Below, in pieces: positions 1-34,574 of a DNA stretch of 34,574 nt. Both the position numbers and the translations under genes were made by a program. The stretch is from NCBI GenBank assembly GCA_016933515.1, contig JAFGAV010000106.1:1-34574 (forward strand). The letters run 5' to 3'. Each line of letters begins with the position of its first letter. Positions within the stretch are counted from its first letter, which is position 1. Source of the stretch: Candidatus Aminicenantota bacterium. GTDB taxonomy: Bacteria; Acidobacteriota; Aminicenantia; Aminicenantales; JAFGAV01. The notes beneath the pieces are model-generated. The model worked only from the letters and a program-made list of their open reading frames with translations. It was not told the DNA's origin and did no database searches.

Positions 1-14
1 GCGGCTCGAATCGC

Positions 15-1001
15 TTAATGCCTTTGCGGGCCGTGAGTTTTGAGGTGCCAGCGCCAGGCCGTGCGGAGGATCGTTTCGAGATCGGAGAGTTCCGGTTTCC
101 AGCCGAGGGCCCGTTCCGCTTTCGTCCGGGAGGCGACGAGGAATGCGACGTCTCCGGGGCGGGGAGGACGGCGGATGAACGGGATCGGCCGGCCGGCCAC
201 CTCCTCTGCTTTTTTGATAACTTCCAGGACGGAGTGGCCGCGGCCGGTCCCGAGATTGAGAGCATCGCTTCGCCCGCCTGAGGACAGGTTTTCCAATGCC
301 AGGACATGAGCCCGGGCCAGGTCCGTGACATGGACGTAATCGCGGACGGCCGTGCCGTCGGGAGTGGGAAAGTCCGTTCCGTAAAGACTCAGGCCGTCGT
401 TTCGCCCCAGAGCCGAAAGCAGAACGTTGGGGATCAGATGGGATTCCGGGTCGTGCATTTCTCCCAGCTCGCCCTCGGGATCGGCCCCCGCGGCGTTGAA
501 GTAGCGAAGGGAAATCGACTGCAGACCGTAGGCCCGGTCAAAATCCTCCAAAATATTTTCAAAAAACAGCTTGGTCCGGCCGTAGGGATTGACCGGCCTT
601 AGGGGATGGGTTTCATCGATGGGTGTCTCCCGAGGCACGCCGTACACGGCGGCGCTCGAGGAGAAAACGAATCTTTTCACTCCGGCTTCCCGCATGGCCT
701 GGAGGAGGTTGAGGCCGCCGACGAGGTTGTGCGCGTAATAGGTTTGCGGGTCGGCGACGGATTCCCCGACTTCAATCCGCGAGGCGAAATGGAGGACGGC
801 TTGAAATTTCTCCCCCTCGAAAGCCCGACGCAGGGCCGACGGATCGGCCAGGTCGGCCTCGATGACCACCCGGGACCGGACGAGCTCCCGGCGCCCCGTT
901 GAGAAATTGTCGAGCACGACAGGATCGTGTCCCGCCCGCGCGAGGGCCTTGACCGTATGGGAGCCGACATATCCGGCTCCGCCCGTAACGAGCACTTTCA
1001 C
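15..1001 (-). CDS. galE: UDP-glucose 4-epimerase (NAD-dependent epimerase/dehydratase family)
   Basis: VKVLVTGGAGYVGSHTVKAL Rossmann motif, SSSAAVYG, NPYGRTKLFFE (YxxxK), LRYFNAAGADPEGELGE. GTG start at 1001 overlaps the stop of the upstream gene (GTGA). Confidence 0.93.
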   Translation of the reverse strand: MKVLVTGGAGYVGSHTVKALARAGHDPVVLDNFSTGRRELVRSRVVIEADLADPSALRRAFEGEKFQAVLHFASRIEVGESVADPQTYYAHNLVGGLNLLQAMREAGVKRFVFSSSAAVYGVPRETPIDETHPLRPVNPYGRTKLFFENILEDFDRAYGLQSISLRYFNAAGADPEGELGEMHDPESHLIPNVLLSALGRNDGLSLYGTDFPTPDGTAVRDYVHVTDLARAHVLALENLSSGGRSDALNLGTGRGHSVLEVIKKAEEVAGRPIPFIRRPPRPGDVAFLVASRTKAERALGWKPELSDLETILRTAWRWHLKTHGPQRH

Positions 1002-2449
1002 CGTTTGCTCCCTCCGCGGAGGAGGCCCCGCGCGGCCTTGAGGCCGCCGGCTTTGTCCTCGAAAGCGTTGTCGAGCTGCATTTTGTAAAGCGCTTTGAGA
1101 ATTATTCCCATTTCCGGGCCGGGTGAAACGCCCAAAGGGATGAGGTCCCGGCCGAGGATCAGAGGCTTGATGGTGTCCCGGGATACCCGGAGCTCCTCGA
1201 ATTTTCTCAGCGTCCAACGGGCGGCGGCGTCAAGACCTCTGACGGGCCGGGGGCTGCGGCCCGCTCGGTCCGCGGCGTCCAGGAGGACCAGAAGCTCGAT
1301 TTCGCCACCCGCGTCGTGGGCCAGGCGGTTGAAGGCTTTGCGGGTCACGCGCCTGCGGTTCTGCCAGATTTCCGCGACGCGGTGGTGATGACGGACAAGA
1401 AGCAGCGCCGCCTTTCTCAGGTCCCGCCCGTTCCAAGAGAAGATTTTAAGGCGGTCGAAAGCCCGGCGCGCCGCGGCCTCGCCGCGGACGTCGTGTCCGA
1501 TGTTGGTCAGCACCATGCGGCCGCGCTTGTACTCCCATGCGGAGGCCTCGGGTTTGCCCGCATCGTGGAACAGGGCGGCCAAAAGAAGGACGAGCGCTCT
1601 CTCCGGAGGAAGTTCGGATTTGCGCGCCAGGCGGGAGGCTTGGTCCAGGGTGAGAAGCGTGTGATGCCAGACCGTATGGTTGCCGTAGGCGTCGCTCTCG
1701 GGGTGGAAGACCGGATCGTGAATGGCCAGGGTCAGCGCGTAGATCTCAGGCAGAAACTGCTTCAACGCGCCGAGGCGGAACAGTTCCGCCAGGCCGACAG
1801 ACGGCGCTTCCGATCGGAGGAGCAGCTTGAAGAGCTCGTCGGAGACCCGTTCGACGCTCAGGCCGGAGAGGTCGATGCGCTTTGACAGATCATAAATTTC
1901 GGGAGCCGGGGCGAAACCCAGCACGGACGCGAAGCGGGCCGCCCTCAGGACCCGCAGGGGGTCCTCGGGAAAAGCCTCCGCGTTCGTGACGCGGAGAATC
2001 CGCTCGGCGATGTCTTTCCGGCCCTGGAAAGGGTCGATGACAAGGCCGTCGCTGAGTCTGAGGGCGATGCTGTTGCAGCGGAAATCCCGACGCTCGAGGT
2101 CTTTCTCCAAGGGAAGAAAGGGGTCGGCCGATACGGCGATGTCCTTGTGGCTTCGGGCGCTGCGGGAATGAACCGCCCTGTCGAGGCGGGGAAGCGCCAG
2201 ATCGTAGGTCCGGCCCCCCCGGGTGAACTTGATCACGCCGAAGCTGCGGCCCACGAGATTCACGCGGCCGCGGGACTCGAGCTTCCGCACGACGGCCTCC
2301 ACGGGATGGCGCGTGACGAGGAGATCGACCTCGTCCGAAGCCCTTCGACGGATGAGGTCGCGGACGTAGCCGCCCACGGCGTGGACATCCGGGCCGAAGA
2401 GCCTGACGAAGAGCTTCTTGTCGGGGAAATCCGCATGTCGCACGGCCAT
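998..2449 (-). CDS. cca: CCA tRNA nucleotidyltransferase / poly(A) polymerase family with C-terminal HD domain
   Basis: GGYVRDLIRRRASDEVDLLV nucleotidyltransferase motif, RRDFRCNSIAL, EDPLRVLRAARFA, HDAGKPEA HD motif. Start MAVRHADF preceded by GGAGGA. Confidence 0.85.
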   Translation of the reverse strand: MAVRHADFPDKKLFVRLFGPDVHAVGGYVRDLIRRRASDEVDLLVTRHPVEAVVRKLESRGRVNLVGRSFGVIKFTRGGRTYDLALPRLDRAVHSRSARSHKDIAVSADPFLPLEKDLERRDFRCNSIALRLSDGLVIDPFQGRKDIAERILRVTNAEAFPEDPLRVLRAARFASVLGFAPAPEIYDLSKRIDLSGLSVERVSDELFKLLLRSEAPSVGLAELFRLGALKQFLPEIYALTLAIHDPVFHPESDAYGNHTVWHHTLLTLDQASRLARKSELPPERALVLLLAALFHDAGKPEASAWEYKRGRMVLTNIGHDVRGEAAARRAFDRLKIFSWNGRDLRKAALLLVRHHHRVAEIWQNRRRVTRKAFNRLAHDAGGEIELLVLLDAADRAGRSPRPVRGLDAAARWTLRKFEELRVSRDTIKPLILGRDLIPLGVSPGPEMGIILKALYKMQLDNAFEDKAGGLKAARGLLRGGSKR

Positions 2450-2472
2450 GAACGTCCTCCGAAAACGCACCT

Positions 2473-2483
2473 ATTTTAGCACA
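2473..2483 (-). promoter_or_regulatory. Putative extended -10 promoter for the CCA enzyme gene (TGTGC-TAAAAT)
   Basis: Minus strand reads TGTGCTAAAAT about 25 nt upstream of the ATG. It matches an extended -10 element. Confidence 0.45.
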
Positions 2484-2564
2484 CTTCGACCGCACGAGGG
2501 ACAGGAGGCCCGGACGCGCACGAACCCGTCGAGACCGCGGGGCGCGGACCGCGGCCGTTTGCGC

Positions 2565-2593
2565 TTGTCCGCGAGGGAAAATTCGTGTATTCT
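2565..2593 (+). promoter_or_regulatory. Putative sigma70 promoter TTGTCC-N17-TATTCT
   Basis: Correct 17-nt spacing, about 20 nt upstream of the ATG at 2614. Confidence 0.5.
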
Positions 2594-2613
2594 TTTGGCC
2601 TTCGGCGGAGGCC

Positions 2614-3468
2614 ATGAAGAGATTCGTTTTCCGGACAATCGCACTCCTGGGGATTCTCTTCTTCCTCGTCCCGCCGGCCGAGGCGCGGTCGCTCAAGAAA
2701 GACCTCAAAATCTCGCTCCGGGAGAGACGGGTCATGGACCTCAGCCCGGAAGGCCTCACGCTTGCGTTCATCCTTGAAGTGGCCAACGCCTCTTCCGAAC
2801 CCTGTTGGCTTACGGGCTACGATTACCGTGTCATCGCCGAAACGTCCGAGTACTTCCGCTTGAACAAGACGCTCGATCCCCCTCTGGGCGTCGCGCCTTC
2901 CGGACGGACGCTCATCGCCTTGCCGGTGAAATTCACCTATCTCTACGTGGGGCGGACCGTTTCCGGGCTCCTCGAACGGGAAAAATTCGGATGCACGCTC
3001 GTGGGCGGGCTTGTGTTCTCCTCCCAGATCGGGAGGCGGGGGGAGCGTCTGAACGTGGCCTTGACGGGCGACATTCCCGTTTTCCGGGGATTCCGGATCG
3101 CCGCCGGGCCGCTCGAAATCCGCGCCTTGTCCGTCGGCGGGGCGGACCTCTCTTTCCGGGCGGAATTCCGAAACGAAAGCGCCTTCGGTCTGGAGGTCGA
3201 GTCCATTCGCTACCGGCTGGACCTGGCCGGGGTGCGGGTGGCCGAGGGAATCGCGCGCAGCGGCCCCGTCGCTCCCGCAGGCTCGGCCGTCCTGGCCTTG
3301 CCGCTTCTCCTCGAGTTTTTCGAAATGGGCGCCGACCTGTTTCCGATTCTCCGGAATTCCGAGGCGGACTTCAGGCTGTCCGGAGAGCTTTTGTTCCGGA
3401 CGGCGTGGGGAACGCATGCCGTTCCCTTTGAAGAGAAGGGCCGGGTGCCCATCCGCCGGCCCGGCTGA
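2614..3468 (+). CDS. Secreted LEA14-like (LEA type 2 / WHy-like) domain protein
   Basis: N-terminal signal peptide (MKRFVFRTIALLGILFFLVPPAEA). Two beta-rich repeats of the pattern 'LTLAFILEVANAS...GYDYRV' and 'LSFRAEFRNESAFGLEVESIRYRLDLAG'. Confidence 0.55.
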   Translation: MKRFVFRTIALLGILFFLVPPAEARSLKKDLKISLRERRVMDLSPEGLTLAFILEVANASSEPCWLTGYDYRVIAETSEYFRLNKTLDPPLGVAPSGRTLIALPVKFTYLYVGRTVSGLLEREKFGCTLVGGLVFSSQIGRRGERLNVALTGDIPVFRGFRIAAGPLEIRALSVGGADLSFRAEFRNESAFGLEVESIRYRLDLAGVRVAEGIARSGPVAPAGSAVLALPLLLEFFEMGADLFPILRNSEADFRLSGELLFRTAWGTHAVPFEEKGRVPIRRPG

Positions 3469-3483
3469 TCGGTTGCGCCGGAT

Positions 3484-4338
3484 ATGATCTCCGTGATTCT
3501 CCCTACTTACAACCGCGCCTCCTATCTGGCCGAAGCGCTGGACTCGGTTCTGGGACAGGATTATTTCGAGATCGAGCCGTCACCCCGTCCGATCGAGGTC
3601 CTGGTCGTCGACGACGGCTCCGAGGACGACACGGCGGCCGTCGTCGAGCGATACGGCGGCCGGGTCGGATATCTGCGGCGTCCCCACCGGGGGGTGAGCG
3701 CCGCCCGAAACGCCGGCCTCGAACGGGCGCGGGGAGAATTCATCGCTTTCCTCGACTCGGACGACCTGTGGTTGAAGCCCAAACTTCGGGCCCAGATGAG
3801 CTACCTGGAAGCGTTCCCCGGGGCGCTCATGTGCGGAACCGAGGAGATGTGGCTTCGGAACGGCGTGAGGATCAACCCCGGGTTCAGGCACCGCAAGCCT
3901 TCGGGCTGGATCTTTGAAAAAGTCCTCCCCCTATGCCTGCTCAGTCTGTCCTCGGCCGTGTTTCGGCGCAAGGTGTTCGAGGAGCTCGGGGGGTTCGACG
4001 AGACGCTCCCGGAGTGCGAGGATTACGACTTCGGACTGCGGCTCGCCCTGCGCCATCCCCTCCATTTTCTCTCCACGCCCCTGATCGTCAAGAGAGGCGG
4101 GCATCCCGGCCAGCTCTCGAGCCGATGGGGACTGGACCGGCACCGAATCCGGGCGTTGATCAAACTTCTCTCCGCGGGCTTGGATTCGGAGAAAGAGGCG
4201 ATGGTCAGAAAGGAGCTGGCCGCCAAGTGCCGAGTGTTCGCCGCCGGCCTGGCCAAAAGAGGAAAAGCGCGGAGGGCGGAATTTTATTTCCGTTTGGCGG
4301 AAAACCCCCGCGCCGTGATTTTCGAGGAGGTGACATGA
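3484..4338 (+). CDS. Family 2 glycosyltransferase
   Basis: ISVILPTYNRASYLAEALDSVLGQ, VLVVDDGSEDDT, GVSAARNAGLERARGEFIAFLDSDD, typical GT-A family 2 motifs. Confidence 0.9.
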   Translation: MISVILPTYNRASYLAEALDSVLGQDYFEIEPSPRPIEVLVVDDGSEDDTAAVVERYGGRVGYLRRPHRGVSAARNAGLERARGEFIAFLDSDDLWLKPKLRAQMSYLEAFPGALMCGTEEMWLRNGVRINPGFRHRKPSGWIFEKVLPLCLLSLSSAVFRRKVFEELGGFDETLPECEDYDFGLRLALRHPLHFLSTPLIVKRGGHPGQLSSRWGLDRHRIRALIKLLSAGLDSEKEAMVRKELAAKCRVFAAGLAKRGKARRAEFYFRLAENPRAVIFEEVT

Positions 4339-4886
4339 CCGTACTGGAAGCCATTCAGAAAAGACGCAGCGTTCGAAAGTACCGGCCGGATTCCGTTCCC
4401 GAGGAGGTCCTGAGGCGCGTGCTGGAAGCGGCACGCCTGGCGCCCTCCGGCAAGAACCTCCAGCCCTGGCGGTTCATCCTCGTCCGCTCGGCGGAAACCA
4501 AAGAGCGCCTGGCCCGCGCCTCGGCCGACCAGACGTTCATCGCCGAGGCGCCGCTCGTTGTCGTCGCCTGCGCCGATCCGGAGTCCAGCTACGCCCGGAT
4601 GGGGCGCTATATGAAATCCTGGACGGTGGACGTCGCCTGCGCCCTGGAACATCTCATGCTCCAGGCGGCGGCCGAAGGATTGGGAACGTGCTGGATCGGC
4701 GCCTTCGAGGAGGGGGCCGTGAAGGCCCTCCTCGATGTTCCGGACGGAATCAGAGTCCTGGCCCTCACCCCCCTCGGCTACCCGGCCGATGATCCGGATT
4801 TCGGAGGCCGCAAGCGCCTGGAAGAAATCGTCTTTTACGAGAGGTATGGATCGTTCAAAACCAGTAATTCAAGCCGATGGAAATGA
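4335..4886 (+). CDS. Nitroreductase family protein
   Basis: MTVLEAIQKRRSVRKYRPDSVPEEVLRRVLEAARLAPSGKNLQPWRF, LMLQAAAEGLGTCWIGAF. ATGA overlap with the upstream glycosyltransferase. Confidence 0.88.
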   Translation: MTVLEAIQKRRSVRKYRPDSVPEEVLRRVLEAARLAPSGKNLQPWRFILVRSAETKERLARASADQTFIAEAPLVVVACADPESSYARMGRYMKSWTVDVACALEHLMLQAAAEGLGTCWIGAFEEGAVKALLDVPDGIRVLALTPLGYPADDPDFGGRKRLEEIVFYERYGSFKTSNSSRWK

Positions 4887-5616
4887 AAAGAGAGCTCAAG
4901 TCGAACGGTTCGAATCCCTGAAGCCATTCGGTCAGCTCGCCCGTCCCGGAGAACACCTTGACCTCCCCCTGGAGGGTGATCCTGTTGCCCACGACATACT
5001 GGATGCCGCCGGCGAAATGGTATCCCAGACTGAGCCGATTGCTTTCGCGGGACAGGGCCGAGGGCATGACGCCGTAGGCCTCGGTGTCTCCGTAAACGGG
5101 ATCGCTGAGAATCCATTCGTCGGAGAAGTCGATGATGTCGCCGTCCAGACTCACGGACCAGAGAAAGAGGCTCAGGCCGCCGCTGACGTAGGGAATCAGG
5201 CTTGACCGTCTTCCGAGGGGCGTGATTTTCAAGCTTGCCTGCATGGGCGTCACCGACACCCGGAAGGAGTGGATGAGGTCGAAATCCCCACCATAATCGA
5301 GCGGCACGGCGAACACGCCCTGACCCAGAATGCTGATTCCCTCGTAATCGACGTAATATCCGGCCTTATTTTTTTGGTAAGAATCGAAGCCGACCACCAG
5401 GCTGAAGTTCTTGGAGAAGAAAATTTCGTAGTCGAAGCCGAAGGCCGAGGACTGGAAATTGGATTTGGCGAAGCTCATCTGGTCGAATTCGATCTGCCAC
5501 AGGTCGCTTTCGGCTGACGGGAAGAAGGACCCGACACGGATGGTGACCGAGTTGCCCAAAGCAGGCGTCGCGGCCAAAGCCGTGACGAGGATGATGGACA
5601 GCGCGAGCTTTTTCAT
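4855..5616 (-). CDS. Putative outer-membrane beta-barrel protein
   Basis: Signal peptide MKKLALSIILVTALAATPALG, alternating amphipathic strands, terminal aromatic (…LFISIGLNYWF). Start at 5616 has AGGAGGA upstream. Confidence 0.6.
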   Translation of the reverse strand: MKKLALSIILVTALAATPALGNSVTIRVGSFFPSAESDLWQIEFDQMSFAKSNFQSSAFGFDYEIFFSKNFSLVVGFDSYQKNKAGYYVDYEGISILGQGVFAVPLDYGGDFDLIHSFRVSVTPMQASLKITPLGRRSSLIPYVSGGLSLFLWSVSLDGDIIDFSDEWILSDPVYGDTEAYGVMPSALSRESNRLSLGYHFAGGIQYVVGNRITLQGEVKVFSGTGELTEWLQGFEPFDLSSLFISIGLNYWF

Positions 5617-5749
5617 GTTTTCCTCCTGCTGAGACTTAAGCAAAAAGCGTGCCATATGCCTCCGCCGCCCCCTTTGAGGTTTCCCCGGCGCCCGGATGTG
5701 GCCAAAATCGGTCAAGTGTCCCCTCCTCGGACATCCCCTCCCGTTTCCT

Positions 5750-5778
5750 TTTATAACCCATCCTCACCTCCCGGGCAA
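5750..5778 (-). promoter_or_regulatory. Putative sigma70 promoter TTGCCC-N17-TATAAA for the beta-barrel gene
   Basis: Read on the minus strand. Exact 17-nt spacer; implies a roughly 125-nt 5'UTR. Confidence 0.5.
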
Positions 5779-5957
5779 GTTTCGACCGGGCTTTTTTGCA
5801 GCCGTGGCTCGTCCGGCTCCATGACGTTTTGTGTGGTCCTTGAGCGTGAGCATTGGCCCTCAGACTGGAATTCATCACACAATGCGTCATAGAGCCGATT
5901 CGTCTTTGACTTCCTTCTCCGGCCTGTGATAAGAAACCTTCGGAAGGGGAGGGACCC

Positions 5958-6473
5958 ATGCCCATCATTCAAGGCGACATTTTCCTGAATGCCGAGCGAA
6001 GCCACGAACTGTTCCGCAAAGCCATCGGAGTTTTTGAGGAATATCTCAAAGAAAAAATCCCGGCCAAGGCTCCGGAATATTATCAAGCCCGCAACTTCCT
6101 GAAAGAGGGGCAGTCCCTCTACGAGGACATCCTAAAAAAGGCCAAGGCGCTTCTCGGCCCGGTTCCGCCGTATTCCCCTCCGGACTACGAGCAGCAGCGG
6201 ACTCGGACCCTGGCCGAGAACAGGATCGTCGTCAGCGGACGGACTCCCGACGAGCTCCGCGACGAGCTCCTGGCCGACGAGTTCGTCGGGAAGCTCATGA
6301 CGGCCGGTGAAGTCGACGATTACGTGAAGACGCATTTCCAATCCCAATCGACCGGCAAAAGGAAACTGGCCAACATCAAAGTCCGCATGATTCTCGACGC
6401 TTTGAAGGCGCTCTCGATCCGGGGGCTGGAACTCAAAATCGAAGCCCAGAAGCGCTTTCAAGCCGGGGACTGA
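5958..6473 (+). CDS. Conserved-looking hypothetical protein, helical, no family recognised
   Basis: Complete ORF of 171 aa with purine-rich SD (GGAAGGGGAGGG) immediately upstream. Charged helical composition. Confidence 0.6.
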   Translation: MPIIQGDIFLNAERSHELFRKAIGVFEEYLKEKIPAKAPEYYQARNFLKEGQSLYEDILKKAKALLGPVPPYSPPDYEQQRTRTLAENRIVVSGRTPDELRDELLADEFVGKLMTAGEVDDYVKTHFQSQSTGKRKLANIKVRMILDALKALSIRGLELKIEAQKRFQAGD

Positions 6474-6519
6474 GGGGGCGTCGAAGAAAGCCTTCCGGTT
6501 CCGCTCAGGCCGACGACTC

Positions 6520-7158
6520 ATGAAAACGGCTTTTCTGAAGATTCCGCCGGCGGCGGTTTTCCCTCGGGCGATCGGACACATCGCCCGGACCATGAGAAAC
6601 GGCGGTTTGGTCGTTTTTCCTACGGACACGTTTTACGGCCTGGGCGGTGACGCGCTGTCCGCCGAGGTCATAAGGGAGGTCTACGGCCTGAAACGCCGGG
6701 AGGCCTCCAAGCCCCTGCTCGTCCTGATTGAGGGAATCGAAATGGCCGCGGAGCTGGCGGAGGACATCCCGCCCCTGTTTTGGAGGGCGGCCGAGAAGTT
6801 CTGGCCCGGTCCTTTGACCGTGGTTCTCAAGGCTTCCCCACGCGTGCCTCGGGAGCTCGGCGCGGGAACGGGAACGATCGCCATGCGTCTTCCGGACGTT
6901 CCCTGGCTGCGCGAACTCGTCCGGGAAACCGGTTTCCCGGTCATCGCCACAAGCGCCAACGTCGCGGGGGCCGGCGAAATCAACGACGGCCGGGAGGCGA
7001 AACAGGTGTTCGACGGCCAAGTGGCCCTGATCGTCGACGGGGGGCGGACGCCGGGCGGGCCGCCGTCGACCGTCCTCGACCTCACCGCTCCGGCGCCGAA
7101 AATCCTCCGCCGGGGCGCCGTGCCTGAAGACTCCATCCGGGAAGCCCTCGGCGTCTGA
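6520..7158 (+). CDS. Threonylcarbamoyl-AMP synthase (Sua5/YciO/YrdC family)
   Basis: NGGLVVFPTDTFYGLGGDALSAEVIREVYGLKRREASKPLLVLI, KFWPGPLTVVLKA, TIAMRLPDVPWLRELV, PVIATSANVAGA. Confidence 0.9.
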   Translation: MKTAFLKIPPAAVFPRAIGHIARTMRNGGLVVFPTDTFYGLGGDALSAEVIREVYGLKRREASKPLLVLIEGIEMAAELAEDIPPLFWRAAEKFWPGPLTVVLKASPRVPRELGAGTGTIAMRLPDVPWLRELVRETGFPVIATSANVAGAGEINDGREAKQVFDGQVALIVDGGRTPGGPPSTVLDLTAPAPKILRRGAVPEDSIREALGV

Positions 7159-7159
7159 G

Positions 7160-7181
7160 GCTCGTCTCTGAGAAGACGAGC
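7160..7181. terminator. Possible hairpin between convergent genes
   Basis: Perfect 8-bp stem GCTCGTCT-CTGAGA-AGACGAGC between the stops at 7158 and 7199. No clear U tract. Confidence 0.3.
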
Positions 7182-7198
7182 GAGTGTCTTTAAGACGG

Positions 7199-9133
7199 TT
7201 ATTTGATTTTGGATCCGGCCGGGACGTCGCCGTCGTAGAACGCGATCTTGGCTTTGCCCTGCCATTCGGCGGCCAGGATCATCCCCTTCGACTCGACGCC
7301 GCGAATGACGGCCGGCTTGAGGTTGACGATGACGGCCAGCCTCTTGCCCGCCAGGTCTTCGGGGGCGTACACATCCCCCACGCCGGCCACGAGCGTCCGC
7401 GTCTCGGTGCCGATGTCCACTTCGAGTTTGAGCAGCTTGTCCGTGTTGGGCACGCGCTCGGCCTTGAGGATGTGGGCGACTCTGAGGTCCATCTTCTTGA
7501 ACTCGTCGTAGCTGACCTGTTCCATGGCTTCCTCCTTTGTCTCCTTCGCGCCGGGCTCGGTCATGGCCGCCAGGAAATCCTTGAGCGCCACGCGGGGAAA
7601 GAGCGGCGTGGGTTCCTGGATGTTCCGCCCGGGGACGAGCCCTCCGAATTCCAGGTCCCGGAAAAGAACGTCCTCAGGCCGCTTCTCCTCACCCAGCCAG
7701 GCCCAGACTTTGCGCATCGATCCGGGGATGACCGGAAAGAGGAGGTGGCTGATGCCGCGCACGGCCGAGGCGGCCTGGGTGAGCACCCGGGCCAGCCGCC
7801 CCCGCCGGGAGGCGTCGCCGATCATCTTCCAGGGCTCCTCGTCGGCGAGATATTTGTTCACGCTGAAGATGTACGCCCAGACGTCCTCCAGGGCTCTGGT
7901 CAGGGCGACTTCTTCATAGAGCGCCGTCACGCGTTCCTTGAGCGCGCCGAACTCCCCGCGCAGCTTGGCGTCCGCTTCGGTCTCCGGGTCGGGGTCGGGC
8001 AGGACGCCGCCGAAGGCTTTTCGGATCAGGGTGAGCGTCCGTTGGACGAGATTGCCCAGATCGTTGGCCAGGTCGGAATTCACCCGATGCAGGAACGACT
8101 CGTCCGAGTAGTTCCCGTCCTGGCCGATCGGAATTTCCCGGATCAGAAAATACCGCAGCGGGTCCGGCCCGAACATCTTGAGGATGAGGTTGACGTCGAA
8201 GACGTTGCGCCTCGACTTGGACATCTTGGCCCCGCCCATCATCCACCATCCGTGGCTGAAGACGCAGTGCGGCAGATCGAAGCCGGCGGCCATGAGGAAG
8301 GCCGGCCAGAAGACGGCGTGAAAGCGGAGAATGTCCTTGCCGATGAGATGGATGTCGGCCGGCCAGTACTTGCGAAAGAGCTCCAAGTTCTCGTCAAAAC
8401 CGACACCGGTCACGTAGTTGTGCAGGGCGTCGAACCAGACATAGATGGTGTGGTCGGGATCGTCGGGGAAAGGGATGCCCCATGAGACCGTCGTCCGGGT
8501 GATGACCAGGTCTTTAAGCCCTCCTCGGACGAAGCTCACGACCTCGTTCATCCGGCTTTCGGGTCGGACGAAATCCGGCCGGCGGGCGTAGAAGTCGAGC
8601 AGCCGCTCCCGGTAGGCCGAAAGGCGGAAATAATAGCATTTCTCGGAGAGGAGATGGGCGGTCTTTCCGCAATCGGGACAGATTTTCGTCCGGTCGGCCT
8701 CTTCGGGGACGTCTTCGGAAAGGTAGCATTCGTCCGAAACGCAGTACCAACCCCGGTAGGTGCCCTGATAGATGTCGCCTTGTTCCTTGAGTTTCTTGAA
8801 GATTTTTTGCACGCCGCGCTTGTGGGCGGGCATCGTCGTCCGGATGAAAAAATCCGGCTCAATGCTCAGATCGCGCCACAGGTCCTGGAAACGGACCACG
8901 ACCCGGTCGGCGAGCTCCCGGGGCTTGAGGCCCCGCTCGGCCGAGGCCCGCTGGACTTTCTGCCCGTGTTCGTCCGTGCCGGTCAGAAAGAACACGTCGC
9001 GGTCCGCGAGCTTTCGGGCCCGGGCCAGAACGTCGGCGATGATCGTCGTATAGGCATGGCCGATATGGGGCACGTCGTTGACGTAGTAGATCGGCGTGGT
9101 GACGTAGAACTTCGGCCTAGATGTTCCGGACAC
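7199..9133 (-). CDS. metG: Methionyl-tRNA synthetase with C-terminal tRNA-binding (Trbp111/EMAP-like) domain
   Basis: [38 protein letters not shown] (KMSKS), C-terminal [27 protein letters not shown]...[23 protein letters not shown]. Confidence 0.95.
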
Positions 9134-9716
9134 TTCCCGTCCCTCCGCAGATCAGAGCGATGGCTTCCGTGCGCGTGAGGCTTGAGGCGCGGAAGGAGCC
9201 GCGGACGGCGGACGTCACCGTCAACGACTTGGGCTTTTTGACCCCCCGCATGGACATGCACATATGCTCGGCTTCGATGATGACCATGACCCCCAGCGGC
9301 CGGAGGTTGTCCATGATCAGATCCGCAATCTGTTTGGTCAGGCGCTCCTGAATCTGGAGCCGCCGGCTGAGCGTGTCCACCACCCGGGCGATCTTGCTCA
9401 GCCCCACGATCCGGCCGCCGCTGGGGATGTAGGCGACATGGGCCACGCCGGCGAAGGGCAGGAGGTGATGCTCGCACATGGAATAAAGGGGGATGTTCTT
9501 GATGAGCACCATCTCGTCGTGTTTTTCACTGTGAATGACGGTCAGGTGACGGGCCGGGTCCTCGAGCCCCCCGCCGAGGATTTCGCGGAACATTCGGGCC
9601 ACGCGTCGGGGCGTTTCGCGAAGCCCCGCGCGCCGCGTGCCCTCGCCCACTCCGTCCAGAATGAGACGAACTCCTTTTTCGATTTTTACAAGGTCCATCT
9701 TTTTCCGGGGGCTCAT
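9117..9716 (-). CDS. folE: GTP cyclohydrolase I
   Basis: [76 protein letters not shown]. Confidence 0.95.
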
Positions 9717-10897
9717 GGGCGACTCGGCTTTCCTTTCCAGTAACGTTCCGCCGCCAGCCGCTGAATCTCTTTCAGGGGCCGGCCTGATTTCCGCGCCGCC
9801 CGAAGGCAGTCCGAAAACTCCGGCTGAGCGTTCACCGGCGTCTCCCGGAAGCGGGACACCTTGATCCCGATCCGCTCTCCGGCCACATGAACCCCGGAGG
9901 AAGCGCGGTCCAACACGCGCCTTTCCACGGGGTAATAGCGGACGCCGATCGAAGTCGTCTCTCGGAACACCCCGGCGACGAGGTCATCTATTCTATCAGC
10001 CTCGGCCAGGAGCGTCAATTTGGTCGCCAGACGGCCTTTTTTCATCACGATCGGAGTCAGCGCGGCGTCTAGGGCCCCCTGTTCCAGGGCGGTGTCAAGG
10101 AACGCGGCCAAGACCTGGGGAGTGGAATCGTCGATATGGGCCTCAACGACAAACAGGCGCTTTTCCGGCCGGAAAACGTCCTCCCGGCCGTAAAAAGCGC
10201 GCAGGACATTGGAGAAACCGGGGATGTCCCTGGATCCGGCCCCGTAACCGATGCGGTCGTAACACAGCTCGGGCAGCGCGGTGAAGGATTCCGCCAGCAC
10301 GGAGGCCAGGGCGGCGCCGGTGGGCGTCACGAGCTCCGTTTCGGCCCAGGCCGCATAAACGGGCGCGCCTTTCAGCAGCTCGGCCACGGCGGGCGGCGGA
10401 ACAGGAAGGACTCCGTGCGCGGCCTTGACCCAGCCCGAGCCCACGTTGAGCGGGGAGATATAAACCTTGCGGATGTTCAGGACGTCGAGCAAATGACAGG
10501 CGCCCACAATATCGACCAGGGCGTCGTCGGCGCCCGCCTCGTGGAGATGGGTGTTTTTGAAAGTATGGCCGTGCACTTTGGCCTCGGCTTTGAACAGGGC
10601 GTTGAAAACGGCGAGCGCCCGCTCCCGGATCGGCGCCGGGAATCCGCTTTTTTTGATCAGAGCGGAAATGTCCTCGAACCGCCGGGCAGGGGATCCTTTG
10701 TCCCGGACATGGACGTCCACCTTCAGGGCGCCGAGGGCCCCCCTCCGGACACGGCGCGCGCGGATCTCAACGGGGAGCCGGAGCCGGGCCATGTCTTTTT
10801 TGAAGGCGGCGGGGGAAACGCCCAGGTCGAGAAGAGCGCCCAGAATCATGTCGCCGCTCAAGCCGGCCGATCCGTCAAGGTAAAGGTAATGCATCAA
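9713..10897 (-). CDS. larC: Nickel-pincer cofactor biosynthesis protein LarC (DUF111) family
   Basis: [71 protein letters not shown]. Stop overlaps the folE ATG. Confidence 0.88.
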
Positions 10898-11664
10898 CGA
10901 GTTCTCCTTGCCGATGAACGGCGCCGGGCCTCAAGCCTGCGGTCGAGCCGGGAAAGCATTCGGCCCGACGGCTCCCGGAAGCAAAAATCGGCGGTCCGGC
11001 TGAGAGGGGTCGGTTCGGGATTGACCTCGACGATCACGGCGCCGGCCTCGGCGGCGGCTTGGGGGAGGGCGGCCGCCGGATGCACCACGGCCGACGTGCC
11101 GACGACAAACAGGACCTGGCACGAGGAGCACCTGCGGAAGGCCTCATCGAGTATTCGGGAGTCGAGCGATTCGCCGAACCAAACGACATGCGGGCGGAGC
11201 AGCCTCCCGCAGTCCGGGCAGCGGGGCGGGAGTTCGGACAGGGGAACTTCGCGGTTCTCCCTGACTGTGCCCTCGAACGGGCAACGGGTCTTCCAGATGT
11301 TACCATGGAGCTCGATCGGGTCGGCCGAGCCGGCGAGCCCGTGCAGCCCGTCGATGTTCTGGGTGATCAGGCTGAATGAGGGAAACGCCTTCTGCCAGAC
11401 GGCCAGGGTCTTGTGCCCCTCGTTGGGCACGGCTTCGGCGATCAGTCTGCGCCGCCAGTCGTACCATTCCCAGACGAGCCGAGGATCGCGGTCGAAGGCT
11501 TCGGGCGTCGCCAGCTCCTCGGCGCGGAACCGCTTCCACAGCCCCTGGGCGCCTCGAAAGGTCGGTATGCCCGACTCGGCGGAGATCCCGGCGCCGGTCA
11601 GGACGGCGACTCGGGTCGCCGAGACGAGGACGCCGGCGAGTTCGTCAAGCGCGTCTTCGTTCAT
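10894..11664 (-). CDS. Sir2-family NAD-dependent protein deacylase
   Basis: VLTGAGISAESGIPTFRG, ITQNIDGLHGLAGS, ELHGNIWKTRCP, CPDCGRLLRPHVVWFGE. Start assigned to MNEDALDELAG at 11664 rather than the longer ORF. Confidence 0.9.
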   Translation of the reverse strand: MNEDALDELAGVLVSATRVAVLTGAGISAESGIPTFRGAQGLWKRFRAEELATPEAFDRDPRLVWEWYDWRRRLIAEAVPNEGHKTLAVWQKAFPSFSLITQNIDGLHGLAGSADPIELHGNIWKTRCPFEGTVRENREVPLSELPPRCPDCGRLLRPHVVWFGESLDSRILDEAFRRCSSCQVLFVVGTSAVVHPAAALPQAAAEAGAVIVEVNPEPTPLSRTADFCFREPSGRMLSRLDRRLEARRRSSARRTR

Positions 11665-11682
11665 GACTTCGGTCCGTCTCAC

Positions 11683-11711
11683 ATTATTCCCGGTTTCGGC
11701 GCCGAGTTCAA
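11683..11711 (-). promoter_or_regulatory. Putative sigma70 promoter TTGAAC-N17-AATAAT for the sir2-larC-folE-metG operon
   Basis: Minus strand, 17-nt spacing, about 20 nt upstream of the ATG at 11664. Confidence 0.45.
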
Positions 11712-11722
11712 GGGACGCTTGG

Positions 11723-11771
11723 AGACTGCGGGGAGGTTTCGGCGCTAGGCGCTGAAACCTCCCCGCAGTCT
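11723..11771. repeat. Near-perfect 23-bp inverted repeat with 3-nt loop in a divergent intergenic region
   Basis: AGACTGCGGGGAGGTTTCGGCGC - TAG - GCGCTGAAACCTCCCCGCAGTCT. 22 Watson-Crick pairs plus one G-T pair. Confidence 0.95.
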
Positions 11772-11815
11772 GTTCATAAAGGTCGGCGGCAGGATGTCCG
11801 GGAAGCGGAGATGGC

Positions 11816-11844
11816 TTGTATTTTAAGGAAACGCCCCTTATCAT
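11816..11844 (+). promoter_or_regulatory. Putative promoter TTGTAT-N17-TATCAT for mtnP
   Basis: 17-nt spacing, about 48 nt upstream of the ATG at 11892. Confidence 0.4.
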
Positions 11845-11891
11845 ACTATCCCTTGCCCCGCCGGCTTGAAACTCACGAAACGGAGGACGCA

Positions 11892-12812
11892 ATGCCTTCC
11901 AAAGGGAAAACAGCGGTCAAGACTCTCCGTCGGGCGGCGCGCCTGCCCGAGGTCGAAATCGGCATCCTGGGCGGAACAGGTCTCTACGACATCGAGGGGC
12001 TGGAGGACCTCCGCGAGATCAAGCTCAAAACCCCGTTCGGCGACCCGTCGGACGCTTATGTCGTGGGACATTTGGAGGGGCGCCGAGTGGCTTTTCTCAG
12101 CCGCCACGGGCGCGGCCACCGCCACATGCCCACCGATGTCAACTTCCGGGCCAACATCTACGGATTCAAGTTGTTCGGCGTGGAAAGGATCGTGTCGGTC
12201 AATTCCTGCGGCTCGCTCCGGGAGGACATCCGGCCCAGGGACATCGTTTTCGCCGACCAGTTCTTTGACCGGACGCGGCGACCGTCCACGTTTTTCGGCC
12301 GGGGGATCGTGGCCCACATCGGCCTGGCCCATCCCGTGTGCGGCGACCTGGCCGGCGCGCTTTTCGAGGCCGCCCGCGGCCTCGGGCTTCCGGCCCATCC
12401 CCGCGGCACCTACCTGAACATGGAAGGGCCCGCTTTTTCCACGAAAGCCGAGTCGCGCGTTTACCGCTCCTGGGGCTGCGACGTCATCGGCATGACTTCG
12501 GCGACGGAAGCGCGCCTGGCCCGGGAAGCCGAGATCTGCTACGCGACGATGAACCTCGTCACGGACTACGATGTCTGGCATGAGGAGGAAGGGCCGGTTT
12601 CCGTGGAAATGATCCTGGGCAACCTCGGGGCCAACGTTCACAACGCCCGGGCGGTGATCCGCGCCGCTCTGCCTCGCATCGTTCCCCAGGCGCAGAGCCG
12701 ATGCGACTGCGGAGCGGCTCTCAGAAACGCCATCGTCACCGACCGTCGGCTCATCCCGGCCGCGACGCGGCGCATCCTCCTCCCCCTGATCGGAAAATAC
12801 CTCAAGGACTGA
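11892..12812 (+). CDS. mtnP: S-methyl-5'-thioadenosine phosphorylase / purine nucleoside phosphorylase (MTAP/PNP) family
   Basis: VEIGILGGTGLYDIEGLED, AFLSRHGRGHRHMPTDVNFRANIYGFK, NMEGPAFSTKAESRVYRSWGCDVIGMTSATEARLAREAEICYATMNLVTDYDVW. GGAGG upstream of the ATG. Confidence 0.88.
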   Translation: MPSKGKTAVKTLRRAARLPEVEIGILGGTGLYDIEGLEDLREIKLKTPFGDPSDAYVVGHLEGRRVAFLSRHGRGHRHMPTDVNFRANIYGFKLFGVERIVSVNSCGSLREDIRPRDIVFADQFFDRTRRPSTFFGRGIVAHIGLAHPVCGDLAGALFEAARGLGLPAHPRGTYLNMEGPAFSTKAESRVYRSWGCDVIGMTSATEARLAREAEICYATMNLVTDYDVWHEEEGPVSVEMILGNLGANVHNARAVIRAALPRIVPQAQSRCDCGAALRNAIVTDRRLIPAATRRILLPLIGKYLKD

Positions 12813-12827
12813 AAGGACGGTTTTCTC

Positions 12828-13727
12828 ATGAGCCTGGTCATCGTCGGCAGCCTGGCCTTCGACAGCATCGAAACGCCCACCGCCCGCCGGGTACGAATTG
12901 TGGGCGGCTCGGGTTCCTACTGCGCCCTGGCGGCCAGCTTTTTCACCCGGCCCAAGGTCGTGGGCGTCGTGGGGCGGGATTTCCCGACCGAAACCCTGAA
13001 TTTTTTTCGGCGGCGCGGCATCGACCTCAAAGGCGTCGAAGTCAGACCGGGCAAGACGTTCTTCTGGGAAGGCCGCTATGGAGCCGACCCCAACCTCCGC
13101 ACCACGATCCGGACGGAGCTAAACGTGTTCAAGGATTATCGGCCCCGCCTTCCCGAATCCTATCGCCGTCCGGATATCGTCTTCCTGGCGAACATCGATC
13201 CCGATCTCCAGGAGGACATTCTCAACCAGGCCGGGAATCCCCGTTTGGTGGCCATGGACACGATTGAGCTCTGGATCAAGACCAAGCGCCGGGCTCTCCT
13301 CGATGTCCTGCGCCGGGTGGACGTGTTCTTCTGCAACGATCAGGAAGCGCAGATGCTCGGCGGCGAAATCAACATCGTGAAATCCGGCCGCGCGCTTCTG
13401 GAAAAAGGGCCCCGCTGGGTGGTCGTCAAGAAGGGCGAACACGGCGTCCTCGTCGTGGGGCGCGACCGGTCGTTCTGCCTGCCGGGGCACCCGACCGAGA
13501 TCGTGACCGACCCGACCGGCGCCGGCGATTGTTTCGCCGGAGGATTTCTCGGTTCGCTCGACCGCACGGGACGCGCCGATGAGCGCTCGATACGCCGGGC
13601 CACGGCCTTCGGCAGCGTCATGGCGTCCTTTGCCATCGAGGATTTCGGGATCGAGAGGTTCAAGAGGCTCAAGCAAAAAGACGTCGAGGAGAGGTTTCTC
13701 GTCTTCAAGAAACTGGTACGGTTTTAA
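12828..13727 (+). CDS. PfkB-family carbohydrate/nucleoside kinase
   Basis: IVGGSGSYCALAASFF, N-terminal SLAFDSIETP, and DPTGAGDCFAGGFLGSL, the PfkB signature. Confidence 0.88.
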   Translation: MSLVIVGSLAFDSIETPTARRVRIVGGSGSYCALAASFFTRPKVVGVVGRDFPTETLNFFRRRGIDLKGVEVRPGKTFFWEGRYGADPNLRTTIRTELNVFKDYRPRLPESYRRPDIVFLANIDPDLQEDILNQAGNPRLVAMDTIELWIKTKRRALLDVLRRVDVFFCNDQEAQMLGGEINIVKSGRALLEKGPRWVVVKKGEHGVLVVGRDRSFCLPGHPTEIVTDPTGAGDCFAGGFLGSLDRTGRADERSIRRATAFGSVMASFAIEDFGIERFKRLKQKDVEERFLVFKKLVRF

Positions 13728-13746
13728 AAAAGGAGAACGGTCGGCC

Positions 13747-15117
13747 ATGAACATTCCCGTGGAACCCTATCGCATCAAAGTCGTGGAAAGCCTCCGGCGC
13801 ATCCCGCGCCGGGAACGCGAGGCCGTCTTGCGCAAGGCCGGGTACAACGTCTTCAACATCCCCGCTGAAAAAGTGTTCATCGACCTCCTGACCGATTCCG
13901 GAACCTCGGCCATGAGCGACAGGCAGTGGGCGGGATTGATGGTCGGCGACGAATCCTACGCCGGCGCCAGGAGCTTTTTCAACCTGGAAAGGACCGTCCG
14001 GCGCGTCTTCGGTTTCAAGCATGTGATCCCCACCCACCAGGGCCGGGCGGCGGAGAGGATCCTGTTCCAGGCCCTGGTTCACAAAGGAGACACGGTCCCG
14101 AACAACATTCATTTCGACACCACGCGGGCCAACGTCGAGGTCTTGGGCGCCGAGGCGCTCGACCTTGCGGCCCGGGAGGCTTACGACCCGGACGACGAAC
14201 TGCCCTTCAAGGGCAACATGGATGTCGGGCGTCTGGAGGACGCCATCAAACGCCGGGGAAGGAAGCGCATCCCCCTGGTCATGATGACCGTAACCAACAA
14301 TTCCGGCGGCGGGCAGCCGGTGTCTCTGGACAACATCCGGCGGGTCCGCGCGGTCTGCCGGAAGCACAAAATCCCGTTTTTCTTGGACGCCTGCCGCTTC
14401 GCGGAGAACGCCTATTTTATCCGGGAGCGCGAGAAGGGATGCGCCCGCACGTCCGTGGCTGAAATCGCCCGCGAGGCCTTCTCCCTTGCCGACGGGGCGA
14501 CGATGAGCGCCAAGAAGGACGCCCTGGTCAATATCGGCGGTTTCATCGCTCTCAATGACGACCGCCTGGCAGGCCGCCTGAAGGAGCTGCTCATCATCGG
14601 CGAGGGTTTTCCCACCTACGGGGGGCTGGCCGGCCGCGACCTGGAAGCCATGGCCCGCGGGCTGGAAGAGGTCCTGGAGCCGGACTATCTCGAGCACCGC
14701 ATCGGCCAGGTCCGCTACCTGGCCGCCCTCCTGGAGAAGGAACGCATCCCCTATTTCAAGCCCTGCGGCGGGCACGCCGTTTACATCCTGGCCGACCGCT
14801 TCCTGCCCCATCTTCCCAGGAACCGCTACCCGGCCTGGGCCTTGACGACGGCCCTCTACCGGGAGGCCGGGGTCCGGGCCGTGGAAATCGGCGGCGTGAT
14901 GTTCGGGCGGAAAGACAAAGGCGGTCGGGAAGTCTATCCCGCCCTGGAGCTCGTCCGGCTGTGCGTACCACGCCGGGTTTATACCGTTTCCCATCTTCAA
15001 TATGTGGCCGAGGCGCTGGCCGAACTGTATAAGCGAAGGGAAAAGATCCGAGGTCTCAGAATCGTCTCTCAATCCCCGTATTTGAGACATTTTACGGCCA
15101 GATTCGAAGAAGTGTAG
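13747..15117 (+). CDS. Tryptophanase / tyrosine phenol-lyase family (beta-eliminating lyase), probably tryptophanase
   Basis: IDLLTDSGTSAMSDRQWAGLMVGDESYAGARSFFNLERTVRRVFGFKHVIPTHQGRAAE, TMSAKKDALVNIGGFIALNDD (PLP lysine region), C-terminal LRHFTARFEEV. Confidence 0.9.
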   Translation: MNIPVEPYRIKVVESLRRIPRREREAVLRKAGYNVFNIPAEKVFIDLLTDSGTSAMSDRQWAGLMVGDESYAGARSFFNLERTVRRVFGFKHVIPTHQGRAAERILFQALVHKGDTVPNNIHFDTTRANVEVLGAEALDLAAREAYDPDDELPFKGNMDVGRLEDAIKRRGRKRIPLVMMTVTNNSGGGQPVSLDNIRRVRAVCRKHKIPFFLDACRFAENAYFIREREKGCARTSVAEIAREAFSLADGATMSAKKDALVNIGGFIALNDDRLAGRLKELLIIGEGFPTYGGLAGRDLEAMARGLEEVLEPDYLEHRIGQVRYLAALLEKERIPYFKPCGGHAVYILADRFLPHLPRNRYPAWALTTALYREAGVRAVEIGGVMFGRKDKGGREVYPALELVRLCVPRRVYTVSHLQYVAEALAELYKRREKIRGLRIVSQSPYLRHFTARFEEV

Positions 15118-15163
15118 AAACGCCGCACCCCCGGCCCGGATCGATTTGGTGAAGACGCCGCAT

Positions 15164-15193
15164 TTGACCGAATACGTCTTTTTGCGATAAAAT
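15164..15193 (+). promoter_or_regulatory. Putative sigma70 promoter TTGACC-N18-TAAAAT for the radical SAM cassette
   Basis: Both hexamers match consensus at 5 of 6 positions. Lies downstream of the tryptophanase stop and upstream of the PqqD-like gene. Confidence 0.6.
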
Positions 15194-15290
15194 ATTTCAC
15201 CAAGGAACGGCTTCCGGGAAGAAAGAAGCGCCTTTTTGTTCTATGAAATCGTCAGATAGGGAAAAGTGTTTTATAAGGAGACGAGAAAGA

Positions 15291-15575
15291 ATGTCAGCCG
15301 ATAAACCTGTAGCCAATCCGCAGGTGGTCCTCAGGGAGGAATTTGACGACTGGGCCGTGCTGTTCGACCCGGATACGGCTGAAGGTTTCGCCGTCAATCC
15401 CGTGGGAGTCCTGATCTGGAAAGAACTCGACGGAAACCACGACATCGCCGACATCGTGCGCGTCGTCCGGGAGAAGTGTGAAAACGTCCCTGAGGACGTT
15501 GAAACACACTGCCGGGAATTCGTCGACAGCCTGATCCGAAAGGGGCTGGTTGGGACGGAAGTCACCCATGATTGA
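15291..15575 (+). CDS. PqqD-like protein (RiPP recognition element); ScmD-like
   Basis: FDDWAVLFDPDTAEGFAVNPVGVLIWKELDGNHDIADIVRVVREKCENVPEDVETHCREFVDSLIRKGLV, the PqqD fold pattern. AAGGAG lies 10 nt upstream of the ATG at 15291; an in-frame ATG at 15243 is an alternative. Confidence 0.85.
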   Translation: MSADKPVANPQVVLREEFDDWAVLFDPDTAEGFAVNPVGVLIWKELDGNHDIADIVRVVREKCENVPEDVETHCREFVDSLIRKGLVGTEVTHD

Positions 15576-16707
15576 GGCCGGGCCGCAAGAACGTGCGCGG
15601 CTGATGCGCACTCCGCAGTCCGTGGACATCGACATCACGGATCGATGCAATCTCCGATGCAAATACTGTTATTTCTACACCAGCCCGGCCGACGTCAAAA
15701 CCGATCTGCCGCTCGAGGAGTGGCTCCGTTTTTTCGAGGAGCTCAATCGCTGCGCGGTGACCGAGGTCACCCTGGCCGGAGGGGAGCCGTTCATCCGGGA
15801 GGATCTGAAGGAGATCCTGGAGGGCGTCATCCGCAACCGCATGCGATTCAGCATTCTGTCGAACGGAACGCTCATCACCGAGGATATGGCCCGCTTTCTC
15901 GGCTCGACGCCCCGGTGCAACTACGTCCAGGTTTCGCTCGACGGTTCGGAGCCCGAGACCCACGACTCCTGCCGGGGGAAGGGGACGTTCGAGAAGGCCG
16001 TCGCCGGCCTTCGCCTCCTCCAGAAGCATAAGGTCAACGTCGCCGTGCGCGTGACCATACACCGCTACAACGTCCGCGACTTGGAGGCCACCGCCCGTTT
16101 TCTTCTCGAGGATTTGGGGCTCAGCGGTTTCGGGACGAACTCGGCGGGCCACATGGGGCTCTGCCAGAAGAACATGGAGCAAGTCGAGCTCACCACCGCG
16201 GAAAGGGAACTGGCCATGAAGACCCTTCTGGCCCTCAACAAGAAATACGGCGGCCGGATCAGCGCCTCGGCCGGTCCTCTGGCCGAAGGCCGGATGTGGT
16301 CCAGGATGGAGCGGGCGCGCCGCCAGGGGGCGGCCGCGTTTCCCGAAGGCGGCCGGCTCACCGGCTGCGGCTGTCCTTTCAGCAAAATTTCCGTGCGGAC
16401 CGACGGGGTCATCGTCCCCTGCAACATGCTCAGCCACATCGAACTGGGACGCATCAACCGCGACCGCCTGGATGACGTCTGGCGGAACCACTCCGAGCTG
16501 TGGAAGATGCGGGATCGGCGGTCCATACCGCTCAGCCGTTTTGAATTCTGCCGCGGTTGCCCTTACCTCGACTACTGCACCGGAAATTGCCCGGCTCTTG
16601 CTTATTCCCTCCTGGGCGTGGTCGACCATCCCAGCCCCGACGGCTGCCTGAGAAAGTTTTTAGACGAAGGAGGACATCTTCCCGAGGAGGAGCTTCTTGA
16701 GCCCTGA
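15568..16707 (+). CDS. Radical SAM/SPASM domain protein (first); ScmE-like
   Basis: DRCNLRCKYCYF (CxxxCxxC), VTLAGGEPFIREDL, SLDGSEPETHD, SPASM Cys set (TGCGCPF..VPCNM..FCRGCPYLDYCTGNCPA..GCLRK). Overlaps the PqqD-like stop by 8 nt. Confidence 0.92.
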   Translation: MIEAGPQERARLMRTPQSVDIDITDRCNLRCKYCYFYTSPADVKTDLPLEEWLRFFEELNRCAVTEVTLAGGEPFIREDLKEILEGVIRNRMRFSILSNGTLITEDMARFLGSTPRCNYVQVSLDGSEPETHDSCRGKGTFEKAVAGLRLLQKHKVNVAVRVTIHRYNVRDLEATARFLLEDLGLSGFGTNSAGHMGLCQKNMEQVELTTAERELAMKTLLALNKKYGGRISASAGPLAEGRMWSRMERARRQGAAAFPEGGRLTGCGCPFSKISVRTDGVIVPCNMLSHIELGRINRDRLDDVWRNHSELWKMRDRRSIPLSRFEFCRGCPYLDYCTGNCPALAYSLLGVVDHPSPDGCLRKFLDEGGHLPEEELLEP

Positions 16708-17821
16708 CCGACCGGCATCCGGCCCGGAAAACGCCTCCGGCCCCGCCGTGCGGTATCCCTTGTCCCAGCTCTATTTTTATCTGACCGAGGGGTGCAACCT
16801 GGCTTGCCGCCACTGCTGGCTTGCGCCCAAGCTTCAGCAGGGCGATAAGATCTACCCTATGCTCGACGTCGGCCTTTTACCGCACATTCTCCGTCAGGCC
16901 AAACCGCTCGGGCTCCAGGGCGTCAAGCTCACGGGCGGCGAGCCGCTCATGCACCCGGAGATTCTCTCCATCCTCGAACACATCCGCGCCGAGGATCTGA
17001 ACTGCACGATGGAGACCAACGGCGTGCTGTGCACGCCGGAAATCGCCCGGGAACTGGCGCGGCAAAAAGGGCGGTTTGTTTCGGTCAGCCTGGACGGGGC
17101 CGACGCCGAGACCAACGAGTGGGTGCGCGGCGTCCCCGGCTGTTTTGACGCGGCCGTCCGAGGAATCAAGAACCTCGTCGAGACCGGCATCAGGCCTCAG
17201 ATCATTTTGACCGTGATGAAAAGGAACAGGAGCCATATCGAGCCCATCGTCAGGCTGGCCGAGAAGCTGGGGGCGGGCTCGGTGAAATTCAATGTTCTCA
17301 TGCCCACGGCCCGCGGCGAGGATCTGCACAAGCGAGGCGAGGCCCTGCCCGTCGAGGAGCTCATCGAACTGGGGCGTTTCGTGGAGAGCGATCTCTCGCG
17401 CAGGACCTCTCTCTCTCTGATCTTTCACCACCCGCCCGTTTTCAGGCCGTTGGGCCGGATGTTCGGACGGAACGGGGACGGCTGCACGCGCTGCGGCATA
17501 TTTTCCATTCTCGGCGTTTTGGCCGACGGGTCTTACGCGCTGTGCGGCATCGGCGAGACCGTTCCGGAGCTTGTATTCGGGCGGGCGGACAGGGACCGGT
17601 TGGAGGATGTTTGGAACAACAACGCCGTCCTGAACGACATCCGAACGGGACTTCCCGGAAAGCTCAAGGGCGTGTGCGGAGAATGCCTGATGAAAACACT
17701 CTGCCTGGGAAGCTGCGTGGCGCAGAACTACTACAGCACGCACGATCTCTTCTCCCCATTTTGGTTTTGCGAAGAAGCGAGGAAAAAAGGGCTGTTTCCC
17801 GAAAGCCGGCTGGCCAAATGA
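16697..17821 (+). CDS. Radical SAM/SPASM domain protein (second); ScmF-like
   Basis: TEGCNLACRHCWLAPK (CxxxCxxC), VKLTGGEPLMHPEI, SLDGADAETNEWVRG, SPASM Cys set (GCTRCGIF..YALCGIGE..VCGECLMKTLCLGSCVAQNYY..FWFCEE). TTG start at 16697 with GAGGAGG upstream, overlapping the first radical SAM gene by 11 nt. Confidence 0.9.
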   Translation: MSPDRPASGPENASGPAVRYPLSQLYFYLTEGCNLACRHCWLAPKLQQGDKIYPMLDVGLLPHILRQAKPLGLQGVKLTGGEPLMHPEILSILEHIRAEDLNCTMETNGVLCTPEIARELARQKGRFVSVSLDGADAETNEWVRGVPGCFDAAVRGIKNLVETGIRPQIILTVMKRNRSHIEPIVRLAEKLGAGSVKFNVLMPTARGEDLHKRGEALPVEELIELGRFVESDLSRRTSLSLIFHHPPVFRPLGRMFGRNGDGCTRCGIFSILGVLADGSYALCGIGETVPELVFGRADRDRLEDVWNNNAVLNDIRTGLPGKLKGVCGECLMKTLCLGSCVAQNYYSTHDLFSPFWFCEEARKKGLFPESRLAK

Positions 17822-17845
17822 AGTTCGGACGGTGATCATTTCTCC

Positions 17846-18775
17846 ATGAGCCGGTCCGCTCCCTTTCTTGTTTTCAGGCTGAGACTCGGCCCGACCGTGT
17901 GGCGCATTGCGGCCGGGCCCGAACTCGAAGACTGGATGACGGACTTTGCCCGTATCCTGAGCCTCAAGCGCTGGACGGAGGATGATTCAGAAAGAGGAGA
18001 AGACCAGAGGACGGCGTTGTTCCTCCCCGGGCCGGATCGCTCCTCAGCCGAATTCCCCGACGGCGCTTTTTTTTTCACGGAAGGAGCCCGCCTGCCGTCC
18101 AAGGGCTGGACCGCAACCAAGCTGAACAACCTGGTCCTTTGGCGCCACGCTCTCGCGCCGGCCGTCATTGTGCAGCTCAAACCCGAGGAGACCGAGGAGA
18201 GCCGGGTAGCGGCCATGAGCGAAGCCTGCCTTCCGTTCTATTTCCGGGTGATCGAGACGGGAGGCCTGCCGTTGCACGCGGCGGTTCTCGCCCGGAAAGA
18301 CAAAGCCGTGGCTCTGGCCGCCTCGGGAGGAACGGGCAAATCCACATGCGCGCGAAGGGCCCCGCATCCTTGGCGCGCGCTGGGGGACGACCTGGCCGTC
18401 GTCACCCGGGCGGATGCCGGCGGCTCATTCTTTTCGGTCAACCCTTTTCCCACCTGGAGCAATTTTTTTTTCAAGCGCGGCGGAGGAGCCTGGAGGGTCG
18501 AGGAGCGCTTGCCCCTGAGCGCGATTTTTTTTCTGGCCCAGTCAAAGGAGGACAACATCCTCCGCCTGGGCCAGGGAGAGGCGGCCGTCAATCTCGCCCG
18601 TTCGGGTCATCAAATCTTGTTCGGGCTGACGCGCAAACTGCCTCTCCCGGAATTGCGAAGTTTGTGGACGGAAATTTTCGACAACGCCTGCCGAATGGTC
18701 CGGCGGTTCCCGGTCTTTCTTTTAGAAACATCCCTGACCGGCTCTTTCTGGAAAAAGATCGAACGCGTGATTTGA
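17846..18775 (+). CDS. HPr-kinase-like P-loop protein; ScmC-like
   Basis: GGLPLHAAVLARKDKAVALAASGGTGKSTCARR (Walker A) followed by ALGDDLAVV, as in HprK-related proteins of peptide-modification clusters. Starts 24 nt after the second radical SAM gene. Confidence 0.75.
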   Translation: MSRSAPFLVFRLRLGPTVWRIAAGPELEDWMTDFARILSLKRWTEDDSERGEDQRTALFLPGPDRSSAEFPDGAFFFTEGARLPSKGWTATKLNNLVLWRHALAPAVIVQLKPEETEESRVAAMSEACLPFYFRVIETGGLPLHAAVLARKDKAVALAASGGTGKSTCARRAPHPWRALGDDLAVVTRADAGGSFFSVNPFPTWSNFFFKRGGGAWRVEERLPLSAIFFLAQSKEDNILRLGQGEAAVNLARSGHQILFGLTRKLPLPELRSLWTEIFDNACRMVRRFPVFLLETSLTGSFWKKIERVI

Positions 18776-18913
18776 TCCAGTTGGGTTTGTTGGAGATTCC
18801 GGCCGGGAAAAACGCCGATGATCGCCCTCTTTCGATTTTGTCCTGATCGAGAAATCCGCGCGGCGACCGTGAGAATTTCGCCTCATGGGTCTTATGAAGA
18901 GACGCGTTTCCGT

Positions 18914-20509
18914 TCAGCGGACGGATGAGTCGAAGGCCGCGCTTGCCGATTCGCGAAATTTCAGGAGATAAAAGAAATATTCTTCTCCCGCGACGATGGC
19001 CGGGGGAGTGCGTCCGAGCCTGATCAGATTCTTGCGATCGGGCGCGGCTTTTTCAAGCAGGGGCAGAGACAGAATGATCAGACAGTCTTTTTTGTGGAGC
19101 CGGCAGAGCCGCTCGGCGTCCGCCAACACATCCTCCACGGTCACGCCCCAGGGGCGCCTCGACGCCGAGAAAGAGAATGTCCCGAGGCCTCCCTGGGAGA
19201 CATAGTGCAGCGGCCGGTTGAGATATCCGGCCACCGGGACGCAGGGCCCTTGCATGTGCGCCACGATGGGCAGGCCGTCGAAGCCCTTGCGCCGGATGTA
19301 GCGGGCCGTGTTCCTCGCCTGGGAGAATTGGTGGCTGAAGTCCATGGCATAGGCGAACACGCCGGCCAGGAAGTGAGAGAAAAGAACGACGGACAGCCCG
19401 GCCCTCAAGAATCGGGAGCCGGAAATCCCGGCCCGCACCGGCGGGGAGGCGGCTGGACGGCCCGGAGCCGCTCCGGCCATCCAGAGCGCGGCGACGAAAG
19501 CAATGAACAAATGTCCGTAGTGGCGCGTGAAGCCGATGTAGCCCACGTAAAACCAGAGAAAAAACACCGCCCCGGACAAAAGAAAAAACAGAAGGGCCGG
19601 GCGCGACCGGCGAAGCAGGGCGATTGAGGCGGCGAGGATCGCGAGGCAGAGAAGGACTTCCACGGTCCTGGCGGCGGGGAGGTGGTCCAGGGCCGGATGG
19701 TTCCAGAAGTTCAGGATCGGAAGGGGAAGGGGCAGAAACGCCCTGGGAACCAGAATCAGAACATCGACCAGCAGCCCGGAGTTGAACGTCGTATGGAACG
19801 GAGTGGCCCTTTCGTAGCCCGAGGTGGGAAGGGGCTTCAATTGATAGAGGCATAGGGCCAGCCCCAGGCCGATGATCAGCAGGGCGACCCAGAATTTCGG
19901 TTTCCGGCGGAGTTCCTCCCCGGCCAGGACCTCGACGAGCAGAACGCCCCCCGCGGCTCCGGCCAGGATGAGTCCGTAAACACTCGTGTTGGCCAGGAGA
20001 AAGAGACATGCCGCCGCCGGGAGAGGCTTCCGGCGGAACCGGGGGAACAACGCGCAGAACGCGAAGAGGGAAAGAACTCCGAGTCCGTAATTCCTGCTGA
20101 TCAGGGCGTATTCATACAAGAAGTAATATCCGAATCCCAAGAAAATCTTTTGATAGATCTTGAACGGCGCATAGGCGAAAAGAAGAAACGCCGAGAGCGT
20201 CGCGATGGCCAGATGAAGAATCTGCATGGCGACCGGGCTTGAGGACAGCAGGCTCACGCCTTTCAGGGCCAGGTACCAGGTCACGGGGTGCTTCTGATGA
20301 AGGGCCACTGTCCAGAGCCGGTCCAGGGAAACAGTGTCTTTGCTGACAAGCCAGGCCTGCATTTCGTCCCGCCAGATCTCGTGGCGGAGGATCCCGACGA
20401 GCCCGATGATGAAGAAGGCGGCGGTCAGGAGGAGCGCCGTGCGGACTTGAGGTTTCCTTTCCAAACCGGTTTTCGCCGCGCCGGAGACGCCGCTGGGATT
20501 CTCAGGCAC
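18914..20509 (-). CDS. Polytopic membrane protein, GT-C type glycosyltransferase-like
   Basis: Multiple hydrophobic segments and HEIWRDEMQAWLVSKD near the first TM segment, resembling GT39/83-type proteins. Confidence 0.6.
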   Translation of the reverse strand: MPENPSGVSGAAKTGLERKPQVRTALLLTAAFFIIGLVGILRHEIWRDEMQAWLVSKDTVSLDRLWTVALHQKHPVTWYLALKGVSLLSSSPVAMQILHLAIATLSAFLLFAYAPFKIYQKIFLGFGYYFLYEYALISRNYGLGVLSLFAFCALFPRFRRKPLPAAACLFLLANTSVYGLILAGAAGGVLLVEVLAGEELRRKPKFWVALLIIGLGLALCLYQLKPLPTSGYERATPFHTTFNSGLLVDVLILVPRAFLPLPLPILNFWNHPALDHLPAARTVEVLLCLAILAASIALLRRSRPALLFFLLSGAVFFLWFYVGYIGFTRHYGHLFIAFVAALWMAGAAPGRPAASPPVRAGISGSRFLRAGLSVVLFSHFLAGVFAYAMDFSHQFSQARNTARYIRRKGFDGLPIVAHMQGPCVPVAGYLNRPLHYVSQGGLGTFSFSASRRPWGVTVEDVLADAERLCRLHKKDCLIILSLPLLEKAAPDRKNLIRLGRTPPAIVAGEEYFFYLLKFRESASAAFDSSVR

Positions 20510-22367
20510 GGCTCTCTCTCTTCCGGCGCGCAGGAATGGCGCGGCGCTTGGTCGTCTTTTTGACTTCCGTCAAGCCCTTGGCCTTGAACTCGAACACACG
20601 GTCGGCGATATCGAGCAGGGGCAGACGGTGGGTGATGAGGATCGTCGTCCGGCCGCGGGTGATGAGCCTGAGCGCTTCGCCCAGGCTCTTTTCCGTGCGG
20701 CGGTCGAGAGCGGACGTCGGTTCGTCCAGAATGAGAATGGCGGGATTTTTCAGAAAGGCGCGCGCCAGGGAAATCCTCTGCTTCTGCCCTATGCTCAGCC
20801 GCGCCCCCCGTTCGCCGACCGGAGTGTGATATCCCCGCTCCATGCGGAGAATGTCCTCGTGGATTTGGGCCTTCCGGGCGGCGTCCTCGACCTCGGCGAA
20901 GCCGGCGTCCGGACGTCCGTACTTGATGTTGTTCTCCAAAGTGTCGTTGAAAAGAAATGTCTCCTGGGACACGATCGCCGTCCGGGAGCGGAGCCATTCC
21001 GTGTCGAGACGCTCCAGGTCCCGGCCGTCGAGCACGATCTTTCCCCTCTGAGGCCGGTAGAATTTCAGCACGAGGCTGATGAGGGTCGTCTTGCCGATGC
21101 CGCTGGCGCCCATGACGGCGATTTTCTCGCCGGGACGAATGTCGAGGGAGACGTTTTTCAGCACCGGCGGGCCGTTTGGGTAGGCGAAACCCACATTCCG
21201 GAACTGAAGTCGGCCGTGGATGCCGGGCGGACTCAAAAGACCGGCGGATTGGCCCCGCTCGGAAATCTCGGGAGCGATCGAGAACATCTCGTGCAGCCGT
21301 CCCATGGACAGAAAGAGATATTGGAGGGACAGGACTTGGTTGAAAATGCCCCCCAGTTGTCCCGTGAGCTGAAGGGAGTAAAGGGTGAAGGATGTCAGAT
21401 CGCCGATGCTCATCGCTCCGCGCAAAACCTCCCGGCCGCACAGCCAGGTGATGAGCAGACGGCTTCCCAAATTAAGCGCCTGAAGGACGTATCCGGCGAA
21501 TGATGAAAGAAGAAGTCCCTGGAGCTGAAGCTCGATCACCTCCCGCATCTTGCCCGAAACCTTGGTCTTTTCCCGATCTTCGGCGCCGTAGGATTTTACG
21601 ACTTCAATGCCGGCCAGGGCCTGCTGGATGTCGCCGCTGATGTCGGCGTTTTTTTCCATCTGACGGTAGCTCAGGGACCTCGTCCGGACCATGACCAGGT
21701 AATTGATGAGGACGTTGACGGGGACGATGGCCAGGACGAGAAACGTCATGCGTCGGTTGAGGTGAAAAAGGATGAAAAAGCTGAAAATCGGCGTCAGAAG
21801 CGTGCGGGCGAATTGAAAGAGATACTGGGAGAAAAAAGACTGAACGGCGGACACGTCGCCGGTCAGCCGGGACATGAGATAACCTGTCTGCTTCTCCTTA
21901 AATATCGACAGGGGGTAGCGCAGGATGCGGTCGAAAAGCTCGGTCTGGACTTTGAACGTCACTCCGGTGTTGAAATGAAAATTGACCACGCTCTGGAGAA
22001 TGGACAGAATGCCCATGAGGAGACCGATCACGAGCCCGGCGATGACGACCAGGTTCAGGGAGCCCAGGATCTTTTCGACAAAGGGGCTCAAGCCCTGGAG
22101 GCCGAGAGAGCTCAGGATGGATAGGATGTCCGCCGCATCCTTTTTCTGGAGGACGTTGTCGATCAGGACCTTGCCTCCCAGGGGGGAGATCGAACTGATG
22201 CCGGCCGAGACGAGCATGAGCAGAAAGCCCGCCAGCGCCGGTTTCCAGAAGGGTTTGACGAACCGGACGTAGAACAGCATGTCCTTGAGCTTGAAATGAA
22301 CCTTGACCGGCTCGGGGCGCTTGAGCGTGACCAGGAAATACTCGCGGAAAAACTTTTTGAGGTTCAC
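20502..22367 (-). CDS. ABC transporter, fused permease and ATP-binding protein (MsbA/exporter type)
   Basis: N-terminal six-TM-type domain, GASGIGKTTLISL (Walker A), LSIGQKQRISLARAFLKNPAILILDEPTSALD, LITHRLPLLD. Confidence 0.93.
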   Translation of the reverse strand: MNLKKFFREYFLVTLKRPEPVKVHFKLKDMLFYVRFVKPFWKPALAGFLLMLVSAGISSISPLGGKVLIDNVLQKKDAADILSILSSLGLQGLSPFVEKILGSLNLVVIAGLVIGLLMGILSILQSVVNFHFNTGVTFKVQTELFDRILRYPLSIFKEKQTGYLMSRLTGDVSAVQSFFSQYLFQFARTLLTPIFSFFILFHLNRRMTFLVLAIVPVNVLINYLVMVRTRSLSYRQMEKNADISGDIQQALAGIEVVKSYGAEDREKTKVSGKMREVIELQLQGLLLSSFAGYVLQALNLGSRLLITWLCGREVLRGAMSIGDLTSFTLYSLQLTGQLGGIFNQVLSLQYLFLSMGRLHEMFSIAPEISERGQSAGLLSPPGIHGRLQFRNVGFAYPNGPPVLKNVSLDIRPGEKIAVMGASGIGKTTLISLVLKFYRPQRGKIVLDGRDLERLDTEWLRSRTAIVSQETFLFNDTLENNIKYGRPDAGFAEVEDAARKAQIHEDILRMERGYHTPVGERGARLSIGQKQRISLARAFLKNPAILILDEPTSALDRRTEKSLGEALRLITRGRTTILITHRLPLLDIADRVFEFKAKGLTEVKKTTKRRAIPARRKRESRA

Positions 22368-22422
22368 GGCCGCTTCATCTTACCACAGCGAGGTTCCTGC
22401 AAGAATACGGCGTCCGTGAACG

Positions 22423-22764
22423 TCAGCGGATTCTGTAGAACCACATCAGGGGGAGCCAAAGCTGATGGCCGTAGGGCAGGCGCTTGTGATTCACAAGGAC
22501 TTCGGTCTCCGGCCAACGGTGAACGAGGTTGAAAAGGTCGAAGAGTTCATCGACCTCGTCGGGCGTGTAAGTCGCCTGATGCCTCGCAAATTCGCCTTCC
22601 CCTTCGGACCGGTAAGTCGGACTCCTCCGGGCCAAGGCGACCGCTTTTTCGAAATCCGAGCCCGTTTTGCAGGGGAAGACAAGCGTGATTTTAAAGGCCT
22701 TGGCCTGGTCGTCGGGGCGGAGGATCTCCTCGAGCTTGTCCTTGAGGGCTTCATCGTCCGGCAT
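22423..22764 (-). CDS. Small hypothetical protein
   Basis: MPDDEALKDKLEEILRPDDQAKAFKITLVFPCKTG...LVNHKRLPYGHQLWLPLMWFYRIR. Preceded by a strong promoter. Confidence 0.5.
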   Translation of the reverse strand: MPDDEALKDKLEEILRPDDQAKAFKITLVFPCKTGSDFEKAVALARRSPTYRSEGEGEFARHQATYTPDEVDELFDLFNLVHRWPETEVLVNHKRLPYGHQLWLPLMWFYRIR

Positions 22765-22774
22765 TGCGCTATTT

Positions 22775-22803
22775 TTTATATTCCAGGCGGATGTTCTTGT
22801 CAA
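22775..22803 (-). promoter_or_regulatory. Near-consensus sigma70 promoter TTGACA-N17-TATAAA
   Basis: Minus strand TTGACA AGAACATCCGCCTGGAA TATAAA. The -10 ends 10 nt before the ATG at 22764. Confidence 0.65.
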
Positions 22804-23033
22804 ATGAGCACCCGCCGAATTCTTGCCGGCCGGCCGGGTCCAGTCTCGAAAACGATTCCGTCTTGTCCTTAACGGAAACGACTCGTTTCGAATTTCCCTG
22901 GAGACTCATGGAGACAATCGGAATTTGTTTTCGGGGCCTTCGGAAGGAGCGAATCGCGAAGCCGACCGGGGAATCCCGAGATGCCGTGGCGATTGGAACC
23001 GCGCCGGACGCCGAAGCCTTTTCCCGGATTTTC

Positions 23034-24083
23034 TTAGAGAATCAGCATGCAGTCGCCGTAGCTGAAAAAACGGTACTTTTCCTTGACGGCCCGGCGGTAG
23101 GCCTCGAGGAGAAATTCCCGTCCGGCGAATGCCGCGGTCAGGATGAACAATGAGGATTTGGGAAGGTGGAAATTTGTCAGCATCCTGTCGACGACCCGGA
23201 ACGTGAAACCCGGATAGATGAACACTCCGGCCCGGCCTCGGCCGGGCGGGACACAATCTCCGGCCTTTTCGCCTCGACGCGCGGCGCTCTCCAGGGCGCG
23301 CACGACCGTCGTCCCCACGGCCATGACCGGCCGGCCGCCGCGCTTGGCGGCGTTGACCGCCCGGGCCGTGGAGGCGGGGATGCGGCAATCCTCTGCGGGC
23401 AGGACGTGGCTCTCCACGATGTTCGAGCGAAGGGGCTGGAACGTCGCCGTCCCCACTTCGAGCGAGAGAAAAGCCGTCAGACCTCCCCGCTTTTTTATCG
23501 CTCTCAACAGGGAAGGGGTGAAGTGGAGTCCGGCCGTGGGCGCGGCGATCGATCGTCCCCTCTTAGCGAATACGGTCTGATAGCGGGCCAGATCGCGGGT
23601 TCTGAGTTTGTCAGGCCTTTTCCCGCGGCGGATGTAGGGCGGCAGGGGCGCGTATCCCCTGCGTTTCAGGAAAGCGGGGATGTCCGCCCGGCCGAAATCG
23701 AGCGTCCGGCGCCCTTCGTCTCCGATCGCGGCCACCCGGGCCGAAAGGCGCGGAGTGAAGCGGATGACCGCCCCCCGCGTCGCCCTTCGCGCCGGACGGC
23801 ACAAAACATTCCAGCTCCCGTGCGCTTTGTCCGGTCCCAAAAAAAGAAATTCGATGTCCGCCCCGTCTTTGACTCCCCACGCCCTGGCCGGGAGGACGCG
23901 CGTGGAGTTGAGGACCAGGACGTCTCCCGGCGAGATGAAGTCGGCGAGGGCCTTGACGCCCGCCTCGCGGATTCCGCCTGTCCGGCGCTCGAGGATCATC
24001 AGGCGCGAGGCATCGCGGCGGGCAAGGGGATGCTGGGCGATGAGCCCGGCCGGAAGCTCGTAGTCAAAATCGGAGATCCGCAC
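23034..24083 (-). CDS. queA: S-adenosylmethionine:tRNA ribosyltransferase-isomerase
   Basis: MRISDFDYELPAGLIAQHPLARRDASRLMIL, GDVLVLNSTRVLPARAWG, SIAAPTAGLHFTPSLL, MLTNFHLPKSSLFIL. Confidence 0.96.
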   Translation of the reverse strand: MRISDFDYELPAGLIAQHPLARRDASRLMILERRTGGIREAGVKALADFISPGDVLVLNSTRVLPARAWGVKDGADIEFLFLGPDKAHGSWNVLCRPARRATRGAVIRFTPRLSARVAAIGDEGRRTLDFGRADIPAFLKRRGYAPLPPYIRRGKRPDKLRTRDLARYQTVFAKRGRSIAAPTAGLHFTPSLLRAIKKRGGLTAFLSLEVGTATFQPLRSNIVESHVLPAEDCRIPASTARAVNAAKRGGRPVMAVGTTVVRALESAARRGEKAGDCVPPGRGRAGVFIYPGFTFRVVDRMLTNFHLPKSSLFILTAAFAGREFLLEAYRRAVKEKYRFFSYGDCMLIL

Positions 24084-24095
24084 GTCTTCGGGGGC

Positions 24096-25124
24096 TCAAT
24101 CCCTGAAAAGTTTTTTTTGGGGCGGTTCGAGGTTCGGCTGCGGGCGGCCAAGATGGGCGTAGGCTTTGGCCGTGAGTTTTCGGCCGCGGAGCGTCCGCTC
24201 CAGGAATCCGATGCGCATCAGGAAGGGCTCATAGATCGACTCGATCGTTTCTTTCTCCTCATCGATGGCCGCGGCCAGGGTGTTGATGCCCACCGGCCCG
24301 CCTCCGTGGTTGTCGATGATGGTCTGAAGGATCTTCCGGTCGACGTCGTCGAGTCCCAGCGCGTCCACGTCCATCATATCCAGGGCGCGCTTGGCTTCCC
24401 GGGCGTTAACGGCTCCTTCGGCCTTGACGTCGGCGTAATCCCGCACCCGCCGCAGAAGGCGGTTCGCCACGCGGGGAGTTCCGCGCGAGCGGAGAGCGAT
24501 CTCCCGAGCGCCCGGGCCGTCGATGGTCGCCCTGAGAAGATCCGCGGATCGGAGAATGATCCGCTCGAGATCCTCCTCCCGATAGTAATCCAGGCGGTGG
24601 ATGATGCCGAACCGGCCGCGCAGAGGCGCCGTGATCCGCCCGGCGCGCGTCGTGGCGCCGATGAGCGTGAATTTTTTTAGACGCAGCTTGTGGCTCCTGG
24701 CGCCCGGTCCCTGGCCGATGACGATGTCCAGGGTGTAGTCCTCCATGGCCGAGTAGAGCAGTTCCTCGATGGACGGGTGCAGCCGGTGGATCTCGTCGAT
24801 GAACAGGATTTCCTTGTGCTGGAGGTTGGTCAGGATGGCCGACAGGTCGCCCGTGCGCTCGATGACCGGGCCCGAGGTGGGTTTGATGCCCACGCCGAGC
24901 TCCCGGGCGATGAGGTAGGCCAGAGAGGTTTTCCCCAGGCCGGGCGGGCCGTAGAGGAGGACGTGGTCGAGGTGCTCGTCGCGCTTGCGGGCCGCTTCAA
25001 TGAACACCTTGAGGTTGTGCTTGATCGAATCCTGGCCGATGAACTCCGCGAAGGTCCGTGGCCGGAGGCTGTCCTCGAAAAGCTGGTCTTCTTTCGTCCG
25101 GACCGGATTCAGAATGGCGGGCAT
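24096..25124 (-). CDS. ruvB: Holliday junction branch migration DNA helicase RuvB
   Basis: [78 protein letters not shown]. Confidence 0.98.
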
Positions 25125-25127
25125 GAT

Positions 25128-25715
25128 TTACAGCCTGGCCAGGCTCCTCAGGCAGTCCCGCAGGAGGGCTTCAAATCCCTCATCGACCGGATGTCTCTTG
25201 ACCACCTCCCTGACGACGGCCTCGACCTCCTTCCTGTGGAAGCCGAGGTTGACCAGGGCGGAAACGAGGTCGTCGGTCTTCCCGTCTTCGCGGCCGGCCA
25301 GGATCTTTTCCTTTTTTTCCAGCTTGGCCTGCAGTTCGAGAGCGATGCGCAGGGCCGTCTTCTTGCCGATGCCGGGAATGAGGCTGATGCGGGCGACGTC
25401 GCTTTTTTCGACGGCGTCCTCGAGGTCCTTGGGGCCGATGCCCGAAAGAATGTTCAGCGCCAGCCGGGGGCCGATTCCGGAAATGCCGATGAGCTTGAGG
25501 AAGAGGCTTTTTTCCTCCTCGGTGGCGAAACCGAAAAGAGTCAGGGAGGAGTCGGTCAGATGGGTGTGGATGAGGAGTTCGACCGTTTCTTGAACTTCTC
25601 CCAGGCGGACATAGGTCGACAGGGGAATGGACGCGCAGTAGCCGACGCCCCCGGCGTCGATGACCACCTGTCCGGTCGTCTTCCGAACCAGCGTTCCCTT
25701 GAGGCGGGCGATCAT
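25128..25715 (-). CDS. ruvA: Holliday junction DNA-binding protein RuvA
   Basis: MIARLKGTLVRKTTGQVVIDAGGVGYCASIPLSTY, FLKLIGISGIGPRLALNILSG, LIPGIGKKTALRIALEL. Confidence 0.96.
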   Translation of the reverse strand: MIARLKGTLVRKTTGQVVIDAGGVGYCASIPLSTYVRLGEVQETVELLIHTHLTDSSLTLFGFATEEEKSLFLKLIGISGIGPRLALNILSGIGPKDLEDAVEKSDVARISLIPGIGKKTALRIALELQAKLEKKEKILAGREDGKTDDLVSALVNLGFHRKEVEAVVREVVKRHPVDEGFEALLRDCLRSLARL

Positions 25716-25728
25716 GAGTTCCTCATCG

Positions 25729-26229
25729 TCAGGATCCGGACTCCTTGACCGTCTCGCGGAAGGCCCGGATGTTGATGTGGCAGATGGCGGCCGCCAGGGC
25801 GTCGGCGGCATCCTCCTCCAAGGGTTCTTCCCCCATATGGAGCAGCGCCCGCACCATGGCCGCCACCTGGATCTTTTCCGCTTGTCCGTAGCCGGTGACG
25901 GCTTTCTTGATTTCCAGGGCGGAGTATTCAAAAAGGGGGACGCCCCGCGAAGCGACGGCCGCCATCACCGCCCCCCGCACTTGGCCGAGCGTGAGGGCCG
26001 TCCGGATGTTCCGCGAGTAAAAGGGGTTTTCCACGGCCGCTTCGAGGGGATCGTGTTCGAGGATCAGGCGTTCGACTCCCTCCCGGATGGCGTTGACCCG
26101 GTTTTCCATGGCCAGCCCGCGGCCGGGCTTGATCGTTCCCCGTCGAACGAGCGTGTACTCTCCCTTTTCGCCGTCCAGGACGCCGAAACCCGTGGACCGC
26201 AGGCTCGGGTCGAGGCCGAGAACTCTCAT
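25729..26229 (-). CDS. ruvC: Holliday junction resolvase RuvC
   Basis: MRVLGLDPSLRSTGFGVLD, AAVENPFYSRNIRTALTLGQVRGAVMAA, ALEIKKAVTGYGQAEKIQVAAMV, DAADALAAAICH. Confidence 0.96.
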   Translation of the reverse strand: MRVLGLDPSLRSTGFGVLDGEKGEYTLVRRGTIKPGRGLAMENRVNAIREGVERLILEHDPLEAAVENPFYSRNIRTALTLGQVRGAVMAAVASRGVPLFEYSALEIKKAVTGYGQAEKIQVAAMVRALLHMGEEPLEEDAADALAAAICHINIRAFRETVKESGS

Positions 26230-26238
26230 CGGGTCCCG

Positions 26239-26991
26239 TCAGGAGGACAGACCCTCCAGCTCCGTCTCTTCAATATCGAAGTTGGACCAGACATGCTGGA
26301 CGTCTTCATGGTCTTCGAGATCGTCCACAAGCTTGAGCATCTGCTGGGCCTGTTTGCCCTCGAGCTTGACATAGGTCTGGGGCAGGTAGGCGACGCTTGA
26401 AGAGGCGGTTTCGATGTTCTGCGTTTTCAGGGCCTCGACTACGGACTCGTAATGCTCCGGAGCGCTGATGATTTCCCAGTTGCTTCCGTCCTCCCGCATG
26501 TCTTCGGCCGAAGCGTTCATGACGATTTCCAGAAGCTTGTCCTCGTTTCCGGCCTTCTCTTTCTCCACGATGATGTAGCCTTTGCGCTTGAACATCCAGC
26601 CCACGCATCCCGACTCGCCGATATTGCCGCCGTTCTTTGTGAAAATGTGCCTCAGTTCGGAGACGGTGCGGTTCTTGTTGTCGGTCGTGGCCTCGATGTA
26701 CAGGGCCGCGCCCCCCGGCCCGTACCCCTCGTAGATGACGTCCTCGTAGGAGGAGCCCCCGAGCTGGCCCGTGCCTTTCATGATGGCCCGCTTGATGTTG
26801 TCGGCGGGCATGTTCACGGCGCGGGCGTCCAGGACGGCTTTGCGCAGCCGGGGATTGGCTTCGGCATCGCCGCCCCCGATGCGGGCGGCGATGCTGATCT
26901 CTTTGATGATCTTGGTGAACATCTTGCCCCGCTTGGCGTCGGCGGCGGCCTTCTTATGCTTAATAGAATGCCATTTCGAGTGACCGGACAT
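26239..26991 (-). CDS. YebC/PmpR family protein
   Basis: MSGHSKWHSIKHKKAAADAKRGKMFTKIIKEI, ADNIKRAIMKGTG, YEGYGPGGAALYIEATTDNKNRTVSELRHIFTKNGGNIGESGCVGWMF. Confidence 0.97.
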   Translation of the reverse strand: MSGHSKWHSIKHKKAAADAKRGKMFTKIIKEISIAARIGGGDAEANPRLRKAVLDARAVNMPADNIKRAIMKGTGQLGGSSYEDVIYEGYGPGGAALYIEATTDNKNRTVSELRHIFTKNGGNIGESGCVGWMFKRKGYIIVEKEKAGNEDKLLEIVMNASAEDMREDGSNWEIISAPEHYESVVEALKTQNIETASSSVAYLPQTYVKLEGKQAQQMLKLVDDLEDHEDVQHVWSNFDIEETELEGLSS

Positions 26992-27020
26992 GATGGATCT
27001 CCTGACCGATTGACCAGCCG

Positions 27021-27031
27021 CATCTTAGCAC
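27021..27031 (-). promoter_or_regulatory. Putative extended -10 promoter for the yebC-ruvCAB-queA operon (TGTGC-TAAGAT)
   Basis: Minus strand TGTGCTAAGAT about 30 nt upstream of the yebC ATG. Same form as the CCA gene promoter. Confidence 0.45.
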
Positions 27032-27341
27032 AAAGGCCGCGGAGGCGCAAACAGCCGCCCTCCTCCAGTAAAAACAACAAGTTTTTATTGAGATCCAGGG
27101 CAGGATCTCGGCGCCTGACGCGGTTCTAATCGCTGCGGAAGCTTCGGGTCTCTCGGTCGGCTTCGCGATAAGCTCTCCTTCGAGGAGCCGTGCTCGGCCG
27201 GCCGGCAAGAATATGCCGGAAATCCCTCGAAACCCGTCGCTTCCTCGCTGAACCGCGCATGGCGTCTCCTCCCTCCCGGATCTCTGTCCAAACTTCTTAA
27301 GGGCTTCTATCCCGTTCGAAAACCGTTTATCCTATGCTCCT

Positions 27342-28448
27342 ATGGAAAAGGAACGCGTCGCCGTGGCCATGAGCGGGGGAGTGGATTCCTCCGTGGCGGC
27401 CGCGCTTCTCCTGGAAAGGGGCGATCGCCCGTTCGGCCTGACCATGGACCTGGGATCCGCCCCGGAGAGCCGAAGCGAAGGGGGAGAGACCCGAAGACGC
27501 ACCGACCGGGAGGCGGTCGAGGACGCCGCCCGTGTGGCGGCCGGATTGGGAATCCCTTTTCATGTCGTCGATCTCCGGCGGGAATTCGAGAAACGGATCG
27601 TTAAAGATTTCTGCCGGGAATACGTGAAGGGGCGCACGCCCAATCCCTGCATCCGATGCAACGCCCGCATCAAGTTCGACCTCCTGGCCGAGGCGGCTCG
27701 CCGATTCGGGGCGAAGGGTTTGGCCACCGGACACCACGCCCGCTTGGAGCGCGACTCCGCTTCCGGCCGGTGGCTTTTGCGCCAAGGACGGGATCTGCGC
27801 AAAGACCAATCATATTTTCTTTATGCGCTGACTCAGCGCCAGCTTTCGTTCGCCCGTTTCCCGGTCGGGGATCTGACCAAGGACGAAGTCCGCTCCCTGG
27901 CCGCCCGCTTGAGTCTCCCCACGGCGGAAAAGCCCGAGAGCCAGGAAATCTGCTTCATTCCGGGCCGGGACTACGCCCGCTTTCTCAAGGATCGGATTCC
28001 CGGCGCCGAGAAACCCGGGCCGATCCTCGATCCCTCCGGCCGGGTCATCGGCCGCCATCGGGGGATCATTCATTTTACGCTCGGCCAGCGCCGAGGTTTG
28101 GGGATCGCGTCTCCCCGGCCCCTTTACGTCCTCGGTATCGACGCGGAGAGGAACGCCGTGGTGGCCGGCCTGGAGAAAGCGTTGTATGGAAAAACGTTCA
28201 CAGTGGCCGGCGTCAACTGGGTCTCGGCGGCCCGGCTCCTTGGTCCGGTGTCGCTGACGGTCAAGATCCGTTCGCGGCAAAAGGGATCGAAAGCCGTGAT
28301 TGAGGCCGTCGGCCGGCGCCGCTGCCGGGTGACGTTCTCAACGCCTCAAAGGGCCATCACCCCGGGGCAGTCGGCCGTCTTCTATGACCGGGATCTCGTA
28401 ATCGGCGGCGGAGTTATCGATGCCCCGGTTTTCCCCCTCCGGTCCTGA
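27342..28448 (+). CDS. mnmA: tRNA-specific 2-thiouridylase MnmA
   Basis: VAVAMSGGVDSSVAAALL, GRTPNPCIRCNARIKFDLL, GLATGHHARLE, KDQSYFLYALTQRQL, ESQEICFIPGRDY, IHFTLGQRRGLGI. Confidence 0.96.
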   Translation: MEKERVAVAMSGGVDSSVAAALLLERGDRPFGLTMDLGSAPESRSEGGETRRRTDREAVEDAARVAAGLGIPFHVVDLRREFEKRIVKDFCREYVKGRTPNPCIRCNARIKFDLLAEAARRFGAKGLATGHHARLERDSASGRWLLRQGRDLRKDQSYFLYALTQRQLSFARFPVGDLTKDEVRSLAARLSLPTAEKPESQEICFIPGRDYARFLKDRIPGAEKPGPILDPSGRVIGRHRGIIHFTLGQRRGLGIASPRPLYVLGIDAERNAVVAGLEKALYGKTFTVAGVNWVSAARLLGPVSLTVKIRSRQKGSKAVIEAVGRRRCRVTFSTPQRAITPGQSAVFYDRDLVIGGGVIDAPVFPLRS

Positions 28449-28456
28449 GAAGCTCC

Positions 28457-29923
28457 TCAGGCGCCCTGAGTGAGGAAATAATCCGAGACGTTGATGCGAT
28501 ATTCCTCCGGGTCGAGCGATTTGACGATGCTTCTTTCAAACCGCTTGGTTTCCGGATTCGTTTCGGTCAGGTCCGCGACCGGCCCCATGATCTTCGCTCC
28601 GGCGCGGTCGGTCACCAGGCGGACTTTGGGCCGGAAAAACAGCCTGGAATCCATATGATTTTCCACGACGATTCCGATCTCGCCCGTATCCAGGAGAACG
28701 AGCGAGCCGACAGGAAACAGGCCCATCATGTTGATGAAAACTTTCAGGATGACCGGGTCGAAACCGACTCCCGTGTCCGCGGCCATAATGCTCAGAGCTT
28801 GGTCCCTGCGGAAGGCATGCGGACGGTACGGCCGGGGGGTGGTCAGGGCGTCGAAGACATCGCAGACTTTCACGATTTTGCTGAAGAAGGAAATGGTGTT
28901 TTTTTTCTGATAGGTGGGATAGCCGGTCAGGTCGATGTTGACGTGATGCTCCATGGCGACGTTGATGGCCCCCACAGGGACGGGAATCATCCCCGATTCT
29001 TTGAGCAGGAAGAGTTTCTCCGCCCCGCGATAAACATGGCTTTCGATGATTTTCCGTTCGTCCGCCTCGAGAGCTCCTGGCTTGTCCAGGATTTCCTTGG
29101 GCAGCTCCATTTTTCCGTAGTCGTGGAAAAAGGCGCTGATGCCCAGTTCTGCCAGTTCGTTCTTGTCCAATCCCAGGCGCCGCCCCAGGGCGATCGTCAG
29201 GATGCAGACGTTCATGGAATGGTTGAGAGTGTATTCATCGAAGTTCTTGACGGTCGTCAGCCCCAGGAGGAACGCCTCGTTTTCCGAGATGTGATCGAAG
29301 ATGGATTGCATGAGTCTCCGCGTCAGTGTCAGCGGGGGGAGCCCGCCGCCCAGGAATTTGGTGAACATCTCTTTGAGGTGGGAAATGCCCATGAAAAAGA
29401 GCCGGATGGTGTCCGCCTCGCGCGCGCCTCCGATGTCGAAAGAAGACACCGGCTCAACGGCAATGTGATTGTCCAGGCGAAGCCGCTTGAGCTCCGAGGC
29501 GACGACCTCGAAGGAGGCGTCCTCAGAAGCCCGCCGTCCCAGAAGGAGCAGGAACAGCTGGAGCGCTTCCCGGCTCAGACCCGGAAGAAAAGTGAGAAGG
29601 CCGATCCCTCTCTTCTTCAGGAGCTGGGTGAGGAATTTGAAGATCTCATAGGAATTGATGGTGAAGCGGATCCTTGTCCCGTTGAAAAAGAGCGAGCTCT
29701 GCCGGAGAAGCAAACTCGCTTCCTTCTGGCGAAGGAGAACGCCGCGCGTCAGGTCGTAGAGAGCGTTGATCTGGCGCTCGGCGATGAGATTGTTCGGCTC
29801 GTAGATTTTGATGATTTTGAGAGCCCGGCCCAAGTGCTCGATGAAAAGCAGGGCTTCCTTGTGAGTCTGGATTTCGGGGGCGGAGGCGCCGGCCGCGAGC
29901 GTTGGGGAAGGGGATCCGTCCAT
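28457..29923 (-). CDS. HD-GYP-type phosphohydrolase domain protein with an additional N-terminal module
   Basis: NHSMNVCILTIALGRRLGLDKNELAELGISAFFHDYGKMELPKEIL, AMEHHVNIDLTGYPTYQ, ISFFSKIVKVCDVFDALTTPRPYRP. Confidence 0.88.
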   Translation of the reverse strand: MDGSPSPTLAAGASAPEIQTHKEALLFIEHLGRALKIIKIYEPNNLIAERQINALYDLTRGVLLRQKEASLLLRQSSLFFNGTRIRFTINSYEIFKFLTQLLKKRGIGLLTFLPGLSREALQLFLLLLGRRASEDASFEVVASELKRLRLDNHIAVEPVSSFDIGGAREADTIRLFFMGISHLKEMFTKFLGGGLPPLTLTRRLMQSIFDHISENEAFLLGLTTVKNFDEYTLNHSMNVCILTIALGRRLGLDKNELAELGISAFFHDYGKMELPKEILDKPGALEADERKIIESHVYRGAEKLFLLKESGMIPVPVGAINVAMEHHVNIDLTGYPTYQKKNTISFFSKIVKVCDVFDALTTPRPYRPHAFRRDQALSIMAADTGVGFDPVILKVFINMMGLFPVGSLVLLDTGEIGIVVENHMDSRLFFRPKVRLVTDRAGAKIMGPVADLTETNPETKRFERSIVKSLDPEEYRINVSDYFLTQGA

Positions 29924-29927
29924 GAGA

Positions 29928-31691
29928 TCATCTCCGGTATTGGCTTCTCAGCGCCTCTTTGCAGGCCCGCCGGACTTTCCGGTTCCCTCTCCTGCTTCCG
30001 CGCTCGAGAATGTTCCTGGCCTCGGGCGTGCCGACCTGACCCAGAACCGCAGCCGCCGCCAGCCGGGTGGCCGTCTTTTTGGCCCGGTGGCGGAAGCCGG
30101 ATTTCATCTTCAGAAGGTCCTCGAGGAGCATAAGAGATTCCGTCGTTCGGCTCCGGCCCAAGAGGTCGATCAGGGCCCTTTTTTCTTGTTCGCTTTTTTT
30201 AAAAAATCGTTTCTCCAGGATGAAATCCCTGACCTTGTTTAGCAGAATGGCGTCTTGAAAGGCGCGGATGTTTTTGGCCGCGGCGATCCGAACCTCTTCA
30301 TCCTCGTCGTCCAGGTAGTCCGCCAAAACGCGGCTGCGGGCTTCTCCCGCCGCCCCTCCCAAGGTGCGGACGGCCTCGAGGCGGATGGCCTTGTGCCAGC
30401 CTTCACGGAACGAGCCGAGCATCTGCGCCGCCTTCTCACCGGCCTGAATGCCGAGAATGTTGATGATCGTCCGCGTCAGGGCCGGCCGGCTCGGGACCGC
30501 CAGGCGGAGGAGAGAGGCCGGGTCCTCTCGGACCCGGCTCTGCAGGTATTCCGTCAGGGCGGCGGTATAGGAGGGCGTTTTGAGCTGATCGTAAATTTCG
30601 CCCAGAATGAGCATCGCCTCGGGGCCCAACAGCCGGATGTAGTCGAAGAAATCCTGAAAATCCCGGGGGCGGTTCTGCAGCACGCTGGCTTTGACCAGGG
30701 AAAAGGATTCCGAGCTTCGGGCGCGGTCCAGGAACTGGCTGATGAGCGACCCCGGCGAGGGGTGCTCGAGAGAGAGGCGCGCGACGGCGGCGTAGGAATT
30801 TTTCAGCAACTGGGCCGCGCAGTCGAAGCGGCCTTTCTCGATGAGTTCTTGGTGGATGCGGTCCATGACGCCGAGCGCTTCGGAAAACTGCTGGGGCCGG
30901 GTTTCGAGGTAAAGGATTTCGCTGATGAGGAACACCATCTCCATTTCGGAGCACGTCTTGCGGTTGAGCTGAAGCATTTGCTTGAGGATGACGTCCTCTT
31001 CATGGCTCAGGCGCGCCCCTCCGTCGCCCGCGGCCATGCTGCTCTCGAGGTCCAGGGCCGGGTCGGCCTCGGCGCTGAAGGCCGATCCGTCGTCTAGGGA
31101 GTGCATCAGGCTCGATCGGTCTTCGGAGGTCAACTCCACCGACCCGGAGCTGAGGTTGGAGATGTCGACGTCCGGAGTCTGTGTTTCCAGGTTGAGAGAG
31201 ATTTTGGCTTCCAGGAAGCTGTCGGGGGCGAAGCAGCGGATGTGAGGGTAATCCCGCTCCCAGAGCATGTGAACGAGGTCGAGATCGTCCTGACGCGCCT
31301 CGAAGGCCTCCTTGAGGAGGAGGAGAAAATCCAGCAGCTCTTCCCGGCGCAGGCCTTTGTCGAACAGGATTTTTTTCGTGCCGTCCTTGTACAGCAGGAA
31401 AGGAAGACTTTTGAGGGCCTTTTCCTCGCGGTAAACGAGTCGGTCCTCATGGAAGAATGAGTATTCCCTGATTCCGATCTCAAGCTTATTGTGCCTTTCG
31501 AGAAAACGGCTGAGCTGATCCCATAAGGCATCCACAAGGCGCCGAGTGGTGGCGTGGTTCAGGGAGAAGATCTTGATGGAAGAGACGCTGCGGGCCAGAA
31601 GACTCAGGATTTCGTGGACTTTTTCGGCGACACGGCCGCCTTCCCGGGAAGGAGCCGGGCTTTCGTTTCTTCTGCTGTCGGTTGTCTCCAT
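29928..31691 (-). CDS. HEAT-repeat protein with the same N-terminal module as the adjacent HD-GYP protein
   Basis: C-terminal repeats (KAIRLEAVRTLGGAAGEARSRVLADYLDDEDEEVRIAAAKNIRAF...ATRLAAAAVLGQVGTPEARNILERGSRRGNRKVRRACKEAL). Start assigned to METTDSRRN at 31691 from promoter placement. Confidence 0.7.
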   Translation of the reverse strand: METTDSRRNESPAPSREGGRVAEKVHEILSLLARSVSSIKIFSLNHATTRRLVDALWDQLSRFLERHNKLEIGIREYSFFHEDRLVYREEKALKSLPFLLYKDGTKKILFDKGLRREELLDFLLLLKEAFEARQDDLDLVHMLWERDYPHIRCFAPDSFLEAKISLNLETQTPDVDISNLSSGSVELTSEDRSSLMHSLDDGSAFSAEADPALDLESSMAAGDGGARLSHEEDVILKQMLQLNRKTCSEMEMVFLISEILYLETRPQQFSEALGVMDRIHQELIEKGRFDCAAQLLKNSYAAVARLSLEHPSPGSLISQFLDRARSSESFSLVKASVLQNRPRDFQDFFDYIRLLGPEAMLILGEIYDQLKTPSYTAALTEYLQSRVREDPASLLRLAVPSRPALTRTIINILGIQAGEKAAQMLGSFREGWHKAIRLEAVRTLGGAAGEARSRVLADYLDDEDEEVRIAAAKNIRAFQDAILLNKVRDFILEKRFFKKSEQEKRALIDLLGRSRTTESLMLLEDLLKMKSGFRHRAKKTATRLAAAAVLGQVGTPEARNILERGSRRGNRKVRRACKEALRSQYRR

Positions 31692-31734
31692 GCCCCCGTT
31701 CCGATCGGGCCTCGGGCGCGGCCCCTCACTCACC

Positions 31735-31763
31735 AGAATAAGGTCTCGTCATTCCGATGTCAA
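31735..31763 (-). promoter_or_regulatory. Putative sigma70 promoter TTGACA-N17-TATTCT for the HEAT/HD-GYP operon
   Basis: Minus strand, perfect -35, 17-nt spacer. Confidence 0.6.
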
Positions 31764-31814
31764 GCCGACGGACGGCCGGCGGGAATCCGGTATCATCCGC
31801 TTCCCGCCCTGCCG

Positions 31815-32795
31815 TCAAGCCGGCCGCGGCGGGGCGGACGCAAAGGAGCGCATCATGTCCCGGATTTCCCGGCTGATTTTCAGGGCGTCCTCATATTTTC
31901 TCTGCCAGACATTCCGGCCGAAAATCAGGCCGTCGACTCCCGCCTCCAGGCAGAGACGGCTCTTTTTCAAAAGCTCCTCGTCCTTGAGCCTGCTCCCGCC
32001 CGAGACCAGCACGCCCGTCCTTCCAGCCGAATGAACGGCCGCCCTCAGGGCCTGCTCCTGGGTCAGGTTCTTGAAGCGTCCGTATGCCTTGAAGGGCGAT
32101 GAGAGTGCCTCCACTTCGGCTTTGGGCGGCTCGGGGAGGTTGATTTTGCACAGGGTGGCTCCCAGTTCATTGGCCAGGCGGGCGGCGTAATCGACCATGG
32201 CCAGCGAATCCCGTCCTCCTCCGCGCGATTCGACATGAGGCCCGCGGGGATAGGCCCACATGATGACCGGCATGCCGAAGCGCCTGGCTTCCTGCCGGAC
32301 GCGAGTGAATTGGGCGATGTCTTCGGCTTCGGCGGGGGAGCCGACATAAAGAGTGTAGCCGACGGCGTCGGCGCCCAGCCTGAGCGCGTCCTCGACCGAG
32401 GCGTCCAGGGGGGAAAAGGGCCTGTCGTCGGGCAGGATCGAGGTCTTGCCGTTGATTTTCAGGACGAGCGGCACACGGCCCGCCCATTTCTTCATGTGCT
32501 TCTCGGCGAGTCCGATGTGGCAGGCGATGCCGGAGAAGCCGGCTTCGGCGGCCAAAGTGAGCTCAAATTCAAGGTCGGCGGCCGGCGGATTGTCGAAGAA
32601 ATCCCTGGGGCCGTGCTCCAGTCCCTGGTCGATGGGAAGGAGCATGATCTTTCCGTTCCCCGGCCCGTGGGCGAACATCATTTCGTAGAGACGGCGCTTC
32701 TCGCCCGGCCCCAGCCCGTCGAGGCCGATGTGGAACCGCTCGGGGCTCCAGTTCTTGCCCTTCGTGTTTGTCCCGGATTCCTGATTCTTGTTCAT
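31815..32795 (-). CDS. Class I fructose-bisphosphate aldolase (DhnA/FbaB type)
   Basis: GKIMLLPIDQGLEHGPRDFF, VPLVLKINGKTSI, GADAVGYTLYVGS, MPVIMWAYPRG, TGVLVSGGSRLKDEELL, AGVDGLIFGRNVWQR. Confidence 0.9.
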   Translation of the reverse strand: MNKNQESGTNTKGKNWSPERFHIGLDGLGPGEKRRLYEMMFAHGPGNGKIMLLPIDQGLEHGPRDFFDNPPAADLEFELTLAAEAGFSGIACHIGLAEKHMKKWAGRVPLVLKINGKTSILPDDRPFSPLDASVEDALRLGADAVGYTLYVGSPAEAEDIAQFTRVRQEARRFGMPVIMWAYPRGPHVESRGGGRDSLAMVDYAARLANELGATLCKINLPEPPKAEVEALSSPFKAYGRFKNLTQEQALRAAVHSAGRTGVLVSGGSRLKDEELLKKSRLCLEAGVDGLIFGRNVWQRKYEDALKISREIRDMMRSFASAPPRPA

Positions 32796-32868
32796 AAGGC
32801 CTCCCGAGCGTTCGGACTTCTTTGATTTCCCGTCGTCCTTGGGACCCCGGGAATGTCTTTTTTTTATT

Positions 32869-32897
32869 ATCTTAGCCCCAATGGGCGATGTGTTCAA
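32869..32897 (-). promoter_or_regulatory. Putative promoter TTGAAC-N17-TAAGAT for the aldolase gene
   Basis: Minus strand, 17-nt spacing, immediately downstream of the M24 peptidase stop. Confidence 0.4.
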
Positions 32898-32909
32898 CTC
32901 CCTCAAGCT

Positions 32910-34574
32910 CTAGAGCCCGGGATTTTGCAACCGGCGGGTGGCTCTGGTCAGCCATTCCGCCTCGACGCGGTCGAGAAGCGGCGTCAGGGCTTTCCTCACC
33001 CGGGCATGATAGGCATTGAGCCAGGCGATTTCCCGCGGGGTGAGAAGCTTAAGATTCAGGGCGGGGATGTCGATCGGGCACAGACTCAGGGTTTTGAAGG
33101 TCATGTACTTCCCGTCGGCCGACGAACGGGATTCATCCGCGACCACAAGCGCGAGATTCTCGATCCGCACTCCGAACCGGTCCTCGCGGTAGAATCCCGG
33201 CTCGATCGAGGTGATCATTCCCGGCTCAAGGGCCGTTCCCCGGCAGCGGGTGGGGGAAATCGCCTGGGGTCCTTCATGGACGCTGAGAAAGGCGCCCACG
33301 CCGTGCCCTGTGCCGTGGCCGTAGTTCATGCCCCGTTCCCAAAGGGCGGTCCGGGCCAGGACGTCAAGCTGCCGCCCGGCCGTCCCGGCCGGAAAAGCGG
33401 CTGTAGTCAGGGCGATCAGGCCCTTGAGGACGAGACTGAAGGCTTCCCTTTCTTCGCGGCGCGGTCGGCCGAGGCATACGGTGCGGGTGATGTCGGTCGT
33501 GGCGTTTCGGTACTGGCCGCCCGAGTCGATGAGGTAGAGGCCGCGCGGGCCGAGCGGGATGTCGCTTTTTTCGTCGGCCGCGTAATGGACGACGGCGGCA
33601 TGAGGCCCGAAAGCGGAAATCGTTCTGAAGCTCGGTCCCCGGAAGAAACGGTTTTGCGCCCTGAATTCCAGGAGGTTGCGCTCGGCGGAAAGCTCGGTGA
33701 CCTTCCCGCTTCCCGCGGTCCGGTCAAGCCAGCTCAGGAATCGGACAAGCGCCGCGCCGTCGGCCAGGTGCGCTTCCCGGGCTCCGCGGATTTCCGCGGC
33801 GTTTTTGACCGCCTTGAACAGACCGACGGGGCTCGGATCGAAATGCCATGCGGTTTTCTTTCCGAGGGACAGGGTGATCCAGCGGCTCGTCGAGCCGTCG
33901 TCCGCCCAGACGCGAAGTCTTTGCCGCGCGAGACGGTCGAGATCCCCGCTGAAGGCCTCGTAGGGCCTGAGGTCCGCCCGCCCCTTTAAGGCGGAGGCCA
34001 ATGCGGGCGTGGTCTTGGCGGGGTTGATATAGAGACGCGCGACATTCCGGCCGACCAGCGCGTAGGCGACGGCCACGGGATTATAGGACACATCCGAGCC
34101 TCGGAAGTTGAAGAGCCAGGCGATGTCGTCAAGGCGGCTGAGGATGTGAAAATCGACGCCCGCTTCCTTCATCTTCCCTCGGACCCGGCTCAGCTTGGAG
34201 GCGACGGTTTCGCCCGCGAAGCGGGGAGGGTGAGGGAGGACCGGTCGCCGAGAAGGATCGGGCCGGTCTTTCCAGAGCATGTCCACGAGGTTTTGGTCCA
34301 CGGCCTTGAGGCGCTTGCCGCTGTCCATGAGGATTTTTTCGAGTCTCACGAAATCCGCATGGGTGATCAGCTTCGGGTCGATGCCGACCACGGAGCCCTT
34401 TTTCAGTTCCCGGGCCAGCCACTCCTGCCAGCCGGGCACACCGGGAGCTCCGAGCTTGAACAGCGTGAAGGTGCGGGAGTCGAGCTCAAGTTCCGCCTGG
34501 AGGTGATAGCGGGAGTCCGTCCACAGGCCGGCCGTGGTCCGGGTGACGACGACATCGCCCGCCGAGCCCGTGAA
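32910..34574 (-). CDS. Xaa-Pro aminopeptidase, M24 family; 5' end truncated by window edge
   Basis: HYAADEKSDIPLGPRGLYLIDSGGQYRNATTDITRTVCLG, GTGHGVGAFLSVHEGPQ, SIEPGFYREDRFGVRIENL. The frame stays open to the edge, reading FTGSAGDVVVTRTTAGLWTDSRYHLQAELEL, the usual N-terminal motif. Confidence 0.92.
   Translation of the reverse strand, partial: FTGSAGDVVVTRTTAGLWTDSRYHLQAELELDSRTFTLFKLGAPGVPGWQEWLARELKKGSVVGIDPKLITHADFVRLEKILMDSGKRLKAVDQNLVDMLWKDRPDPSRRPVLPHPPRFAGETVASKLSRVRGKMKEAGVDFHILSRLDDIAWLFNFRGSDVSYNPVAVAYALVGRNVARLYINPAKTTPALASALKGRADLRPYEAFSGDLDRLARQRLRVWADDGSTSRWITLSLGKKTAWHFDPSPVGLFKAVKNAAEIRGAREAHLADGAALVRFLSWLDRTAGSGKVTELSAERNLLEFRAQNRFFRGPSFRTISAFGPHAAVVHYAADEKSDIPLGPRGLYLIDSGGQYRNATTDITRTVCLGRPRREEREAFSLVLKGLIALTTAAFPAGTAGRQLDVLARTALWERGMNYGHGTGHGVGAFLSVHEGPQAISPTRCRGTALEPGMITSIEPGFYREDRFGVRIENLALVVADESRSSADGKYMTFKTLSLCPIDIPALNLKLLTPREIAWLNAYHARVRKALTPLLDRVEAEWLTRATRRLQNPGL

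Follow-up and report, generated by a model that had tools for sequence, protein, structure and literature searches.

A SynChlorMet cassette as the probable modification core of an LPP-like peptide pathway with two radical SAM enzymes in a Candidatus Aminicenantota genome

Four contiguous genes in the window (the whole 34,574-nucleotide stretch of DNA analysed here) encode ScmD, ScmE, ScmF and ScmC of the SynChlorMet (SCM) cassette, and they probably make up the core of modifying enzymes in a RiPP pathway that has an ScmA-type peptide as its substrate. In the scheme that we propose, ScmD would bind the YxxP leader of the precursor and present the peptide, while ScmE and ScmF would act on its Cys-Gly repeats, most likely crosslinking each Cys through an S-C thioether or a similar bond made by radical chemistry. 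ScmC would phosphorylate a Ser/Thr residue, perhaps the Ser that is enriched directly after the first CxxG. Removal of the leader would then fall to a signal-peptidase-like (S26) Ser/His protease and release of the product to an MsbA-like exporter, with the phosphate perhaps decorated by an NTP transferase. In this genome the parts would be split, with the four Scm genes and the exporter in the window, the precursor on contig C14, the protease on C100 and the NTP transferase on C114.

The cassette and its flanking genes

The window is an entire contig (C98) of a 2.37 Mb assembly of 123 contigs, which is 89.8% complete and 3.5% contaminated. The nearest relative with a cassette is Candidatus Aminicenantes L041, whose ScmE is 85% identical. 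The features in and around the cassette are as follows.

15164-15193, + strand: possible sigma-70-like promoter, TTGACC-18-TAAAAT, 10/12 consensus match
15291-15575, + strand: ScmD, PqqD-like RiPP recognition element (RRE), predicted to bind the leader; TIGR04248, best solved relative LppB
15568-16707, + strand: ScmE, radical SAM/SPASM enzyme; TIGR04250, Cys motifs, best solved relative SkfB
16697-17821, + strand: ScmF, second and divergent radical SAM/SPASM enzyme; TIGR04251, Cys motifs, TTG start
17846-18775, + strand: ScmC, HprK/PEPCK-fold P-loop protein, probable peptide Ser kinase; TIGR04249, invariant residues, AlphaFold model
18914-20509, - strand: multi-spanning membrane protein of 531 aa, convergent with the cassette; no Pfam or NCBIfam match
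20502-22367, - strand: MsbA-like ABC exporter, probable product exporter; Pfam ABC_membrane and ABC_tran, homologues recur beside the cassette elsewhere

A previous reading made from the DNA letters (the sequence-only reading) had described four same-strand genes in this order with overlapping starts and stops, and both points hold for positions 15291-18775. The ATG of ScmE lies inside the 3' end of ScmD, and the TTG start of ScmF overlaps the end of ScmE by 11 nt, as it also does in L041; a gap of 24 nt separates ScmF from ScmC. An alternative in-frame ATG for ScmD is found upstream at 15243, and the L041 relative starts at the equivalent of 15291. The single good promoter that had been placed before the genes stood only in part: the 10/12 match is present, but the two promoter-type sites found are not clearly above the number in shuffled sequences (0.7 +/- 0.8), and this promoter is only suggestive.

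The SynChlorMet identity, which the same reading had put forward, proved right for all four proteins. Their scores against the NCBIfam models were 117.5 bits for ScmD (cut-off 100), 610 bits for ScmE (cut-off 400), 577.5 bits for ScmF (cut-off 400) and 207 bits for ScmC (cut-off 125). Four equivalog models are thus exceeded by contiguous genes, in agreement with how SynChlorMet is defined, and the Pfam PqqD, Radical_SAM and SPASM domains were confirmed in the cassette proteins.

Two flanking genes were considered as further members. A same-place homologue of the 531-aa membrane protein was seen only in L041, leaving its membership uncertain. The tyrosine phenol-lyase/tryptophanase-like gene upstream is likewise confined to the window and L041, and it is therefore not a general cassette gene.

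Gene neighbourhoods of related loci

One scan of GTDB genomes and relatives gave 86 ScmE loci, and gene presence was counted in the 34 that extend at least 4.5 kb to either side of ScmE. This neighbourhood comparison, which had been suggested as a check, shows strong co-location, since ScmE is accompanied by ScmF in 33/34, ScmD in 32/34 and ScmC in 30/34 of the loci. The sequence-only reading was to fall if SynChlorMet matches were missing and the homologues were scattered; what we found was matches above cut-off and genes side by side. An ScmA-type gene is present in 31 of the 34 loci, an S26 protease in 26, an exporter in 24 and an NTP transferase in 20. The commonest order is ScmD-ScmE-ScmF-ScmA-ScmC, followed by the S26-type protease, the MsbA-like exporter and an NTP_transf_5 protein. 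The hosts comprise Desulfobacterota, Acidobacteriota, Nitrospirae, Chlorobi, Omnitrophota, Chloroflexi-type bacteria and methanogens.

Several loci link the components more closely. An ScmA-ScmC pair occurs three times in tandem in L045, and L054 and L115 each contain two ScmA and two ScmC genes; this joint duplication connects ScmC with the precursor. The L044 locus has ScmA joined in frame to the ScmD C-terminus, in several relatives (L034 and L035 among them) ScmE has a PqqD domain (RRE) of its own at the N-terminus, and certain other loci have an S26 domain fused onto the N-terminus of ScmC. Up to eight precursors were found per locus.

The ScmA-type precursor family

Small-gene clustering combined with profile search gave a set of 81 precursor peptides, including the member from the source genome. 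In 80 of the 81, a [Y/W]xxPx element (Tyr in 69, Trp in 11) is followed by CxxG within 45 residues, the leader motif being [Y/W]xxPx[L], and in most precursors the Tyr/Trp lies 17-20 residues ahead of the first CxxG. The cores are long and multi-repeat, with 1-17 Cys each. They are built on the repeat C-x-x-G-x-x-A, with Cys the best conserved of all core residues, and later repeats take the form C-[T/S]-[A/T]-G-x-x-A, spaced about 10 residues apart. Core Cys residues fall in CxxG in 433 of 533 cases, compared with 105 expected from shuffled cores. Positions -4 and -2 relative to the Cys of the first CxxG favour small residues, and in 52/80 precursors this CxxG is followed by Ser/Thr. The NCBIfam ScmA model TIGR04252 matched only 2 of 40 members at E 1e-8, and so covers only a small part of the precursor family.

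Conserved residues and predicted functions

ScmD was compared with solved structures by profile. LppB (9x8z) is its best solved relative (E 5.9e-10), followed by the lasso B1 proteins, with PqqD well behind. When the natural ScmD-ScmA fusion (L044) was modelled with AlphaFold, the RRE came out well, whereas the leader was of low confidence, undocked and without an added strand. Nor was there clear covariation between the leader Tyr/Trp and the ScmD residue at the position of LppB D70, as E, H, D and Q occur with both.

ScmC has invariant H144, GK164-165 and D181-D182, corresponding to the HprK-type His, P-loop and Asp-Asp. Its AlphaFold model (pLDDT 93) matches the PEPCK fold, which HprK shares. 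The window protein has N199 where nearly all other ScmC proteins have His. The S26 proteins resemble SEC11 most closely and retain the SM, HR and GDNN...D motifs. On well-founded analogy with LPP (linear polyphosphorylated peptide) and lasso systems, we infer from these likenesses of ScmD, ScmC and the S26 protease that leader binding, phosphorylation and leader cleavage take place; the chemistry of ScmE and ScmF has no such footing.

ScmE and ScmF each contain CX3CX2C and seven further Cys in the SPASM region, all of them invariant in 60 homologues of each protein. Both are thus SPASM radical SAM enzymes with the Cys of the RS and auxiliary clusters, as is required of sactipeptide and ranthipeptide maturases. 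Since Cys is the conserved target and the best solved relative of ScmE, SkfB, is thioether-forming, our first guess is that the two enzymes form thioethers, a guess with about an even chance of being right. The same two observations tell against a RiPP lacking thioethers, in which ScmE and ScmF would carry out epimerisation, methylation, C-C/C-O linking or another reaction and the Cys would later be oxidised or bind metal. Such a product is nevertheless a serious alternative, with a probability somewhat below even, as the conserved partner residue is Gly/Ala and not the typical Asp/Thr/Asn acceptor, and SPASM enzymes catalyse diverse reactions.

Precursor and partner genes in the source genome

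A six-frame motif scan found no ScmA-type precursor in the window, including its canonical place between ScmF and ScmC, and TIGR04252 gave no match over or even near its cut-off in the source genome. Genome-wide work on this assembly was done by profile search. A precursor profile (A2) built without the source genome found an ScmA-like gene on contig C14 (16313-16636, + strand, 107 aa) with E 1.6e-4, matching in the core region only. The same frame also carries a leader, MMLKEGGGRVIKYEKPFCRRMSSLENNASCICSSG..., which deviates from the family in having YEKPFC as compared with YxxPxL. An independent HMM made from other genomes only, run against a small set of sequences, gave E 1.2e-9; a still lower value of 3.4e-12 is circular, the sequence having been part of that profile. 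Another profile match, on C13 (E 7.5e-7), was rejected as an FHA-like protein with chance Cys-Gly spacing, and it follows that matches confined to the core need care.

The profile search also found an S26 protease on C100 (E 2.5e-62) and an NTP transferase on C114 (E 7.5e-51), so that the pathway looks complete but dispersed in this genome. The precursor, the protease and the NTP transferase had been missed by the sequence-only reading because they lie away from the window locus. Dispersal is seen in other hosts too: among cassette genomes without a nearby precursor, 13/29 have one elsewhere (E <= 1e-6), a count that leaves out two genomes represented in the profile. In Acidobacteriota genomes without a strong full-length ScmE match, profile search found a precursor in 0/50.

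The cassette may instead be decaying or silent in this organism, with the C14 gene a relic or a sequence from another organism in the bin, which we regard as unlikely. The precursor is unlinked, its gene has a GC content of 0.478 as against about 0.61, ScmC carries N199, and the assembly is incomplete and slightly contaminated. Nonetheless, all genes are open and above cut-off, C14 fits the window contig in composition (tetranucleotide r 0.984), and the S46 peptidase beside the precursor is 75% identical to one in the L041 genome. In the closest relative genome (G396) the precursor was not found, and there was none upstream of the S46 peptidase. The unlinked position of the C14 gene, its deviant leader, the result for G396 and N199 of ScmC were all counted against the proposed pathway.

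Exported peptide or small molecule

The pairing of a PqqD-like protein with SPASM radical SAM enzymes resembles PqqD/PqqE, PqqE is among the solved relatives of ScmE, and many hosts are anaerobic syntrophs, sulfate reducers, Chlorobi or methanogens, for which a shared cofactor is conceivable. ScmE and ScmF could accordingly cut and fuse precursor residues into a small redox cofactor, as for PQQ or mycofactocin, and not decorate a peptide. We consider this improbable, given cores that are long and variable in repeat number, as many as eight precursors at one locus, an exporter, kinase and S26 protease that suit an exported peptide, and an ScmD nearer to LppB and the lasso B1 proteins than to PqqD. 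Action of ScmE and ScmF on tetrapyrroles or another small molecule (cf. NirJ/AhbC/AhbD), with the peptide as a bystander, is very improbable: the heme enzymes NirJ and AhbD are among the second-best NCBIfam matches of both proteins, but score far below their cut-offs, and the precursor gene is tightly linked to that of the PqqD-type recognition protein, in one locus even by fusion, with RRE-ScmE fusions in several relatives.

Comparison with known systems

The window locus agrees with SynChlorMet (TIGR04248-TIGR04252) in its four proteins above equivalog cut-offs and in their adjacency, and differs in lacking ScmA, the ScmA-like gene of the genome being on C14 and missed by TIGR04252. The pathway had been called undescribed; the cassette, however, already has a name in NCBIfam, even with a precursor model, whereas the reading as peptide modification is supported. 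In the literature, no paper was found with the SCM accessions or the SynChlorMet name (subscription papers lay outside the search), Scm gene names occurred only in unrelated papers, and we found neither biochemistry on any SCM protein nor a paper combining a signal peptidase, an HPr kinase and a radical SAM enzyme for a RiPP. What is new, as far as checked, is that the precursors form so wide a family, that an S26 protease and an NTP transferase recur at the loci, that SCM is linked to LPP, and that its genes can be dispersed. Until now SCM has been known by name, but not by its substrate recognition, protease or chemistry. The broad precursor family with its regular repeat, the candidate leader protease and the tie to LPP make it a testable pathway spanning bacteria and archaea of largely anoxic habitats. 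This suggests searching whole genomes for precursors of such cassettes, beyond the enzyme neighbourhood alone.

Linear polyphosphorylated peptides, which bear several phosphates on one Ser and are otherwise linear, are made by the lpp clusters of Bacillota (PMC13381572). There, the kinase and protease roles were shown by deletions, the leader-RRE complex was seen in crystals, the leader peptidase requires Ser, His and Asp, and the precursor motif is YxxPxVLxHQxIxFETxxS (PMC13381572). Both systems have a discrete RRE, an HprK-like kinase, a signal-peptidase-like leader protease with Ser, His and Asp, an MsbA-like exporter, an NTP transferase and a YxxP leader. The whole LPP accessory set is present in the source genome, though dispersed, and many SCM loci hold it in one place. 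Sequence evidence supports the link, as LppB is the best solved relative of ScmD, the S26 residues are kept, and ScmC retains the HprK-type residues and matches the PEPCK fold. On the other hand, no radical SAM enzymes figure in the description of LPP clusters (the word 'radical' was not found in the main text of PMC13381572) and SCM adds two, SCM occurs in other phyla, and its precursors have CxxG repeats and share only [Y/W]xxPx[L] with the LPP motif. Lacking the LPP leader consensus and having radical enzymes in addition, the window cassette would not be LPP in the strict sense but LPP-like with an extra radical step, and its two radical SAM enzymes make a product that is otherwise unmodified (linear) less likely.

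Paeninodin-type phosphorylated lasso peptides have in common with SCM a PqqD-like B1 protein, an HprK-like kinase, an NTP transferase and a [Y/W]xxP leader. Neither a macrolactam cyclase (C protein) nor a B2 cysteine peptidase, however, was noticed among the recurrent SCM neighbours, where radical SAM enzymes are found instead. With the sactipeptide and ranthipeptide maturases (SkfB, PapB), SCM shares SPASM radical SAM enzymes and Cys-containing precursors, but it has two divergent radical SAM enzymes, a separate RRE and C-x-x-G-x-x-A repeats without a conserved Asp/Thr acceptor. Whether SCM forms a RiPP class of its own is evenly balanced in our judgement; such a class would comprise exported peptides of an LPP/lasso-like line that carry a radical modification at each C-x-x-G and phosphate (perhaps nucleotidyl) decoration, with some hosts, this one among them, keeping the precursor apart from the enzyme genes.

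Other genes of the window

Outside the four cassette genes, the window also contains the following.

9713-10897, minus strand: nickel insertion protein (Pfam Ni_insertion), adjoining GTP cyclohydrolase I
13744-15117, plus strand: tyrosine phenol-lyase/tryptophanase-type gene, directly 5' of the cassette
18914-20509, minus strand: 531-aa membrane protein without any family match

The product of the tyrosine phenol-lyase/tryptophanase-type gene scores above the cut-off of the broad subfamily and below the equivalog cut-offs of both TnaA and TPL, and a gene of this type was found 5' of the cassette only in the window and in L041, the Candidatus Aminicenantes locus that is its closest relative. 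The conservation of the 531-aa membrane protein is likewise limited to L041. Five further loci carry, near ScmE, multi-spanning membrane proteins of a separate family, whose member in locus L042 is LA_3751-like.

Residues particular to ScmE and ScmC

Counted from the TTG at 15550, the window ScmE carries a cysteine, Cys123, in addition to those of the radical SAM and SPASM motifs; it is invariant in 60 close homologues and absent from the more distant ScmE homologues in alignment A1. In the window ScmC (17846-18775), residue 199, which lies in the HPxPTWS motif, is Asn, the corresponding residue being His in 98% of the homologues, including that of L041.

Cassettes with several PqqD-type domains or precursor genes

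Elsewhere, the cassettes of loci L034 and L035 each hold several PqqD-type domains. ScmE carries one as a fusion, a single protein has a tandem pair, and a further domain stands separately. An unusually large array is present in L075 (5493-12272), where three copies of ScmC accompany eight ScmA-type peptides in a single locus; one of the eight peptides is a short fragment.
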